Assembly (NCBI GenBank): GCA_024275115.1 | Contig: JAJRZT010000098.1 | Location: 62,001-126,000 of the forward strand | From: Gammaproteobacteria bacterium | GTDB taxonomy: Bacteria; Pseudomonadota; Gammaproteobacteria; UBA6429; Thiohalophilaceae | Reading direction: 5' to 3' | DNA: 64,000 nt | Shown: in pieces, positions 1-64,000 of the stretch | Layout of the letters: the number at the start of each line of letters is the position of its first letter | Position numbering within the stretch: the stretch's first letter is position 1 | The notes under the pieces: model-generated | The model's input: the letters and a program-made list of their open reading frames with translations, nothing else | Database searches by the model: none | Told to the model about the DNA's origin: nothing | Program-made: the position numbers and the translations under genes

Positions 1-1
1 G

Positions 2-1426
2 TCAACCCTTGTGCTTTTAATTATGCTGTTTTTATATCTGATGAGATACTCAAACGATTTAGTGAGTAAATATGCCAGACAAATTGTTGCACAGTCAAAA
101 TCAGACAGTGTTACCGGGTTATTAAATCGGCACCATTTTCATCGGTTGTTAAAAAAGTCAGTCACAAGAACGATGCAGCAAAATGCAATATTGGCTTTGC
201 TGCTTGTTGATATCGACCACTTTAGAGAATTGAATGCAAAATATGATTATTCTTTCAGTGATGAAGTTTTGAAAATTCTGGTGCAAAGAATAAATCGCTT
301 GCTTGGGGCGGAAGATATTCTCGCGCGAACTGGTGATGATGAATTTTCGGTTCTTATTGAACACCCGGGTTCAATTGCAAGCATTCAGGGGCTTGCAAGG
401 AAAATACTGGAGAAGGTGAATGACCCTATTCAGATTGATGCAAATTATATTCACATAACCTGTAGTATTGGAATAAGCGTCATTAATCAAGATGCAAAGG
501 AAATGGAAGAGCTTATTCAACACGCTGATTCCGCTTTATATAATGCGAAAGATTTTGGACGTAATAATTTTCAGTTATTTAATCAGGATGGCGGACAGCG
601 GCATATTAATTTTTATGAGCGACAGTACTCATTAAATAAAGCGCTTGAAGAAAATGAGTTTATTTTATTTGTTCAGCCAAAGATAAATGGTGCAACGGGT
701 GACATAATTGGTGGTGAGGCCTTGCTACGCTGGGATAACCCGGACTATGGCTTAGTGCAGCCGCTAGAATTTTTGCCAGCGCTTGAATCAAGTGGCTTAA
801 TACATAATGTAGGTAAATGGGTTTTGGCCGAGGCTTGTAAAATGTGCAAACACTGGCAGCAACAGGGTTTATCGGGGATTACCATTTCAGTGAATGTTTC
901 AGCATTACAGTTCAGGAAAGAAGATTTTGCTGTGTCCGTGAAAGAAGCTTTAACGAGTAACGGGCTGGATGGCAGTATGCTGGAGCTGGAGCTGACAGAA
1001 ACCTGTTTAATGGATAATGTTGAATTCAGTTTGAATGTTTTAAATGCGCTGAAAGAAATGGGCGTTCGTATTGCTATTGATGACTTTGGTACAGGCTTCT
1101 CTTCTTTTGATTATTTAAATCGTTTTCCGATTGATGAGCTGAAAATTGATCGTTCTTTTATAAGTAATATACATGACCGTGCAGATAATGATCATGCTGC
1201 GATTGTTACTGCCATTATGTCTTTGTCTCACAGTCTACACCTGGATGTCGTAGCAGAAGGTGTTGAGACAGCTCATGAGTTGGCTTATATGAACGCATTA
1301 GGTTGCAAAACGGTTCAGGGTTTTTTGTTCAGCAAGCCTTTGCCGGTTAATGAGTTTGAAGCTTTATTAAAAGATAATGCCCCCATACTGAAAGTATTGG
1401 CTGAGGTGCGTAAAAATCTTGCTTGA
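2..1426 (+). CDS. GGDEF-EAL domain protein, 5' end cut by window
   Basis: Probable c-di-GMP phosphodiesterase. The frame is open to the left edge and the listed start is a GTG inside a hydrophobic stretch, so the true start and any sensor or membrane part lie outside the window. A GGDEF domain covers about residues 30-190 of the listed ORF, but its signature reads TGDDEF, so cyclase activity is doubtful and it may act only as a GTP-binding or regulatory domain. The EAL domain (about 205-460) looks intact: EALLRW near 236, the N in SVNVSALQF, the ELTET glutamate, DDFGTGFSS near 357, KIDRSF and VAEGVET. It ends 5 bp from the convergent acyltransferase gene. Domain assignment is secure; activity is inferred from motifs. 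Confidence 0.9.
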   Translation, partial: STLVLLIMLFLYLMRYSNDLVSKYARQIVAQSKSDSVTGLLNRHHFHRLLKKSVTRTMQQNAILALLLVDIDHFRELNAKYDYSFSDEVLKILVQRINRLLGAEDILARTGDDEFSVLIEHPGSIASIQGLARKILEKVNDPIQIDANYIHITCSIGISVINQDAKEMEELIQHADSALYNAKDFGRNNFQLFNQDGGQRHINFYERQYSLNKALEENEFILFVQPKINGATGDIIGGEALLRWDNPDYGLVQPLEFLPALESSGLIHNVGKWVLAEACKMCKHWQQQGLSGITISVNVSALQFRKEDFAVSVKEALTSNGLDGSMLELELTETCLMDNVEFSLNVLNALKEMGVRIAIDDFGTGFSSFDYLNRFPIDELKIDRSFISNIHDRADNDHAAIVTAIMSLSHSLHLDVVAEGVETAHELAYMNALGCKTVQGFLFSKPLPVNEFEALLKDNAPILKVLAEVRKNLA

Positions 1427-1431
1427 AAGTA

Positions 1432-2121
1432 TTAGCTCTGTTCTAATTCTTTTTTTGCAGAAAATTCCAGTTTTAATAACATCGACTGCATAAGCTTGCA
1501 GGTTTTGTCCAGTTCATCTTCAGACAGTGTTTTATCAATTTTTACCGGTTTACCAATACTAATCACGATTTTTGAAAAAGGTTTGGGGATAATAAATTTA
1601 TCCCATGATTTGAGCTGCCAGTAGCGAGTCGCTGCGTAGGCAACAGGAACAAGCTCACTCTTTGTCAGTTGTGCCAGCATAATAGCGCCGGGTTTAAAAA
1701 CATGGATTGGGCCGGTCGGGCCGTCTGAAGTATTAACCGGCGATATTTTATCTTTTGTTATTGCCAGGTATAAATCGCGTAAGGCTTTTGCACCAGTACG
1801 GGTGCTGGAGCCACGAATAGCAATGGTACCCCATTTTTTTGCAATTTTTGCCGACATGTCTCCATCGCTTGATGGGCTAATTAAAAAACCGATATTAACA
1901 CCACGCTTTTTTAATTTAAGCATTAAATAAGCACCGTACACATGATGCTGATGCCAGTAAACCGGAATAAAAGGCTGTGCTGATTTGATTAAGGATTCAA
2001 GGTTATGTTCCCCCTGAATCTTAATAACTTTACATGTTCGCCATATCACATTTAAAAGCAGGCGCACTAAAAAAGGGGCAATATTCCGGGTAAACTTTTT
2101 TTTCTTTTTACGTGAAATCAT
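1432..2121 (-). CDS. DUF374 lysophospholipid acyltransferase-like protein
   Basis: A 229-residue protein of the DUF374 group within the LPLAT acyltransferase superfamily. Supporting motifs are YWHQHHVYGAY near the N terminus (the acyltransferase histidine region), SPSSDGDMSAKIAKKWG, RGSSTRTGAKAL, and TSDGPTGPIHVFKPGAIMLA. Members are thought to acylate lipids or lipid A-like substrates at the inner membrane; the substrate here is unknown. The basic N terminus (RKKKKKFTR) before a hydrophobic stretch fits membrane association. It is divergent from the P450/acyl-ligase genes with 203 bp between them, so a shared role in lipid modification is possible but only inferred. Confidence 0.85.
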   Translation of the reverse strand: MISRKKKKKFTRNIAPFLVRLLLNVIWRTCKVIKIQGEHNLESLIKSAQPFIPVYWHQHHVYGAYLMLKLKKRGVNIGFLISPSSDGDMSAKIAKKWGTIAIRGSSTRTGAKALRDLYLAITKDKISPVNTSDGPTGPIHVFKPGAIMLAQLTKSELVPVAYAATRYWQLKSWDKFIIPKPFSKIVISIGKPVKIDKTLSEDELDKTCKLMQSMLLKLEFSAKKELEQS

Positions 2122-2187
2122 TATTCCAACTTTAATTAAGGCGTTATATTTTTTATTTAAAAGTCACTGCTACCCCATAATAAAGAA

Positions 2188-2243
2188 GAATGCCGCCCAA
2201 TTCATTCTCTTTTGGAGTAATATATAATATAGTATCGGCATTC
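2188..2243. promoter_or_regulatory. 8-bp inverted repeat flanking a TATAAT box upstream of the P450
   Basis: GAATGCCG (2188-2195) and CGGCATTC (2236-2243) are perfect inverted repeats 40 bp apart. A TATAAT hexamer sits between them at 2223-2228. The pair lies in the 203-bp gap between the divergent acyltransferase and P450 genes, about 80 bp before the P450 start. It could be an operator or a chance repeat; no regulator is identified. Confidence 0.3.
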
Positions 2244-2324
2244 CAGTATTCTATTTGAATTCGCCGTAAAATACAGTCAAACACATAACTTAAACAGATA
2301 TAAGTATCTCATTTCCAACAATAA

Positions 2325-3644
2325 ATGACCAAACCGTTGCAAGATAATATAAAAACCCCACCTGGCCCGACTGAAGCGTATGACATTAATACGAACGATG
2401 ATTCTTTTGCCTTGCTTAAACAACTTTACCCACAATACGGTGACATTATACGGGTTAAATCTAAAACACGCCGCAGTGACAGTTACCTGATTAACAACCC
2501 TGAGTATATCAAGCATATCCTGCTAAAGAACTACCAGAACTATAAAAAAGGTGTTGGTTTTGAGCGGGTTAAGATGCTGCTGGGCAATGGCATTATTGTG
2601 AGTGATGGTGAATTCTGGCGTAAGCAACGCAGAATGATTCAGCCGGCTTTTAGTAAAAGCATGATAGCGGCACAGGTTGCCATGGTGCAGAAATGTAATT
2701 TACAGCAGATGGATAGATGGGCGGCCTTGTTGGGCTCGCAAGACAGCACCGAAATTGATATAAGTTATGAGGCCAGTGATTTGGCGCTGGATATTGTGTT
2801 GCGACTTTTATTCAGTGATGACGTGGACACACTGCTGGAACAGGCGGGTGAAAATCCGTTTGCGTTTTTAACCGAAGATCCCACCCGCGATATGAAAGTG
2901 GTGTTGAAGTACCGTTCTTTAATGTCTCTGTTACTGGAACTTATTCGGGCAAGGCGCACCACCACTAAAAAATACAACGATTTTGTTTCGGTCTTTGTCG
3001 ATGCGCGCGATAAAGAAACCGGTGATGCCATGACCGACAAAGAACTGCTTGATGAAGTGATGACCATGATTGTTGCCGGCCATGAAACCAGTGCCATCAC
3101 CTTAACCTGGGTCTGGTATTTTATTGCAAAATATGGCGATGTTGACAAGGCTGTGCAGGATGAATTGATCCGCTCAGGTATAAGTGGTGCTCCGGGCTTT
3201 AATGATCTGGAAAAGTTACCTTACATTAAACAAGTTACTGAAGAAGCATTAAGAATGTACCCGCCTGTCTGGCTCTTTACGCGCAAGGCCATTGAAGACG
3301 ATCATGTTGGTGATTATTTTATCCCAGCCGGTGCCGATATTTTTCTTTCACCGTATTATTTGCATCGTAACACGGATTACTGGGATGACGTTGATGAATT
3401 CCGCCCGCAACGCTTTACTGCAGAGGAAGAAAAGCAACGCCATAAATTCTGTTATCTTCCGTTTTCGGCGGGGCCACGCCGTTGTATAGGTGATTTTTTT
3501 GCAACCGCTGAGATGCAAATCCATATTGGCTTGATGGCACAGGAATTTCGTTTTGAATTACTGGATGATAAAATTCCTGAACTTGAAACCAGTATTAATA
3601 TGCGTGCAAAGCACCCCATTATGTTGAAAATAAGCAAAAGGTAA
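2325..3644 (+). CDS. Cytochrome P450
   Basis: Heme-thiolate monooxygenase of 439 residues, soluble with no N-terminal anchor. Visible landmarks in order: helix-C motif WRKQRR near 105, I-helix oxygen-activation motif AGHETS near 251, the ExxR motif in EEALRMYPP near 306, and the heme loop FSAGPRRCIG with ligand cysteine near 387. The sequence resembles the CYP102/CYP4-like fatty-acid group in general character, but the substrate cannot be read. It lies 9 bp upstream of a fatty-acyl-AMP ligase carrying its own carrier domain, so a likely substrate is an acyl chain, free or carrier-bound (inference). No ferredoxin or reductase gene is adjacent. No good Shine-Dalgarno site precedes the ATG, so the exact start is less sure. 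Confidence 0.93.
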   Translation: MTKPLQDNIKTPPGPTEAYDINTNDDSFALLKQLYPQYGDIIRVKSKTRRSDSYLINNPEYIKHILLKNYQNYKKGVGFERVKMLLGNGIIVSDGEFWRKQRRMIQPAFSKSMIAAQVAMVQKCNLQQMDRWAALLGSQDSTEIDISYEASDLALDIVLRLLFSDDVDTLLEQAGENPFAFLTEDPTRDMKVVLKYRSLMSLLLELIRARRTTTKKYNDFVSVFVDARDKETGDAMTDKELLDEVMTMIVAGHETSAITLTWVWYFIAKYGDVDKAVQDELIRSGISGAPGFNDLEKLPYIKQVTEEALRMYPPVWLFTRKAIEDDHVGDYFIPAGADIFLSPYYLHRNTDYWDDVDEFRPQRFTAEEEKQRHKFCYLPFSAGPRRCIGDFFATAEMQIHIGLMAQEFRFELLDDKIPELETSINMRAKHPIMLKISKR

Positions 3645-3653
3645 ACCGCAGCA

Positions 3654-5615
3654 ATGAATACATTCCAAACATTGACCGAAGCATTTAATGCGCAGTGTCA
3701 ACATAGTCAAACCATTACCTATATTGAAGGTAAAGATAAAGAAACGGTAGTGAGTTATGCCGAGTTACAAAAACGTGCTTTAGGTTTGTTAGCGTATTTT
3801 CAACACCGTGGCCTGAAACAGGGTGATGAGCTCATTATTTTTTTAAAAAATAATGAACGTTTTATTGATGTGTTCTGGGCATGTATTTTAGGAGGTATTG
3901 TTCCGGTGCCAGTTGCAGTGGGCATTAGTGACGAACACCGCTCTAAATTATTTAAAATTTTTAATAAATTAAGCAATGGTTATATTTATATTGGCAGTGA
4001 AAATTTGCAACGACTCGAAAAGTATTCACAAGCGCAGGAAATGCAGGCTGAGTACGTGACACTTTCAGGTAAAGCCATAGAGCATGATGCGGTTATTGAT
4101 ATTGATGTCAGCATTGCCGGACAGGTTGCCAATGTTCGACCCAATGATATTGCTTTTATCCAGTTTTCATCCGGTTCAACCAGCGACCCGAAAGGGGTGC
4201 TGTTAACACACAAAAATATTATTACCAATGTTAACGCCATTGCCATTGGTGGCGGCTATACTGAACAGGACTGCACCTTAAGCTGGATGCCGCTGACACA
4301 TGATATGGGCTTAATTGGTTTTCATATCAATATGCTGGTATGGAATATGAAGCAATGCATTATGGCAACGGATTTATTCAGCCGTCGTCCTTTATTATGG
4401 TTGCAAAAAGCCAGTGAACATAAAGCAACTGTTTTGTGTTCGCCTAATTTTGGTTATAAGCATTACTTAAAATCGTTAGGTAATAAAGAAATTGAACTCG
4501 ATTTAAGTGCAGTGCGACTTATCTACAATGGTGCTGAACCTATTTCAGTGGATATTTGCGAACAGTTCTTGTTGCGCCTGGCAGCTTACGGTTTAAAATA
4601 TAATGCCATGTTTACGGTTTACGGGCTTGCCGAAGCCACGCTGGCGGTTGCCTTTCCCAAACTTGCCACCGATTACCGGGCGATTCATTTAGACCGACAT
4701 GACTTATTAATGGGCGATAAAGTGTCGATAGTGAATGCTGACCACCCCAATGCTGCCAGTTTTGCGATAGAAGGCCCAGCCGTAAAAGATATTGAGATTA
4801 AAATAACTGATAAAGATAATAATACTCTGGCCGCTGAGCATATCGGTGACATCCAGATAAAAGGCGCCAGTGTCACGCAGGGTTACTATTTAAATGAAGA
4901 AGCCAACGCCACGGCTTTAACCGGTGATGGCTGGTTAAATACCGGTGACCTTGGTTTTTTACACAACAATGAACTCGTTGTGACCGGCCGTACCAAAGAT
5001 ATTATTTTTGCCAATGGACAAAATTATTTTCCGCATGATCTGGAATCCATTGCGATGCAAAATGAACAACTGGAATTAGGCAAGGTGGTCGTTTATGGCG
5101 TTAGCCACCCGGAACAGCAAAAAGATGAACTGGTTATTTTTATTCTGTATCGTGCGGACATCAATGTATTTCCGGTATTAGCGCGGGATGTCGCCAAGTT
5201 GGTGAATAGTCAAACCGGCTTGCAGGTCGATACCGTGGTACCGGTTAAACGTATTCCTAAAACCACCAGTGGTAAAGTGCAACGGCGTTTACTGGCCGAT
5301 GCTTATCTGGCCGGTGAATTTAACGATGTACTGCAAACCATTTATGAACAGGATACGAGTAATGAAGTTGTAGAAGAAAACCTGACTGCCTTGCAACAAC
5401 AATTACTGGCCATTTGTAATGAGGTTGTTGAAGATAAAGCAATTCGGTCAGAAGATAATTTCTTTGACATTGGGATCAGTTCTTTGGCGCTCGCTGAAAT
5501 ACATGCCAGAATTGACGACATTTATCCAGACTTAATCGACGTGGTTGATTTGTTTGAATTCCAGACCGTGATAGAAGTCTCGAGATTAATTGAAGACAAG
5601 CAAGCGCCAGATTAA
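3654..5615 (+). CDS. Fatty-acyl-AMP ligase with C-terminal acyl carrier domain
   Basis: An adenylate-forming enzyme of 653 residues. The AMP-binding signature FSSGSTSDPKGV is near 171-183, followed by YNGAEP, YGLAEATLA, the hinge region TGRTKDIIFANGQN near 443, and the C-terminal lysine motif KTTSGKVQRR near 536. Residues about 575-650 form a carrier domain, with DIGISSLALAE giving the phosphopantetheine serine near 608. Family features (YFPHDLE after the hinge, GLAEATLA) fit the FAAL group, which activates fatty acids as acyl-AMP and passes them to a carrier rather than to CoA. Here the carrier is fused in cis. No condensation or ketosynthase gene follows; the next gene is convergent. Probably cotranscribed with the P450 (gap 9 bp). 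Confidence 0.9.
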   Translation: MNTFQTLTEAFNAQCQHSQTITYIEGKDKETVVSYAELQKRALGLLAYFQHRGLKQGDELIIFLKNNERFIDVFWACILGGIVPVPVAVGISDEHRSKLFKIFNKLSNGYIYIGSENLQRLEKYSQAQEMQAEYVTLSGKAIEHDAVIDIDVSIAGQVANVRPNDIAFIQFSSGSTSDPKGVLLTHKNIITNVNAIAIGGGYTEQDCTLSWMPLTHDMGLIGFHINMLVWNMKQCIMATDLFSRRPLLWLQKASEHKATVLCSPNFGYKHYLKSLGNKEIELDLSAVRLIYNGAEPISVDICEQFLLRLAAYGLKYNAMFTVYGLAEATLAVAFPKLATDYRAIHLDRHDLLMGDKVSIVNADHPNAASFAIEGPAVKDIEIKITDKDNNTLAAEHIGDIQIKGASVTQGYYLNEEANATALTGDGWLNTGDLGFLHNNELVVTGRTKDIIFANGQNYFPHDLESIAMQNEQLELGKVVVYGVSHPEQQKDELVIFILYRADINVFPVLARDVAKLVNSQTGLQVDTVVPVKRIPKTTSGKVQRRLLADAYLAGEFNDVLQTIYEQDTSNEVVEENLTALQQQLLAICNEVVEDKAIRSEDNFFDIGISSLALAEIHARIDDIYPDLIDVVDLFEFQTVIEVSRLIEDKQAPD

Positions 5616-5622
5616 TCCCCGC

Positions 5623-6267
5623 TTAATCTTTTTTTGTATCGGAAAGGCTAATGTTTTTCGGTGCAACCGAGCCTGCGGTTAATACAAACGTCATCGCTTC
5701 ATCCATTGTCCAGTCTGTTTCAATTAATTTATCGGTAGCAACAATCTCCATATAACCGGAAGTTGGGTTAGGTGTGGTGGGCACATAAACGGCAGCCAGT
5801 TCAGTGCCGTCATTTGAATCTTTAAATACATGCGTTACAAAACCAACCGTTCTCATTTCCGGCGAAGGGAAGGCAATCAAGACTACACGGTTCAGACTAT
5901 CTGGTTTTTGACGCAGTGCTGAAATTAATTTTTTTACTGAGCCATAAATGGTTTGCGCAACGGGAATGTGGTTGATTAGCCGATCAAATAAAGCCAGAAT
6001 TCGCCGCCCAATAACACGGCTGGCAGCCCAGCCCAGTAAGTACAGGGCGACCAGCGTAAAAACACTGGCAATGACTGTCTGGAACCACGGAGCCAGCAAC
6101 CAGCTTGAAATATGCAGGTGATTTTGTTGTATTGCCTGGGTAAAAACCTCAACCCAGGGCTTCCAGACCAACATAATATATGAAAAAAAGAAATCAAATA
6201 CCAGCCAGGTAATCCACAGAGGAACAATGGTTAAAATACCAGTGATAACATAGCGTTGAATATTCAT
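5623..6267 (-). CDS. DUF502 family membrane protein
   Basis: A 214-residue integral membrane protein of the DUF502 family. Two hydrophobic segments are clear (about residues 8-33 and 60-83), the first beginning with the typical TGILTIVPLWITW. The soluble C-terminal part carries family motifs IPVAQTIYGSVKKL and VYVPTTPNPTSGYMEIV. Function is unknown in bacteria; plant relatives are linked to membrane trafficking, which does not transfer directly. A gaggtttcaggtt stretch before the ATG supports this start. It converges on the acyl ligase with 7 bp between stop codons. A hairpin lies 18 bp upstream. Confidence 0.88.
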   Translation of the reverse strand: MNIQRYVITGILTIVPLWITWLVFDFFFSYIMLVWKPWVEVFTQAIQQNHLHISSWLLAPWFQTVIASVFTLVALYLLGWAASRVIGRRILALFDRLINHIPVAQTIYGSVKKLISALRQKPDSLNRVVLIAFPSPEMRTVGFVTHVFKDSNDGTELAAVYVPTTPNPTSGYMEIVATDKLIETDWTMDEAMTFVLTAGSVAPKNISLSDTKKD

Positions 6268-6284
6268 AACCTGAAACCTCTACG

Positions 6285-6317
6285 GGCGCTTTAGTGTAAG
6301 TTCGCGAGTAAAGCGCC
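6285..6317. promoter_or_regulatory. 9-bp inverted repeat just upstream of the DUF502 gene
   Basis: GGCGCTTTA (6285-6293) and TAAAGCGCC (6309-6317) are perfect inverted repeats with a 15-nt loop. They sit 18 bp before the DUF502 start, so they would form a leader hairpin or an operator. No T-run follows on the minus strand, so it is not a typical terminator. Confidence 0.35.
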
Positions 6318-6553
6318 ATCATACTTTAAATGTGGCTTTAGTTTAACTACTTCCTCTAAGTGACTGAAATGTATAACAAGAGTGTTTTATTGCAAAAAAA
6401 TAGTGATAAATATAACTTGCAGCCCCATAAAGGAAAGGGTAATTTCAATTAATTAGTTTGCCCAATAACTAAAAAAAGGTTTGTTACTCGGCACATTTGT
6501 GTGTGATGCGAGCCTGTGTTTTTTTTAGAATAAAAGATGTGAAGGGTTGGGGC

Positions 6554-8122
6554 ATGAAAACCAGAAATACTGACACTGAATTAGAAACGTCAGAATCGTC
6601 TACGTTAACTGATACAAATGCAGATTCATCTGTCTTGCGTCGTGCCTTATCCTTAATCGATGAATTAAACACTTCTACAACTGGAAGTGTTGTCTTCAAA
6701 CAGATAGAGCGTATTCTGCAGGAAGGTGAAGCTGAGCATGTTAAACGTGAAACGGTTTTACTCACTATCATTAAAAATTTCCTTACAACATACTTAAAAC
6801 ATCTTACCCCTGGCTCTTCTCTGCATTTGCAGGTTAAACTTATTCAGAAGCAATTACAGCAACCGCTTAGCAGTATGGAGATCCAGTCGTTACGTAAATT
6901 TATCGATATGTATCTGTTACATATGGCGAGAATGGAAGTGCTTGATGAACAAATTATCCGTAACGCATTATTACCTTTGCTTGACTATTACGGTGCCGCA
7001 AGAAAAGAACAACTTAACCATTCTGATTTGTTTGTGCCTGTTGAATCTGAACCCGTTGTTATCGGTAAAAATAATCCACTGGAAGATTTAATTGATGAGT
7101 TGCTGCCTAATTACAAGATAAATGCTGATAAAGACAATACAGATAAGAAGATGCAAGGCGAATATGAAAGTTATTTGTCTGAACAGGCCAGTAAGTCAGA
7201 TTATGTGCGTAGCGAGCTAACCAGTCGAATTAACGAAACTGTTGCCAAACATGAACAGTTTGGTGTGATGTTGGAAGTGATTCGTAATGGTTTAAAAGAA
7301 GCAAATACCGTTGATGATATTGAAATATTGCGTGAGGCTTTAGTAGATGATGTTGATGGCTTGATTGATGCACACAAAGTGCTGCTACTAAATCTTGACG
7401 ATGCAAAAAAGTATTTTCATATGATTGAAACGGATAGTCGCCATCTAAGCAATGAACTTGCTCGAGTGCGCCAGCTGAGTATCACTGATGAGTTGACAGG
7501 CTTGCCTAATCGCCGTGCATTTATGCGGCGACTGGATGATGAACTAGGGCGGGCGCAGCGCTACAATTTTAATTTGGCACTTGCAATGGTTGACCTGGAT
7601 TATTTTAAACAGATCAATGACAAATATGGTCATCCGATAGGTGATCAGGTATTAAAGTGCTATGCAAATAAACTGTTCACCATATTTCGGCAACACGATC
7701 TGGTCTGCCGTTATGGTGGTGAAGAATTTGCAGTGTTATTTCCAAACACAAGTGAGCAGGGTGCATTAGCGGCAATGGAAAAAGTAAGGGATAAGGTAAA
7801 GCACAGTTTTATTGAAAATGGTCACGTTAAGATTAAGGTACCATCCTTTTCTGCGGGTCTGACATTATTTGCTGATAATGATACTGCAGCAACAATGATT
7901 CAGCGTGCCGATGAAGCTTTATATAATGCCAAATCAAGTGGTCGGAACCGTACCGAAGTTGTTTATAAAGTGACAGAGGAAAGTTCAAAAAATGAAGCGT
8001 CAAAAGATAAAGCGTCAAAAGATAAAGCGTCAAAAGATAAAGCGTCAAAAGATAAAGCGTCAAAAGATAAAGCGTCAAAAGATAAAGCGTCAAAAGATAA
8101 AGCACCAAAAGATGCATGCTAG
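6554..8122 (+). CDS. Diguanylate cyclase with tandem-repeat C-terminal tail
   Basis: A 522-residue GGDEF protein making c-di-GMP from two GTP. The track starts at TTG 6497, but ATG 6554 (MKTRNTDTELE) has an upstream gaagggttgggg stretch and is chosen. Residues about 30-290 form a mostly helical N-terminal region of unknown fold, without membrane segments. The GGDEF domain begins at DELTGLPNRRAF (about 312) and carries an intact GGEEF near 387 with MVDLDYFKQINDKYGH, so it is probably active. No RxxD inhibitory site is evident just before GGEEF. The tail is seven exact ASKDK repeats, then APKDAC, highly charged and probably disordered. Confidence 0.92.
   Translation: MKTRNTDTELETSESSTLTDTNADSSVLRRALSLIDELNTSTTGSVVFKQIERILQEGEAEHVKRETVLLTIIKNFLTTYLKHLTPGSSLHLQVKLIQKQLQQPLSSMEIQSLRKFIDMYLLHMARMEVLDEQIIRNALLPLLDYYGAARKEQLNHSDLFVPVESEPVVIGKNNPLEDLIDELLPNYKINADKDNTDKKMQGEYESYLSEQASKSDYVRSELTSRINETVAKHEQFGVMLEVIRNGLKEANTVDDIEILREALVDDVDGLIDAHKVLLLNLDDAKKYFHMIETDSRHLSNELARVRQLSITDELTGLPNRRAFMRRLDDELGRAQRYNFNLALAMVDLDYFKQINDKYGHPIGDQVLKCYANKLFTIFRQHDLVCRYGGEEFAVLFPNTSEQGALAAMEKVRDKVKHSFIENGHVKIKVPSFSAGLTLFADNDTAATMIQRADEALYNAKSSGRNRTEVVYKVTEESSKNEASKDKASKDKASKDKASKDKASKDKASKDKASKDKAPKDAC
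7997..8116 (+). repeat. 15-bp in-frame tandem repeat, seven exact copies plus one variant
   Basis: The unit GCGTCAAAAGATAAA occurs seven times without a mismatch from 7997 to 8101, then once as gcaccaaaagatgca. The unit is five codons, so gain or loss of copies would change tail length without a frameshift. Perfect identity between copies points to recent expansion. Confidence 0.97.
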
Positions 8123-8135
8123 AAAAATAGACAAC

Positions 8136-9731
8136 TTAATGTTCCTCTAAATAATTAAAAATATCAAGTTTTCTACTATAAATCTCGGTTTTTACCTCAA
8201 ATAATCCAAGTAGCATATGAAAAACATTGTCATGTGATATCGGCTGTTGTGCTTTTTGCTTTAGTTTTTTCAGGTCAATTCCCATATTTTTTCCGGCCCA
8301 TAAAAATGACGCAACATGTGTTTGTGACCTTGGTGAAATAAAATAGGGCATACCATGCAGGTAGATGCCATTTTCTCCTAGAGATTCCCCATGGTCGCTT
8401 ACATAAAATAAAGCTGTTTCATATTTCCCGGCGTTATTTTTAAGTAATTGTATGGTTTTTGATAAAAAATAATCAGTGTATAGAATGGCGTTATCATAAC
8501 TGTTACTAATTTGTTCCCGAGTACAGTTCTCAAGGTTTTTATCTTTACAGGCTGGTGTAAAGTGTTCAAAACTTTTTGGGTAGCGTTTATAATAGGCTGG
8601 CCCATGGTTTCCCATTTGATGAAGTACAATAAGAATATCACCTTGTTGTTGATTAATATAATCCTGCAGGCCAACCAGCATGCCTTCATCACGGCATTCA
8701 ATATCACAAACAGTATTGTGCTCTCTGGTTTTATAATTTTCCTGCCTGACACGTAGAGCAACACCTTTTGAGTCTGAATTATTATCTCGCCATAGAACAT
8801 TAACACCCGCGTGAGAAAGTACATCAAGCGCATTTTCGAAGGTTTGCCCTTTCTCTTCAGTGTATTCTTCGCGGGTGAATTTTGAAAACAGGCAGGGAAC
8901 GGACACAGCTGTTGAGGTGCCGCAGGAAGACATCTTTGTAAAACTGATAACCTCCTCTTTTTCAAGTAAGGGGTTCGTTTTTTTATGGTAACCATTCAGC
9001 GAGAACCGATCTGCTCTTACTGTTTCGCCAACAACAAGAATAATAAGTTCCTTGTCGGTATCATCTATTGGCGTTTTTGCATCTTGACCAATAGAGTTAA
9101 GAGGTAAACTTTTTACTTTGATACTACTGGAGATATATTTGCCTGTTGAATAGATATAAAAAACAGGATTAGTGTATAGACGTAGTATTTTATGCTCGCG
9201 AATAAAAGAAGCATAATATTTGCTAAAGCTGAAAATTATTAAAGTAATTGTGAGTGCCGCTATTAATACAAGTTTAGCCTTGTTTATTAATCCAGACTTA
9301 AAGGAATATTCCCTTACCTTGACCCTGTAAACAAGGTAGGAGGGTAGCACCCCCAGAATAAGAAAATATATAATAAGTTTGATGTTAATTAAGTCGAATG
9401 CCTCAGAGAAATTTGTTTGCAGAGTATTTCGTAGCATATTTTCATCAAGGATGATGTTATAGCTGTTCATAAAATAGCTGGCGACAGCGGAAATAAGTAA
9501 TACGCTAATCAATACCGGCTTAAGCGTATATTTATAGCTCACGATTGCCAGAATAATGATAATAAAGCAGAGCAACAGGACAGCTAGCGAAACAATAAAG
9601 GCCAGGTTCGACAGACTAAGCGGGTATGTTTTTACGACATTAGAAAAAAATCTGACATTATTGAACAGTACCAGAAAAAGTGCAGTTAATATAACAAGGA
9701 AAGACGGGCTGATAGCCGGGAATTTTTTCAC
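8136..9731 (-). CDS. eptA: Lipid A phosphoethanolamine transferase, EptA type
   Basis: A 531-residue inner-membrane enzyme that moves phosphoethanolamine from phosphatidylethanolamine to lipid A. About five N-terminal transmembrane segments (residues 1-190) precede a periplasmic alkaline-phosphatase-like domain starting at IILVVGETVRADRFSLNGY, whose glutamate is a zinc ligand in the family. The nucleophile is the second threonine of SCGTSTAVSVPCLFS near 274. Later metal sites appear as YVSDHGESLGENG and HGMPY. The start codon is GTG. It lies 29 bp downstream of the helical-repeat gene on the same strand and may be cotranscribed with it. No two-component genes are adjacent, so regulation cannot be inferred. 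Confidence 0.93.
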   Translation of the reverse strand: MKKFPAISPSFLVILTALFLVLFNNVRFFSNVVKTYPLSLSNLAFIVSLAVLLLCFIIIILAIVSYKYTLKPVLISVLLISAVASYFMNSYNIILDENMLRNTLQTNFSEAFDLINIKLIIYFLILGVLPSYLVYRVKVREYSFKSGLINKAKLVLIAALTITLIIFSFSKYYASFIREHKILRLYTNPVFYIYSTGKYISSSIKVKSLPLNSIGQDAKTPIDDTDKELIILVVGETVRADRFSLNGYHKKTNPLLEKEEVISFTKMSSCGTSTAVSVPCLFSKFTREEYTEEKGQTFENALDVLSHAGVNVLWRDNNSDSKGVALRVRQENYKTREHNTVCDIECRDEGMLVGLQDYINQQQGDILIVLHQMGNHGPAYYKRYPKSFEHFTPACKDKNLENCTREQISNSYDNAILYTDYFLSKTIQLLKNNAGKYETALFYVSDHGESLGENGIYLHGMPYFISPRSQTHVASFLWAGKNMGIDLKKLKQKAQQPISHDNVFHMLLGLFEVKTEIYSRKLDIFNYLEEH

Positions 9732-9760
9732 AGTGCACTTCTTAAAATGGGCTGGCTTGT

Positions 9761-10450
9761 CTAATCCATTAATTCTCGTAATTTATCACGATCAAACCAC
9801 CAGTTATCTTCAACAATTGCACCAATAACCAGTGACATCCTTGGTAAGAACTTTTCTGGTTCATTAAGTTCCAGCTTAAGCCGCCAGATATCCAGTTCTT
9901 TTTGGGACTTAATACCACTGTGTAATTCGGCAACCTTGACTAAAACATTACGAGTGAGGAACGACAGATTTTCATGTTCTTTATCGGTTGCACGTAAGTC
10001 GACAACATACTGGCCAACAATGGCCGCCACCGCGGCACCGTCTGCACTGGATGGCATTTCATCAATTAAATGTGTCATCACGGCAAAGCTTGTTTCCGGG
10101 CTAATTGGAAAACTAACAGCCAGCCAGGCTGCCTGGCCTAGCGCTACAATGGATGCAGGCTGCTCAGCCTGATATAAAACCACTAATGCTTCAACGGCAT
10201 CTTGCCAGGACTGGTGCTTAAGAAAAACATCAAAAGCAGCGCGAGCAACCTTCCAGCCTTCTTCGCCACGCTTTAAACCGACTAAGGTTTCCGCTAGATT
10301 AAGTTCGAGTAAGGCGCGGTCACGCGGGTGAGTTTGTTCGGGTAACTCATCAATGTGATCCTGATAGTTTGCTAAACGTTGCTGTAGCAATTCAGTGGTA
10401 TTTTCACTGGCGGCTTCAAGGGTTGAACTCGCGTTATCCTGATTACTCAT
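9761..10450 (-). CDS. Uncharacterised helical-repeat (TPR-like) protein
   Basis: A 229-residue soluble protein I do not recognise by name. From about residue 30 it is almost entirely helical, with TPR-like spacing in ALLELNLAETLVGLKRGEEGWKVARAAFDVF and WQDAVEALVVLYQAEQPASIVALGQAAWL. It has no signal peptide, membrane segment or cysteine-rich motif. The aromatic cluster EDNWWFDRDKLRELMD closes the protein. A protein-binding scaffold is the likeliest role. It is the first gene of a probable pair with eptA, but nothing in it points to lipid A. Confidence 0.75.
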   Translation of the reverse strand: MSNQDNASSTLEAASENTTELLQQRLANYQDHIDELPEQTHPRDRALLELNLAETLVGLKRGEEGWKVARAAFDVFLKHQSWQDAVEALVVLYQAEQPASIVALGQAAWLAVSFPISPETSFAVMTHLIDEMPSSADGAAVAAIVGQYVVDLRATDKEHENLSFLTRNVLVKVAELHSGIKSQKELDIWRLKLELNEPEKFLPRMSLVIGAIVEDNWWFDRDKLRELMD

Positions 10451-10589
10451 AGGGTTAAACCTGACATGTTTTAAAAAGAAACGTATTATACGGCTTGTTT
10501 ATTTCTTAGCCAAATAAATGCGAACTTAAAACTGCATAAATGATAAATATAAGCCATAATTTAATGGTAATAGTTAAAAAGGACAGGTA

Positions 10590-11279
10590 ATGATTGATTA
10601 TGAAGCGGTTTTAATTCGTTTGAGCCTGGCTCTGTTAGCCGGTGCGATTATCGGGCTTGAACGTGCTTTTCATGGTCGCCCGGCCGGTTTACGCACCCAT
10701 TCGCTGGTGTGTGTTTCCTCTTCTTTACTGATGTTACTCACCGTATACCAGTGGGATTTGTTAGCCGGTGTGCCGGTGGACACGATACGCGTTGATCCCA
10801 CTCGAATGGCGCAGGGTATTATGACGGGTATTGGTTTTCTTGGTGCTGGTGTTATTATGCGTGAGAAATTAACTATCCGCGGGTTAACAACGGCCGCGTC
10901 TATATGGATGACAGCGGCGATTGGCATTTTGGTTGGAATGGGTTTTTTTAGTGCCGCTTTCTTTGCAACGTTTATGACTCTGGTTGTTTTAGGCGGTTTT
11001 GGCTGGATTGAACGAAAAATGCCAACCCGGCGTTTTGGTCATTTTAAAGTGAGTTTTAAACGCCAGGACATTATGGAGCGGGATGCATTGCTGCAATTTA
11101 TTCATCTTTATAATGTGAAAGAGTCACATTTAAGTTTTGAGTTGAATAATGAAAGTAATTTGTTTGAATATCAAATGACAATTTATGCATACAATGAAAA
11201 TGCATTTTATAATTTGTCAAATGCTTTAATGGAGAATGAGAAAATTAAAGAGTTTAGTATTGTGCCTACGGGTGACTAA
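10590..11279 (+). CDS. MgtC/SapB family membrane protein
   Basis: A 229-residue MgtC/SapB family protein. Four or so transmembrane segments occupy residues 1-145, beginning with LSLALLAGAIIGLERAFHGRPAGLRTHSLVCVSSSLLML, the family hallmark. GIGFLGAGVIMREKLTIRGLTTAASIWMTAAIGILVGMG follows. The C-terminal 80 residues form a soluble ACT-like domain. Family members affect Mg2+ homeostasis and acid or intracellular survival, often through the F-type ATPase; the role here is unspecified. An AGGA site precedes the ATG. It converges on the methyltransferase gene with 5 bp between stops. Confidence 0.92.
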   Translation: MIDYEAVLIRLSLALLAGAIIGLERAFHGRPAGLRTHSLVCVSSSLLMLLTVYQWDLLAGVPVDTIRVDPTRMAQGIMTGIGFLGAGVIMREKLTIRGLTTAASIWMTAAIGILVGMGFFSAAFFATFMTLVVLGGFGWIERKMPTRRFGHFKVSFKRQDIMERDALLQFIHLYNVKESHLSFELNNESNLFEYQMTIYAYNENAFYNLSNALMENEKIKEFSIVPTGD

Positions 11280-11284
11280 TTCAG

Positions 11285-12130
11285 TTATTCCGTTGGTTTT
11301 TTCCCGGTAGAAAAAATAACATTTACATCAAGCCAGATACCTTGATCGGTCATTAACTTTCTTATTTCATCAAGATGCCGGGAGCGAAATTGTGCAAACT
11401 GCATCACGTCAAGTTGAGTAACGAAGCCCCGTAATGCACTGTTCATAATAATTTCCCACCATTCATCTTCTTTTTTCAGATGGTAACCTAGTTGCTCACT
11501 ATGAATTTGAATATCGGTATAACCGGCTTGTTCAAGATAAGATTCACAGGCCTGCATGTTGCTGAGCCGTTCTTTGCTGGTATCAATAACTACATCAAAT
11601 TCAGCGAGTTGCTCGATAAATATTGTTATCAATTTACCAAATGCGCTGGCTTCAAAGGTGGTAAACATAAGCCGTCCATTGGGTTTTAGAACACGTAGCC
11701 ATTCCTTTAAGCTGGCATGCATATCGGATAAGAAAAATATGCCAAAGCCACAACTGGCATAATCAAAATAATTACTTTTAAAGTCGAGTTTTTCTGCATC
11801 CATTTCATGCAGGTCAATATTGTTTAGACCGAGTTTTGTCAGGTTTTCAAATGCTTTATCCAGCATGCCGCTGGATAGATCGATGCCCTGTACCCGGCCC
11901 CCCGGCAGAACGGCTTGTGCCATTGCTGTAGCAACCATGCCGGTGCCGGTTGCAATGTCGAGTACGCGGTTGCCCGGTTTTGGTTTTAGATATTCGGCCA
12001 TTCGGTCGGCGCACATTGGAAAGTAACGCTGTGCCGGGTTGTCGTAACCTGAAGCGACAAGATTAAAGTTACGGGTAATCGCCTGTTTTTGTTTCTCGAT
12101 AAGCGGGGTTGAACGGGTTTGGCTGGCCAT
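11285..12130 (-). CDS. Class I SAM-dependent methyltransferase
   Basis: A 281-residue Rossmann-fold methyltransferase in the UbiE-like group. Motif I is VLDIATGTGMVATAMAQ near residue 58, followed by GIDLSSGMLDKA, the acidic motif DLHEMDAEKLDF, and LKEWLRVLKPNGRLMFTTF. The C-terminal part carries no recognised extra domain. The substrate is unknown; it is too divergent from UbiE to be called the ubiquinone enzyme. It stands alone, flanked by a convergent mgtC-like gene and a 117-bp gap before the HDOD gene. Confidence 0.85.
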   Translation of the reverse strand: MASQTRSTPLIEKQKQAITRNFNLVASGYDNPAQRYFPMCADRMAEYLKPKPGNRVLDIATGTGMVATAMAQAVLPGGRVQGIDLSSGMLDKAFENLTKLGLNNIDLHEMDAEKLDFKSNYFDYASCGFGIFFLSDMHASLKEWLRVLKPNGRLMFTTFEASAFGKLITIFIEQLAEFDVVIDTSKERLSNMQACESYLEQAGYTDIQIHSEQLGYHLKKEDEWWEIIMNSALRGFVTQLDVMQFAQFRSRHLDEIRKLMTDQGIWLDVNVIFSTGKKPTE

Positions 12131-12247
12131 TGGGGACTCGGTTAAATTGATGGGAACTATGAGTATATGGGTCTATGTGGCGAGTATACCTAAAATTAAT
12201 TTCTGAGTGAATGCTTATCGAGTTTTGTTCTGTGCATTCGACATGCT

Positions 12248-13687
12248 TTATTTTTGTTTAATAAATTTTAAAGCAATACAGGCTTCCTGAGTAAAATGTT
12301 TAAAGCTCTCAAAACTTTCATCATCAAGCGGTCGGTTGCTGGGTTGTCGGTCAGCATAAAACAGGCCGACTGTCTGGTTTTCGACCGAAATGGGTGCGAT
12401 AAAAAATGTTTCGGTGTCAAGTGTTTTTCTCATCTTCTTGTCAGCGAGTTGCAGGCCTTCCGCATCATCTTTAATCCAGTAACTTCGGTTGTAAATTAAT
12501 ATTTGCTGCAGCAGGTTAGGTTTGTCCATTTGAATATTAAATACAAAGTCGTTTTGAATTTTATGGCTTTCGATACCAACTGCAATTTTTGCACGTGCTT
12601 CTGTTTTTGACGGGTTTATAAATACAAGTACGGCACGATCCATACCTATACCGCGATAAATACCTTCAAGCACCATGGTTAAAACGGTATTTAAAGCAGG
12701 CTTTTTACTAAGTATGCCTGAAAGCTCCCGCAGGATAGAAAGTTGCAGCATGTGGTCCGGTACTAAATACCGGTTTTGTTCTTCCAGTTCGGGGGGAACG
12801 CTGTTATCGGGGCGTGATGTGTCCATGCTGGGAATAAATTCTGCTGCGGCACGGGCACCAAATTCTCGCGCAACGTCTACCGCAGTCTCCACATTGTCAT
12901 GAACAAATCGTGTTGTTTGTTCTAAATCTTTCTTTAAATGTTTTGCCAGCGCCGCGAGCGCCTTGTCTGTTTCTGGTGATTGCCAGCCATGCTCAGCGGC
13001 TGCGGCTATCGCATTACCATGCAGTATGTGTTGACAGCGATTATCCGGCTTTTTACAGTTATGCAATGTGTCGCGCAATAAGTCACTTAACTGCCAGTCC
13101 TCGGTTAATTTTTCAGTGAGTTTTTTAAAAGTAAAGCCCAGTATTTCATGTTGCATTTGCTCATAGCGTTCATCGGTTGTGATAAGCCGACTGTTAATGA
13201 GTTTTTCACTTGACTGGCTGTCGACACAGCAAAAAGTGAGTTCACCAATATTATAAAGAAGCGCGGCAATAAAAATTTCTTCGGCTGACTCATCGTTTAA
13301 TGCCTCGGCTATCGCCCGTGCCTGTACGGCGGCATGAAAGGTGCGTGCCATTAACTTCATGATATGGGTTTCTTTGTTACCTTTTAATAAGGTATCAATA
13401 ATGGCCAGAGAAATACTGATATCCCGAACTAAGTTAAAGCCCAATAACATGACTGCATGGGTAACGGTGTTGACTCGTGTATGTGACGGATTATAAATAT
13501 AACTATTAGACAGCCGCAAAATACGGGCGGTGAGGTTAACATCTTTTAAAATGGCACTGGAAAGCTCCTGGTTGGAACTGTCTTCACGCGCAGTAATTTC
13601 GGTAATGGCAATCAGTGAATATTTAAAGATGGGGAGTTCACGCTGGCTGAGGTGATTAACCCATTGTTGTAGTTTTGTTTCGCTCAT
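12248..13687 (-). CDS. HDOD-GAF signalling protein
   Basis: A 479-residue protein with an N-terminal HDOD domain (about 10-215), seen in LPIFKYSLIAITEI, LSSAILKDVNLTARILRLSNSYIYNP and AVMLLGFNLVRDISISLAIID. The HD site is degenerate: ALLYNIGEL stands where active enzymes have LHDIG. A GAF domain follows at about 325-475 (LSILRELSGILSKKPALNTVLTMVLEGIYRGIGMDRAVLVFIN ... VGLFYADR). HDOD proteins act as signalling scaffolds, often in chemotaxis, motility or c-di-GMP circuits. No such partner is adjacent; mutH lies upstream after 125 bp. Domain calls are strong, function is not. Confidence 0.87.
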   Translation of the reverse strand: MSETKLQQWVNHLSQRELPIFKYSLIAITEITAREDSSNQELSSAILKDVNLTARILRLSNSYIYNPSHTRVNTVTHAVMLLGFNLVRDISISLAIIDTLLKGNKETHIMKLMARTFHAAVQARAIAEALNDESAEEIFIAALLYNIGELTFCCVDSQSSEKLINSRLITTDERYEQMQHEILGFTFKKLTEKLTEDWQLSDLLRDTLHNCKKPDNRCQHILHGNAIAAAAEHGWQSPETDKALAALAKHLKKDLEQTTRFVHDNVETAVDVAREFGARAAAEFIPSMDTSRPDNSVPPELEEQNRYLVPDHMLQLSILRELSGILSKKPALNTVLTMVLEGIYRGIGMDRAVLVFINPSKTEARAKIAVGIESHKIQNDFVFNIQMDKPNLLQQILIYNRSYWIKDDAEGLQLADKKMRKTLDTETFFIAPISVENQTVGLFYADRQPSNRPLDDESFESFKHFTQEACIALKFIKQK

Positions 13688-13812
13688 TGTTTTAACTTGC
13701 CCCTAACGTATTGATGTCTGGCTTGCTTTATTTTGTCGCGTGCTCGCCTTATGGTTTGTATATCGGCAAAAAGGGAGAAGTGTTGAGTTTTTAATCGTTT
13801 GCCATGTGTTTA

Positions 13813-14493
13813 TCAACCTAAATAGCTGTTTTCAAGTATTTCACGGGTAAACCCCGGCCTTAAATAGAAGCCCAGTGGCAGTGTTTGGCAGCGTTCACCT
13901 TGCTCATCGTAGGCGTTGGTGAGGGCTTTTGCGTTGGCGGCTTTAGGCCGTACCTGTAAAAACTGGCCATGATGGGCGCTCAGTTGCTGCTGTTCACCCA
14001 TGCAAAGTTTTTCCATTATTTCTTCCCAGTCCTGTTGTAATTGTTGAGCCTGGCTGAGGGAGGGTTGCCACAAAACCGCATGCCCCAGTTTACGTTTAGC
14101 GTATTCAATGGTTTTGCTGGCTTCATACGGCAGCCATAAAACCTGTTGCAGCTTCTTGTTTACCCAGGCTTGTTGCCAGGTTTGCTGGTTTAAAGCCATT
14201 AACTGAATATGGCAAACGTAGGTTGATTCCTGTGGTTGGCCGTTGGCATTCAATGGCAGTGTTTTCAGTTCAATTCCCAGCTCAGGAAAATCCGGCTCAG
14301 CTTTGGAGCCGGCGCTTGCGCCTAAAAATTTCTCGGCCTGTTGTCCTACCCAGCCTTTGGCATGAGTGGGGGAAACGGGTAACGGTGAGCAGGTTTTCCT
14401 TGCTAAATCAGCAAGACTTAATCCGGCAAGCTGACGGCAGTTATCAAGTAATTCCTCTACCGAAGAAGGTGCTTTTGCTTGTCTGCTTGCCAT
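13813..14493 (-). CDS. mutH: DNA mismatch repair endonuclease MutH
   Basis: A 226-residue endonuclease that nicks the unmethylated strand at hemimethylated GATC sites when activated by MutL. The length and the N-terminal ARKTCSPLPVSPTHAKGWVGQQAEKFLGA match the family. The catalytic D-ExK set reads DFPELGIELKTLPL near 68-81. The C-terminal RPKAANAKALTNAYDEQGE and LPLGFYLRPGFT are typical. Its presence implies Dam methylation in this organism, which is a lineage marker within Gammaproteobacteria. No other mut gene is nearby. Confidence 0.95.
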   Translation of the reverse strand: MASRQAKAPSSVEELLDNCRQLAGLSLADLARKTCSPLPVSPTHAKGWVGQQAEKFLGASAGSKAEPDFPELGIELKTLPLNANGQPQESTYVCHIQLMALNQQTWQQAWVNKKLQQVLWLPYEASKTIEYAKRKLGHAVLWQPSLSQAQQLQQDWEEIMEKLCMGEQQQLSAHHGQFLQVRPKAANAKALTNAYDEQGERCQTLPLGFYLRPGFTREILENSYLG

Positions 14494-14645
14494 AGTGTGA
14501 GATATATCTCGGTTTATTGTGTTTTAGTTCGGCTATTATGCGTTATCGTTGAGTATATGAGTAGTGTCTGGGGGTTGTTTCAACCATTGTCTTCAGAATG
14601 CTGCCTCAGGGATACAGACAGTCTCAATTATTTATGGACAAATAA

Positions 14646-14909
14646 ATGGAAACATTTCTTAAATTTTTTGATGGAACGCTCATTATTCTGGCGATTGTTT
14701 TATTTCTTGCCACGCTTGCTGTTATCTTTTTTCTGCTTAGCCGCGATAGCAACCAGCGGCGGATTGCATTTATAGATCGCCGGCGGGACAAAGCGCAGCT
14801 TATTTTCCCTTTTTATGACTGCAATAAAGAACTGGTCACTGAGGAGCGACGCCAGCCTGTCGACAGGCGTAAAGCACGTTCAATTCATCTGGGTAATGCA
14901 GCAGTTTAA
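14646..14909 (+). CDS. Small single-pass membrane protein, unknown
   Basis: An 87-residue protein with one N-terminal hydrophobic segment (IILAIVLFLATLAVIFFLL, about residues 12-31) and a basic cytoplasmic tail rich in arginine: RRIAFIDRRRDK and TEERRQPVDRRKARS. The RRQPVDRRKA stretch resembles the charged DRR motifs of other small gammaproteobacterial membrane proteins, but I cannot name a family. It stands between divergent mutH and convergent moaC. It has no good Shine-Dalgarno site, and an overlapping 98-residue ORF in another frame looks like a shadow. Confidence 0.55.
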   Translation: METFLKFFDGTLIILAIVLFLATLAVIFFLLSRDSNQRRIAFIDRRRDKAQLIFPFYDCNKELVTEERRQPVDRRKARSIHLGNAAV

Positions 14910-14946
14910 ACAGCGTTGGTGTTTTTTCGTTTTATGGCTTTGATTT

Positions 14947-15429
14947 TTATTTGTTGACTCTTTTCCAGTGGCCAGACTTACCCCCCTGTTTTTTGACTAA
15001 ACGAACCGACTCGATGCTCATGGCTCGATCAACCGCTTTGCACATATCATAAATGGTGAGCAGGGCAATCTGGGTTGCGTGCAGGGCTTCCATTTCAACG
15101 CCGGTCTGGCCACTACAGGCAACGGTTGCCCGGCAATAAACTCGTTGCGTTTTACTCTCCGGTTCAAGCTCAATATTGACCTTACTCAGCATTAATGGGT
15201 GACATAGCGGGATTAGATCGGCAGTTTTTTTTGCCGCCATAATACCAGCAACGCGTGCAATGCCGAGTACATCCCCTTTTTTGTGGCCACCGTCAATAAT
15301 CAGTGCCAGTGTTTCTTTTTGCATGCTAATCCAGCCTTCAGCGATGGCTTCTCGCGAGGTCACGGTCTTATCCCCTACGTTAACCATATGAGCATCGCCT
15401 GTGGCGGTGAAATGTGTCAGTTTAGTCAT
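14947..15429 (-). CDS. moaC: Cyclic pyranopterin monophosphate synthase MoaC
   Basis: A 160-residue enzyme of molybdenum cofactor synthesis that makes cyclic pyranopterin monophosphate from the MoaA product. Recognised by [48 protein letters not shown] and the catalytic KAVDRAM region. The length is typical. It is divergent from moaD-moaE, with 114 bp between, so a shared control region is likely. No moaA, moeA or moeB is in the window. Confidence 0.97.
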
Positions 15430-15543
15430 TATTTTTCAATACCTTATGGATTATTTGCCCGAAAACCCGGCATGCATGCTAGGATCCTGTACTATTATAT
15501 CGTTTTTTTGAAACATTACTCTAGAGGGGAGAGAAAATAGCTT

Positions 15544-15777
15544 ATGTCGATTAGCGTTAAATTTTTTGCCCGTTTACGCGAAGAACTCAATATGGACGAA
15601 GCACAGCTTGAGCATGTAACCGGTTTAACCGCTTTGCAGGTCTGGCAAAAGATAACCGGTCAACCGGCTTTACCACCTAAAACACTCATTGCTGTTAATC
15701 AGGAATATGCCAGCGAAGACATTGTCATTAATGACAATGACGAGGTTGCCTTTTTCCCGCCCGTAACCGGAGGTTAA
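15544..15777 (+). CDS. moaD: Molybdopterin synthase small subunit MoaD
   Basis: A 77-residue ubiquitin-like sulfur carrier of molybdopterin synthase. It starts with SVKFFARLREELNMDEAQ and ends in PPVTGG, the C-terminal Gly-Gly that is adenylated and thiocarboxylated. A strong purine-rich stretch (gaggggagag) precedes the start. It is followed after 2 bp by moaE, whose ribosome site (ggaggt) lies within the last moaD codons, so translation is probably coupled. Confidence 0.96.
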   Translation: MSISVKFFARLREELNMDEAQLEHVTGLTALQVWQKITGQPALPPKTLIAVNQEYASEDIVINDNDEVAFFPPVTGG

Positions 15778-15779
15778 GT

Positions 15780-16223
15780 ATGCCCGTTTATATTAAAGAG
15801 GGTGTGTTTGAGCCATTCAAGGAAGTGCAGCAATACCAACAACAGCTTGAGGCCGATATTGGCAAAGGCCGGTACGGTGCAAGCACGGTTTTTGTTGGCA
15901 GTATGCGTGACTTTAACGAGGAACATGATGTGTCTGCGATGACGCTGGAGTATTATCCGGGAATGACCGAATCGGCACTTGAAGCTATATCTAACGAAGC
16001 GAAGCAGAAATGGCCGGTTTTAGATACACTGATTGTGCACCGGGTGGGGGATATTTTACCGAATGACTCTATCGTACTCGTTGCGGTCTGGTCTGCACAC
16101 CGCGCCGCCGCTTATGATGCCAATCGCTATATTATGGAGGCACTCAAGTCACGTGCACCTTTCTGGAAAAAAGAAACCACGGTAAAGGGCGGTAAGTGGG
16201 TTGAAAAAAATACCCTGGCTTAA
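15780..16223 (+). CDS. moaE: Molybdopterin synthase catalytic subunit MoaE
   Basis: A 147-residue large subunit of molybdopterin synthase, which transfers two sulfurs from MoaD to the pyranopterin. Family motifs are GASTVFVGSMRDFNE, LEYYPGMTESALEAI, IVHRVGDILPNDSIVLVAVWSAHR and the active-site region RAPFWKKE. It is cotranscribed with moaD and lies opposite moaC. Length and motifs are normal. Confidence 0.96.
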   Translation: MPVYIKEGVFEPFKEVQQYQQQLEADIGKGRYGASTVFVGSMRDFNEEHDVSAMTLEYYPGMTESALEAISNEAKQKWPVLDTLIVHRVGDILPNDSIVLVAVWSAHRAAAYDANRYIMEALKSRAPFWKKETTVKGGKWVEKNTLA

Positions 16224-16245
16224 CAGCAGTCTCGCTTGCCAATAA

Positions 16246-16272
16246 AAATGCCGGCATTTATACACCGGCAAA
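16246..16272 (-). terminator. Hairpin and T-run after the cytochrome b561 gene
   Basis: Read on the minus strand, TGCCGG and CCGGCA form a 6-bp stem with a 10-nt loop, followed by TTTTTA. It lies 26 bp past the stop codon of the cytochrome b561 gene and faces the end of moaE, so it may serve both. Confidence 0.55.
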
Positions 16273-16297
16273 GGAGGGAACAATAGCCATAATTGGG

Positions 16298-16954
16298 TCA
16301 GGAATCTTTAAAGCCTGTTAACATCGATTTAGCCAGGTTCTGTTTTTGCTTTTTACTGGATAAAAGCACGCCACCAATATGAAGCGCAATCAGTAGTACG
16401 GTAAAATTAGCCAGAAATTCATGAATTTCTTCCCAAAACTCCTCGTTTGCCTTATTTGTATTACTGCCTTTCACTCTGTCATCGTCTTCTTCATGTTCAG
16501 ATTCAGACACTTTTACAAAGCGCCCCTGTTGTTGGCTAACAATGCTTGTTGTCGTACTCGCAAGTGGTCCATAACCTTCATACCCATATACTTTTAAACC
16601 GCTATAGCTTGTTGCCAACAGGCTAATCAACAAGGTGATAACCATCCAGCCACCCGCCGGGTTATGGCCAATAAACTTTTTATCTGAATTTTCGCTATGC
16701 TTTGCTGAAAATAACCCTTTCATATAATCCATCACAGCAGCAGGGGGATAAATAAACTGATTAAAGCGCGCATAGTGTGTACCAACAAACCCCCAAGCAA
16801 TGCGTATCGCGAGCAACCCAAGAATATAATACCCGGAGTAGGCATGCAGCAGGCTTTCTTCTTCTCCGGTCAGGTAGGCGATAGTAAACGCTAATACCAG
16901 CGTCCAGTGAAAAAAGCGTACCAGAGGATCCCATACATAGACTTTATTGCTCAT
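16298..16954 (-). CDS. Cytochrome b561-type membrane protein
   Basis: A 218-residue di-heme b-type cytochrome of the bacterial b561 family. The track start at 17032 is rejected in favour of ATG 16954, where caaggagaaaaac gives a strong ribosome site and the protein starts MSNKVYVWDPLVRFFHWTLV, the family N terminus. Four membrane segments hold likely heme histidines in FFHW, LLHAYSGYYILG, and HEFLANFTVLLIALHIGG. The loop before the last helix is unusually acidic (ESEHEEDDDRVKG). Such proteins shuttle electrons from quinol to periplasmic partners; no partner is adjacent. Confidence 0.9.
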   Translation of the reverse strand: MSNKVYVWDPLVRFFHWTLVLAFTIAYLTGEEESLLHAYSGYYILGLLAIRIAWGFVGTHYARFNQFIYPPAAVMDYMKGLFSAKHSENSDKKFIGHNPAGGWMVITLLISLLATSYSGLKVYGYEGYGPLASTTTSIVSQQQGRFVKVSESEHEEDDDRVKGSNTNKANEEFWEEIHEFLANFTVLLIALHIGGVLLSSKKQKQNLAKSMLTGFKDS

Positions 16955-17077
16955 TGTTTTTCTCCTTGTTCGTGTTTGTATATTGTTATGATGGCAGTGT
17001 TTGCACATAAATACATCGGACATATGGCGCATGATTGTTTTTTATAGACAGATGTCCCATGATATAACCACCTGAAC

Positions 17078-17205
17078 CAATTATATATCGTCAACAGGGT
17101 ATGCACCCCCGCTGACGACCAACGTGGGCGAGCTCCGCTTCTCCCCTTTGGAAACCCCAACGGTTTTGTGCCCGCCGCAAGCGGACGGGGAATTTAGATT
17201 TAATT
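17078..17205 (+). repeat. 127-bp dispersed repeat, copy A
   Basis: From caattatatatcg to aatttagatttaat this stretch matches, in reverse complement, 52966-53091 with only scattered differences. The core ccctttggaaaccccaacg is identical in both. It fills most of the gap between the cytochrome b561 gene and the LuxR-type regulator. It contains GC-rich self-complementary segments, including a GGGGT/ACCCC-type hairpin in the better preserved copy. No protein is encoded. It could be a non-autonomous mobile element or a structured intergenic RNA. Confidence 0.85.
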
Positions 17206-17225
17206 AATAGACAAAGACAACTAAA

Positions 17226-17729
17226 ATGATAATACGACCGACAAAAGAAACGATTTTAATCGCTGTGTTGTTCCTGGTAGGCATAACGAGTGGGCTGGAT
17301 TTATTGTGGGATCTTTCCCATGGTGCTCCTTTGTCACATGTATTAAAAGAAGCACTGGTGGTTGCATTGGCATTTATGCTGCTTATGTGGATTCTCTATG
17401 AACAACGTCAGCAAGTTAGGCAAATAAAAAATTTAAAGCGAGAGCTGGCTGAATCAGAGCAGCAACAAGGTAAAGCCAATGGTTATATATTAAGTGCACG
17501 TAAACAACTCAATGAGGTGATCAGTAAACAGTTTGACGAATGGAAGCTGACACAAAGTGAAAAAGAAGTGGGTTGGTTGTTGTTAAAAGGCTTTAGTTTA
17601 AAAGAAATAGCGGCGATTCGGGATACACTTGATAAAACAGTACGTCAGCAAGCATCGGCTATTTATAAAAAAGCACAGTTGACAGGTCGGCATGCTTTTT
17701 CAGCCTGGTTTATTGAAGATTTGCTGTAA
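17226..17729 (+). CDS. Membrane-anchored LuxR-type transcriptional regulator
   Basis: A 167-residue protein with an unusual layout. Two transmembrane segments (about 9-28 and 40-60) are followed by a coiled coil (YEQRQQVRQIKNLKRELAESEQQQ) and a C-terminal LuxR/GerE helix-turn-helix: LTQSEKEVGWLLLKGFSLKEIAAIRDTLDKTVRQQASAIYKKAQLTGRH. It has no receiver domain. It probably senses a membrane or periplasmic signal and regulates genes from the membrane. Target genes are unknown; the next gene downstream is a GGDEF-EAL protein after 247 bp. No Shine-Dalgarno site is seen before the ATG. Confidence 0.8.
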   Translation: MIIRPTKETILIAVLFLVGITSGLDLLWDLSHGAPLSHVLKEALVVALAFMLLMWILYEQRQQVRQIKNLKRELAESEQQQGKANGYILSARKQLNEVISKQFDEWKLTQSEKEVGWLLLKGFSLKEIAAIRDTLDKTVRQQASAIYKKAQLTGRHAFSAWFIEDLL

Positions 17730-17976
17730 ACAGTCACTCAAAAATAGCAATGTGGGTTAATAAAAAAGATAGATGATAAAAATAATCTGCATATGGAATA
17801 AAAAAGCTTTAATTTTTATCAGGTTATGCTAAAACATAGCCTGTGTAATAGACGAGTGAAAGGAATCAGAACTTGATATGAACGGGAGTGCATATTAAGT
17901 ACAAAATACGAAAAATAGGGATAGCGAATTACTTTTAGAAACTTAGCCCCCAAGTAAGTTGTACTAGAGGTTCTTG

Positions 17977-20328
17977 ATGTTAGTTATTGCTGTACTTTTG
18001 GTGTCAGTATGCATTCAATTTGTATCTGTATACTTTGCACTGCGTTTAATAAAAGAGATTGGTGGTAAACTGGTTTGGGTTACCCTGGCAAGTGCTATCT
18101 TCCTGATGGCGGTTCGGCGGAGCATTAGTTTGTATTATGCAATACAGACTTACCCCGTTGTCACTCAAAACTTACAAACTGAAATTGTCGCCTTAATTAT
18201 ATCCGCTTTTATTTTAACGGCAGTTATATCGATTGGCCCTTTGTTTAAGCACTTGCTCAGCTCTGAGCGAAAACTAACAGAACAAATGCAGCGCAACCAG
18301 ATTTTTCTGGACACGACGCACGATGCTTTTATGGCAACGGATATTAACGGCCAGTTACGTGAAGTAAACCTGGCTTTTTGTAATACATTTAATTTTCACC
18401 CGGACTCCAGACCACATACATTTAGTGAGTTGCTTAGCTCGTCAAAACAGAAAGAATTTCACCTGGCCTGGGATGCCTTATTAAAGGAAAAACAGAATCA
18501 TTACGTATTCAGTTATACCAGTAATACTAAGGAATTAATGCTGGAAATGAATGCAAAGCTGATTGAGAATAATGGTGAGCAGTTTATCTATGCTTTTATA
18601 CAGGACGTAACGGAGCGTGAACGAATGGAGGCACGCTTGTTCCAGCAAAAGGAGCGGGCACAGGTAACATTGGAGTCTATTGCCGATGGTGTTATCACAA
18701 CGGATAAATCCGGGCATATTCAGTTTGTAAATTTGGCTGCTGAAAAGTTGATTGGTAAGTCGCATACACACTTGAAACACAAGAAACTAAAAAGTGTTTT
18801 TTGTGTTGATTGTGGGCTAAGGGATAATTACTCACCGCCATTGCATACCTTGGTAAAAGAAAGTATTAAGCAACAGAAAACACTGACATTTTCAGAACAA
18901 TATATAAAAAATTCCAATGGTCAAACACACTGTTTCGATGTAACCGTTTCTCCTCTTAAGAGTCGAGATAAAGTAACCACCGGTGCTGTACTGGTGTTGC
19001 GTGATGTGACAGAACTTCGCCAGATGGAAGAGGAGTTATCCTATCAGGCAACCCACGATCCACTGACTAGTTTAATCAACAGATACGGGTTCGAACTGCG
19101 AATAGCCCGCCTATTTGAATCTGCCAGGAACACTAAAGATGAACATGCGGTATTAAATATTAGCCTGGACATTGATCAGCTGCAATTATTGACCGACAGT
19201 GGCGGTCTTGATGCAAAGGATGAAGTGCTTATACAGGTATCCCATATTCTGGAATCCATTGTTGCGAAAAAAGATTGTGTCACACGTATAGACCATTCTG
19301 ATTTCAAAGTGCTACTTGAAAATGTCAGTGTAAAAAAAGTAGAACAGGCTGCAAAAGAAATCATCAAAAAATTTATCGAAAAGCGTTTTGAATGGGATTC
19401 TAATCCATATGAACTAAATGTTTGCATCGGTATTGCAATGTTAACAGCAAAAACACCGGACATTGCCAGTGTCTTAAGTGCCGCAGAATCGGCATGTTAT
19501 GTTGCAAAAAATAATGGCCGAAATCACTTCTATATCTATTCGGATAAAGATATATTGTCAGTTGAACGTCATGGCCATATCACCCGCTTACAGCAGCTAC
19601 AAAGTGCAATAGAAGATGAACGGTTTAAGTTGTTTAAACAGCCGATTTTTAATATCGACGGTAGAGACAAGTATCAATATTGTGAAGTGCTTATTCGGAT
19701 GGTGGGTGAGTCAGGTGACATTATTCCCCCGATTAATTTTTTACCTGTCGCAGAACAATACCAACTTATGCCGGTGATTGACCGTTGGGTTGTAAAGAAA
19801 ACATTTTTTCTGATTAAAAATTCGAGTTTATTGGACGAGTCTCATTGCAGCATTAATTTATCCGGACAGACTTTAGGCGACAAAACATTCCTCGATGAAG
19901 TGCTGGTTTTATTTAAGGAAACAAAAATAGCCTATTCAAAAATATGCTTCGAAATAACCGAAACGGCATTGATTAGTAACTTCAAAGTGGCGCAAACTTT
20001 TATTTCTACTTTGCGCGCTCGTGGTTGTAAATTTAGCTTGGACGATTTTGGCAGTGGTTTAAGCTCCTTTACATATTTAAAAAACTTACCTGTCGACTAT
20101 TTAAAGATTGATGGCAGTTTTGTTTTGAGTGTACTAAAAGATGAAAAAGATTTTAATTTGGTGAAGTCTATTCACCAAATTGGCCAGTTTATGGGAATAA
20201 AAACAGTTGCTGAATTTATTGAGTCCGATGAAATACTGGAGTGTATTCGTAAAATGGGAATTAACTATGCGCAGGGCTATGCACTAGGTAAGCCTGAAGA
20301 GATTCTAGAAGTTGCTAATGTGGCGTAA
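17977..20328 (+). CDS. PAS-PAS-GGDEF-EAL signalling protein
   Basis: A 783-residue membrane sensor. ATG 17977 is preferred to the TTG of the track because of the agagg site 6 bp upstream. Two or three N-terminal membrane segments (1-90) precede PAS domains at about 105-215 and 225-345. The GGDEF domain (about 350-520) is degenerate: IDHSDF replaces the signature, so no cyclase activity is expected. The EAL domain (about 535-780) has EVL for EAL (CEVLIRM), keeps the INLSGQ asparagine, ETALIS, DDFGSGLSS and KIDGSF, but has AEFIES for AEGVET. It is probably a c-di-GMP phosphodiesterase or binding sensor. Its 3' end overlaps the convergent phosphoesterase gene by 14 bp. Confidence 0.9.
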   Translation: MLVIAVLLVSVCIQFVSVYFALRLIKEIGGKLVWVTLASAIFLMAVRRSISLYYAIQTYPVVTQNLQTEIVALIISAFILTAVISIGPLFKHLLSSERKLTEQMQRNQIFLDTTHDAFMATDINGQLREVNLAFCNTFNFHPDSRPHTFSELLSSSKQKEFHLAWDALLKEKQNHYVFSYTSNTKELMLEMNAKLIENNGEQFIYAFIQDVTERERMEARLFQQKERAQVTLESIADGVITTDKSGHIQFVNLAAEKLIGKSHTHLKHKKLKSVFCVDCGLRDNYSPPLHTLVKESIKQQKTLTFSEQYIKNSNGQTHCFDVTVSPLKSRDKVTTGAVLVLRDVTELRQMEEELSYQATHDPLTSLINRYGFELRIARLFESARNTKDEHAVLNISLDIDQLQLLTDSGGLDAKDEVLIQVSHILESIVAKKDCVTRIDHSDFKVLLENVSVKKVEQAAKEIIKKFIEKRFEWDSNPYELNVCIGIAMLTAKTPDIASVLSAAESACYVAKNNGRNHFYIYSDKDILSVERHGHITRLQQLQSAIEDERFKLFKQPIFNIDGRDKYQYCEVLIRMVGESGDIIPPINFLPVAEQYQLMPVIDRWVVKKTFFLIKNSSLLDESHCSINLSGQTLGDKTFLDEVLVLFKETKIAYSKICFEITETALISNFKVAQTFISTLRARGCKFSLDDFGSGLSSFTYLKNLPVDYLKIDGSFVLSVLKDEKDFNLVKSIHQIGQFMGIKTVAEFIESDEILECIRKMGINYAQGYALGKPEEILEVANVA

Positions 20329-20869
20329 CATGAGGCTGGTTATATGCCAGTGAGTCATCGACCGGTACGTGGATAATTTCAAATGCCATCAAGCCTAAAT
20401 CTGCCATCACATAAGTGGGTTCAGCGCCCACCCCGCCAACCGTACCGGGGTTAATCATGATGGTTTCGGTTTGTTTAACCGTTTTAATCTGCTGAATACT
20501 GGCACGGTGATCGTGGCCACAGCAAACGAGATCCCAGTCACCTGTAGTACTCATTGCATGGGCATAATGTGGGTAGTGGACTAAAAAAATTTTTCTGTTC
20601 GTTAATGTAATGCCCGCATCCTGACCATGATAATGCAGTTGATTATCTGTTTTAGACGCCAGCATGGCCATATTGAAGGTGTCACCGGTATTGTTTCCGT
20701 GGATAACGTGAATATCCAGCCCGAGTGGTAATAAAATGCGTAAAGTGGTGGGAGCCACAATGTCACCACAATGCAATACGGCTTCGGCACCTTTGGTTAT
20801 GGCATGTTCAACTGCTTTTTTTAGTAAAAAACGGTTATCGTGGCTGTCGGATACAATACAAACTTTCAT
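20315..20869 (-). CDS. YfcE/MJ0936-type metallophosphoesterase
   Basis: A 184-residue calcineurin-like phosphoesterase of the YfcE/MJ0936 family. Metal-binding motifs appear in order: VSDSHDN (residues 6-12), LHCGDIV, IHGNNTGD, LVHYPHYAHAM and CGHDHRASI, ending with INPGTVGG. Family members hydrolyse simple phosphodiesters in vitro; the physiological substrate is unknown. The gene follows the pyrophosphatase by 15 bp on the same strand and is probably cotranscribed. The terminal 14 bp overlap the GGDEF-EAL gene. Confidence 0.9.
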   Translation of the reverse strand: MKVCIVSDSHDNRFLLKKAVEHAITKGAEAVLHCGDIVAPTTLRILLPLGLDIHVIHGNNTGDTFNMAMLASKTDNQLHYHGQDAGITLTNRKIFLVHYPHYAHAMSTTGDWDLVCCGHDHRASIQQIKTVKQTETIMINPGTVGGVGAEPTYVMADLGLMAFEIIHVPVDDSLAYNQPHVTPH

Positions 20870-20884
20870 AATATTTGCTCTGGC

Positions 20885-21433
20885 TTAGAAGCAAGGTTTC
20901 TCTGGTGCGTTCTGGTAACGCTCAATGGATGCGATGACTTCCGCTTTGGCTGCTTCTGCGTCTGCCCAGCCTTCGATCTTGACCCATTTACCTTCTTCTA
21001 AATCCTTATAATGCTCAAAAAAGTGAGAAATCTGATCGAGTAACATGCCCGGCATGTCTTTATGTGTTTCGACATCTTTATAAAGTTTACACAGTTTGCT
21101 AATGGGAACAGCCAGCAACTTTGCATCTTCACCTGCTTCATCGGTCATTTTTAACATGCCAATTAAACGGCATTCAACCACCGAGCCGCTGATAACCGGA
21201 ATAGGGGTAATCACCAGAACATCGGCCGGGTCGCCATCATCTGATAGAGTATGGGGGATATAGCCGTAGTTGCAAGGGTAATGCATGGCGGTGTTCATAA
21301 AACGGTCGACAAACATGGCGCCGGTTTCTTTATCCACTTCATATTTAACCGGGTCACTGTGAGAGGGGATCTCAATAATGACATTAATCTCTTCTGGAAC
21401 ATTCTTACCGGAGCTAACGCGATCTAAATTCAT
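20885..21433 (-). CDS. ppa: Inorganic pyrophosphatase, family I
   Basis: A 182-residue soluble pyrophosphatase that hydrolyses PPi to phosphate. Active-site motifs are clear: [48 protein letters not shown] (the D-GDPAD metal site) and the later [13 protein letters not shown]. The length is normal. A gaggc site precedes the ATG. It is divergent from adk across a 296-bp gap, and the pair connects PPi and adenylate handling by position only. Confidence 0.97.
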
Positions 21434-21729
21434 AGTATGCCTCGAAACAGTGCTTATAATTGGCGAAAGCGGGCGAGTTTAACATTACCCTGTATAAAAG
21501 AAAATGCTAATATACTAAGGGCAATCAGGGGTGAAAGCCTGCCAACACTCAAATCACTAGAATCAGCCATTAAGTCGGCCAGTTTGCACATTTCTTTACC
21601 TTCTTTTTTGATATAGCTCATTGACTTAAGCGAGTACAACGACTAATTTAATTCGTTCTATTGTGAATTATTTTTTGTTGTATTCAAATATTTTAAAAAA
21701 CCAGATAAAGCCATTATGGAGTAAAACCA
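21434..21729. other. Intergenic region between ppa and adk
   Basis: This 296-bp AT-rich gap must hold the divergent promoters of ppa and adk. A 61-residue minus-strand ORF (21454-21639) has no ribosome site or recognisable family and is not supported. A tggagt site lies just before the adk ATG. I see no strong hairpin or consensus promoter. Confidence 0.5.
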
Positions 21730-22974
21730 ATGAGAATAGTACTAATCGGAGCGCCGGGCGGCGGCAAGGGGACACAAGCTAAATTGCTCGTAGAAAAATA
21801 TAATATTCCACAACTTTCAACAGGTGACTTATTGCGTGAAGCGGTGGCTGCGGGCACCGCATTAGGGCGTGAAGCAAAGACAGCAATGGATGCCGGCGGG
21901 TTAGTTTCTGACGGTATTGTGCTGGGGATGATTCAGGAACGACTGGCTCAGCCCGATGCTCAAAATGGCTTTATTCTGGATGGCTTCCCTCGCAATATTA
22001 TGCAGGCAGAAGCGCTGGATATCATGTTGCATGAAATGGGTAAGCCCCTGCAAACCAGCTTATTGATTGATGTTGAATTTGATGTGTTGATGAAACGTTT
22101 AACCGGCCGTCGAACCTGTGCATCTTGCGGCCAAATGTTTAACTTATATACGTCACCCCCGCGTATTAATGGCCAATGTGATAAATGTGGTGGTGAGCTA
22201 CTGCATCGTGCGGATGACAATGAAGATACCATAGCCAATCGTTTAAAAGTATACGAAGCACAAACGGCACCGTTAGTGGATTACTATCGTGGCCAGGGTA
22301 AATTACGAACGGTTAAAGGCACAGGTGAAATTACAGATATCTTTGCATCGATTGAACGTGTTTTAGATACCATACCTAAAAACACGGCGGTGGAGGAACC
22401 AACCGTTGAAATTGTGGTAGAAACACCCGTTGAAGAAAAACCGGCTGCGAAAAAAACAGCGAAGAAAAAAGCAACCAAAAAGAAAAAAGCAGCCAAAAAG
22501 AAAACAACGGCTAAGAAAAAGACCAGCAAAAAGAAAACGACTAAGAAGAAAGCAGTAACGAAGAAAAAAGCCAAAAAGAAAGTGACCAAGAAGAAAACGA
22601 AGAAAAAGGTCGTTAAGAAAAAAGCCAAAAAGAAAGTGACCAAAAAGAAGGCGAAGAAAAAGGTTGCCAAGAAAAAAGCCAAAAAGAAAGTGGCTAAAAA
22701 GAAGGCGAAGAAAAAGGTTGCTAATAAAAAGGCCAAAAAGAAAGTGACCAAAAAGAAGGCAAAGAAAAAAGTAGTCAAGAAAAAGGCCAAAAAGAAAGCG
22801 GCTAAAAAGAAGGCAAAGAAAAAAGTAGTCAAGAAAAAGGCTAAAAAGAAAGCGGCTAAAAAGAAGGCAAAGAAAAAAGTAGTCAAGAAAAAGGCTAAAA
22901 AGAAAGCGGCTAAAAAGAAAACGAAGAAAAAGGTCGCTAAGAAAAAAGCCAAAAAGAAGGCTCGCAAACGTTAA
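21730..22974 (+). CDS. adk: Adenylate kinase fused to a histone H1-like lysine-rich tail
   Basis: Residues 1-216 form a complete long-type adenylate kinase (ATP + AMP to 2 ADP): P-loop GAPGGGKGTQA, STGDLLREAV, DGFPRN, and a lid with four cysteines, CASCGQMF and CDKCGGE, typical of a zinc-binding lid. An acidic linker (VEEPTVEIVVETPVEEKP) leads to about 175 residues of almost only K, A, V and T, such as KKKAKKKVVKKKAKKKAAK. The tail resembles bacterial H1-like and AlgP-type DNA-binding tails and nearly doubles the usual 214-220 residues. One uninterrupted frame joins both, ending in ARKR. The tail may bind DNA, RNA or polyphosphate. A strong terminator follows. Confidence 0.95.
   Translation: MRIVLIGAPGGGKGTQAKLLVEKYNIPQLSTGDLLREAVAAGTALGREAKTAMDAGGLVSDGIVLGMIQERLAQPDAQNGFILDGFPRNIMQAEALDIMLHEMGKPLQTSLLIDVEFDVLMKRLTGRRTCASCGQMFNLYTSPPRINGQCDKCGGELLHRADDNEDTIANRLKVYEAQTAPLVDYYRGQGKLRTVKGTGEITDIFASIERVLDTIPKNTAVEEPTVEIVVETPVEEKPAAKKTAKKKATKKKKAAKKKTTAKKKTSKKKTTKKKAVTKKKAKKKVTKKKTKKKVVKKKAKKKVTKKKAKKKVAKKKAKKKVAKKKAKKKVANKKAKKKVTKKKAKKKVVKKKAKKKAAKKKAKKKVVKKKAKKKAAKKKAKKKVVKKKAKKKAAKKKTKKKVAKKKAKKKARKR
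22753..22914 (+). repeat. Three near-identical 54-bp units in the adk tail
   Basis: Units start at 22753, 22807 and 22861, each beginning aagaaggcaaagaaaaaag and differing by only one base (c or t). They encode 18 residues of the lysine-rich tail. The rest of the tail is a more diverged version of the same units, so the tail grew by in-frame duplication. Confidence 0.9.
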
Positions 22975-23000
22975 ATAAAACGTAATGCGGTAAAATAAAA

Positions 23001-23030
23001 ACCGACCTGATCATGTCAGGTCGGTTTTTT
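23001..23030 (+). terminator. Intrinsic terminator of adk
   Basis: ACCGACCTGA pairs with a TCAGGTCGGT arm around a short loop, followed by a TTTTTT run, 26 bp past the adk stop. It is directly followed by the AGTGCCAGT hairpin repeat also found at 55399. Confidence 0.9.
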
Positions 23031-23058
23031 AGTGCCAGTTTTTTTCTTTACTGGTACT
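23031..23058 (+). repeat. Terminator-linked hairpin repeat, single copy
   Basis: AGTGCCAGT, a pyrimidine-rich loop, then ACTGGTACT (one G-U pair) form a 9-bp hairpin immediately after the adk terminator T-run. The same element follows another terminator at 55399-55427 and is tandemly repeated there. Confidence 0.75.
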
Positions 23059-23105
23059 TAACTTATGTTGTTTTTATCGGATAAATAAAAGGCAAAGGCA
23101 CAGTA

Positions 23106-24200
23106 CTACAAAGAAACAGGCGAGCTCGTTAACCGTACAGGTTGCCGTTTAGCACCCCAAGTCCCCGGTTGCGCTTCAAACACACCAGCAACTTTTGTAG
23201 CGCAAGATTGACATTTTCCCTCGGTATCCAGGTGCCACTGGCCTAATTTATACCAGTCACGTTCAATCAATAACTTGCCACATTGATGGCACCAGGTGCT
23301 GTCAGCATCACGGTTGTGCACATTGCCGACATAGGCGTAGTGAACGCCAGCTTTTATTGCGATATTTCTAGCCAGGGTTAATGTGCTTGCGGGAGTGGAA
23401 GGTGTGTTTGTCATTTTAAAATCGGGGTGGAATGCACTAAAGTGCATGGGTACATCCGAGCCTAAGTTTTCCACCAACCATTCACACATTTCAGTCAGCT
23501 CCTTTTCAGAATCATTCTCGCCGGGAATAATCAGGGTGGTGGTTTCCAGCCAGCAGTTTGTTTCATGTTTAATGTATTTTAATGTTTCCAATACAGGTTC
23601 GAGGTGCCCACCGGTTATTTTGTGATAGAACCGATCGGTAAAAGCTTTTAAATCAACATTGGCGGCATCCATCCACTGGTAAAATTCTGCGCGGGGTTCC
23701 GGGTTCACATACCCTGCGGTCACTGCAACGGATTTAATATTTTTTTCATGACTGGCTTTGGCAACATCAATCGCATATTCATGAAAAATAATAGGATCGT
23801 TATAGGTAAAAGCCACACTGCGACAGCCATATTGTGTTGCGGTATTGGCAATTGTTTCCGGGCTAGCGGCATCGGCAAGGGTGTGCATTTCGCGGGACTT
23901 ACTGATATCCCAGTTCTGGCAGAACTTGCAGGCCAGATTGCATCCGGCAGTACCAAAGGAAAGAACCGGTGTGCCGGGTAAAAAATGGTTGAGTGGTTTT
24001 TTTTCGATGGGATCAATGCAAAAACCACTGGAACGCCCATAGGTAGTGAGCACTAGCTCATTGTTCTGGTTAGCGCGCACAAAGCACAAACCCTGTTGTC
24101 CTTCGTGCAACTTGCATTCACGTGGGCATAAATCACACTGCACGCGCCCATCGTTGAGTATATGCCAGTATTTTGTTTTAACGACTGAAGAATTTGCCAT
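23106..24200 (-). CDS. amrS: AmmeMemoRadiSam system radical SAM enzyme
   Basis: A 364-residue radical SAM protein of the AmrS family. The [4Fe-4S] motif reads GCNLACKFCQNWD (CxxxCxxC) near residue 84. An N-terminal LCPRECKLHEGQQGLCFVR and a C-terminal CHQCGKLL...CQSCA suggest extra metal-binding cysteine sites. Sequences such as SVAFTYNDPIIFHEYA and HFSAFHPDFKM are typical of the pyruvate-formate-lyase-activase-like branch. It is divergent from the MEMO and AMMECR1 genes (130 bp gap), completing the three-part AmmeMemoRadiSam set, whose biochemical product is not settled. No substrate can be named from sequence. Confidence 0.92.
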   Translation of the reverse strand: MANSSVVKTKYWHILNDGRVQCDLCPRECKLHEGQQGLCFVRANQNNELVLTTYGRSSGFCIDPIEKKPLNHFLPGTPVLSFGTAGCNLACKFCQNWDISKSREMHTLADAASPETIANTATQYGCRSVAFTYNDPIIFHEYAIDVAKASHEKNIKSVAVTAGYVNPEPRAEFYQWMDAANVDLKAFTDRFYHKITGGHLEPVLETLKYIKHETNCWLETTTLIIPGENDSEKELTEMCEWLVENLGSDVPMHFSAFHPDFKMTNTPSTPASTLTLARNIAIKAGVHYAYVGNVHNRDADSTWCHQCGKLLIERDWYKLGQWHLDTEGKCQSCATKVAGVFEAQPGTWGAKRQPVRLTSSPVSL

Positions 24201-24330
24201 TATTGCTATTTAAACCTCTATCTTGTATATGGTGGTTAAAAAAGACTATTGCAAGTGTGAAAAAAAGCCTTATTATATAATTAAGTCTGATCACACACGA
24301 TTGTGGTTTAAAGATGGAAGGAGCGGCATT

Positions 24331-25122
24331 ATGAGTAAAACAAGACTCTCTGCGGTTGCCGGACTATTTTACCCGGTCGAAGCCGATATTTTACAGCAGG
24401 ATATCCATCAATATTTAGAGCAGGCCAGGGCGACACCCCCAACCGTTATTCCCAAAGCCATTATTGTTCCGCATGCCGGTTATGTTTATTCAGGTGAGGT
24501 TGCCGCTTCGGCTTATAAACAGATTATTCCATTTAAAGAACAAATTAATCGTATCGTGTTGCTTGGACCTTCTCATCGAGTAGCCTTTGCCGGATTAGCA
24601 GTGCCTGAGTCAGACATTTTCAATACACCATTGGGTGATATCCCCATTGACAAGAATGCCATTACAATATTATTAGCCATGCCGCAGGTTATTGCTTCGG
24701 AGAGAGCGCATCGGGATGAACATAGCCTTGAAGTGCAACTACCTTTTTTACAGGAAATTCTGGGCAGCTTTAGTCTGGTTCCTTTAGTCGTGGGGGAAGC
24801 TGAAAGGTTCGACGTGGCTGAAATTATCAATCTGTTTCTGGATGATGATAATACTTTAATTGTTATCAGTACGGACCTGAGTCATTACCATGAATATAAT
24901 GAAGCCAATAAGATAGACCGTGCAACCAGTGATGCGATTGTGCACTTACAATCGGAACGGATTGGCTATGAGGATGCCTGCGGGCGCAATGGTTTAAATG
25001 GAATGCTCACAGTGGCAGAGCAGAAACAGCTTACGGTTGAACTGTTGGATTTAAGAAATTCAGGTGACATGTCGGGTTCAACTGAACGTGTTGTTGGTTA
25101 TGGTGCTTATGTTGTCTATTAA
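24331..25122 (+). CDS. amrB: AmmeMemoRadiSam system protein B (MEMO1 family)
   Basis: A 263-residue MEMO family protein. The track start at 24223 is rejected; ATG 24331 has a strong aaggag site and begins MSKTRLSAVAGLFYP, the family N terminus. Conserved residues of the dioxygenase-like pocket are present: PHAGYVYSGEVAA, GPSHRVAFAGLAVP, RDEHSLEVQLPFLQ, STDLSHYHEY and the cysteine in DACGRNG. Human MEMO1 binds metal with an equivalent histidine/cysteine set. The gene overlaps the AMMECR1 gene at its 3' end, so the two are surely cotranscribed. Function remains unknown. Confidence 0.93.
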   Translation: MSKTRLSAVAGLFYPVEADILQQDIHQYLEQARATPPTVIPKAIIVPHAGYVYSGEVAASAYKQIIPFKEQINRIVLLGPSHRVAFAGLAVPESDIFNTPLGDIPIDKNAITILLAMPQVIASERAHRDEHSLEVQLPFLQEILGSFSLVPLVVGEAERFDVAEIINLFLDDDNTLIVISTDLSHYHEYNEANKIDRATSDAIVHLQSERIGYEDACGRNGLNGMLTVAEQKQLTVELLDLRNSGDMSGSTERVVGYGAYVVY

Positions 25123-25675
25123 TCTATCAAAAGATGATCAACAAGCCTGTATTGATGTTGCAAAACAATCTATTTTGCATGGTTTGCAAAGCGGCTCTGC
25201 TCTGGATGTTGTGACAGAAAATTATGCCCGCACCCTGCAACAACGGCTGGCCTGCTTTGTCTCACTGCACAAGCAAGGGCAGCTACGAGGTTGTATCGGT
25301 TCGCTGGAGGCTTATCAACCTCTGATTAATGATGTCGCCGAGCATGCTTTTGCTGCTGCATTTAATGATCCGAGGTTTCCTGCATTGCAGCAAAAAGAGT
25401 TTAAAGATCTTGATATTGAAATATCCGTATTAGGTCAACCCGAAGCAATGCAGTTTAATAGTGAAGAAGATTTGTTGCGCCAGATACGACCGGGAACTGA
25501 TGGGCTTATACTTGAGCACCGTTACCACCGGGGCACTTTTTTACCTTCGGTTTGGGAACAACTGCCGCAGGCTGATGATTTTCTGCAACACTTAAAAGTT
25601 AAAGCTGGGCTGGATAAAAACTGGTGGCATCATGATGTAAAAATAAGCCGTTATGAGACATTTTCGTTTTCATAA
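25109..25675 (+). CDS. amrA: AmmeMemoRadiSam system protein A (AMMECR1 domain)
   Basis: A 188-residue AMMECR1-domain protein. The core GQLRGCIGSLEAYQPLINDVAEHAFAAAFNDPRFP contains the invariant RGCIG motif, followed by LDIEISVLG, GLILEHRYHRGTFLPSVWEQLP and the terminal YETFSF. I prefer ATG 25109 (MLSINLSKDD) over the ORF start at 25064, giving a 14-bp overlap with the MEMO gene; ATG 25100 is also possible. Together with the radical SAM gene it forms the complete set. Biochemical activity is not known. Confidence 0.92.
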   Translation: MLSINLSKDDQQACIDVAKQSILHGLQSGSALDVVTENYARTLQQRLACFVSLHKQGQLRGCIGSLEAYQPLINDVAEHAFAAAFNDPRFPALQQKEFKDLDIEISVLGQPEAMQFNSEEDLLRQIRPGTDGLILEHRYHRGTFLPSVWEQLPQADDFLQHLKVKAGLDKNWWHHDVKISRYETFSFS

Positions 25676-25689
25676 CAGAGTTCCCTTAA

Positions 25690-26886
25690 TTATCGAACAT
25701 TATGTATAAAACGTTCAATCCACATAGCCACTTTGCTCCAGAACCACTCTTTTATTTTTTGGGTTCGGGGACGTGCTTTCCAGTGTTCCCTGTCTATTTG
25801 TTTTGAATTATCAAAACCTTGTTCAAAAAAATGACAGAGCTGCCTGGTTAGTTGAACTGACTGTATTTCAATGTTTAATTCAAGGTTAAATTTCTGATTC
25901 CATCTGTCTAAGTTACTGGAACCAATGCAAGCCCAATCATCACACAGAATGGCTTTAGCATGTATAAATCGGTTCTGATATTCAAAAATATGCACCTGGT
26001 TCTTAAGCAAGCGGCTATAGCGTTGTCTTGCTATATGGCTTACCCATGGGTGGTCTGAACTACTCGCGCCGGGAACTAATAAGCGTACATCACAGCCGCG
26101 ATGGGCGGCTAATTTCAGTTGGCTACGTAGTTTACGAGTGGGGACGAAATAAGGCGTTGTAATCCAGACCCGTTGCTTTGCTTTGCGTATAGCGTGTAAT
26201 ATCGCACGCTGAATTTCATTACGGTGCCAGGTTTTAGAGGTTAACAGGCGGCCTTGTTCTATATTAAGAAAGAGGCTGGATGCATTAAATTTTTCTTTAC
26301 AGTCCATTATTTCTTTCTGGTTAAGTTTTCTTTGTTGTTGAAATAAATAAGCAGCATCAAGTGCTAATGGGCCGGTTATTTTAAGCACAATATCCTGCCA
26401 GCTTCCCGGGTGTTCCAGTGGAAAGTTATAGTCATCACAGATTCCAGCACCACCAATAAAAGCATTCTCACCATCAACCACAAGTAACTTGCGGTGGTCA
26501 CGATAAAGAAATTTGATTAAGTGGTGATTCCGTAAAGGGTTAAAAAAATAGACCTGAATGCCGACATTCTGCAGTCGCTGCCTTTCCTGTATGCTGAGCT
26601 GTTTTGAACCATAAGCGTCGAGGATCATGAGGACTTCAATGCCACGTTGTCTAGCTTGAATAAGTGAGTTGATAAATTTTTCAGACGTCAGGCCAGTTTC
26701 AAAAATATACTGGATAATGTAAATATAAGACTGTGCTATTTCTATTGCTTCGAGCATGGCAGGATAAAATTGGCTGCCCTCACTAAAAAGCCTGTACGTA
26801 TTATTTTCTTTTGGCGTGTAATTGTATTTATAGCAAAGATAACACTGGCTGCGTTGCTTTATTTTATTGATAAGCCGTTCGGGCAT
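25690..26886 (-). CDS. Cardiolipin synthase / phospholipase D family protein (ClsB-like)
   Basis: A 398-residue protein with two HKD motifs of the phospholipase D superfamily: YRDHRKLLVVDGENAFIGG and FIHAKAILCDDWACIGSSNLDRW. The second has HxK(x4)D intact. The absence of N-terminal membrane helices and the length match ClsB-type cardiolipin synthases. The likely reaction joins phosphatidylglycerol with another phospholipid at the inner membrane, but the donor cannot be read. The C terminus WFWSKVAMWIERFIHNVR may be an amphipathic membrane helix. It follows rnd by 10 bp on the same strand. Confidence 0.87.
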   Translation of the reverse strand: MPERLINKIKQRSQCYLCYKYNYTPKENNTYRLFSEGSQFYPAMLEAIEIAQSYIYIIQYIFETGLTSEKFINSLIQARQRGIEVLMILDAYGSKQLSIQERQRLQNVGIQVYFFNPLRNHHLIKFLYRDHRKLLVVDGENAFIGGAGICDDYNFPLEHPGSWQDIVLKITGPLALDAAYLFQQQRKLNQKEIMDCKEKFNASSLFLNIEQGRLLTSKTWHRNEIQRAILHAIRKAKQRVWITTPYFVPTRKLRSQLKLAAHRGCDVRLLVPGASSSDHPWVSHIARQRYSRLLKNQVHIFEYQNRFIHAKAILCDDWACIGSSNLDRWNQKFNLELNIEIQSVQLTRQLCHFFEQGFDNSKQIDREHWKARPRTQKIKEWFWSKVAMWIERFIHNVR

Positions 26887-26896
26887 AAGTGTATAG

Positions 26897-28075
26897 TTAT
26901 TTGTGAGTAAGTTTCAGTTTGTTACTGTCGCTTGATAATGTTATATCACCGTTCAAAAAGTCGGCCACTTGTGTCCCTGCCAATTGCTTACGCCAGCCAG
27001 ATAACAAAGTAATGGGCTCGTCATTTATCAGCCATTTTTCAAGATCTTTTCTTGAGCATAGCATACTGCTGGCTATTTTTTCCTTTGCTGCGCAAAGACG
27101 CACAATGGCCATCATACAATCTATTAAAGCATCTTGTTGTATTGTGGTTTTCGCAAACTTAGGCAGTGTGGGCCATGTTTCCTGTGGGCGTTGTAACGAT
27201 TCTTTAATAATATTTATTAATATTGCGCCGGACTTTTTAATAATGCCATCGGTTAAGCCGCGTATTTTTTCGAGTTTAGATGGGGAATCAGGTTGGTGTT
27301 GCGCCAGACTGAGTAATATATCGTCACTGAGTATCCATTTGCGGGGTTTGTCAGATTGAATGGCGCGCTGCTCACGCCATGCGGCCAGATCCTGCAATAT
27401 AGCACGTTGTCGCCCACCGAGCTTGCTGTGGCCTTTTACTTTACGCCACATTTTTTCAGGTGAGACCTGAAAGGTTGAATCTGCGGTTAATAATTTAAAA
27501 TCAGCGTCTAACCATTGCAGGCGATTGTTGTTTGCAAGCTGCTGGCAAATAATGTTGTAAATATCGCGTAAATAAATAACATCATTGATAGCGTATTCAA
27601 GTTGCTCGCTGCTTAGTGGGCGCTGCGTCCAGTCGGTGCGTGCATATTTTTTATCGAGACTGACTTTAACGATAGCGTTCACTAAATTGCCATAGCCAAT
27701 CTGGTCGGCATGGCCGAGCAGGCTGGCTGCAATCTGAGTATCAAACACAGGTTTGGGTGCAGTTTGGCGTAGATTATAAAATATTTCCAGGTCTTGCCTT
27801 GCCGCATGAAAGACTTTGGTAATGGATTCGTTATAAATAAGTTCGAGCAGCGGTTCGAGGTTTGTAATGGCTAATGGGTCAATACAGGCGAGCGTTTCTT
27901 CGCTGGCAATCTGAATAAGACACAGTACCGGTGCATAGGTTTTTTCGCGAATAAATTCGGTGTCAATAAATAACGTGGTGGACTCTTTAATTGAATCACA
28001 ATAGGTTTGTAAATCATCATTGGTGTCGATATAGGAAAACGAATGATTTGATACAGTTTGGTAGGTTGTCGGCAT
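26897..28075 (-). CDS. rnd: Ribonuclease D
   Basis: A 392-residue 3'-5' exoribonuclease of tRNA maturation. The DEDDy catalytic residues lie in FIDTEFIREKTYAPVLCLIQIA, VFHAARQDLEIFYNL, and YAINDVIYLRDIY. An HRDC domain follows at about 215-290 (LAAWREQRAIQSDKPRKWILSDDILLSLAQHQP), then a second HRDC-like part that is less conserved. The length is normal. Probably the first gene of a pair with the ClsB-like gene. Confidence 0.95.
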   Translation of the reverse strand: MPTTYQTVSNHSFSYIDTNDDLQTYCDSIKESTTLFIDTEFIREKTYAPVLCLIQIASEETLACIDPLAITNLEPLLELIYNESITKVFHAARQDLEIFYNLRQTAPKPVFDTQIAASLLGHADQIGYGNLVNAIVKVSLDKKYARTDWTQRPLSSEQLEYAINDVIYLRDIYNIICQQLANNNRLQWLDADFKLLTADSTFQVSPEKMWRKVKGHSKLGGRQRAILQDLAAWREQRAIQSDKPRKWILSDDILLSLAQHQPDSPSKLEKIRGLTDGIIKKSGAILINIIKESLQRPQETWPTLPKFAKTTIQQDALIDCMMAIVRLCAAKEKIASSMLCSRKDLEKWLINDEPITLLSGWRKQLAGTQVADFLNGDITLSSDSNKLKLTHK

Positions 28076-28136
28076 AATGGTTCTTTTAATGGGCTTTGTT
28101 TGTCGTTAAGATAAGCTGATTATCACACATTAGAGA

Positions 28137-28268
28137 CCATTGCACGAATAGCGAGAAGTCAGATAACGGCGTTAAAAATCAATTCAAAATACTCATTTAC
28201 TTCGTGTAAACTCCGCTTTTTCGTTGATTTTTGTCTTGTTCTCTAACTTCTCGCTATCCATGCAAAGG
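28137..28268. repeat. 132-bp palindromic MITE-like element
   Basis: The outer 23 bp of both ends are inverted repeats with 20 matches, including a perfect 12-bp arm, ATAGCGAGAAGT (28148-28159) and ACTTCTCGCTAT (28246-28257). A second complementary block (AAAAATCAA with TTGATTTTT) lies inside. It fills the 218-bp gap between divergent rnd and mpl and could fold into one long hairpin. No ORF is present. Confidence 0.8.
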
Positions 28269-28293
28269 CCTCAGTTAATATATAGAGACTCCT

Positions 28294-29652
28294 ATGCATA
28301 TTCATATACTCGGCATCTGCGGCACTTTTATGGGCGGGCTTGCGACTCTGGCGCGTGGTTTGGGGCATAAAGTCACCGGCAGCGATCTCAATGTTTACCC
28401 GCCAATGAGTACCCTGCTGGAAGAACAGGGGATTGAAATTATTCAGGGCTTTGATGTTGCTCAGTTAAAACCACAACCGGATGTGGTGGTGATTGGCAAT
28501 GCGCTGTCACGCGGTAACCCGGCGGTGGAGCATGTGTTAAATAACAATATTCCCTATACATCTGGGCCTCAATGGCTGGCGGAGCATGTTTTGCAACAGC
28601 GCTGGGTGTTGGGTGTTGCGGGTACGCATGGCAAAACAACAACCAGCAGTATGCTCGCCTGGATTTTAGAAGCCAATGGAATGAAGCCGGGATTTTTAAT
28701 TGGTGGTGTGGCAAAAAATTTTGGTGTGTCGGCCAGCTTAGGCGAATCTGACTTTTTTGTGATTGAAGCCGATGAATATGACACCGCCTTTTTTGATAAA
28801 CGTTCCAAGTTTGTACACTACCATCCACGCACCGTGATACTGAATAATCTGGAATTTGATCATGCCGATATTTTTTCGGATATAAAGGCCATTCAAACCC
28901 AGTTTCATCATTTGATTCGAATCGTACCGGAAAATGGTTTAGTGATTTACCCGCAGGACGAAAAATATTTAAGCGAAGTGTTACAGCAAGGTTGCTGGAC
29001 GCCTACCGCCGTTTTTTCTGATAACGAAAAAACAGAGGCCGATTGGCAGTGCCACGCGATTAAAGATGATTACTCCCAGTTTGAAGTCATTTATCAGAAT
29101 AAGAATTTGGGGATGGTAAAATGGGAACTCATTGGCCGGCATAATATGTTTAATGGTTTGGCGGCGATTATTGCGGCGCGGCATATCGGCATTACACCAA
29201 ACTATGCTATCGAAACACTGGCAAAGTTTGAAGGTATTAAACGTCGCATGGAAGTGCGTGGTGTGGTGAACGATATTACTGTGTACGATGATTTTGCACA
29301 CCATCCCACGGCAATAAAAACAACGCTGGATGGTTTGCGGCGGCAGGTGGGTGCGTCTCGCATTATTGCCGTACTGGAACCACGTTCAAATACTATGAAG
29401 CAGGGTGTGCATGCAAAAACACTGGCGGACTCGTTACAATTAGCCGACTGTGTTTTTGCGTTACAGGCCGATAATTTGCAATGGGATTTAGCAGAATCAT
29501 TTAAGGTCTTAAAGCACAGTAACGTTGAAAGCAGAGTGGATGTTTTATTGGATAAACTGGTTGCAATGGTTAAGCCTGGCGATCATGTGCTGATTATGAG
29601 TAACGGTGGTTTTGCCGGAATCCACCAGAAACTATTAAATATGCTAAACTAA
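28294..29652 (+). CDS. mpl: UDP-N-acetylmuramate:L-alanyl-gamma-D-glutamyl-meso-diaminopimelate ligase
   Basis: A 452-residue Mur ligase that attaches recycled murein tripeptide to UDP-MurNAc. The start MHIHILGICGTFMGGLATLARGLGHKVTGSD is the family N terminus. The ATP site is GVAGTHGKTTTSSMLAW near residue 109, followed by EADEYDTAFFDKRSKFVHY and DDFAHHPTAIK. The presence of Mpl implies murein peptide recycling and a meso-DAP wall. It lies 30 bp upstream of ubiX, a common gammaproteobacterial neighbour. Confidence 0.97.
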   Translation: MHIHILGICGTFMGGLATLARGLGHKVTGSDLNVYPPMSTLLEEQGIEIIQGFDVAQLKPQPDVVVIGNALSRGNPAVEHVLNNNIPYTSGPQWLAEHVLQQRWVLGVAGTHGKTTTSSMLAWILEANGMKPGFLIGGVAKNFGVSASLGESDFFVIEADEYDTAFFDKRSKFVHYHPRTVILNNLEFDHADIFSDIKAIQTQFHHLIRIVPENGLVIYPQDEKYLSEVLQQGCWTPTAVFSDNEKTEADWQCHAIKDDYSQFEVIYQNKNLGMVKWELIGRHNMFNGLAAIIAARHIGITPNYAIETLAKFEGIKRRMEVRGVVNDITVYDDFAHHPTAIKTTLDGLRRQVGASRIIAVLEPRSNTMKQGVHAKTLADSLQLADCVFALQADNLQWDLAESFKVLKHSNVESRVDVLLDKLVAMVKPGDHVLIMSNGGFAGIHQKLLNMLN

Positions 29653-29682
29653 AGTTTTTAATCCCAAACTGAGTTTCATTGA

Positions 29683-30309
29683 GTGAGTCATTCCGCCCCG
29701 ATAATTTTAGCCATGACCGGTGCATCCGGTGCCTGCTATGGTCTGCGTTTATTAGAAATATTATTAAAAGATGGCCGACAGGTTTACTTTTTAATTTCCA
29801 AAGCGGCACAGGCTGTCTTTGCAATGGAAACAGAGCTGGATATCCCTTCGCGTCCCCAGGAGGCGCAAGCCTGGTTAACAGAATATTACAAAGCAAAGCC
29901 GGAACAGATTATTGTTTATGGTCGGGAGCAATGGAGTTCGCCGGTTGCTAGTGGCTCGCATAAAGCTGAACATATGATTGTTTGCCCTTGTACAACAGGC
30001 ACACTCTCGGCCATTGCACAGGGTGCCAGTAACAATCTTATGCAACGCGCTGCCGATGTGATGATTAAAGAGCAACGTAAATTAATGCTGGTGGTTCGGG
30101 AAATGCCGTTCTCGGCAATTCACCTGGAAAATATGTTAAAGCTGGCACAGCTGGGTGTCACAATTATGCCTGCCAATCCAGGGTTTTATCAGAATCCACA
30201 GGGTATCGGTGACCTGGTTGATTTTGTGGTTGCCCGAATTCTGGATCACATCGGGGTAGAGCATTCTTTATTACCACGTTGGGGGCTTGGGGAAGGTTCT
30301 ACCCACTGA
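29683..30309 (+). CDS. ubiX: Flavin prenyltransferase UbiX
   Basis: A 208-residue enzyme that makes prenylated FMN, the cofactor for UbiD in ubiquinone synthesis. It starts with a GTG and MSHSAPIILAMTGASGACYGLRLLEILL, the flavin-binding N terminus. Further motifs are ASGSHKAEHMIVCPCTTGTLSAIAQGASNNLMQRAADV and LVVREMPFSAIHLENMLKL, all typical. The terminal IMPANPGFYQNP is also conserved. It is probably cotranscribed with mpl. Confidence 0.96.
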   Translation: MSHSAPIILAMTGASGACYGLRLLEILLKDGRQVYFLISKAAQAVFAMETELDIPSRPQEAQAWLTEYYKAKPEQIIVYGREQWSSPVASGSHKAEHMIVCPCTTGTLSAIAQGASNNLMQRAADVMIKEQRKLMLVVREMPFSAIHLENMLKLAQLGVTIMPANPGFYQNPQGIGDLVDFVVARILDHIGVEHSLLPRWGLGEGSTH

Positions 30310-30323
30310 TTTCAGCGCAGAGC

Positions 30324-30352
30324 TTGACAGAGTAAATAGATCAATCTTAAAT
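30324..30352 (+). promoter_or_regulatory. Sigma70-like promoter before the LON-domain gene
   Basis: TTGACA (30324-30329), a 17-bp spacer and TTAAAT (30347-30352) make a good sigma70-type match. It would start a transcript about 30 bp before the ATG of the LON-domain gene at 30391. Confidence 0.45.
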
Positions 30353-30390
30353 GTAGTATTGATGCAGTATAAAAGGGCAGTCGTTTACCA

Positions 30391-30966
30391 ATGAGCATTC
30401 CATTGTTTCCACTGAACACCGTTTTATTTCCGGGTGGCCCATTACCTTTACGTGTGTTTGAACCGCGTTATCTCGACATGGTCAGTCGTTCAATGAAAAC
30501 ACAAACTCCAATTGGTGTCATATTAATTAAAAGTGGTGATGAAGTCGGGCCTGCACCGGAAGTTTATAATATTGGCACAATGACGACGGTAACCTACTGG
30601 CATAAACGTAGCGATGGTTTGTTGGGCTTTACCTTAACGGCAACGCAGCGTTTCAGAGTAAAGAATGTGCAAGTGAATGATTCACAGTTGCTAACAGCCG
30701 ATATTGACGTTATTGAAAATCTTGCGCCTCTGGAAGTGAATAAGGACAACCGGTATTTTGTTCCGATATTAAAGCAAATATTAGATCAACTCGACCCGCC
30801 TTTTAAAACAATGGAAAGGCATATGGATAATATTGAATGGATATCTGCACGACTAATTGAGTTATTACCAACCGCTCTGGAAGAAAAACAGACATTGCTG
30901 GAAAGTAATGATATAGAAGAACGCCTTATAAAGATTGAATCTATATTAAAAGATGTCAAGCATTAG
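30391..30966 (+). CDS. LON substrate-binding-domain protein
   Basis: A 191-residue stand-alone LON N-terminal domain. It opens with IPLFPLNTVLFPGGPLPLRVFEPRYLDMVSRSMK, the family signature, and has IGTMTTVTYWHKRSDGLLGFTLTATQRFRV in the core and a helical C terminus. It has no ATPase or protease part, so it is not Lon itself. The role is unknown; it may bind proteins. It converges on the DedA-type gene with 6 bp between stop codons. Start supported by a nearby promoter but weak ribosome site. Confidence 0.9.
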   Translation: MSIPLFPLNTVLFPGGPLPLRVFEPRYLDMVSRSMKTQTPIGVILIKSGDEVGPAPEVYNIGTMTTVTYWHKRSDGLLGFTLTATQRFRVKNVQVNDSQLLTADIDVIENLAPLEVNKDNRYFVPILKQILDQLDPPFKTMERHMDNIEWISARLIELLPTALEEKQTLLESNDIEERLIKIESILKDVKH

Positions 30967-30972
30967 AGGTTG

Positions 30973-32973
30973 TTACTTTATAAGTAGTATCTCTCCATGA
31001 CGGCTATTGTCTGCCTCTAAATTAAGTGAATAGCGGCGCACTTCATAGCTTGCACCAAGACCATTTCGAAGAACATCAAGGGCGTTAGTAAACGTATCAA
31101 TGGTTGTTAAATAATTAAGAAAAGGTGCGCGGGTTATTTCTGAAAAAGCCACTTCTCCTATCCATAAAGGCTGCTTTGAGTCTTTTCCTTGTAGATAATA
31201 TCCGGATGGCCACAGTCGGATAATGGCCAGCCGTTTATTGGCAACTTGCTTGCTAAAGGTAAGGGTATTGTATTGGCCATTATGGAGGTGTTTTACAATG
31301 GGAAGCTGCCGGGGGCTATCAATATCCTGCAACCAGTTAAAATACTTTGCCGTTACATTGTTGACCTGTTGCCAGCCACTGGCTTTGAGTGTTGTAATAA
31401 TAACAGCTTGATCTGCCGCCCATTGTATATTCAGTGGTTGTTTCCGTCGGCCTCTAATGTCATTCCTGAAGTGGGGCAGGATTTCCCAGCCAGATTCAAG
31501 CCATGCATTGTAACCAATAATAAATTGGGTTTTTTGCGGGTAGGTTTTTTCTGCGGGTATTTTAATATTATTGTTAAAAATAAAAGCAAGCATTACAAGG
31601 CTCACAATGCTTATAAGTATTATTGATAGTGGTTTTTTAGTTTGAATATTTTTGACTGGGTGACGCCGGTAGGCTATCCCCAGAACAGAAACCCACAGGA
31701 GTCCAAAAAACAAATGTCCCAGTAAAATGGAAAAATCTTGTGTACCTGAATAAAGCTGAGCGAAGGCAATGGCGAATAAGAATAAAATAACCAGAGTATA
31801 AATAATAAGGCTCGTTTTGCCACTCAGGCCTTTAACAAAATAAATGGCCATAAACCCATAGACACTGACGGTAAGCATAAATAAAGAATGTGTCATTCCC
31901 TGATAATGTTGAGAAAAAGAATTAAACGACAGGCTGAAAGTGTTAATCAAATATAGGGTTACCCAGGGTAATACCAGCGCTGCAACCATAAAGGAGATGG
32001 CTTTATAGTTTCGGTTGTAAAAATTCCATATTACGAACAGGGCAACGCCACCGAACACGATATCGTAGTTACCAAGATAGCCAAAAAAACGGACAATCTC
32101 ATTTGTAACAGGATGTTGCAGCAATACCAGTTGTTTATAAATAAAGGTATCAATATTGTTAATAAATAAAGTATTGAATAAATAATGGTTAAGAATAATA
32201 AGAACGAGACTACTGGTTAATAATAAAAAACCAAAGCCGGTAATGCCCCGAACTTCTGAGCTTTCCGGGTTTACAAGACTGTTAGGCATCGAGCCGATAA
32301 TGGGGTGGTTACGCGCCCAGATAAGCAGCCGATAAGACAAAACATCGGCCTGTGGTGCGAGCCAGCCATAGATACTGCGAACAAGGTGAACAGTGATAAG
32401 TATCAATACAATAGCTAGCACAATTAAAATAGCCAGTTGGCCTGCAAACTCTTTTGCTAATTGCAGTGACATGCCAAAGATAATACCGGGTAACAGGTAA
32501 AGGGGTGCCCAGGCCATAGCGGAAAGAACATTAGAGATATAAAATTGTGTTGAAGGCATATTCGACATGCCGGCAATAGTGGGTACGATGGCGCGTAAGG
32601 GGCCAAAAAAACGACCGAAAGCTACACTCTTTTTACCGTGCTTTTTAAAAAACGTTTGCCCTTGTGAGATCAGGGTCGGGTAGCGTGACAATGGCCACAT
32701 TCGTTGTAACTGTTGCTGGTAATGCCTCCCCAGCCAGTAGCTCAGGCCATCGCCTGCAATGGCGCCAGCGGTGGCTATTAGTACGGTTGGCCAAAAGTCG
32801 AGATGCCCTGTGGCAATCAAGGCACCAAAACCAACCATTAGAAGGAATCCCGGAACAATCAGCCCGATAACGAGTACGGATTCCCCCATGGCGACAATAA
32901 ATATAAAAAGACTGACCCAGACTGTGTTCTGGGTCATCCAATTAAGAAGTATTTCTAGACTGTCGATTGTCAT
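30973..32973 (-). CDS. DedA / PAP2-like / LssY-C-like membrane fusion protein
   Basis: A 666-residue fusion. Residues about 10-215 are a DedA (SNARE-associated, PF09335-type) domain: GESVLVIGLIVPGFLLMVGFGALIATG and FGRFFGPLRAIVPTIAGMSNM. Residues about 245-450 hold six or so membrane segments with PAP2-like spacing, but the phosphatase motifs are degenerate (no KxxxxxxRP; GMTHSLF where PSGH would be). The final 185 residues resemble the LssY C-terminal domain: PLNIQWAADQAVIITTLKASGWQ, RLWPSGYYLQGKDSKQPLWIGEVAFS. DedA proteins flip phospholipids or undecaprenyl phosphate. The fusion suggests linked lipid transport and processing, but phosphatase activity is unlikely. Confidence 0.85.
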   Translation of the reverse strand: MTIDSLEILLNWMTQNTVWVSLFIFIVAMGESVLVIGLIVPGFLLMVGFGALIATGHLDFWPTVLIATAGAIAGDGLSYWLGRHYQQQLQRMWPLSRYPTLISQGQTFFKKHGKKSVAFGRFFGPLRAIVPTIAGMSNMPSTQFYISNVLSAMAWAPLYLLPGIIFGMSLQLAKEFAGQLAILIVLAIVLILITVHLVRSIYGWLAPQADVLSYRLLIWARNHPIIGSMPNSLVNPESSEVRGITGFGFLLLTSSLVLIILNHYLFNTLFINNIDTFIYKQLVLLQHPVTNEIVRFFGYLGNYDIVFGGVALFVIWNFYNRNYKAISFMVAALVLPWVTLYLINTFSLSFNSFSQHYQGMTHSLFMLTVSVYGFMAIYFVKGLSGKTSLIIYTLVILFLFAIAFAQLYSGTQDFSILLGHLFFGLLWVSVLGIAYRRHPVKNIQTKKPLSIILISIVSLVMLAFIFNNNIKIPAEKTYPQKTQFIIGYNAWLESGWEILPHFRNDIRGRRKQPLNIQWAADQAVIITTLKASGWQQVNNVTAKYFNWLQDIDSPRQLPIVKHLHNGQYNTLTFSKQVANKRLAIIRLWPSGYYLQGKDSKQPLWIGEVAFSEITRAPFLNYLTTIDTFTNALDVLRNGLGASYEVRRYSLNLEADNSRHGEILLIK

Positions 32974-33064
32974 AATGCGAATATATTAACGTGTTTCAGG
33001 TTCTTTAGTGAAGCATTGTGCGCATATAAATTAAACTATGTAATGTTGTCCAATACTCTGATTC

Positions 33065-33070
33065 TATAAT
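33065..33070 (+). promoter_or_regulatory. TATAAT box directly before the hydrolase gene
   Basis: A perfect TATAAT ends 6 bp before the ATG of the hydrolase gene. If used, transcription would begin at or just before the start codon, giving a leaderless mRNA; no Shine-Dalgarno site is present. No good -35 box was found, so this may be chance. Confidence 0.25.
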
Positions 33071-33076
33071 AGAAAT

Positions 33077-34483
33077 ATGTATAAAAAATTTATTTTTTTA
33101 TTGTTTGTGATGCCGCCATTATTCCTGAATAATGTGCAGGCAGAGTTTGCTACGCCTGTTCAGAGTCCGGCCATGGCATTACAAATGCCTGGCTTGTCCA
33201 TGAGTTGTGAAGCCGAACCTGTTTTTAATGGCCGGGCATGTATTTATGAAGTCAATAAAGAAGCTAAAGAAAGCATTGTTCTGGTGCATGGTTTAAATGC
33301 CGAAGCAGCCAGATGGGCTGCACAAATTAAAGTATTAAAAGATCGCTATCATGTTATTAGTTTTGACCTGCCGGGTTTCGGTCAATCCTCCCGTGGTAAT
33401 GAATTGTATTCACCAACAAACTATGCGCGATTTGTTCGCTACGTTACCCAGAAATATATTGGCAAGCCTTTTTATCTGGTGGGACATTCAATGGGTGGGA
33501 CGATAGCCTTGCGTTATAGCGCCATGTACCCTGCTGATGTGAAACGCCTTGTGCTTGCAGATGTAGGCGGAGTGCTGCATCAATATTCTTATGCAAAAAG
33601 TATTGCACTTAAATGGTTTAAGGTTTTGCAGCGCGTGACTAACTGGGCTATTCCTGGTTTTGAAGATATGCCTATTATGCATGAACTGGCGAATACTTTT
33701 TTTCAAAATCTTGACTGGCTGCCGATTGATGTACGTGATGCGCTACAGATACCGGAGTTACGCCGTATTATTTTAAATGGTAATTCCATTCCAATAGCCA
33801 GTGTTGCTGTTTCTACTGAAGATTTTAGTGGTACTATTCGCAACAATAAAACCCCAACGCTGATCATCTGGGGTGCATACGATCTTGTTACCCCAATAAG
33901 AACAGGAAAAATATTACAGGTGCGAATGCCAAAGGCCTATTTAAAAGTTTTAGCGCGTTCGGCTCATTCATCAATGACCGATCAACCTGAGGCCTTTAAC
34001 AAATTAATGTTGGCTCATATTGAACAGATGGACACCGAATTGAGCCATCAGCATTGGCAATTTCCACTATTTGAAAAGTCGCAACGAATTGGTAAGTGCA
34101 GCAATGAATTTGAAAAAACATTCACAGGTAACTATCTGCGTATTGAGTTGGAGAATTGCCGTAAGGCCATTATTAAAAATGCAAATATTGGTTCAATTAT
34201 GGCAAAAAATGCTTCGATTGAAATTGAAACAAGCCAGATTATTTCAAAAGATATTGCAATCACCTTATTTGATAGCAGCTTGAATATAACCAGTAGTAAT
34301 ATCACGGCAAATATTGGTATCCAGACTGTGCGCAGTTATATTGATGTTGCTGGTATTGATTTTAAAATAAAAACGGCCGCAGTTAATAATTTTGGTCAGA
34401 GCTCTGCGGTATTTTCAGTTTGTACGGTTAACGGTAAACCTTTGCATCGCTATAAGGATTTTACTTTGGAAGGCAGGATTTAA
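33077..34483 (+). CDS. Secreted alpha/beta hydrolase with repeat-rich C-terminal extension
   Basis: A 468-residue protein with a signal peptide (MYKKFIFLLFVMPPLFLNNVQA). Residues about 70-325 form an alpha/beta hydrolase: VLVHGLNAEAARW, DLPGFGQSS, nucleophile elbow VGHSMGGT, acid in IWGAYDLVTP and histidine in ARSAHSSM. The domain is normal for a lipase/esterase-like enzyme; the substrate is unknown. Residues about 350-468 are different: short beta-rich repeats (NANIGSIMAKNASIEIETSQIIS, SSLNITSSNITANIG) that look like coils of a beta-helix, with two cysteines. The combination may be periplasmic or surface bound. The ATG lacks a ribosome site. Confidence 0.8.
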   Translation: MYKKFIFLLFVMPPLFLNNVQAEFATPVQSPAMALQMPGLSMSCEAEPVFNGRACIYEVNKEAKESIVLVHGLNAEAARWAAQIKVLKDRYHVISFDLPGFGQSSRGNELYSPTNYARFVRYVTQKYIGKPFYLVGHSMGGTIALRYSAMYPADVKRLVLADVGGVLHQYSYAKSIALKWFKVLQRVTNWAIPGFEDMPIMHELANTFFQNLDWLPIDVRDALQIPELRRIILNGNSIPIASVAVSTEDFSGTIRNNKTPTLIIWGAYDLVTPIRTGKILQVRMPKAYLKVLARSAHSSMTDQPEAFNKLMLAHIEQMDTELSHQHWQFPLFEKSQRIGKCSNEFEKTFTGNYLRIELENCRKAIIKNANIGSIMAKNASIEIETSQIISKDIAITLFDSSLNITSSNITANIGIQTVRSYIDVAGIDFKIKTAAVNNFGQSSAVFSVCTVNGKPLHRYKDFTLEGRI

Positions 34484-34531
34484 TTAATCTGAACTAGGGA
34501 TAAGACATTCAGAGGTTGTTCACCGGACAGC

Positions 34532-34632
34532 AAGCCGGGATTACCCAATAAAGACACGCAAAACATGCCATCCATGGCGACTCGACTGCCGCGTCCTTGC
34601 GGCAGACGGTCTTTATTGGGTAATCCCGGCTT
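34532..34632. repeat. Perfect 24-bp inverted repeat with internal hairpin
   Basis: AAGCCGGGATTACCCAATAA plus AGAC (34532-34555) is exactly repeated in inverse at 34609-34632, with 53 bp between. The spacer itself holds CTGCCGC/GCGGCAG arms. It lies between the convergent hydrolase and hemL genes, so it may end transcription from both sides, or be a small mobile element. No poly-T follows. Confidence 0.85.
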
Positions 34633-34700
34633 CCTATCCTCGCGTTGGTGGATTCTAATGACTCGTTTTTCTTATCTCGAGTTCAGGCTAATAATACAGA

Positions 34701-35993
34701 TTAAAGCGTTTTAAATACGGCCTCTGCCGCGTCCAGTGTTTTTTCAATATCCTCATCCGTATGTGCGCTTGAAACAAAACCGGCTTCATAAGCCGACGGT
34801 GCAAGGTAAATTCCCTGCTCAAGCATGCCGTGATAAAAACGCTTAAAGCGTTCAACATCGCATTGTGATACTTCGGCAAAGTTGCTGACCTGTTCAGCAT
34901 CGGTAAAGAATACACCAAACATACCGCCCACTTCATTGGTGGTTAAACCAATGCCGTTTGCAGTAGCACGTTTTTTTAAACCGTTGGTAAGCGCAACGAC
35001 TTTTTTATTCAAACGTTCATAAAACCCCTTGCGGCTGATTATTTCCAGATTTTTAAGGCCTGCGGCCATTGCAACGGGGTTGCCGGATAAAGTGCCGGCT
35101 TGATAGATAGGTCCGCTGGGTGCAATCTGTTGCATAATTTCGCGTTTGCCGCCAAAGGCACCCACCGGCATGCCTCCACCAATTACTTTACCTAAGGTGG
35201 TTAAGTCCGGCGTTACATTGTAATAACTCTGCGCGCCACCCAGGGCAACGCGAAAGCCGGTCATCACTTCATCAAAAATTAATACCGTGCCGTGTTTTGT
35301 ACATTCTTCTCTGAGTGCTTCCAGAAAACCGTTAACAGGAGGAATGCAATTCATATTGCCAGCAACCGGTTCAACTATCACCGCTGCGATCTCACTACCG
35401 ATTTCATCGAAGGTCTGTTTAACCTGTTCAATATCGTTATAGTTTAAAGTAAGGGTGAGTTCAGCCAATGCAGCGGGTACGCCGGGGGAAGTGGGTACGC
35501 CCATGGTCAATGCGCCGGAGCCAGCTTTAACCAGTAATGAGTCGGAATGGCCGTGGTAACAGCCTTCAAATTTTATAATTTTTTCTCGACCGGTAAACCC
35601 GCGAGCCAGTCGCAATGCACTCATGGTGGCTTCGGTGCCTGAGCTGACCATACGCACCAGCTCGATGGAGTCAACAATCTCACACACTTTACATGCCATG
35701 GTTGTTTCAAGCTCGGTGGGTGCGCCAAAACTTAAACCTTTTTCCATAACGACTTCAACCGCGGTTAAAACATCCGGGTGGGCATGGCCAACTATCATTG
35801 GCCCCCACGAAGCCACATAGTCGATGTATTTATTTTTATCTTCATCGAAAACATAAGCGCCCTGTGCCGACTTGAAAAACACCGGGGTGCCACCGACGCC
35901 ATTAAATGCACGTACCGGTGAATTAACACCACCGGGAATACATTGTTGTGCTTGAGCGAATAAAGTCGAAGAGTTGGTTAATGAGGTTGACAT
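34701..35993 (-). CDS. hemL: Glutamate-1-semialdehyde 2,1-aminomutase
   Basis: A 430-residue PLP enzyme making 5-aminolevulinate for heme synthesis in the C5 pathway. Recognised by [71 protein letters not shown] and the PLP lysine in [18 protein letters not shown]. Length and motifs are normal. It lies 4 bp after thiE and is the last gene of a thiD-thiE-hemL operon, an arrangement seen in other gammaproteobacteria. Confidence 0.97.
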
Positions 35994-35997
35994 GAGT

Positions 35998-36627
35998 TCA
36001 GTCCTGTTTAAATAGTTGTGAAAAATTCTGCGCCGATTTTTTTATATTGTCTTGTGCAAAAACAGCATGAATAACCGCAAGCATGTCTGCACCTGCGTTT
36101 ATGAGCGTGCGGGCATTTTCAATGGTTACTCCACCAATTGCAACTACAGGTAACCGTAATTGTGCTTTGGCCTGATGGAGTATATCAATTTTGGCTGGCA
36201 GGGCAGCGGGTTTTGTATGCGAAGGATAAAATCGCCCAAAGGCAACATAGTCTGCTCCCTGTAATTGCGCGGCTTTTGCTGCTCCTAAGTCACTATGACA
36301 GGTTACGCCTATTATTTTTTGTTTACCAAGCTGTTCTCTGGCTGAGCGAATGTTGCCATCGGTTTGCCCCAGGTGTACGCCGTCTGCATTAACGGCCAGA
36401 GCCAGGGCGATATCATCGTTAATAATAAAAAGTCGCTGCTGTCGCTGACATAAAACTTGCACTGCCTGCGCTTCGTTAAGCTGTTGTTGCTTGTTGGCCG
36501 TTTTATTTCGATACTGGATAATATTTGCGCCACCATCAATAGCTTGTTCAATATTTTCGATAAGCCGGGAACCGCATAAGATGGGATCGGTGATAACGTA
36601 TAAGCCCTGTAATTTATTTTTAGTCAT
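35998..36627 (-). CDS. thiE: Thiamine phosphate synthase
   Basis: A TIM-barrel enzyme (about 209 residues) that joins HMP-pyrophosphate and thiazole phosphate. The ATG at 36627 ([14 protein letters not shown]) is preferred to the ORF start at 36642, giving an 8-bp overlap with the thiD stop through ATGACTAA, typical of translational coupling. Conserved sites are [51 protein letters not shown] and [11 protein letters not shown]. It sits between thiD and hemL. Confidence 0.95.
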
Positions 36628-37477
36628 TAATGTGTTTGCCAAGTCGATTAGGATGATACTGCCCTTGTCCTAATTTAACCGCATGGCGAAGCGTTGAGTC
36701 GGTATAAGCCTGCGCTTTTTTAGAGGCATTTTGTATGGACTCATTTTTGGCTAGATATGCTGCGAGTGCCGAGGCCAGTGTGCAGCCCGAACCATGATAC
36801 TGGTGCGGTAGTCGTGTCCAGCGCAAAACCTGTGGCTCAGAGTTTCCTGTTGAATATAAGGTATTGATAATTTCATCTGGGTTGTTTTCATGTTCACCGC
36901 TAATTAATACGTGCTTGCAACCGAGTTCGAGCAAGGACGCAGCACAGTCGGCTAACGTTTGTTTGCCGGTTAAGAGTCGTGCTTCTAAGCTATTGGGTGT
37001 GATAATAGTGCTGTACGGAATAATTTTTTCACGCATGGTGGCTATTATTTTTTCTGTCGGGGCATTGTCTGCGGTGAGCTTGGTTCCTCCGCCAGCATGC
37101 AAAACAGGGTCAAAAATAATAGCAAGATCAGGGCGGCTTTTTAGGCTATCTTTAAGGGTAGCCGAGACAATATTTATTATCGCAACGCTGGATAGTAAGC
37201 CGAGTTTAATGGCTTTGGGCTGAATGTCTTTTAGTAGTGTGGCAATTTGTTGCTGGATGACAAGCGTATCGACGCTCTGGATTTGTACAACATTGTGTGT
37301 GTTCTGTACCGTTAAACAGGTAACAACGGGTAAGGCATGTATTTGCAAACTGGACAGGGTTTCAATGTCGGCTTGAATACCTGCACCGCCTGTTGGGTCT
37401 AAACCGGCAAATACCAAAATGGTGGAAGCTTTGCTGGTCTGATTGATTTTACTGGATTTATTGGGCTTGCTAGACAT
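36620..37477 (-). CDS. thiD: Hydroxymethylpyrimidine/phosphomethylpyrimidine kinase
   Basis: A ribokinase-fold kinase that phosphorylates HMP and HMP-P in thiamine synthesis. Motifs are FAGLDPTGGAGIQADIETL, ALPVVTCLTVQNT, IFDPVLHAGGGTKL, TPNSLEARLLTG, LISGEHE and HGSGCTLASALAAYLA. I prefer the ATG at 37477 (MSSKPNK) over the TTG at 37525; neither has a clear ribosome site. The N-terminal 15 residues are variable. First gene of thiD-thiE-hemL; only about 78 bp separate it from the divergent rubredoxin gene, too little for a TPP riboswitch. Confidence 0.93.
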   Translation of the reverse strand: MSSKPNKSSKINQTSKASTILVFAGLDPTGGAGIQADIETLSSLQIHALPVVTCLTVQNTHNVVQIQSVDTLVIQQQIATLLKDIQPKAIKLGLLSSVAIINIVSATLKDSLKSRPDLAIIFDPVLHAGGGTKLTADNAPTEKIIATMREKIIPYSTIITPNSLEARLLTGKQTLADCAASLLELGCKHVLISGEHENNPDEIINTLYSTGNSEPQVLRWTRLPHQYHGSGCTLASALAAYLAKNESIQNASKKAQAYTDSTLRHAVKLGQGQYHPNRLGKHIND

Positions 37478-37555
37478 AGGCCAAATTGTAACATTGCTTG
37501 CTCGATTGTTTTTATTTATGCTCAAGTGACTAACTAATTATTTCGAAGGTGTTTT

Positions 37556-37729
37556 ATGAGTTTTAAAAAATACGAATGCGATATTTGCGGCTTTATCTAC
37601 GATGAAGAACTGGGCTTGCCGGAAGAAGGCATTGCACCGGGAACAAAGTGGGATGATGTACCGGATGACTGGCAATGCCCTGATTGCAGTGTGGGTAAAT
37701 CTGATTTTAATATGCTGGAAATTGCCTAG
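37556..37729 (+). CDS. Rubredoxin
   Basis: A 57-residue rubredoxin, too short for the ORF track. The iron site has both pairs: [15 protein letters not shown] and [13 protein letters not shown] (CxxC...CxxC). [15 protein letters not shown] in between is characteristic. A cgaaggt site precedes the ATG. It is a one-electron carrier; the partner is unknown, but P450s and alkane hydroxylases are among known users of rubredoxin in other bacteria. The divergent position beside thiD-thiE-hemL is common in gammaproteobacteria. Confidence 0.96.
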
Positions 37730-37875
37730 CGTTATGTACATTTAGTGTTTTTATCCTTAATGTTTTTTCTGGATTGGCCGATATTTTAAATAGGATAACG
37801 GTTTTTTTGCATGAAGTGAGTGCTTATTAACTCGTAAGTGTATGTAATTTATAAATTTAAGGTGAATGTTAGATA

Positions 37876-38751
37876 ATGTCTAGTACATCGGCGGCAACGC
37901 AAAACATCGAACTAAAGTCACTCGTTGAGGATATCCAAGGGCTTGTATCGCTTCCCGAAGTGGCGATTAAAATTAGCTCGATGGTGGACGATCCTAACGT
38001 GTCGGTTGATGAAATTGGCAAGCTAATCAGTCAGGATCCCGCTTTAACGGTGCGTGTTCTTGCCATTGCAAATAGCCCTTTTTACGGGCTTTCTGCCGAA
38101 GTAAGCACCATTGCCCGTGCGGTAACGGTGCTTGGTACCAAGCAAATTACCGATGTGGTGTTATCAACCGCGACCACCAGTGCTTTTGCCGGTATTCCCA
38201 TACATGTGATTTCAGTGGATGATTTTTGGTACCACAGCCTGTATTGCGGCTTGTTGGCACAGGAGCTATCGAGTAAACATAACCCACCCTTGCGTGATTC
38301 GATGTTCGTTGCTGGGCTTTTGCACGATATTGGCCATTTGGTTATGTTTAATAAAATTCCCGAGCTTATCCACGATGCGCTATTGCGTACCGTGCAAGGC
38401 GAATCCTTACCTTTATATATGGAAGAGCGTGAAGTGATTGGTTTTGATCATGCACAAGTCGGTGCGGCACTGGCGCGCGAATGGCATTTGCCTGCCTATT
38501 TAGTGGAATGTATCGAATTCCATCATGAACCTGAAAAAGCACAAGATTTTAAATTGGAAGTAAGCCTAATTCACATTGCTAATGCGGTTGCCGCATTGCC
38601 TTACAGTGATGATATTGATGAGTCCGATTTGCAATCAATCGATGATACCTGTTGGAAAATAACAGACTTAACACCGGCGGATGTTCAACAGGCCACCGTT
38701 GCCGCACAGGAAAAAATAAACGAAATGAAGAATATTTATTTCTCCAAATAG
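37876..38751 (+). CDS. HDOD domain protein
   Basis: A 291-residue stand-alone HDOD protein. Motifs are LVSLPEVAIKISSMVDDPNVSVDEIGKLISQDPALTVRVLAIANSPFYGL, ARAVTVLGTKQITDVVLS, and an HD-like site LHDIGHLVMFNKIPELI, better conserved here than in the HDOD-GAF protein. EFHHEPEKAQDF follows. It lacks a clear output domain. HDOD proteins are signalling or regulatory scaffolds; the partner is not identified. It stands alone on the plus strand, convergent with hemJ. Confidence 0.9.
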   Translation: MSSTSAATQNIELKSLVEDIQGLVSLPEVAIKISSMVDDPNVSVDEIGKLISQDPALTVRVLAIANSPFYGLSAEVSTIARAVTVLGTKQITDVVLSTATTSAFAGIPIHVISVDDFWYHSLYCGLLAQELSSKHNPPLRDSMFVAGLLHDIGHLVMFNKIPELIHDALLRTVQGESLPLYMEEREVIGFDHAQVGAALAREWHLPAYLVECIEFHHEPEKAQDFKLEVSLIHIANAVAALPYSDDIDESDLQSIDDTCWKITDLTPADVQQATVAAQEKINEMKNIYFSK

Positions 38752-38756
38752 TTTAC

Positions 38757-39185
38757 TTACGGCTTCACCACCACCAGAATTATAATTAAAAACAAAAACA
38801 CCACCGGTACTTCGTTATACCAGCGATAAAACACATGGCTACGGGTGTTCCTGTTGTGTTTAAAATCCTTAAGCAGTTTTCCACAATGAAAATGGTAGCC
38901 GATTAAAAAAATCACACTGGCCAGTTTTATCTGCATCCAGCCGGCATCTGCAAAGTTTTGCCATGCATAGTCATACAAAAGCCAGCCACCAAACAGGGCG
39001 GTAAAGATAAGCCCCGGTGTCATAATGCCGTAATACAGTTTTCGTTCCATCACCTTAAAGCGTTCAATACTGGTAATATCGTTTGCATCACACATGGCAT
39101 GGTAAACAAATAAACGCGGCAGATAAAACAGCCCGGCGAACCAGGTCACCATAAAACTAACATGCAGTGCTTTAATCCATAACAT
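38757..39185 (-). CDS. hemJ: Protoporphyrinogen IX oxidase HemJ-type (UPF0093)
   Basis: A 142-residue membrane protein with four helices. It has the family N terminus LWIKALHVSFMVTWFAGLFYLPRLFVYH, whose histidine binds heme, and the conserved lysine in WMQIKLASVIFLIGYHFHCG. HemJ oxidises protoporphyrinogen IX to protoporphyrin IX in organisms that lack HemY/HemG. With hemL nearby, both early and late heme steps occur in this 7-kb stretch. It is the last gene of a tight operon, 14 bp after the TlpA-like gene. Confidence 0.9.
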   Translation of the reverse strand: MLWIKALHVSFMVTWFAGLFYLPRLFVYHAMCDANDITSIERFKVMERKLYYGIMTPGLIFTALFGGWLLYDYAWQNFADAGWMQIKLASVIFLIGYHFHCGKLLKDFKHNRNTRSHVFYRWYNEVPVVFLFLIIILVVVKP

Positions 39186-39199
39186 GGTTACAAGGCTCT

Positions 39200-39772
39200 T
39201 TAATTTATCTTCTTAATGTCGTTGGCTGGTTGCAGCTTTTGCATTGCAGTTGTTTTATTACTTAACGCAAGTAGCTGCTGTATGTGTTTTTCAACAGCAT
39301 ACATATCAAATTCACCAATTTTTTGCCGCACAATGGTGCCGTTGGGCGCAATTAAGAAAGTTGTTGGCGTTAAGCTAACATCACCAAATGCTTTAATCGC
39401 CTGCTTGTTAATGTCCATAGCAATTGTATAGGGTAATGCTTTTTGCTTTGCCATTTTCATTACGTGGTCAGGTCGGTCGTAGGGCATCGAAATACCAATC
39501 ACTTTTAAACCTTGTGCTGAATATTTATTGTGTAGCTCAATTAAGTGCGGCATTTCCTTGATACAACCGGGGCAGGAGGTTGCCCAGAAAGTAATAAGCA
39601 GGGGTTGACCGCGTAATGAGGTAAGCTGGAGCTTTTCGCCTTTAATCGTGGTTAATTCAAGACTAGGAATGACTTTTAAACCCGAGGGTGAAAACCACAA
39701 ATAAACCAGTAAGCTAACAAAAACAAGCGCAAAGCCTGCAAGTAATTTATCTTTTGTTTTTAAATTCGACAT
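39200..39772 (-). CDS. Membrane-anchored thioredoxin-like protein (TlpA/ResA type)
   Basis: A 190-residue protein with an N-terminal anchor (LLAGFALVFVSLLVYLWF) and a periplasmic AhpC/TSA-like thioredoxin domain. The active site is FWATSCPGCIKEMPHL (CxxC), followed by VIGISMPYDRPDHVMKMAKQ and the cis-proline loop VSLTPTTFLIAPNG. Family members reduce apocytochrome c or other periplasmic thiols. It lies 6 bp after the ClC gene and 14 bp before hemJ, so it may aid heme protein or membrane protein assembly (inference). Confidence 0.88.
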   Translation of the reverse strand: MSNLKTKDKLLAGFALVFVSLLVYLWFSPSGLKVIPSLELTTIKGEKLQLTSLRGQPLLITFWATSCPGCIKEMPHLIELHNKYSAQGLKVIGISMPYDRPDHVMKMAKQKALPYTIAMDINKQAIKAFGDVSLTPTTFLIAPNGTIVRQKIGEFDMYAVEKHIQQLLALSNKTTAMQKLQPANDIKKIN

Positions 39773-39778
39773 AGTTCA

Positions 39779-41083
39779 TTACGACCGTGTTTTAGATTCT
39801 TTGGTGTTGGCTAAATATACTTCAGATAAAGCCTGATAAATAGGGGTAGGGCAAACCAGCTTCGAAAAACCTTTGGCTATTAAAGCCGTTGCCATTAGCG
39901 GCAGCAGAAGCGATGAGTTGGTTGTCATTTCCATTACAATCACAAATGCGGTAATGGGTGTTTGTACCACGCCGGTAAAATACCCCACCATGCCTAATAT
40001 TATAAGCGATGCCGCCGGTAAAAGCGGAAAGTATTCCGCCAGATTGGCGCCGAAGCCTGCGCCTATTGATAAGGATGGCGCAAAAATCCCACCCGGTATA
40101 CCACTTAAGTACGAGGCAATGGTGGCAAGCAGTTTCATGAACGGGAAGCCAGTGGTGGCTTCACCACCATCTATTAAGTGTTTGGCTTCATGGTAGCCGG
40201 TGCCAAAGGTCAAGCCATTGGAACTATAACCTAATATGCTAATCAGTAAACCGCAGACAAAGGCCAGATAAACAGGGTGGGAGCAGGCAAAGTGGAGCAG
40301 TCGCTTCGAACCGTGGATTAACGTTAAGCTAAACAAGCCCCCCAGTATACCGCCACCGATACCGCAGATAATAATCGCTATCCAGGCATGCTGGTTTAAT
40401 GGCAGTACCGCGTTGCTATGCCCGAAATAAGTATATTCACCGAGAATAGCAATGGCGGTTAGCCCGGCTAAAATAACCGCCAGTAATAAAATATTGTTGA
40501 GGCGGCGCTCAAAATTACGTGACATTTCTTCAATCGCAAAGATAATACCGGCCAACGGCGTATTAAAAGCCGCCGAAATTCCCGCCGCACCCCCGGCAAT
40601 AATCAGTGCCTTGGCCATATGCTGGCGTTTAAAACCCCGATGGGTATGCAAAGAATAAATAATGGACGCGCCAACATGTACCGTGGGGCCTTCACGACCA
40701 ATCGAAGCGCCACTGAACAGCCCCATAATGGTCAGCAGAATTTTACCAAAGGCAATTTTAAGCGACAGTACTTTTTTTCGCATTGCGTGGGTCGGCATTT
40801 CAAGTGCAGCAATCGTTTGAGGGATACCGCTGCCTTCGGTGCCAATAAATACATTTTTCGTTAGCCAGGCAATCAACGCCAGGCTTAAAGGCGGAATGGC
40901 TAAGGCTACCCACGGGTAGGCTTTAAACAAGGCCAGAAACTGGTGGTCAGCTTGTTGTGCCGCAATCGCAAAAAAAGCCGCTACAGCGCCTACAATCAGT
41001 GCACTGCCCAAAAAAATGAGCCGTTGCTTGTTTTTTTTAGGTGAAAATAGCTGGCGACGAGTTTTTATAAGATGATGACGCAT
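39779..41083 (-). CDS. ClC-family chloride transporter
   Basis: A 434-residue ClC protein without CBS domains. Selectivity-filter motifs are GSGIPQT (near 81), GREGPTVHVGASI (near 123, with the gating glutamate), IFAIEEMSR with the proton-pathway glutamate, and GIPGGIFAPSLSIGAGFG. This set matches H+/Cl- exchangers such as ClcA. Roughly 10-12 membrane segments can be read. It is the first gene of the ClC-TlpA-hemJ operon. Confidence 0.92.
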   Translation of the reverse strand: MRHHLIKTRRQLFSPKKNKQRLIFLGSALIVGAVAAFFAIAAQQADHQFLALFKAYPWVALAIPPLSLALIAWLTKNVFIGTEGSGIPQTIAALEMPTHAMRKKVLSLKIAFGKILLTIMGLFSGASIGREGPTVHVGASIIYSLHTHRGFKRQHMAKALIIAGGAAGISAAFNTPLAGIIFAIEEMSRNFERRLNNILLLAVILAGLTAIAILGEYTYFGHSNAVLPLNQHAWIAIIICGIGGGILGGLFSLTLIHGSKRLLHFACSHPVYLAFVCGLLISILGYSSNGLTFGTGYHEAKHLIDGGEATTGFPFMKLLATIASYLSGIPGGIFAPSLSIGAGFGANLAEYFPLLPAASLIILGMVGYFTGVVQTPITAFVIVMEMTTNSSLLLPLMATALIAKGFSKLVCPTPIYQALSEVYLANTKESKTRS

Positions 41084-41368
41084 TATCGCGGCATTTTATC
41101 ATGATTTTGTAGCTTTTATATACCATCCTGGCAGACGCCAAAAAACCAGCGCAAACTGCATTCCAGTTTATAAGCATATGTTAATAAAGGTTTTTTACTT
41201 GACCTTGCTGCGCACGCTCGGTAAGGTAACGCCACTGATGCAAACAGGCATTAAAAATAACAAGGGTGAGGGTAGAGGAGCCTTTTATACTAAACGACAT
41301 AGAAACAAAAATAAGAGCGTTAGTATTTATTAGGAATAATTATAAAAATAAAATGTACTCACAAATTT

Positions 41369-41390
41369 AAGCGGCTTCGGCCGCTTTTTA
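41369..41390 (+). terminator. Orphan terminator with UUCG tetraloop
   Basis: AGCGGC-TTCG-GCCGCT forms a perfect 6-bp stem with a UUCG loop, followed by TTTTTATTT. It is a very strong intrinsic terminator by sequence. No plus-strand gene precedes it, so it marks the end of an unannotated transcript or a leader. Confidence 0.85.
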
Positions 41391-41426
41391 TTTGCCTGTG
41401 TTTTTTATGATTATCAAATTTATTGG

Positions 41427-41454
41427 GGGGCAGGTCTTGCCCCGTGCCTTTTTT
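41427..41454 (+). terminator. Possible weaker terminator upstream of ilvD
   Basis: GGGGCA and TGCCCC pair around a 5-nt loop, with TTTTTT five bases later. It lies about 170 bp before ilvD and might attenuate transcription into it. The gap between stem and T-run weakens the call. Confidence 0.35.
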
Positions 41455-41625
41455 GCAATTTGCCCATTTTAACTTAATAGAGTAGTACCTCTGGAACCAG
41501 GGCTCATCTGGCTGAAATGCAAAAAACAAGGCCTATCCCAAGCTAAAAAGCATGAAGCCACAGGGTAAAAAGTTTATACTTTGTTTTTTGAATATATTGC
41601 ATAAGACTCGAAGGAAATCCCCATT

Positions 41626-43323
41626 ATGTCCGACCAGAAGAAACCCGATCAGCCACTTAATAAAATTAGTGCCAAAATAACCCAGCAAAAGTCGCAGGGT
41701 GCGTCGCAAGCCATGTTGTATGCCACTGGTTTGACCGAAGAAGATATGGATAAAGCCGAGGTGGGCATTTCCAGCGTTTGGTATGAAGGCAATAGCTGCA
41801 ATATGCATTTAAACGATTTGGCGGCCAAGGTAAAAGAAGGCGTGCAGGCTGCCGGTATGGTGGGGATGCGTTTTAACACTATTGGTGTGAGTGACGGTAT
41901 TTCGATGGGCACCGATGGCATGAGTTATTCGTTGCAGTCCCGCGATCTGATTGCCGACTCAGTTGAAACGGTGATGAGCGCACAGTGGTATGACGCGAAT
42001 ATTTCGATTCCTGGTTGTGATAAAAATATGCCCGGTGTATTGATTGCGATGGGGCGGCTGAATCGTCCATCGTTAATGGTTTATGGCGGCACCATTCGTG
42101 CCGGACACTATGGCGAAAAAACGCTTGATATTGTGTCGGCTTTTCAAAGTTATGGCGAGTATATTGCTGGGCGTATCACCGAAGAAGAACGTCAGAGCAT
42201 TGTGCGCCATAGTTGCCCTGGCGCAGGTGCCTGTGGCGGCATGTATACCGCTAATACCATGGCAACCACCATCGAAGCGATGGGTATGAGCCTGCCGTAC
42301 AGCTCGTCAACACCGGCTGAAGATCCGGGCAAGTTGCAGGAATGTTTAAATGCCGGTGCGGCAATTAAAAACCTGTTAGCCAACAATATTTGCCCGCGTG
42401 ATATTATGACCCGTGACGCATTTGAAAATGCGCTGGTGATGCTTATGGCTTTGGGTGGGTCGACCAATGCAGTCCTGCATTTAATTGCGATGGCCCGAGC
42501 AGTGGATATTAATTTAACCATCGATGATATACAGGCGGTCAGTGACCGTATTCCATTTATTGCGGACTTAAAGCCTAGCGGCAAATATGTAATGGAAGAT
42601 TTACAGGATATTGGTGGTATCCCTGCGGTAATGAAATACCTGTTAGACAAAGGTTTACTGATTGGCGATTGCATGACCGTCACAGGCCGAACTATTGAAG
42701 AAAATTTAAAAGATTTACCAAGCTTAAAAGGTGGTCAGAAGATTATTATGCCACTGGAAAAACCGATTAAGGAATCTGGCCATATTCGTATTCTGCGTGG
42801 TAACCTCGCGCCCGGTGGTTCGGTTGCAAAAATCACCGGTAAAGAAGGCTTAACCTTTACCGGGCCGGCGAAAGTGTACGATGCAGAAGAAGAAATGCTC
42901 AAAGCCTTAGAAGATGGTCAAATTGTAAAAGGCGATGTGATTGTTATCCGTTACGAAGGTCCCAAAGGTGGCCCCGGTATGCCCGAAATGCTCACGCCAA
43001 CCTCGGCCATTATGGGCGCAGGCTTAGGCAACGATGTGGCGATGATAACCGATGGCCGTTTTTCCGGTGGTTCGCATGGTTTTATTATTGGCCATGTGGT
43101 GCCTGAAGCGCAGGAAGGTGGGCCGATAGCCTTAATTAAAAATGGCGACATAATCACAGTTGATGCAGATAAGTTAGTATTGGATGTGGACGTGGATGAA
43201 GCCGAAATGGAAGCTCGCCGCAGCCAATGGACGATGCCGCCATATAAAGCAACACGCGGTACGTTATTTAAGTTTATCAAGTTGGTAAAAAATGCATCAG
43301 AAGGCTGCGTAACGGACGAATAA
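41626..43323 (+). CDS. ilvD: Dihydroxy-acid dehydratase
   Basis: A 565-residue iron-sulfur enzyme of branched-chain amino acid synthesis. Cluster-ligand motifs are [21 protein letters not shown] and [20 protein letters not shown]. Other signatures are [40 protein letters not shown] and [16 protein letters not shown]. Start supported by a gaaggaaat site. It stands alone without other ilv genes. Confidence 0.97.
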
Positions 43324-43629
43324 TTTACAAATATTTAAACCTCAATGGGCACATTTTTGCGTTGTGTTCGTCGTGCCCGTTGTGGTTAATGATTTATTCA
43401 ATTTTCCCCCTGAACTCACAGATAGAATTAATTTTCAGATGTAAGCAGTTACTCACATCTAAGCCTTTGTATTTATGGTATTTAACCAAATGATTATATG
43501 GAGCTATATTGCAAAGTTTTAGCTTGTCAATATGCCACGTACATAAAGTATTTGGTAAACTGGTTACCTGTTACTGATACAAGAAGTTAAAAAACCAAAA
43601 AATTTCATGCAGTGCAGGGGAGAATTTTT
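43324..43629. other. Intergenic region after ilvD
   Basis: This 306-bp gap begins with a segment (about 43340-43395) that contains GGGCAC/GTGCCC arms and resembles, in reverse complement, the left end of the 56490-56589 repeat (ttaaccacaacg...acacaacgca). The rest is AT-rich with no clear promoter or ORF; a ggggag site lies just before the next gene. Confidence 0.5.
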
Positions 43630-43848
43630 ATGTTTACTTCGTACACACCGGTTGTTGGCGAATGGTATGTAAAAAGTACAGGCAAACTCATTAAAGTGAA
43701 AATGCTGTCATATTTTGAAGAAAAGGTTGAACGCATTGTCATTGAATATCTCGATGGAACGACACAGATGTTGGCGTTTAACGATTGGTTAACCCTTGAT
43801 CTTAATAAACGTATTAGTGATGTGAGTCGTAGTATTGTTTTACGTTAA
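43630..43848 (+). CDS. Small conserved protein, DUF6763-like
   Basis: A 72-residue soluble protein. The start at 43630 (MFTSYTPVVGEWY) is preferred because of a caggggag site upstream. The pattern P-V-V-G-E-W-Y followed by VERIVIEYLDGTTQMLAFNDWLTLDL resembles small gammaproteobacterial proteins labelled DUF6763, as far as I can recall. Mostly beta-strands are predicted. Function unknown. A strong terminator follows 42 bp later. Confidence 0.65.
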   Translation: MFTSYTPVVGEWYVKSTGKLIKVKMLSYFEEKVERIVIEYLDGTTQMLAFNDWLTLDLNKRISDVSRSIVLR

Positions 43849-43889
43849 GCTTGGAACCTAATTTCTAGCGCATCATATCAACGTTGTAA

Positions 43890-43915
43890 AGAAGCCCGCA
43901 TGCGGGCTTCTTTTG
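43890..43915 (+). terminator. Intrinsic terminator after the DUF6763-like gene
   Basis: AGAAGCCCGC and GCGGGCTTCT arms form a 10-bp stem around a very short AT loop, followed by TTTT. It lies about 42 bp past the stop. Confidence 0.9.
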
Positions 43916-44059
43916 ATTCCAGCAATCAATATTTATGTGAGCAGCCTGGATGAAATAAAATGTAATCCGGGGGATAATGTTCTGAACTTCCCGGATTCTG
44001 CTGCACTGCATCCGGGCTAGATTAATACTCTCGTGGAATCAAATTAAGGGCTTGCCGCT

Positions 44060-44407
44060 ATGGATCTAAATGCACTAAAAAAACAACTCCGGGATTTTGC
44101 AGAAGAGCGGGATTGGCAAGGTTTTCATGCGCCTAAAAATCTGGTGATGGCAATGAACGTCGAAGTGGCTGAACTGATGGAACACTTTCAATGGCTCAAC
44201 GAAGAGCAAAGTGAAAACCTCGATGCAAAAACCTTTGATGACGTGCAATATGAAGTGGCCGATGTGTTTATTTATTTAGTTCGCCTGGCTGACCGGCTTG
44301 GTGTAGATTTGGATGCAGTGGTAGAAGAAAAAATAAAACGTAATGCAGCAAAGTACCCCACAGACAAGTGTAAGGGAAGTACGGCGAAGTATACGGAGTA
44401 CGAGTAA
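44060..44407 (+). CDS. MazG-like nucleotide pyrophosphohydrolase
   Basis: A 115-residue all-helical NTP pyrophosphatase. The metal-binding motifs are NVEVAELMEHFQW (ExxE) and DVQYEVADVFIYLVRLAD (ExxD), the MazG/dCTPase pattern. Close relatives (DCTPP1-like) hydrolyse dCTP or modified dNTPs; the substrate here is not determined. The gene stands alone, convergent with gloA with 6 bp between stops. Confidence 0.9.
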   Translation: MDLNALKKQLRDFAEERDWQGFHAPKNLVMAMNVEVAELMEHFQWLNEEQSENLDAKTFDDVQYEVADVFIYLVRLADRLGVDLDAVVEEKIKRNAAKYPTDKCKGSTAKYTEYE

Positions 44408-44413
44408 TTCTCT

Positions 44414-44800
44414 TTATTCTTTTTTGTTTAGTAACTCAATTTCATAGCCATCAGGATCTTTTACAAAGGCAATAATGGTTGTGCCTGCATTCATTGGTCC
44501 GGCCTCACGAATAATGTTGCCGCCCTGTTGTTTTATTTTGTCACAGGCCGCATATACATCATCCACTTCAATGGCTAAATGGCCAAAGCCATTACCGAGT
44601 TCGTATTTGTCGGTGTCCCAGTTGTGGGTAAGTTCAATTACGCTGTTGTCTTTTTCATCGCCGTAACCGACAAAGGCGAGGGTGAACTTGCCATCGGGGT
44701 AGTCTTTTTGCCGCAATAATTGCATACCGAGTATTTCAGTATAAAACTGAATTGATTTTTCCAGATGACCAACGCGGATCATGGTGTGAAGTAGTCGCAT
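44414..44800 (-). CDS. gloA: Lactoylglutathione lyase (glyoxalase I)
   Basis: A 128-residue glyoxalase I, converting the methylglyoxal-glutathione hemithioacetal to S-lactoylglutathione. The metal ligands fall at H5, E56, H74 and E122, the same numbers as in E. coli GloA ([24 protein letters not shown]). Length and family pattern are normal, suggesting a Ni-type enzyme. It follows the flippase-like gene by 13 bp. A glyoxalase II-like protein is encoded at 58.9 kb. Confidence 0.96.
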
Positions 44801-44813
44801 AGTTTGTGGCCTT

Positions 44814-45803
44814 TTAATTTATTTCCTGTTCTAACTTTAACTTTTTTTCGAAGCTTAATACAAGTGCTGCACCAAAGCCTAAAGCCACGGCAAACCAGAG
44901 GGTGGACAAACGGCTAATAAGTGCTGCGGCAATGGCGGTTGCAGTATCGGCACCCAATAATGTGAGTAGTAGTGTCATGACTGCTTCGGTCGTACCAATG
45001 CCACCGGGAATAAAACTGGCAGCACCGGCCAGTAAGCTAATAGCGTAAATGCCAATACTTTGTTGCAAGGTTATATCGATATTAAGTGTTGTTAAGATAA
45101 AGTAAAACGCCAGCCCCTGAACAAGCCATGCAGTGCTGCCAAGCAGTAATCCGAGGTAGATGGGTTTATAAGCAAACAGTGTTCTGGCGGTGGTAAATAG
45201 GTGGCTTAAATGTTGTAGCAGTGCACGTGCAGGTTGCCAGAATATTGTATTTGCGGCAGCACTGAAAGCACGAGTGACAAAAGTTTGTCGCAGTAGTGGT
45301 ATAAAACTGACGACAACAGCAGCGCTGACAATGACAAAATAATGGTAATTGTGAGTGCCATCTTCAAATTGAAGTACTAACAGGCTAAGCAAGGCAATCA
45401 CAACTACATCCAGAAAACGCTCGGTAAAAAACATAGCCAGTGAACGGGTATAGGGAACAGCATGTTGTGCAAGGTAAGTGGAACGAATGGTTTCACCAAC
45501 CTTTGCGGGGGTAAGGGTGAGCGCAAAGCCGGCCATATAATATAAAAAGTGCAGCGTTAAAGGGATGGAGTGTGTCAGGTAACGTAAATAATAGTGCCAG
45601 CGGATAAAGCGAAGCAGATAGTTGCTAAAAGAGCAGCCCAGAATTAGTAGCCAACTGAATAGGCTCATCTTTGCAAAGGCCGAAAATACTTTTTCAGGGT
45701 CGGCAAATAAGACCATTGCAATGTATAACACGCAAACAAAAATAAGAATAATGGATAAGTTATGCTTATTTTTTATTAATAATGTGTGAATGATGGATAG
45801 CAT
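44814..45803 (-). CDS. Flippase-like membrane protein (UPF0104 / LPG synthase TM family)
   Basis: A 329-residue integral membrane protein of the lysylphosphatidylglycerol synthase transmembrane / UPF0104 family, with about eight helices. Family markers are [59 protein letters not shown] and [22 protein letters not shown]. It lacks the catalytic aminoacyltransferase part, so a transport or flipping role for lipids is likely. First gene of a pair with gloA. Confidence 0.88.
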
Positions 45804-45942
45804 TATAATTTCTATTGCTTTAATTGGCGTGATTTTTGCTATTACTATTTTTAGTCATAGTATTATAAGTAATGGTAATTAAACAATGGAATATAGCATG
45901 CAATGGATCAATGGGCATAGCCCTCGGCAGAGCAAGGAAATT

Positions 45943-46380
45943 ATGCGTCACTATATCCGGCACCCAGTCGATATTCCTATCGAAGTGATTCCGGAAAATA
46001 GTCCGTTGGCTTTGTCTCACAGCGTTGGCGCTGCGGTAAAAATTGAAAAAATGGAAAATGTCAGTTTTGGTGGACTCATGTTTCAGTCTGCTATTCCATA
46101 CGCTCAAAATAAAGTGATGCGGGTAAAAATAAGCAGTGTGAACCCTGAGTTTGATGCACATGCAACGGTAAGCTGGTGTTGTAAGTCCGGCAAATACTAT
46201 TTAGTCGGGCTGGAATTTACGGATAAAGACAGTGAATTTAAAATACGTATGGTCGAGCAGGTTTGCCATATTATGCATTATCGAAAGCATATTTTTGCAA
46301 CCGAAGGTCGGGAATTAGACAGTGGTGAAGCTGCAAGAGAATGGATTGCACAATATGCGGCAGATTTTCCAAAACAGTAG
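45943..46380 (+). CDS. PilZ domain protein, putative c-di-GMP receptor
   Basis: A 145-residue PilZ protein. The start at 45943 has a gcaagga site 6 bp upstream; the ORF start at 45886 has none. Both c-di-GMP motifs are intact: RHYIR (RxxxR) at the N terminus and NVSFGG (N/DxSxxG) near residue 46. It ends with a helical tail of about 40 residues (MVEQVCHIMHYRKHIFATEG). It is a likely effector for the window's c-di-GMP enzymes, but the output is unknown. Confidence 0.9.
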   Translation: MRHYIRHPVDIPIEVIPENSPLALSHSVGAAVKIEKMENVSFGGLMFQSAIPYAQNKVMRVKISSVNPEFDAHATVSWCCKSGKYYLVGLEFTDKDSEFKIRMVEQVCHIMHYRKHIFATEGRELDSGEAAREWIAQYAADFPKQ

Positions 46381-46494
46381 GGTTGCGCTACACGAAATGG
46401 CTTTAGATATAGTTATTGTTCGGTTTTTCGCGGTATAATCACCTTAATGTTTTAAACTTACCAGGCTTAAATTTATTATTTTAGGGGATTTGTG

Positions 46495-46803
46495 ATGGCA
46501 ACAACGGTTGATGAGCTAACTGTAAATTATGAAGAAGATGGTCGCATTGTTTCAAAAGAATTAGACAAGGTTATCCTGACGAAAGGTGCCTGGTCGACTA
46601 TTATTTTTCGTTATCAGGATTTAGATCGCAAAACGGATGAGTTTGGTCCGGATAAATTCAGTATTCGCCGTTATCAGAAGCGCAATGGTGAGTATCAGTA
46701 TAAATCGAAATTTAATATCTCAAGCCGCGATCAGGCCACTAAGGTGGTGAATGCGTTAAATACCTGGTTAGCAGAAGAGCCTGATGATAAAGCCGAAAAG
46801 TAA
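46495..46803 (+). CDS. Small conserved protein, unknown
   Basis: A 102-residue soluble protein; the ATG at 46495 follows a tagggga site. The fold looks beta-rich at the start (LTVNYEEDGRIVSKELDKVILTKGAWSTIIFRYQDLD) with charged helices at the end. The pattern GAWSTIIFRYQDLDRKTDEFGPDKFSIRRYQKRNGEYQYKSKFN looks conserved, but I cannot name the family. A TATAAT at 46434-46439 may belong to its promoter. Confidence 0.7.
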   Translation: MATTVDELTVNYEEDGRIVSKELDKVILTKGAWSTIIFRYQDLDRKTDEFGPDKFSIRRYQKRNGEYQYKSKFNISSRDQATKVVNALNTWLAEEPDDKAEK

Positions 46804-46831
46804 ACCTGAAAAAACAGGGTAGTGAGTAACG

Positions 46832-48331
46832 CTAGCTGTGTGTAAAATGTACCTGTTCTGTATCAAGGCTTTGTGCCATAAAAAAAGAATGGGCAAATTC
46901 GGTTAGTGACTCAGGAATAGCGGAATAAATATCTACATTGGCCAGATCGACATGGTCTTTTATCAGGCTTGAAAGACAGGCTGAAAATACATCCTGACTC
47001 GGTGTTTCGTTGTGACTAAGATGGGCAACATTGATTGCGGTATATTTAAAATTATCCAGTGCATCATTCCATGCACGGCAAATATTATGCAGGTAAGGTT
47101 TTTCGGCCTGGGTGTTAATCCAGTAAAAATGAATATATTCGGCTGCTTCCAGGCTAAGTGCATTTTCAATTAAACTTTTAACTGGAGCAAATCCGGTATC
47201 CACCGCGATAAAAATAATCGGTTTCGTTGAATCTTTATCTAATACAAAGTGGCCACTTGGGCCGTCTACTTTTACGGTGTCACCGGTTTTTAATTCATTA
47301 TTAAGGCAGTGGCTAAAGGGTGAGCTATTGTTTTCAATGTGGAACTGGATAAAAGACTCATCACACGGGCAGCTTGCTATGGGTAATGTTGCTATAATTT
47401 TGTCTTTTAATTTAAGTTCAACTTCCTGACCAGCTAAAAAACGCAGCCGTTTTGTTCGTTGCGTTTTTAATGTAAGCACAGAGACATACTTGTTTAGCGG
47501 TTCTATTTTCTTTACTTTTGTAGACAGTGACTGTTGTGGAATATCTTCTTCGCTGCCTGCAATTTCGGCTTCAATTTCAATATCGGTAACGGCGGTATTC
47601 GAGCACATTAAAAAATAGTTTTGAGTTTTTTCTGCCTCAGGAAAAGCATATTCATGCTGCTTTGTTTTTTCAATTTTCCCGGAGATGAGTTTTGCCTTGC
47701 ACTTGCCGCAATTACCATTGCTACAACCATAATTGAGTGCACTCCCTGTCGTTAATCCGGCTTCAAGGATAGAATTTTTTCCTTCGACAAAATACTCAAG
47801 CCCGCTGGGAATAATATGTACCTGGGCGGCCATAATGCGTAACAAGTCATCTTTTTGTATTAACGGCGCTATTTGCGGGGTATTGGTTGTGATGTTTTTA
47901 TCCGTCTTGTTTAGCCATTCTGTCAGCGATTTATAAATAGTAGCAGCATCATTATTTTTATTTGACTGTTCTGCAATATGGTCTTGTAATTTATCAAGTA
48001 ATTGTTCGTTGTGGTATAGCGCTATTTTGGTTTCGGCTAATTCTTTACTTAAGTTAGCAAGGCGTGACGCAAGTGTGGCTGTATCGGGTGTAATCAGCTT
48101 TTGAAATTTTGCATAGCGGGCACGCTTAAGTGCATTGGCGATAAATTCTTCGATTCGTTCAAACATCTCATCTTTTTCAATCTCGGAATCCGGGTATAGT
48201 TTTACAAGTTGTGAGAGTTTGATCTTGCCTTCAAAACTGGTGAGTTCACCATTTTGAATATGCTTCTGGATAATACCGCGGGGTACACCTACAATGGATG
48301 CGGCTCGTGATGCTGAAAGTAGTCTGGCCAT
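46832..48331 (-). CDS. HTH-like N terminus + [2Fe-2S] ferredoxin + FNR-type reductase fusion
   Basis: A 499-residue fusion. ATG 48331 (MARLLSASRAASIVGVPRG) has an aaggaattt site; the earlier start at 48403 is rejected. Residues 1-50 resemble a MerR/excisionase-like helix-turn-helix (SRAASIVGVPRGIIQKHIQNGELTSFEGKIKLSQLVKLYP). A helical coiled-coil linker (55-150) follows. A plant-type ferredoxin domain has ligands in YGCSNGNCGKCKAK near 201-209 plus a later MCSN. The C-terminal 240 residues are an FNR reductase with GDTVKVDGPSGHFVL and FIAVDTGFAPVKSL; the usual RxYS flavin motif is LPIAS. A redox-responsive regulator or electron-transfer protein is possible; no oxygenase partner is adjacent. 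Confidence 0.82.
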   Translation of the reverse strand: MARLLSASRAASIVGVPRGIIQKHIQNGELTSFEGKIKLSQLVKLYPDSEIEKDEMFERIEEFIANALKRARYAKFQKLITPDTATLASRLANLSKELAETKIALYHNEQLLDKLQDHIAEQSNKNNDAATIYKSLTEWLNKTDKNITTNTPQIAPLIQKDDLLRIMAAQVHIIPSGLEYFVEGKNSILEAGLTTGSALNYGCSNGNCGKCKAKLISGKIEKTKQHEYAFPEAEKTQNYFLMCSNTAVTDIEIEAEIAGSEEDIPQQSLSTKVKKIEPLNKYVSVLTLKTQRTKRLRFLAGQEVELKLKDKIIATLPIASCPCDESFIQFHIENNSSPFSHCLNNELKTGDTVKVDGPSGHFVLDKDSTKPIIFIAVDTGFAPVKSLIENALSLEAAEYIHFYWINTQAEKPYLHNICRAWNDALDNFKYTAINVAHLSHNETPSQDVFSACLSSLIKDHVDLANVDIYSAIPESLTEFAHSFFMAQSLDTEQVHFTHS

Positions 48332-48474
48332 AAATTCCTTATAATATGCAAGATTAAAGTGTTTTTTTGCGTGAGTTCTTATATATTGGTACATATATAT
48401 CAATTGTCAAATCGTCCTTTCTTTAGAAAAGAAGCTACACTGGTATAAGCGCTGGTATTAATATGGGTATCTAC

Positions 48475-49896
48475 ATGGAAAGGTTCGGGATCATTTCTTT
48501 GCTTTTTGTTGCAGCCGTTATGGTGAATATGGCAAATGCGGCGCTGCCCGATCTTGAATTTAGTTTGCATAAGAACGGGCCTGCAAATATTGAACGTGCC
48601 AATAGTGGCCCAACCCTGCTTGTTATTGGAGGCATCCAGGGGGATGAGCCGGGTGGCTTTACTGCGGCTTCATTACTGGTGACACACTACAAGATTACAG
48701 CAGGACAGGTCTGGATTGTTCCTAATCTGAACTTTGAAAGTATTATAAAAAGATCCCGTGGTGTGTACGGCGATATGAACAGGAAGTTTTCAAAATTAAA
48801 GCAAACCGATCCTGAATTTGAAACAGTTCAAAAAATAAAGCAAATTATCACTTCACCGGATGTCGATATTATCTTAAATCTGCACGATGGCAGTGGTTTT
48901 TATAACGAGCAATATATTGATGCCCTGCATAACCCGCGACGCTGGGGGCAAAGTCTTATTATTGATCAGGCCAAAATTGAAATGCCTGGTATTGGGATAT
49001 CAGGTATTGAAAATACAGAAGCAGGGTCAGTCCAGTTCAATCATTTAGAACAATTAGGTCGGCAGGTTGTTGCTGATGTTAATGCTGCTATTCCGCAAAC
49101 GCTTCACCAGTATCGTTTGAAAAACACACATACTGCACTTGGCAACAAAGAAATGGAGAAAACACTCACCTATTTTGCCATTAACCACGCAAAACCAGCT
49201 TTCGGTGTTGAAGCAAGTAAACATTTTTTAACGCATAAACGTGCCTATTACCATTTGCTGGTATTAGAAGGTTTTATGAACAATATAGGTATTAAATTTG
49301 AGCGCAAATTTAATTTAGCTGAGGCTGATATTAAAAAAGCGATGTACGATAAGTTGCAGCTTGCCTTTTATAATAAGAAAATAGTTCTAGATGTTGCCAA
49401 TGCGCGTAAAAGATTAAATTATGTGCCACTAAAAAAGAATGCAGATATTGCCTATATTTCCGGTAATCCATTGGTTGCGGTTGTGAGTAAAAATAACCGT
49501 TTTAATGTGCGTTATGGTAATCGAAACTTAACTTCGCTTAAACCGTCATATTTTGAGTATGATGATTCTCTGGAAGACATTAAAATATCCGTCGATGGAA
49601 ATATCAAAAGTATTAGTTTGGGTAGTACGGTTGATGTACAACAGGATTTTAACGTTCACTCAATAGCTGGTTATCGTGTTAATGTGATTGGTTTTACCCG
49701 CAAAGGGGTGAGAGATGAAAGTAACCAGACCATTAAATTAAAAAATATACGAAGTCGTTTTTCTGTGGATAAACAATCAAAAATATTTCGGGTAGAGATT
49801 TATCAGGGAAAGAGATACTGTGGTATGATTTTAGTGCGCTTTAATGCCTTAAAACAAACAACCTTAATAGACAACGAAAGCCATTCAATAGCATAA
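48475..49896 (+). CDS. M99-type (Csd4-like) murein carboxypeptidase
   Basis: A protein of about 473 residues with a signal peptide (MERFGIISLLFVAAVMVNMANA). The catalytic domain resembles M99 peptidases (Csd4/Pgp1 of Helicobacter and Campylobacter), which trim murein tripeptides to dipeptides and control cell shape. The zinc site reads GGIQGDEPGG, with Gln in the place where most M14 enzymes have His, as in Csd4. HDGSGFYNEQYID and the FGVEASKHFL region follow. C-terminal beta-rich domains cover about 290-473. ATG 48475 fits the signal peptide; 48463 is also possible. It is followed by the FliB-like gene after 38 bp. Confidence 0.83.
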   Translation: MERFGIISLLFVAAVMVNMANAALPDLEFSLHKNGPANIERANSGPTLLVIGGIQGDEPGGFTAASLLVTHYKITAGQVWIVPNLNFESIIKRSRGVYGDMNRKFSKLKQTDPEFETVQKIKQIITSPDVDIILNLHDGSGFYNEQYIDALHNPRRWGQSLIIDQAKIEMPGIGISGIENTEAGSVQFNHLEQLGRQVVADVNAAIPQTLHQYRLKNTHTALGNKEMEKTLTYFAINHAKPAFGVEASKHFLTHKRAYYHLLVLEGFMNNIGIKFERKFNLAEADIKKAMYDKLQLAFYNKKIVLDVANARKRLNYVPLKKNADIAYISGNPLVAVVSKNNRFNVRYGNRNLTSLKPSYFEYDDSLEDIKISVDGNIKSISLGSTVDVQQDFNVHSIAGYRVNVIGFTRKGVRDESNQTIKLKNIRSRFSVDKQSKIFRVEIYQGKRYCGMILVRFNALKQTTLIDNESHSIA

Positions 49897-49934
49897 AGAA
49901 ATAAGAACCGAAAAATAATAACAGGGTTACATTG

Positions 49935-51209
49935 ATGTCTGAATTACTTTCTTTGCCTTATATGCAACAGTTTAAATGTATAGCGGATAAGTGTGAAGAT
50001 ACTTGTTGTCAGCATTGGCAGGTTAGAATAGATAAAGCACACTATCAGAGTATGCTGGAATGGGTAGGTGAGAACCCGTTACAGAAAAAACTTTTTTCTA
50101 CCTCCGTATTGTTAAATGAATCAAATATTGCATCGGATAAAAGTTATGCTTATATCCAAATGGATGATAATGGCTATTGTCCTTATTTAAACCCACAACA
50201 GCAATGCACCCTTCATATAAAGAAAGGAATTGATATTCTTTCTGATATTTGCGCCTTTTATCCAAGAATTATTACCGAAAAAAATTCAGTGCTGGAACTG
50301 AGTGGTGCTTTATCCTGTCCGGAAGTGGTTCGTTTGTGCTTGTCAGCCGACATTAACAGCCATGTTATGTTAAGCGCGGATAATGCCATTCTCCCACCAA
50401 GAGAAGATGTACCTGTTCATCGCACATTAATTACAGATGATAATAGTTCGGTTTATGAAATCCATTTTGAAAAAGTACAACAAACATTTATCGATATTAT
50501 CCGTATGGTTGATTGCGATTATTTTACTCGATTATATATTTTAGCGAGTTACTCACATTCAATTTCAACCATCTATTTTGATCATTGTCTTTCACTGGAT
50601 TCAGACGCGCTTGAAAATTACCGTCTGCATGTATTCGACCCGGACTATAAGCAGTCCGTTAATCACTTTATGGGACAGTATGAAAATGATCAGCCTCTTG
50701 CCTGTATTGTGATTTATTCGGTATTGTTATTAAAGCAGCAACAGGCGCCGGACGAAAAATTATCTACAATGGTTGCGGAGGTTTTTAATGAGTATGCGCA
50801 GCAGTTAGGCTTTTCAAGTTATAAGGATATTGAAAATGCAGCTGATTATGCCACTGTATTTCAAAAACGATATCAGATGTTTTCCAATAATGTTCACCAT
50901 CAGATTGAAGATTATTTAACTAAATATTTGTTAAACTGTTTTTACCGTGAATGGTTTATTACGATGCCTAACGCATTTATTTATATTCAGATGTTGCTGG
51001 TACGGGTTGCTATTATTCGCTTTATTATTTATAGCCGTATTTTACCCGGAATGACGGCGGAGCAAATTAAAGAAATATCTGTCGAAGTGATTTATCAGTT
51101 TGCTCGCGCGGTTGATCATAACCTGCCTTTTTTGCAGGTTGTGTATGAAGCTTTAAATGAGCAGCAAATGTTACATTTTGACTATTCAACGCCGCTTATT
51201 AAATTTTAA
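49935..51209 (+). CDS. FliB-like lysine N-methylase family protein
   Basis: A 424-residue protein of the FliB family of flagellin lysine-N-methylases. The N-terminal cysteine motif FKCIADKCEDTCCQHWQVRID and later DDNGYCPYLNPQQQCTLHIKKG...CAFYP and GALSCPEVVRLC match the family, whose cysteines probably bind an iron-sulfur cluster. The ATG at 49935 follows an acaggg site. No flagellar gene lies in this window, so the target protein may be something else. It may be cotranscribed with the M99 peptidase. Confidence 0.87.
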   Translation: MSELLSLPYMQQFKCIADKCEDTCCQHWQVRIDKAHYQSMLEWVGENPLQKKLFSTSVLLNESNIASDKSYAYIQMDDNGYCPYLNPQQQCTLHIKKGIDILSDICAFYPRIITEKNSVLELSGALSCPEVVRLCLSADINSHVMLSADNAILPPREDVPVHRTLITDDNSSVYEIHFEKVQQTFIDIIRMVDCDYFTRLYILASYSHSISTIYFDHCLSLDSDALENYRLHVFDPDYKQSVNHFMGQYENDQPLACIVIYSVLLLKQQQAPDEKLSTMVAEVFNEYAQQLGFSSYKDIENAADYATVFQKRYQMFSNNVHHQIEDYLTKYLLNCFYREWFITMPNAFIYIQMLLVRVAIIRFIIYSRILPGMTAEQIKEISVEVIYQFARAVDHNLPFLQVVYEALNEQQMLHFDYSTPLIKF

Positions 51210-51327
51210 ACCTTTCTTATTGTATGTCATTAAATTCTTCTTTTATTATCAGTCTGTTACGTGAATACAGCACTTTTTGTTAAATATTGATAAAATAGCA
51301 GGCCTATATGGTAGTCCGAGGTTTGTG

Positions 51328-51720
51328 ATGGAAGAATTAAGTAAAGAAGACAGTTTGTCATTAACAAAAATGATAATCGGCATTCTTGAAAGCTGGGGTT
51401 TGAATGCTCGCCAGCAACACACCTTGTTAGCTTTTTCGAATAAGGTTCCTATTCGTGGCATGCGCCGCTTCCAGCAAGATCGTGCATTTCCTGATGAAGC
51501 TGAACTGAATAGCCGGGTAGAGCATATTGTGGGCATTCATCATGCCTTGCATACAACCTATCCACATAACCCGGCGATGGGTGCATTATGGATTAAAACA
51601 AGTAATAAACGTTTTAACAATCAGTCACCGATTAAATTGATGCTCGAAGAAGGGACAAAGGGTGTTGAGCGAGTTCGGTCGCATCTGGATTGTGCTTATG
51701 ACTGGCAGGTAAACCCGTAA
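51328..51720 (+). CDS. MbcA/ParS/Xre antitoxin-like protein without an adjacent toxin
   Basis: A 130-residue protein. The start MEELSKEDSLSLTKMIIGILESWGLN at 51328 follows gtccgagg; the ORF start at 51277 is less likely. The helical N terminus and the C-terminal domain (SRVEHIVGIHHALHTTYPHNPAMGALWIKTSNKRFNNQSPIKLMLEEGTKGVERVRSHLDCAYDW) match the MbcA/ParS toxin-binding (DUF2384-like) family. No RES-type toxin gene is beside it; the next genes are on the other strand. It is probably a solitary chromosomal version. Confidence 0.82.
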   Translation: MEELSKEDSLSLTKMIIGILESWGLNARQQHTLLAFSNKVPIRGMRRFQQDRAFPDEAELNSRVEHIVGIHHALHTTYPHNPAMGALWIKTSNKRFNNQSPIKLMLEEGTKGVERVRSHLDCAYDWQVNP

Positions 51721-51741
51721 CGCCACAGCAATATCATCGTT

Positions 51742-52203
51742 TTATTTTTTTCGGCTTTTACGTTTAGGTCGACCTTCATAGTTTACAATCGAACGCACCA
51801 GGTTTTCATAGGGAAGGCATTGGATAGTATGGTGTTTATTTAAGCTGTCAGTGAGTAAAGTATAAATATCCTCTATCTTTTTGCCTTTTCCTATTTCGAC
51901 ATTATTGTCTAATGCTAAGCCAATAATACTGCCCATCTGAACTTTTATTTCCTTAGCATGGGGGAGTGGGCCGCTGTGATTTTGTAACTTCAGTGCGAAT
52001 AAAGATTTAGAACGTAAGATTTGCAAAAAGGAAGTGCAAAGATTGCAAGCATCTTGTGCGTGACATGCAACCGCCTCTCGGTCGGCTAAGCGGATTTTAT
52101 TTGCCTGATGGCAACTTGTCTGGCGGCTGTTAATGGCTTTTTCATAAACACACTGGCGTGTGATGATATTTCGATAGGTGTTACGGTACTGATCTTCGTC
52201 CAT
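51742..52203 (-). CDS. Unknown protein with cysteine motif
   Basis: A 153-residue soluble protein that I do not recognise. It has five cysteines in its N-terminal half, with the spaced motif CHAQDACNLC near 68-78 that could bind a metal. The C-terminal end is very basic (GRPKRKSRKK). No signal peptide or membrane segment. It lies 15 bp after the 79-residue gene and is probably cotranscribed. It converges on the MbcA/ParS-like gene. Confidence 0.55.
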   Translation of the reverse strand: MDEDQYRNTYRNIITRQCVYEKAINSRQTSCHQANKIRLADREAVACHAQDACNLCTSFLQILRSKSLFALKLQNHSGPLPHAKEIKVQMGSIIGLALDNNVEIGKGKKIEDIYTLLTDSLNKHHTIQCLPYENLVRSIVNYEGRPKRKSRKK

Positions 52204-52218
52204 GTGATAGTAATCTAT

Positions 52219-52458
52219 TTATTTTTCCCACTCTTTTACAACAGTATCTGGTCGTTTTTCATGTAAGCGTTCTTCAGCTTCAATGACATTGTCGGCAAAA
52301 ATAATTCGGTATGTAATATCGGGGTCAGCTTCCGTTTCTACCCGTCGTTCTTTTGCCTTTTGTTTAGCTTCTTTATATATTTTATACTCACCAACTTGTT
52401 CAATATTTTTCACAAGGTTTGAAACACTGGGTAACATTTTATAAAGAAAATAGGGCAT
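52219..52458 (-). CDS. Small conserved protein, unknown
   Basis: A 79-residue protein with a charged helical centre (YKEAKQKAKERRVETEADPDITYRIIFADNVIEAEERLHEKRPDTVVKEWEK). The pattern of ITYRIIFADNVIEAEERLxEKRxxxVxxEWEK looks conserved among small gammaproteobacterial proteins. Function unknown. It starts with MPYFLYKMLPSVSNL and leads the 153-residue gene on the same strand. Confidence 0.65.
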   Translation of the reverse strand: MPYFLYKMLPSVSNLVKNIEQVGEYKIYKEAKQKAKERRVETEADPDITYRIIFADNVIEAEERLHEKRPDTVVKEWEK

Positions 52459-52574
52459 GGCAACAGAACCTCGGTTAATGGATTATGGTAGATTGCAGTA
52501 ATAATACTTATTTTAGATGGTTTTAGTGAATTATTGAAGTATCCTCAAGGTGATAGAGTAGCTTACAATAAGAT

Positions 52575-52970
52575 ATGAACGATAAGGCTATTAAAAACAA
52601 ACATTTGCTATCAATTGTTGAGTTGGGTGGTTACCCTGATTTCAGTAAGGTTTACAAACAGTATGGGCTGGAAACCGAAACAACCAGCTCGATGCGTAAA
52701 GCAGTTAAACTTCTTAAAAAAACATCACCGGACATTATAGTTGCAGAATTTAATTATCAGTCAGATTTTCGTGATAGAACCAGCAACCTTGAGACTTTGT
52801 TGGCGGTATTGCAGAAGAAACCGCAAGTAAAACTGATTATCTTTTATGAAAAAGAATTTTCTCACCAGTTTGAGCGAGTAACCAGCCGCTTTGACCTGCC
52901 TTTTACTCTACCTTTCCCGATTGACGAACCTGCTTTATCTAAAATGGTACAACGCTGTCTTGCTGATTAA
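52575..52970 (+). CDS. Receiver-like protein lacking key residues
   Basis: A 131-residue protein with a CheY-like alternation of strands and helices: LLSIVELGGYPDFSKVYKQYGLETETTSSMRKAVKLLKKTSPDIIVAEFNYQSDF, then KLIIFYEKEF and LPFTLPFPIDEPALSKMV. The phospho-acceptor aspartate position in DIIVAEFNY is Glu, and the acidic pair at the N terminus is absent. It is probably a degenerate receiver or a Rossmann-like protein. Its stop codon lies at the edge of repeat copy B. Confidence 0.55.
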   Translation: MNDKAIKNKHLLSIVELGGYPDFSKVYKQYGLETETTSSMRKAVKLLKKTSPDIIVAEFNYQSDFRDRTSNLETLLAVLQKKPQVKLIIFYEKEFSHQFERVTSRFDLPFTLPFPIDEPALSKMVQRCLAD

Positions 52971-53091
52971 ATCTAAATTCCCCGTCCACTTGCGGCGGGC
53001 ACAAAACCGTTGGGGTTTCCAAAGGGGAGTAGCGGAGCTCTCCCTCATTGGACATCAGTGGGGTGGATACCCCGTTGACGATATATAATTG
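52966..53091 (-). repeat. 127-bp dispersed repeat, copy B
   Basis: The reverse complement of this stretch matches 17078-17205. Differences are few and mostly in the ggcgagctccgcttc region. It fills the whole gap between the convergent receiver-like and thioredoxin-HEAT genes, and overlaps the last codons of the former. GGGGT/ACCCC and GGGAG/CTCCC hairpins may let it terminate transcription. It carries no ORF. Confidence 0.85.
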
Positions 53092-53102
53092 ATTCTGTAC
53101 CG

Positions 53103-53768
53103 TTAATTAAACACGTCTTCAATAATTTCTTTTATTTCATCTGATGGGTCGTTGGCCATGGTATTAATAAAATTATTTAAAGCCAGGTGTGTATTGTTGC
53201 CCAACTTAAATGCACTGTAAATAAGCGATAACAAATAAACAAGATCAACGCGAATAGCATGGTTACTCGTATTCGTGGCTTCGATTAGAGACGATATCAT
53301 TTTATCAGTCTGAACTGTTTTTATAAATTCATTGCTCAGTGATTCAAAAAGAGCGGTAATTCCAATTCTAACCTGCATTTTTATTGTCGAGTCTTGAGCA
53401 AGTTTAATAATATTTAACCAGTAACCGGGTTTACGCTCAATAAAGTGCTCGACTTGGCTTATCTGTCCGGCCATAAACAAACTTGCAAAATAATGGCTGG
53501 CAAAGTCTCCTTCTTGTTGGGCTAATACCCAGCCATCTAATTCTGCTTTTTTTAATTTACCTGGGAATTCAAAATCTCCAACCTGAATAAATGGCACACT
53601 GCGAATATGAGGGTAAACATTTGTGTTAGCAAGCGCGTTTAAGTTAATTATTTTTAATTCGCTAATATCTTCATGTTTAACAGCCGCTGTTAATAGCCCA
53701 ATTGCTTGTGCGCAGTGCAGGCAGTGGCTTGAGATAAATAACTCAATGGTTAGTTTTTTTGTAGACAT
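53103..53768 (-). CDS. Thioredoxin-fold domain fused to HEAT-like repeats
   Basis: A 221-residue protein. Residues 1-85 look like a thioredoxin/glutaredoxin fold: LTIELFISSHCLHCAQAIGLL with a CxxC site, and the cis-proline loop RSVPFIQVGDFEF. Residues about 90-221 are helical repeats of HEAT type (NIIKLAQDSTIKMQVRIGITALFESLS, AIRVDLVYLLSLIYSAFKLG, ANDPSDEIKEIIEDVF). A redox enzyme that binds another protein through its repeats is a plausible reading. It may be cotranscribed with the YdcH-like gene 26 bp upstream. Confidence 0.72.
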   Translation of the reverse strand: MSTKKLTIELFISSHCLHCAQAIGLLTAAVKHEDISELKIINLNALANTNVYPHIRSVPFIQVGDFEFPGKLKKAELDGWVLAQQEGDFASHYFASLFMAGQISQVEHFIERKPGYWLNIIKLAQDSTIKMQVRIGITALFESLSNEFIKTVQTDKMISSLIEATNTSNHAIRVDLVYLLSLIYSAFKLGNNTHLALNNFINTMANDPSDEIKEIIEDVFN

Positions 53769-53794
53769 GATGTTCTGAATTGGGCAATTAGATA

Positions 53795-54007
53795 TCAGGC
53801 TTCAATATCCGGTATGAGTAAATTTTCAAAGTAATGAATTTTTTCTTTTAACCTTAATTTACGTTTTTTTAGCCGGGTAATTTTCATTTGATCGACCATT
53901 TTCGCCTCGGTCAATTTTATAATGATTTCATCAAGATCACGGTGTTCATTAATAATCTCAGAAATTTGATGCTGTATTTTTGCCTGATCTTGCGGGTCTA
54001 TTTGCAT
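53795..54007 (-). CDS. YdcH family (DUF465) small protein
   Basis: A 70-residue coiled-coil protein. The pattern EHRDLDEIIIKL...D..KITRLKKRKLRLKEKIHYFENLLIPDIEA is the YdcH/DUF465 signature, common in proteobacteria. Its function is unknown, though it often lies near genes with regulatory or cell-surface roles. It is located just upstream of the thioredoxin-HEAT gene on the same strand. Confidence 0.85.
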   Translation of the reverse strand: MQIDPQDQAKIQHQISEIINEHRDLDEIIIKLTEAKMVDQMKITRLKKRKLRLKEKIHYFENLLIPDIEA

Positions 54008-54106
54008 GGTCTATTGGGTATGTCATTAAGAATAGTAGGTGTAAGTATAATACATCTTCTAAAATATTCCCCGAAATTGGCTTAAAGAATAAAATAGCGA
54101 GGGTGA

Positions 54107-54409
54107 TTATTTTTCCGGTTCGTCAACCGGTTTTGCTTTGGCAGATTTGATGTCGGTTATTGATACCACCACGTTTTTAGGTGCTTCATCAATATATCGT
54201 GGGCGGCTTGCACTTACATCACTTGAATGACCCGACAATTCAACTTCACGCACACTAATGAGTTTTAAGCATTCGCGCATATTATTGATAGTGGTATCAC
54301 AGAGCGGGTGGCGTAGCCCAGGTCGGGTAAAAGTTTCTTTTGCAATATCGGTCAAAATGCGTTTCATCGCGGTTAAAATTTCCTGCTCGGTAACTTGTTG
54401 ATCTGACAT
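54107..54409 (-). CDS. Small conserved protein, unknown
   Basis: A 100-residue protein. The N-terminal half is helical with TEQEILTAMKRILTDIAKETFTRPGLRHPLCDTTINNMRECLKLISVREVEL, a pattern that looks conserved among gammaproteobacteria. The second half (RPRYIDEAPKNVVVSITDIKSAKAKP) is probably flexible. Relatives are sometimes labelled as segregation and condensation protein A-like, but I cannot support that. It stands alone before the YdcH gene with 99 bp between. Confidence 0.6.
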   Translation of the reverse strand: MSDQQVTEQEILTAMKRILTDIAKETFTRPGLRHPLCDTTINNMRECLKLISVREVELSGHSSDVSASRPRYIDEAPKNVVVSITDIKSAKAKPVDEPEK

Positions 54410-54586
54410 TGAATTGTACCTTTATCTACATATTTTACGAAAGGTCTATTTTAAATGAGTTTGCTTTCACTTAATAGGGATAGACTCAATTTCTTTCCTG
54501 CCTGTCTACGTAACATTTTGGCGAATATTAAGGACTTTGATGATAAAATGATTCGATTGCCAGAATAAGAGCAGGAACAAGTTTTA

Positions 54587-55210
54587 ATGCTGAATACAGA
54601 ATCTCAATATCGGTTAGTTTTTTGTACTAACTCAGATATTCAATTAACTACATTGCTTAACGGTTTGAATAACATCGGTTTTATTGGTAAGACCGTTTTT
54701 GGCTCAAATGCCGAGCAAGAATACTGTGTAGGCGATTCTTTTTTACAGTCGTTGACGTTTATGGGCTGCTCCCCGTATGTTGAATTTGAACCACCTGCGC
54801 AGTTAAAACCGGACGGTGTAGCAGACTTTTGTTTTATTCGTATTTTAGCCGCAAAACAGAGCAGCACTTTATACCATGCAGAACAACTGGATAATTTAAA
54901 AACTATTCCGCGTTGTAAGCACTGCCGTAAAGTTATTGGTGGCTGGGCTGAGCAAGCCACTGCTTTGAACACATCAAATCACTGGCAACTCAATTGCCCG
55001 TCTTGTGGTGACGGTTTAACTCAGGATGATCTTGACTGGCGTAAAGCATCGGGCAGTGGCAATTTGTTTATTGATATTGTTAACGTGTATTTGCAAGAAG
55101 CAGTGCCAACCGATGCCTTTTTGCAACAGTTGGAAATGATTTCGTCTTCACCCTGGCAGTATTTTTATACCAAGTCAAATATCAAAACAAAGTTGCTTGA
55201 CAGGCAATAG
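54587..55210 (+). CDS. Zinc-ribbon protein, unknown
   Basis: A 207-residue protein that I do not recognise as a named family. Four cysteines form a zinc-ribbon site: IPRCKHCRKVIGGW and NCPSCGDGL. The first half has an uneven alpha-beta pattern (YRLVFCTNSDIQLTTLLNGLNNIGF). The tail SPWQYFYTKSNIK is aromatic. It ends about 350 bp before the DMT transporter, with repeats and a terminator between. Confidence 0.65.
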   Translation: MLNTESQYRLVFCTNSDIQLTTLLNGLNNIGFIGKTVFGSNAEQEYCVGDSFLQSLTFMGCSPYVEFEPPAQLKPDGVADFCFIRILAAKQSSTLYHAEQLDNLKTIPRCKHCRKVIGGWAEQATALNTSNHWQLNCPSCGDGLTQDDLDWRKASGSGNLFIDIVNVYLQEAVPTDAFLQQLEMISSSPWQYFYTKSNIKTKLLDRQ

Positions 55211-55365
55211 ATTCTAACCCACACTCGAGACATGACAAATTTTATTTCGGCCTTCCTTATGAGTAACTGTCTCGGCTCAAAACCGGTGGCGTGGGTGCGA
55301 GTCCGTCATGTAATGAGGCTGGAGGTATTCGATTTAGTTTAGAACTTAGTAATAATCCCGATACC

Positions 55366-55397
55366 AAAGGCCACCGTTTAATCACCGTGGCCTTTTT
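55366..55397 (+). terminator. Intrinsic terminator downstream of the zinc-ribbon gene
   Basis: AAGGCCAC and GTGGCCTT form a perfect 8-bp stem around a 12-nt loop, with a TTTTTT run. It is directly followed by the hairpin repeats. Confidence 0.88.
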
Positions 55398-55398
55398 T

Positions 55399-55520
55399 AG
55401 TGCCAGTTTCTTTTCCTTACTGGCACTTATGATGTATTCGTTGTGCCAGTTTCTTTTTCTTACTGGCACTTATGATGTATTCGTTGTGCCAGTTTCTTTT
55501 TCTTACTGGCACTTATGATG
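55399..55520 (+). repeat. Tandem hairpin repeat, 43-bp period, three copies
   Basis: The hairpin GTGCCAGT - TTCTTTTTCTT - ACTGGCAC occurs at 55400, 55443 and 55486, separated by ttatgatgtattcgtt, with an exact 43-bp period. The first copy has CC in its loop and an outer A/T pair. The same hairpin follows the adk terminator at 23031. The three copies are almost identical. Confidence 0.92.
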
Positions 55521-55565
55521 TTTATTGATTTTTTAGACCCATATAAATTTTAACAGGAAATTAAA

Positions 55566-56480
55566 ATGTCTATCCCTGCTGCATATTTAGGAATTATATT
55601 GATCTGGTCAACCACGCCACTTGCCATTAAATGGAGTGGTGAGAGTGCCGGTTTTCTGGTGGGTGTATCTTTCAGAATGTTTATTTCCGTACTGGTCTGC
55701 GCGGTAATCATGTCGTTTATGTCTCGTCGCTTACAATGGCATCGTCAGGCGCTAAAAGTTTATTTTGTTGCATCGATTGGTATCTTTGGTTCGATGATGA
55801 GTGTTTACTGGGGCGCGCAATTTGTTGAGTCTGGTTTGATAGCAGTTATTTTTGGTTTAACTCCAATAGTGACCGGTTTGTTTGCGATTGCATGCTTAAA
55901 AGAAGAAGCCTTTAGTTTTACAAAAGCAGCGGGGCTGCTTTTAGGTATTATTGGAATTGCAATGATATTTTTACGTGGTGTTTCTTTTGGAAGTTTATCC
56001 ATTCTTGGAATAAGCGCTATTTTTGTTGCGATGTTATTGCATTCCGGTAGTACAGTATGGATGAAACAGGTGCAAAGCAATATTAAATCACTCGATGCGG
56101 TTTATGGCGGGCTATTGGTTAGCTTGCCAATGTATGCGATTGCCTGGTTGCTATTAGAACAACCCTGGCCAGAAACACTCTCAGCGAGGTCGCTTATTTC
56201 TATTAGCTATTTAGGCTTAATGGGATCGGTGGTAGGTTTTATATTATTTTATTATGTATTACAAAATATTTCGGCTAGTCGGGTTGGTTTAATTCCACTG
56301 TTCACGCCAGTGTTGGCATTAATATTAGGCAGTCAATTTAACAATGAAGTGATACCGTTGATAGTTTGGCTGGGTTCAGGTTTGATCTTGCTTGGGATGA
56401 GTATTTACCAGTGGGGGCATCATATTGTGCGGGTTAATCCGGTGACTGTCGATGGTGCGATTGAAACGGAGTATGACTAA
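55566..56480 (+). CDS. DMT superfamily (EamA) transporter
   Basis: A 304-residue membrane protein with about ten helices in two EamA halves. It begins IPAAYLGIILIWSTTPLAIKWSGE and has the typical GLTPIVTGLFAIACLKEE end of the first half, then VVGFILFYYVLQNISASRVGLIPLFTPVLALILG near the end of the second. The substrate is unknown; family members export metabolites or amino acids. A good aggaaa ribosome site precedes the ATG. It converges on ispG, separated by a palindromic repeat. Confidence 0.9.
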   Translation: MSIPAAYLGIILIWSTTPLAIKWSGESAGFLVGVSFRMFISVLVCAVIMSFMSRRLQWHRQALKVYFVASIGIFGSMMSVYWGAQFVESGLIAVIFGLTPIVTGLFAIACLKEEAFSFTKAAGLLLGIIGIAMIFLRGVSFGSLSILGISAIFVAMLLHSGSTVWMKQVQSNIKSLDAVYGGLLVSLPMYAIAWLLLEQPWPETLSARSLISISYLGLMGSVVGFILFYYVLQNISASRVGLIPLFTPVLALILGSQFNNEVIPLIVWLGSGLILLGMSIYQWGHHIVRVNPVTVDGAIETEYD

Positions 56481-56489
56481 TAAAATTTT

Positions 56490-56589
56490 TTAACCACAAC
56501 GAACACGGAGGACACAACGCAGTAATTAAAACGTTGTGTACCCAAAACGCTTTGCGGGGCAGGCTCTCTTTCGTGTTCGTTGTGGTTAA
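56490..56589. repeat. 100-bp element with 18-bp perfect terminal inverted repeats
   Basis: TTAACCACAACGAACACG (56490-56507) and its exact inverse (56572-56589) bound the element between convergent DMT and ispG genes. Its left end resembles the segment near 43340-43395 and the widely seen accacgaaggacac type of intergenic repeat in proteobacteria. It could act as a bidirectional terminator. No ORF. Confidence 0.88.
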
Positions 56590-56601
56590 TTGTTTTTGAT
56601 A

Positions 56602-57816
56602 TTAAGATTTATAGTGTGTCACAACATACTCGTCAACAATTTGTTGAAACTCTTCTGCGATATTATCGCCTTTTAATGTCACGGTTTTTTTACCATCAAC
56701 ATAAACGGGTGCGACGGGTTTTTCGCCGGTGCCAGGTAGGCTGATGCCTATATTGGCATGTTTGCTTTCCCCCGGGCCATTAACCACACAACCCATCACG
56801 GCAACCTGCATGCTTTCTACACCAGGGTGTTTGCCACGCCACTCGGGCATTTGCGTGCGCAAATGGTTTTGAATGTCTTGCGCCAGTTGCTGAAAATAAG
56901 TACTGGAAGTGCGACCGCAACCAGGGCAGGCAATAACCGGTGGCGTAAAGGCACGTAAGCCCATACTCTGTAAAATTTCCTGTGCAACAATCACTTCTTC
57001 ACAACGGTCGCCGCCGGGCTTGGGCGTAAGGGATATACGAATGGTATTGCCAATACCTTGTTGTAATAAAATAGCCAGTGCGGCGGTTGAAGCGACAATA
57101 CCTTTGGCACCCATACCCGCTTCGGTTAAGCCAAGATGTAATGGGTAATCACACTTGCTGGATAAGTCCTGATAAACCGAAATTAAATCCTGTACGCCAC
57201 TCATTTTACAGGAGAGGATAATTTTATTTTTATCTAAACCAAACTGTACCGCTTGCTCGGCACTTTCCAGTGCGGAGGAAACAACGGCGTGGTGCATAAG
57301 CTGAGTATTGTCCAGTGGCGTAGCTGATTTTGAATTTTCATCCATTAGCCGTGCGAGTAAGGCTTGATCCAGACTGCCCCAGTTTACCCCGATGCGTACC
57401 GGTTTGTTATAGCGGCAAGCCACTTCAATCATACTGGCAAATTGATCATCACGTTTTTTACCTTTGCCAACGTTACCGGGGTTAATACGATATTTATCCA
57501 GTGCTTCGGCGCAGGCCGGTTCAGATTCCAGTAGTTTGTGGCCATTAAAATGAAAGTCACCCACCAGTGGAACATCGCAACTCTGAGCTAGCAGTTTGTC
57601 TTTGATAAGCGGGACGGCTTTTGCCGCTTCAACGGTATTGACCGTGAGCCGGACAAGTTCGGAGCCGGCCTGTGCCAGCTCAAGTATTTGTTTAACACTG
57701 TCGGCTATCTGGGTGGTATCCGTATTTGTCATGGATTGCACTGCAACGGGGTGTTCTGAGCCAATAAAGACATTGCCGACTTGTACGGTTCTTGTTGTGG
57801 GGGGTATTGCTGACAT
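56602..57816 (-). CDS. ispG: 4-hydroxy-3-methylbut-2-en-1-yl diphosphate synthase IspG
   Basis: A 404-residue iron-sulfur enzyme of the MEP isoprenoid pathway, converting MEcPP to HMBPP. The [4Fe-4S] ligands fall in [10 protein letters not shown] and [10 protein letters not shown]. Other motifs are [39 protein letters not shown] and [18 protein letters not shown]. Normal length for the gammaproteobacterial type. It stands alone rather than in the usual rodZ-ispG-hisS order. Confidence 0.97.
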
Positions 57817-57953
57817 GAACTTAATATTCCCGGAATTTATATGGGCTGTATTTTAGCACCTTGCGTGGGTACAGTTAACTGTTCCTGCATGAGAATCGTT
57901 TAAATAAACGGACAAAAAGCCCTGAAATTTGTGAGCTAAACGGAAGTGAACAA

Positions 57954-57962
57954 TGATATAAT
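57954..57962 (+). promoter_or_regulatory. Extended -10 promoter before the methyltransferase gene
   Basis: TGATATAAT is an extended -10 element (TGnTATAAT) 60 bp before the ATG at 58022. No convincing -35 box was found, which is normal for extended -10 promoters. Confidence 0.45.
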
Positions 57963-58021
57963 GCTGCATTCGTCACCTTAGTAATAACGTATTACAGAAT
58001 AATTAAGTTTTGGGAAAGTGT

Positions 58022-58864
58022 ATGTCTAAATCATCAGAAGCAAATAAATTAACTCTGGCTGAACAGGCCGATCGTCATGCTTTGTATCAGGAATCGGTGC
58101 AGGCACCAGAGGCCGAAGTCGACTTTTTTGAGAAGACATTTAAAGTATTACGCAATCGTGATGCGGTCTCTATTCGTGAAGATTTTTGTGGCACCGCTTA
58201 CTTAGCAACGGAATGGTGTAAAGGCCACCCCGAGCGTACGGCGATTGGCGTTGATTACGATGAAGAAACCCTGGAATGGGGACGTAAGCATAACCTTGAA
58301 CCGGCTGGTGAAGACGTTGCAAAACGGGTGACTTTATATAAGGACGATGTGCGCAATGTGTCTGACGAGAAAGTCGATATCACCTGTGCTTTTAATTTTA
58401 GTTATTGTATTTTTGAAACCCGTGATGAATTACGCGACTATTTTGCAAAAACACAAAAAGGTTTAAAGGATGACGGCATTCTTATCCTGGATCTTTTTGG
58501 TGGTACAGAATGTGAAGATGTTCTGGAAGAAGAAACGGAACTTGAAGATCATCCTGCTACGTATATTTGGGAACATGTTTCATTTAACCCTATCGATGGC
58601 CATATGGCCTGCGCAATTCATTTTGAATTTGACGATGGTTCACGATTAGACAACGCTTTTAAATATGAATGGCGTCACTGGTCAATTCCTGAAATTAAAG
58701 AATTATTGTTGGAGTCAGGGTATAAAAATGTGCGCGTCTATTGGGAAGAATACATTGATGCCGATGATGATGACGACGAACTCGAAGGCACCGGCAACTA
58801 TTACGAAACCACCGAAGTCGAAAATCAGGAATCATGGATGATTTATCTAGTGGCAGAAAAGTAA
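58022..58864 (+). CDS. Class I SAM-dependent methyltransferase with acidic C terminus
   Basis: A 280-residue methyltransferase. ATG 58022 follows ttgggaaag; the TTG at 58010 is rejected. Motif I is REDFCGTAYLATEWCKGHPERTAIGVDYDEETLEWG, unusual in having Cys-Gly-Thr at the glycine-rich loop, followed by ITCAFNFSYCIFETRDELRDYFAKTQKGLKDDGILILDLFGG. The C-terminal third is acidic (DADDDDDELEG). The substrate is unknown. It stands alone, convergent with the MBL-fold gene. Confidence 0.83.
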   Translation: MSKSSEANKLTLAEQADRHALYQESVQAPEAEVDFFEKTFKVLRNRDAVSIREDFCGTAYLATEWCKGHPERTAIGVDYDEETLEWGRKHNLEPAGEDVAKRVTLYKDDVRNVSDEKVDITCAFNFSYCIFETRDELRDYFAKTQKGLKDDGILILDLFGGTECEDVLEEETELEDHPATYIWEHVSFNPIDGHMACAIHFEFDDGSRLDNAFKYEWRHWSIPEIKELLLESGYKNVRVYWEEYIDADDDDDELEGTGNYYETTEVENQESWMIYLVAEK

Positions 58865-58877
58865 AGCGGTAGGCTAA

Positions 58878-59594
58878 TTAGCCTGTGTTTTTTTCAGCCT
58901 CATAAGGGCTGTGACGAGTGCGATCATGGTCATGCATGCGGTATTGCACAAAATCACTGGCATGCTCAAAGTGCATAAAAGGATTGCCCTCTATTTCTTC
59001 ATGCATACTGCATGTTTCCTTAACGGCGTAATTGTGCCCCGGCAGGATCAGAGTGGAAGCGGGTAGTTCTTCACCCATTTTCTTTAATGTGGCGTACATT
59101 TGTTCTGGATCGCCGCCGGGTAAATCACAGCGGCCGCAGCCAAACACAAACAGGGTGTCACCGGTGATAAGGTCGTTGTTTACCTTATAGCAGGCTGAAC
59201 CGGGGGTGTGGCCGGGGGTGTGCAGGATTTCAATGTCGGTTTCACCTAACTGGAAAATATCACCGCCGTGGTGCAAGTTTGGCTTGCCAATCTCCTGTCC
59301 CCAGAACCGGGCTTCGGGTTTAAGTAAATGGAGTTGGGCATCGGTTTTTTCTAAAATAGCCGTTACGCCGTTGATATGGTCGTGATGTGAATGGGTAAGT
59401 AATATATCGGTTATCTGCACACCTTTTTCGGCGGCGAGCTGAAAAATAGCATCAACATCCCAGGCCGGGTCAACCACGGCGGCGCGTTTGGTTTTTACGT
59501 CCTGAATAAGGTAAATAAAATTTTCCATTGGGCCTAATTCAAGGGTATCAATATGGTAAAGTGCGGTGTTTTTCGAATTTGTATTATTTGGCAT
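58878..59594 (-). CDS. MBL-fold hydrolase, glyoxalase II-like
   Basis: A metallo-beta-lactamase-fold protein of about 238 residues. The binuclear metal motif is LLTHSHHDHINGV, followed by ILHTPGHTPGSACY, TGDTLFVFGCGRCDLPGGD and LPGHNYA. The pattern fits glyoxalase II (hydroxyacylglutathione hydrolase) or persulfide dioxygenase-like relatives. I prefer ATG 59594 (MPNNTNS) over 59654, which would reach within 6 bp of the divergent tpm gene. The gloA product could be its substrate source. Confidence 0.85.
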   Translation of the reverse strand: MPNNTNSKNTALYHIDTLELGPMENFIYLIQDVKTKRAAVVDPAWDVDAIFQLAAEKGVQITDILLTHSHHDHINGVTAILEKTDAQLHLLKPEARFWGQEIGKPNLHHGGDIFQLGETDIEILHTPGHTPGSACYKVNNDLITGDTLFVFGCGRCDLPGGDPEQMYATLKKMGEELPASTLILPGHNYAVKETCSMHEEIEGNPFMHFEHASDFVQYRMHDHDRTRHSPYEAEKNTG

Positions 59595-59659
59595 AGCATA
59601 GAGTATAGCGATTTTAGCTATTGTAAATAAAGGTAAAAAGTAAATTAGAGTCATTCATT

Positions 59660-60322
59660 ATGGAAGCATTATTCTGGCAACAGCGCTGGCAGGAAAATAA
59701 AATTGGTTTTCATCTGGATAAGGTGAATCCTTTATTAATTCAATACGTTAACAGGCTTCAACTGGCACCGGGTCAGCAAGTGTTTGTGCCTTTAAGTGGC
59801 AAAAGCCATGATTTAATCTGGTTAGCTGAGCAGGGTTACCGGGTGCTGGCGAATGAGCTAAGTCCGGTGGCAGTGGAAGCTTTTTTTACAGAAAATAACC
59901 TTAACCCCAGTCAGATGCAAAAAGGGGGTTTAACATTTTACCAGTCGGGTTTAATTACCTTTGTGTGTGGCGACTTTTTTAAGTTAATTCCCCCGCAAAT
60001 GGTGAATGTAGCAGCGGTGTATGACCGGGCTGCACTGGTCGCGATGCCTGAAGAGATGCGAGCCGGTTACAGCAAGCACCTTCATTTGTTGTGCCCAACA
60101 CAACCCCGCTTGCTAGTAAGCCTGGAATACGAGCAGTCCAAAATGGCCGGGCCCCCTTTTGCTGTGCTGGAAAAGGAGATTCGTACTGTTTATGCAGACG
60201 GGTTTAAGCTGGATTGCCTACAGCGCAATGATGTATTGGCCGAACATGCGCATTTTGCGGCAAAGGGGCTCAGTGCCTTGCATGAGTCGGTCTATATTTT
60301 GCATCACCTTACAACACAATAG
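59660..60322 (+). CDS. tpm: Thiopurine S-methyltransferase
   Basis: A 220-residue SAM methyltransferase of the bacterial TPMT family. It starts MEALFWQQRWQENKIGFHLDKVNPLL, the family N terminus, then VFVPLSGKSHDLIWLAEQGYRVLANELSPVAVEAFF (motif I), YDRAALVAMPEEMRAGYSKHL and GPPFAVLEKEIRTVY. Related bacterial enzymes methylate selenium or tellurium compounds as well as thiopurines. It stands alone. Confidence 0.93.
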   Translation: MEALFWQQRWQENKIGFHLDKVNPLLIQYVNRLQLAPGQQVFVPLSGKSHDLIWLAEQGYRVLANELSPVAVEAFFTENNLNPSQMQKGGLTFYQSGLITFVCGDFFKLIPPQMVNVAAVYDRAALVAMPEEMRAGYSKHLHLLCPTQPRLLVSLEYEQSKMAGPPFAVLEKEIRTVYADGFKLDCLQRNDVLAEHAHFAAKGLSALHESVYILHHLTTQ

Positions 60323-60402
60323 GACATTATTTGCTATTGCTAACGGGGCGATGCTTATATAATTAACACTAACAGTTTGGTTTTTTACCAGGTGCGGTTT
60401 TG

Positions 60403-61029
60403 ATGTTTTTGAGACGTTGTTTTCCAATATTTTTCAGTCTATTAGCGTTGACTTTTTACAGTCATTCTATTAGCGCGGGCTACTATGTGTATCAAATGCC
60501 GGATGGTAGCCGAGTTATAACCGACCGCCCACAACATAACCGTACTGCAAAATTAGTCCACAAAAGTCGGAAAATTGGCGGAATTGGTCTAACGGTGACA
60601 AATACCGTTGTGATTGAACCTGCAGACGGTACCGATAAATTTGATGACCTTATCAACCTTGTGTCGAATAAGCACGGTATGGATCCGGCGTTGATTAAGG
60701 CGGTAGTGCATGCCGAGTCTTATTTTAACCCGAATGCGACTTCGCGGGTGGGCGCATCCGGTTTAATGCAACTTATGCCCCGCACGGCCGAAATTTACGG
60801 TGTATTTGATTTATACAGCCCAATGAAGAATTTAGATGCAGGCGTTCGTCACTTGCGTTATTTGTTGCGCCGCTACAAAAATCATTTAAGGCATGCACTG
60901 GCGGCCTACAATGCGGGCGAAAAAGCGGTGCGCTTTTATAATGGTATTCCACCTTACCGCGAAACTCAGCAGTATGTTCGAAAAGTTATTCATTATCATT
61001 CGTATTATCAGAGCCAATATCGGCTATAG
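60403..61029 (+). CDS. Lytic transglycosylase with signal peptide
   Basis: A 208-residue secreted murein hydrolase. ATG 60403 is preferred to TTG 60400. A signal peptide (LRRCFPIFFSLLALTFYSHSISA) precedes a short DUF4124-like segment (GYYVYQMPDGSRVITDRP). The SLT domain (about 80-205) has the catalytic glutamate in VVHAESYFNPNATSRVGASGLMQLMPRTA and the downstream ALAAYNAGEKAV...YVRKV motifs. It cleaves MurNAc-GlcNAc bonds with 1,6-anhydro product. Stand-alone gene. Confidence 0.92.
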   Translation: MFLRRCFPIFFSLLALTFYSHSISAGYYVYQMPDGSRVITDRPQHNRTAKLVHKSRKIGGIGLTVTNTVVIEPADGTDKFDDLINLVSNKHGMDPALIKAVVHAESYFNPNATSRVGASGLMQLMPRTAEIYGVFDLYSPMKNLDAGVRHLRYLLRRYKNHLRHALAAYNAGEKAVRFYNGIPPYRETQQYVRKVIHYHSYYQSQYRL

Positions 61030-61117
61030 CCTTTCCCCCTTGCCTTGCTGTTTTCTGTGGTTAAAGGTTTCTTAAATATCTGCTTTAAATGTATCGGCGG
61101 ACGGGTATGATAATGTC

Positions 61118-62326
61118 ATGATTATTCATGTTGATATGGATGCCTTTTACGCTTCGGTTGAAATAAGAGAACAACCTGAACTGGCCGCTTGCCCGGTTGT
61201 GGTGGGTGGTCGTGAAGGCCGGGGTGTGGTGGCGGCCGCAAATTATAATGCACGCAAATTCGGGGTGCGCAGCGCCATGCCGATAGCCGAGGCTAAACGA
61301 CGCTGTAAAAATCTGGTCTGCTTACCGGTGCGTATGCCTTTGTATGTGGCAGCCTCACAAAAAATTAATGAAGTTTTTTATCGCTATACGCCCGAGATAG
61401 AACCGCTGTCGCTTGATGAAGCCTTTTTAGATGTCACCGCAAGTGAACATTTATTTAAAAGTGCAGAAAATATCGGGCAGATGATTAAGCGCGACATATT
61501 AAAGGAAACCGGACTGGTTTGCTCTGTGGGAATTGCTAACAATAAATATGTTGCCAAAATTGCATCGGACATTAATAAACCCAATGGTTTTGTTTATGTG
61601 AGTAAAGATAAGCAGCAGCCGTTTCTGGATCCGTTGCCGGTGAGCCGCTTGTGGGGCGTGGGGAAAGTGACACAACAGAAGTTTAGTCAATACGGTATAC
61701 AAACCATTGCCGATGTACGCCGCCAGTCGGCGGTATTTATGCAGTCTGTTTTTGGAAATCTCGGCCAGCATTTTCTTGAATTAGCCAATGGCCGCGATGG
61801 TCGCCGAGTAAGTTCAGAGAGAAAAACAAAATCAATTTCACATGAAACAACCTTTGAGCAGGATGTTGATGACATGCGTGTTTTACGCGCCTACCTTGCT
61901 GATCTGTGTGAGCAGGTTGCTGCAAGGTTAAGAATGAAGCACTACCTTGCGAAAACGGTTAATATTAAACTACGTTATCCTGATTTTAAAACCATTACCC
62001 GCGCTGTGACACTCGATAGCCCCGATAATAATACGGATATCTTACTACAACAGGTGGTTGCTTTGTTTAGTAAAGCAATGCAGCAGAATAAATCGGCCAT
62101 TCGCTTAATCGGTGTGGGTATGTCAGGGTTAATTAAAATAAACCAGTTAACAGAAACTAATGAAGCGCTACAATTGAACCAACAGAACAAACAGGCTGAT
62201 ATGTTCGAAATGCAAAATGACAATAGCGTATTAAAGAAACAAAAAAACATTGACAAAATAGCAGACGCAGTAAATCAGCGGTTTGGAAAAAAAACAGTAC
62301 GGCGTGGTCGTAGTTATCATAAATAG
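61118..62326 (+). CDS. dinB: DNA polymerase IV
   Basis: A 402-residue Y-family translesion polymerase. Catalytic motifs are MIIHVDMDAFYASVEIREQPELAACPVVVGG and PLSLDEAFLDVT. ANYNARKFGVRSAMP and the little-finger region (ISHETTFEQDV) follow. The C terminus is longer than in E. coli, ending with a basic RFGKKTVRRGRSYHK instead of a clear beta-clamp motif. No LexA box was recognised upstream. It lies 34 bp before pepN, so cotranscription is possible. Confidence 0.95.
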   Translation: MIIHVDMDAFYASVEIREQPELAACPVVVGGREGRGVVAAANYNARKFGVRSAMPIAEAKRRCKNLVCLPVRMPLYVAASQKINEVFYRYTPEIEPLSLDEAFLDVTASEHLFKSAENIGQMIKRDILKETGLVCSVGIANNKYVAKIASDINKPNGFVYVSKDKQQPFLDPLPVSRLWGVGKVTQQKFSQYGIQTIADVRRQSAVFMQSVFGNLGQHFLELANGRDGRRVSSERKTKSISHETTFEQDVDDMRVLRAYLADLCEQVAARLRMKHYLAKTVNIKLRYPDFKTITRAVTLDSPDNNTDILLQQVVALFSKAMQQNKSAIRLIGVGMSGLIKINQLTETNEALQLNQQNKQADMFEMQNDNSVLKKQKNIDKIADAVNQRFGKKTVRRGRSYHK

Positions 62327-62360
62327 GCTACCCATATAATGATTGTTAACGGAGAATAAA

Positions 62361-64000
62361 TTGGCTAAAAAAATACAACAAGCAACGCCCAATACCATTT
62401 ATCTTAAAGATTATAAAGCGCCGGAGCACTTAATTAAAACCGTCGATATGGTTTTTGAACTCGATGCAAATAAAACCAGGGTGACTTCGACCTTGCAGGT
62501 TAAAAGAAACAAGGGTGTCGATGAAGCGACTGATTTTATTTTAAACGGGCAGTCGCTTGAATTATTGACCGTACATTTAAATGAACAACCGTTAACAGAT
62601 GCAGATTACAAACTAAGTGATGAATATTTAATTATTTCGAACCCTCCTGAATCCTTCACTATTCAAACAGAAGTCACCCATTCCCCAGAAAAAAATACCG
62701 CACTGGAAGGTCTGTATGCATCCAGTGGTATGCTCTGTACACAATGTGAGGCCGAAGGATTTCGGCGTATTAGCTATTTCCCAGATCGCCCCGATGTGAT
62801 GGCTGAGTTTACAGTAACCTTGATAGCCGACAAACAAAAATACCCGGTGCTGTTATCTAATGGTAATTTAGTGGACAGTGGCGAAAAAGAAAATGGACAG
62901 CATTGGGTTAAGTGGCATGACCCAAGTTTAAAGCCCTGTTATTTATTTGCACTGGTTGCCGGCCAGTTAGTTTATAAACAAGGCTCTTTTACAACGCAGT
63001 CGGGCAGGGACGTGGACTTGCGAGTCTACGTTGAAAAAGAAAATAGTCATAAAACAGACTTTGCGCTGGCTTGTTTAAAGCAATCAATGTTATGGGATGA
63101 GCAAACCTATGGTCGCGAGTATGATCTGGATATTTTTATGATTGTTGCGGTAAATGACTTTAATATGGGTGCAATGGAAAACAAGGGGTTGAATATTTTT
63201 AATTCATCCTGCGTGTTAGCAAGCCCGGAAACGGCGACCGATGCCGATTTTTATAATATCCAGAGTATTATTGGTCATGAGTACTTTCATAACTGGTCAG
63301 GCAACCGGGTGACCTGCCGAGACTGGTTTCAACTCAGCTTAAAAGAAGGCTTCACTGTTTTTAGAGATCAGGAATTTTCTGCCGATTTAAATTCACGCGC
63401 GGTTAAACGTATTGACGATGTCAATGTTTTGCGCAACCACCAGTTCGCACAGGATTCAGGACCGCTCGCACATCCTGTTCGACCAGATAAGTACATTGAA
63501 ATAAGTAACTTCTATACGGTAACCGTTTATAACAAAGGTGCCGAAGTGGTGCGTATGCTGCATAACCTGGTCGGTGGTGAAGGTTTTAGAAAAGGCACCG
63601 ATCTTTATTTTTCACGGCATGATGGACAGGCAGTTACAACAGAAGATTTTGTTGCAGCAATGGAAGAATCTAATCAACGTGATTTGACTCAGTTCCAGAA
63701 CTGGTATAACCAGTCGGGAACCCCTGTGCTAACCTTTGCCGATAATTATAATGTACAACAGCAAAGCTATACGCTTAATGTAAAACAGTCCTTTGGGCAA
63801 TTAGTTGAACAGGCTAATAACAAGGCCTTCCATATTCCAGTTGAAGTGGGTTTATTAAGTTCAGATGGCAGCGATATGCTGCTTAACATAAAGGATAGTT
63901 CTGTTTTTAATGTCACGAGTACGGTATTGGAAGTAACCGAACTGGAACAGTCTTTTGTTTTTACTGATGTAAAAGAAAAACCACTGCCATCATTATTACG
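62361..64000 (+). CDS. pepN: Aminopeptidase N, 3' end cut by window
   Basis: About 546 residues of an M1 zinc aminopeptidase, running off the right edge. It is not in the ORF track because no stop lies in the window. The start is a TTG at 62361, with a strong ggag 7 bp upstream and the family-typical reading ATPNTIYLKDYKAPEHLIKTVDMVFELD. The GAMEN exopeptidase motif reads MGAMENKGLNIFN, the zinc motif is IIGHEYFHNWSGNRVTCRDWFQLSLKEG (HEYFH plus Glu). The whole N-terminal and catalytic part is present; the C-terminal helical domain is missing from the window. Confidence 0.95.
   Translation, partial: MAKKIQQATPNTIYLKDYKAPEHLIKTVDMVFELDANKTRVTSTLQVKRNKGVDEATDFILNGQSLELLTVHLNEQPLTDADYKLSDEYLIISNPPESFTIQTEVTHSPEKNTALEGLYASSGMLCTQCEAEGFRRISYFPDRPDVMAEFTVTLIADKQKYPVLLSNGNLVDSGEKENGQHWVKWHDPSLKPCYLFALVAGQLVYKQGSFTTQSGRDVDLRVYVEKENSHKTDFALACLKQSMLWDEQTYGREYDLDIFMIVAVNDFNMGAMENKGLNIFNSSCVLASPETATDADFYNIQSIIGHEYFHNWSGNRVTCRDWFQLSLKEGFTVFRDQEFSADLNSRAVKRIDDVNVLRNHQFAQDSGPLAHPVRPDKYIEISNFYTVTVYNKGAEVVRMLHNLVGGEGFRKGTDLYFSRHDGQAVTTEDFVAAMEESNQRDLTQFQNWYNQSGTPVLTFADNYNVQQQSYTLNVKQSFGQLVEQANNKAFHIPVEVGLLSSDGSDMLLNIKDSSVFNVTSTVLEVTELEQSFVFTDVKEKPLPSLL

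Follow-up and report, generated by a model that had tools for sequence, protein, structure and literature searches.

SoxR, a redox-sensing regulator of the MerR family, combines a winged helix-turn-helix (HTH) domain and a coiled coil with a [2Fe-2S] cluster, and MerR-family proteins act on promoters with 19–20 bp spacers by distorting the DNA. Many excisionases carry a basic wing, and excisionase-like folds can also mediate protein contacts. Control of the dsr operon in sulfur oxidisers is, to our knowledge, poorly understood. In Allochromatium vinosum, the function of DsrS is unresolved (PMC3368242), and DsrR is implicated in regulation (PMC11406059).

Here, we describe a gene family that is a candidate for linking Dsr with both a DNA-binding fold and a redox module in about 40 gammaproteobacterial families. 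The focal gene lies in a 64,000-nucleotide stretch of gammaproteobacterial DNA (contig JAJRZT010000098.1; hereafter the window), and its product, judged from sequence and predicted structure, probably acts in bacterial sulfur oxidation as a sensor or regulator not described before. If this is true, it would be an unusual electron-transfer enzyme turned sensor, equipped with a DNA-binding domain. Two more uncharacterised Dsr-linked proteins emerge alongside it, a stand-alone reductase half and a four-cysteine protein, D13. Among openly licensed papers, we found nothing relevant on such a fusion or on a dsr-linked regulator of this kind.

Domain architecture of the focal protein

The focal gene (46832..48331, minus strand) is an uninterrupted frame of 499 codons, with an ATG at 48331 that is preceded by AAGGA. 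Homologue alignments begin at the methionine of 48331, and the in-frame TTG further upstream, at 48403, was therefore rejected as the start. A promoter scan gave no signal above shuffles. Pfam matches in the 499-residue protein comprise Fer2 (residues 173–244, E = 1.6e-8), FAD_binding_6 (residues 271–362, E = 3.5e-6) and NAD_binding_1 (residues 375–478), the last at 21.2 bits, slightly below the 22-bit cut-off; the Fer2, FAD-binding and NAD-binding order is that of BenC-type reductases. No NCBIfam equivalog was reached by the protein, the best being BenC with 110 bits against a cut-off of 430, and elsewhere in the genome the only related protein found was a canonical 340-residue reductase of ~30% identity.

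A preliminary description of this DNA had proposed an FNR domain in the same chain as a DNA-binding-like N terminus, and had noted no adjacent oxygenase. Both points hold, with the NAD-binding match just under its cut-off: no oxygenase gene was found among the neighbours of the focal gene, and the loci of relatives that we examined likewise lacked linked oxygenase genes.

Predicted fold of the N-terminal half

Since a fold search with the whole protein saw only the reductase, the N-terminal domain was modelled alone, using 28 aligned homologues as AlphaFold input. The model shows a β-HTH-hairpin-helix arrangement across residues 4–45 (pLDDT 80–93) and, together with HTH_17 matches in relatives, defines a putative excisionase/BldC/MerR-like winged HTH at residues 1–48 (48188..48331, minus strand). 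A Foldseek search against the PDB returned mycobacteriophage Pukovnik Xis as the top match (4j2n, probability 1.00, TM-score 0.74 by target), followed by BldC–DNA complexes (6ama, 6amk) and, lower, by RacA, gpNu1 and MerR-type proteins (HiNmlR, CueR and CvkR, with weak E-values); E-values for the domain reached 0.036 at best, which is weak because the domain is tiny (50 residues). The excisionase/MerR-like N terminus read earlier from the sequence thus reappears as a fold match of residues 1–50 to Xis, BldC and MerR, and a winged HTH was predicted when the structure of the region of residues 1–60 was compared with MerR and excisionase folds.

At the sequence level, a PDB search with the N-terminal module returned coiled-coil and Fis noise only. 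The Pfam model HTH_17 (PF12728) matched 27 of 35 diverse N-terminal modules at E-values of up to 1 (best 6.9e-6), and the window protein's own HTH gave no Pfam HTH match. The 25 families listed for these modules included HTH_17, Fis and others, with no MerR model among them. One standalone module resembled an NCBIfam plasmid-replication DNA-binding family across both HTH and coil (1e-5, below the family cut-off).

Residues 1–50 are conserved across at least 66 full-length homologues, at identities down to about 31–34%. A10, A11 and G35 are invariant, and R18, Q22 and E34 are each present in 67 of 68 sequences. The putative DNA-reading helix (stretch 17–31) is conserved and mostly basic, with a mean net charge of +2.5, and the first 48 residues average +3.3. 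The predicted fold, the size and the conserved AA...GVxR...Q...I pattern resemble those of excisionase, BldC and HTH_17 domains. The focal family differs from them in being fused to a coil and a redox module, and in its putative wing hairpin, where the near-invariant E34-G35 stands in place of basic residues, so that DNA contact by this domain may be weak or absent.

Behind the HTH, residues 84–150 (47882..48082, minus strand) form two long helices according to DSSP of the model (84–124 and 129–150). They fit a coiled coil at modest confidence, as the preliminary description had supposed, and this part is kept in standalone N-terminal modules too; a coiled coil serving self-association is a probable reading of the model. 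The resulting plan of N-terminal winged HTH, dimerising helix and C-terminal sensor resembles that of MerR and SoxR, although the focal domain is closer to Xis and BldC than to MerR. In SoxR, moreover, the sensor is a short, compact four-cysteine loop, whereas here it would be an entire ferredoxin-reductase module, with its cysteines in a plant-type Fer2 domain.

A remodelled redox module

The plant-type [2Fe-2S] ferredoxin domain, assigned from Pfam Fer2 and conserved cysteines (residues 173–254; 47570..47815, minus strand), retains the site C203-x4-C208-x2-C211...C243, with all four cysteines present in 94 of 94 homologues. It is followed by a FAD-binding-6-like barrel (residues 271–362; 47246..47521, minus strand), which by motif comparison is without RxYS: where the canonical paralogue of the same genome reads RSFSIANAPH, the focal protein reads ATLPIASCPC. 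At the RxYS position, the family has a variable stretch that ends in IASCPC, and the homologue alignment shows a Cys-Pro-Cys (residues 321–323; 47363..47371, minus strand) in which C321 and P322 are found in 94 of 94 homologues and C323 in 93 of 94. The NAD-binding-1-like domain (residues 375–478; 46898..47209, minus strand) has VDTG in place of GGTG by alignment; RxYS is gone and GGTG is changed in nearly all family members. Within this domain lies a family signature, CR(S/A)WxDALDNF (residues 418–428; 47048..47080, minus strand), whose C418 is kept in 65 of 68 fused and 22 of 26 short forms. The plant-type iron-sulfur site and the altered flavin-binding motif noticed earlier are both borne out by these alignments. 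We rejected the missing cysteine of the C-terminal CGPP as a diagnostic feature, as the canonical paralogue also has AAGR.

Oxygenase reductases of the BenC/T4moF/MmoC type are the best relatives of this half in both sequence and fold and share its domain order. The focal family differs from them in having neither RxYS nor an oxygenase partner, and in possessing the C-P-C, the winged HTH, the coiled coil and a Dsr context.

Fused and split forms of the family

For the comparison of genomes, the HTH-and-coil half is termed N, the reductase half (short, HTH-less, with IASCPC) C, and the fused gene NC. When each species was represented by a single genome, a scan recovered full-length relatives at about 36–88% identity in gammaproteobacterial metagenome-assembled genomes, animal symbionts and cultured Sedimenticola, so the fusion is conserved and not a one-off. 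A search for the same domain order and its neighbours found the full-length architecture in at least 66 homologues and, in some lineages, dsr or signalling genes nearby. Among 369 gammaproteobacterial genomes, the full-length form occurs in about 37, short IASCPC proteins in many more, and N alone in 66, as a single copy except in one genome. At the phylum level, matches above the threshold came from 7 of 299 genomes, six of them within the same class.

In seven loci (L072, L075, L076, L077, L126, L128 and L130), a split pair was found in which the N gene lies directly 5' of C. A tree of 93 sequences places the fused forms in one group (support 100/99) with one short member inside, and this near-single clade, together with the adjacent split genes, indicates that the two halves belong together. 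The pattern suggests, as far as sequence can, that two genes with a pre-existing joint function were fused once. Of the 66 N genomes, 54 also have C (odds ratio 76). C is found without N in 17 of 71 C genomes, so the C module can act without DNA binding.

Association with Dsr sulfur oxidation

With dsrA called by TIGR02064 as a whole gene or strong fragment, dsrA was carried by 72 of the 80 genomes that had N or C, compared to 8 of 58 control genomes without N, C and D13, which were taken from those without matches and not at random. Because of this choice, and because shared ancestry inflates p-values, the count by family is the fairer one: 40 of 42 families with N or C, against 7 of 51 without.

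Gene order points in the same direction. In one clade (L009), the dsr operon finishes with dsrO-dsrP-dsrN-dsrR-histidine kinase-NC-response regulator and so includes the fused gene, with gaps of 4 and 17 bp between kinase, NC and regulator; the kinase has HisKA_3 and HATPase_c domains and the regulator Response_reg and GerE. Elsewhere, C closes the dsr operon behind dsrS (L193, L180, L185 and L194; dsr...NRS-C in the first two), lies behind dsrS about 10 kb from dsrA (L195), or follows a second dsrAB copy and D13 (dsrAB-D13-C, L079). Like dsrS and dsrR of A. vinosum, family genes thus occur at the operon terminus, the label 'DsrS' being given here by position and length, without comparison to the A. 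vinosum sequence. The reductase half differs from DsrS in being the product of a gene of its own, beside dsrS in the same operon: we rejected the identity of C with DsrS, since in L180, L185, L193 and L194 a separate gene of 376–385 codons occupies the dsrS position, behind dsrR directly or via a two-gene insert, and C comes after it. In L193 (2675-4818, minus strand), the short IASCPC reductase and dsrS share 1 bp, an overlap that points to a joint function.

Relatives from the window's own family have dsr operons (L189, taken from a complete genome of the genus; L179, L181 and L192) that finish with dsrR-kinase-regulator-rhodanese, two genes being inserted there in L192, and their fused gene is elsewhere. 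In this family and a second clade, NarX/NarQ-like kinase and LuxR-type regulator genes stand at dsr operon ends (L189:13190-15519, plus; L179:3681-5998, minus; L009:3338-7135, plus) and constitute a candidate dsr two-component system; a rhodanese gene accompanies the pair. The focal gene in the window lies outside any dsr operon, and the 83%-complete assembly yielded neither dsrA nor dsrK. A complete genome of the same genus does contain dsrA. Of the genus-mates, G649, which also shows the kinase-regulator pair, and G650 have both dsrA and a homologue of full length, and G648 (84% complete) has such a homologue without dsrA.

D13 is an uncharacterised, Dsr-linked protein that is almost confined to dsrA genomes. 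Its gene in the window (51742..52203, minus strand) encodes 153 residues with four invariant cysteines (C18, C31, C47 and C56) and has no match in Pfam or NCBIfam. D13 was present in 92 of 369 gammaproteobacterial genomes and in 62 of 71 C genomes; when genomes with D13 only were tested, 22 of 22 had dsrA (19 whole, three fragments). Its gene adjoins, overlaps or neighbours C in L079, L082, L089 and L129, and by this context D13 is likely to be a functional partner of the reductase half.

GGDEF/EAL proteins or kinases flank family genes in several lineages. Signalling genes made up 14 of 160 adjacent genes compared to 6 of 416 at a distance of 4–7 genes (p = 8e-5, about six-fold), with open reading frames called mechanically, so that some neighbour tables of high-GC loci contain spurious antisense frames. 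In most loci, the window included, no signalling gene adjoins the family gene.

Proposed role and alternative explanations

Taking fold, motifs and gene context together, we give a probability of about 0.5 to the reading that the focal protein is a one-component, DNA-binding sensor and regulator, responsive to redox state or sulfane sulfur and tied to the reverse-Dsr pathway of Gammaproteobacteria. Its Xis/BldC/MerR-type winged HTH would bind DNA, its coiled coil would form a dimer or higher oligomer, and its [2Fe-2S] and FNR-like module would derive from an NAD(P)H-dependent reductase whose flavin site has been remodelled with an invariant C-P-C. The cluster, the C-P-C or both may sense the redox condition of the Dsr pathway or its sulfane sulfur; when cluster or thiols change state, DNA binding would change too, and dsr, genes associated with it or neighbouring signalling genes would be expressed differently. 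The partner could be the dsr-encoded NarX/NarL-type two-component system in some lineages and c-di-GMP enzymes in others. The preliminary description had proposed a transcription regulator or DNA-tethered electron carrier that responds to the redox state of NAD(P)H. A signalling or regulatory role is favoured by the kinase, response regulator and GGDEF/EAL neighbours; control by NAD(P)H would be conjectural, and the flavin motif is degenerate. The Dsr link, the strongest clue, suggests a more specific signal, either sulfur-pathway redox or sulfane sulfur, possibly sensed via the C-P-C. More tentatively, the family could represent a new class of one-component regulator, in which [2Fe-2S] and C-P-C sense sulfane sulfur or electron pressure and the Xis/BldC-type domain signals to the dsr regulon, these functions being divided between two proteins elsewhere, with D13 donating electrons or sulfur.

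The presence of C alone in dsr operons, at their end behind dsrS, and its adjacency to D13 keep alive a possible but doubtful alternative: an enzyme that transfers electrons within the Dsr pathway, a BenC/TmoF-type cousin moving them between NAD(P)H and DsrS, DsrL or D13, with the HTH fold used for protein docking only. T4moF and BenC are the best solved relatives, and the cluster cysteines are all retained; the loss of RxYS and the changed GGTG in nearly all members speak against an enzyme, as do the conserved HTH half, with its basic second helix and its matches to DNA-binding proteins, and the enrichment of signalling neighbours. Those same neighbours, together with the tight kinase-NC-regulator arrangement, would suit a scaffold tethered to DNA or the nucleoid that couples redox state to c-di-GMP or kinase signalling: the HTH would anchor the reductase module to DNA, with a GGDEF/EAL enzyme or histidine kinase as output instead of transcription; with most loci lacking an adjacent signalling gene, we consider this unlikely. 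A reductase of the ordinary oxygenase or flavin type that gained its N-terminal extension by accident would account for the recognisable BenC/MmoC homology. The conservation of the fused N terminus in at least 66 homologues from many families makes such an accident very unlikely, and an oxygenase reductase is rejected by motif (RxYS lost), by score (110 bits against the BenC cut-off of 430) and by gene context.

Other genes near the focal gene

An MbcA/ParS-like protein (Xre_MbcA_ParS_C; 51277..51720, plus strand) is encoded beside D13 in the window, and in five loci such a gene lies directly 5' of a standalone N gene, making it a possible associate of the N half. The same may apply to a conserved protein of about 100 residues (54107..54409, minus strand), a homologue of which is found beside the MbcA-like gene and a standalone N gene in L139, L140, L141 and L151. 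In another family (L187:6517-8967), a long and a short D13 paralogue lie on either side of an MbcA/ParS-like gene, recalling the D13 and MbcA-like pair of the window.

Divergent from the focal gene is a Peptidase M99 gene (helical cell-shape carboxypeptidase; 48463-49896, plus strand), which is kept beside the homologues in related species. The product of 49932-51209 (plus strand) matches the flagellin lysine-N-methylase FliB with 186.6 bits against a cut-off of 85. Convergent with the focal gene, 46492-46803 (plus strand) encodes another conserved protein of about 100 residues, and in L077 a homologue of it is found 5' of the split HTH gene.
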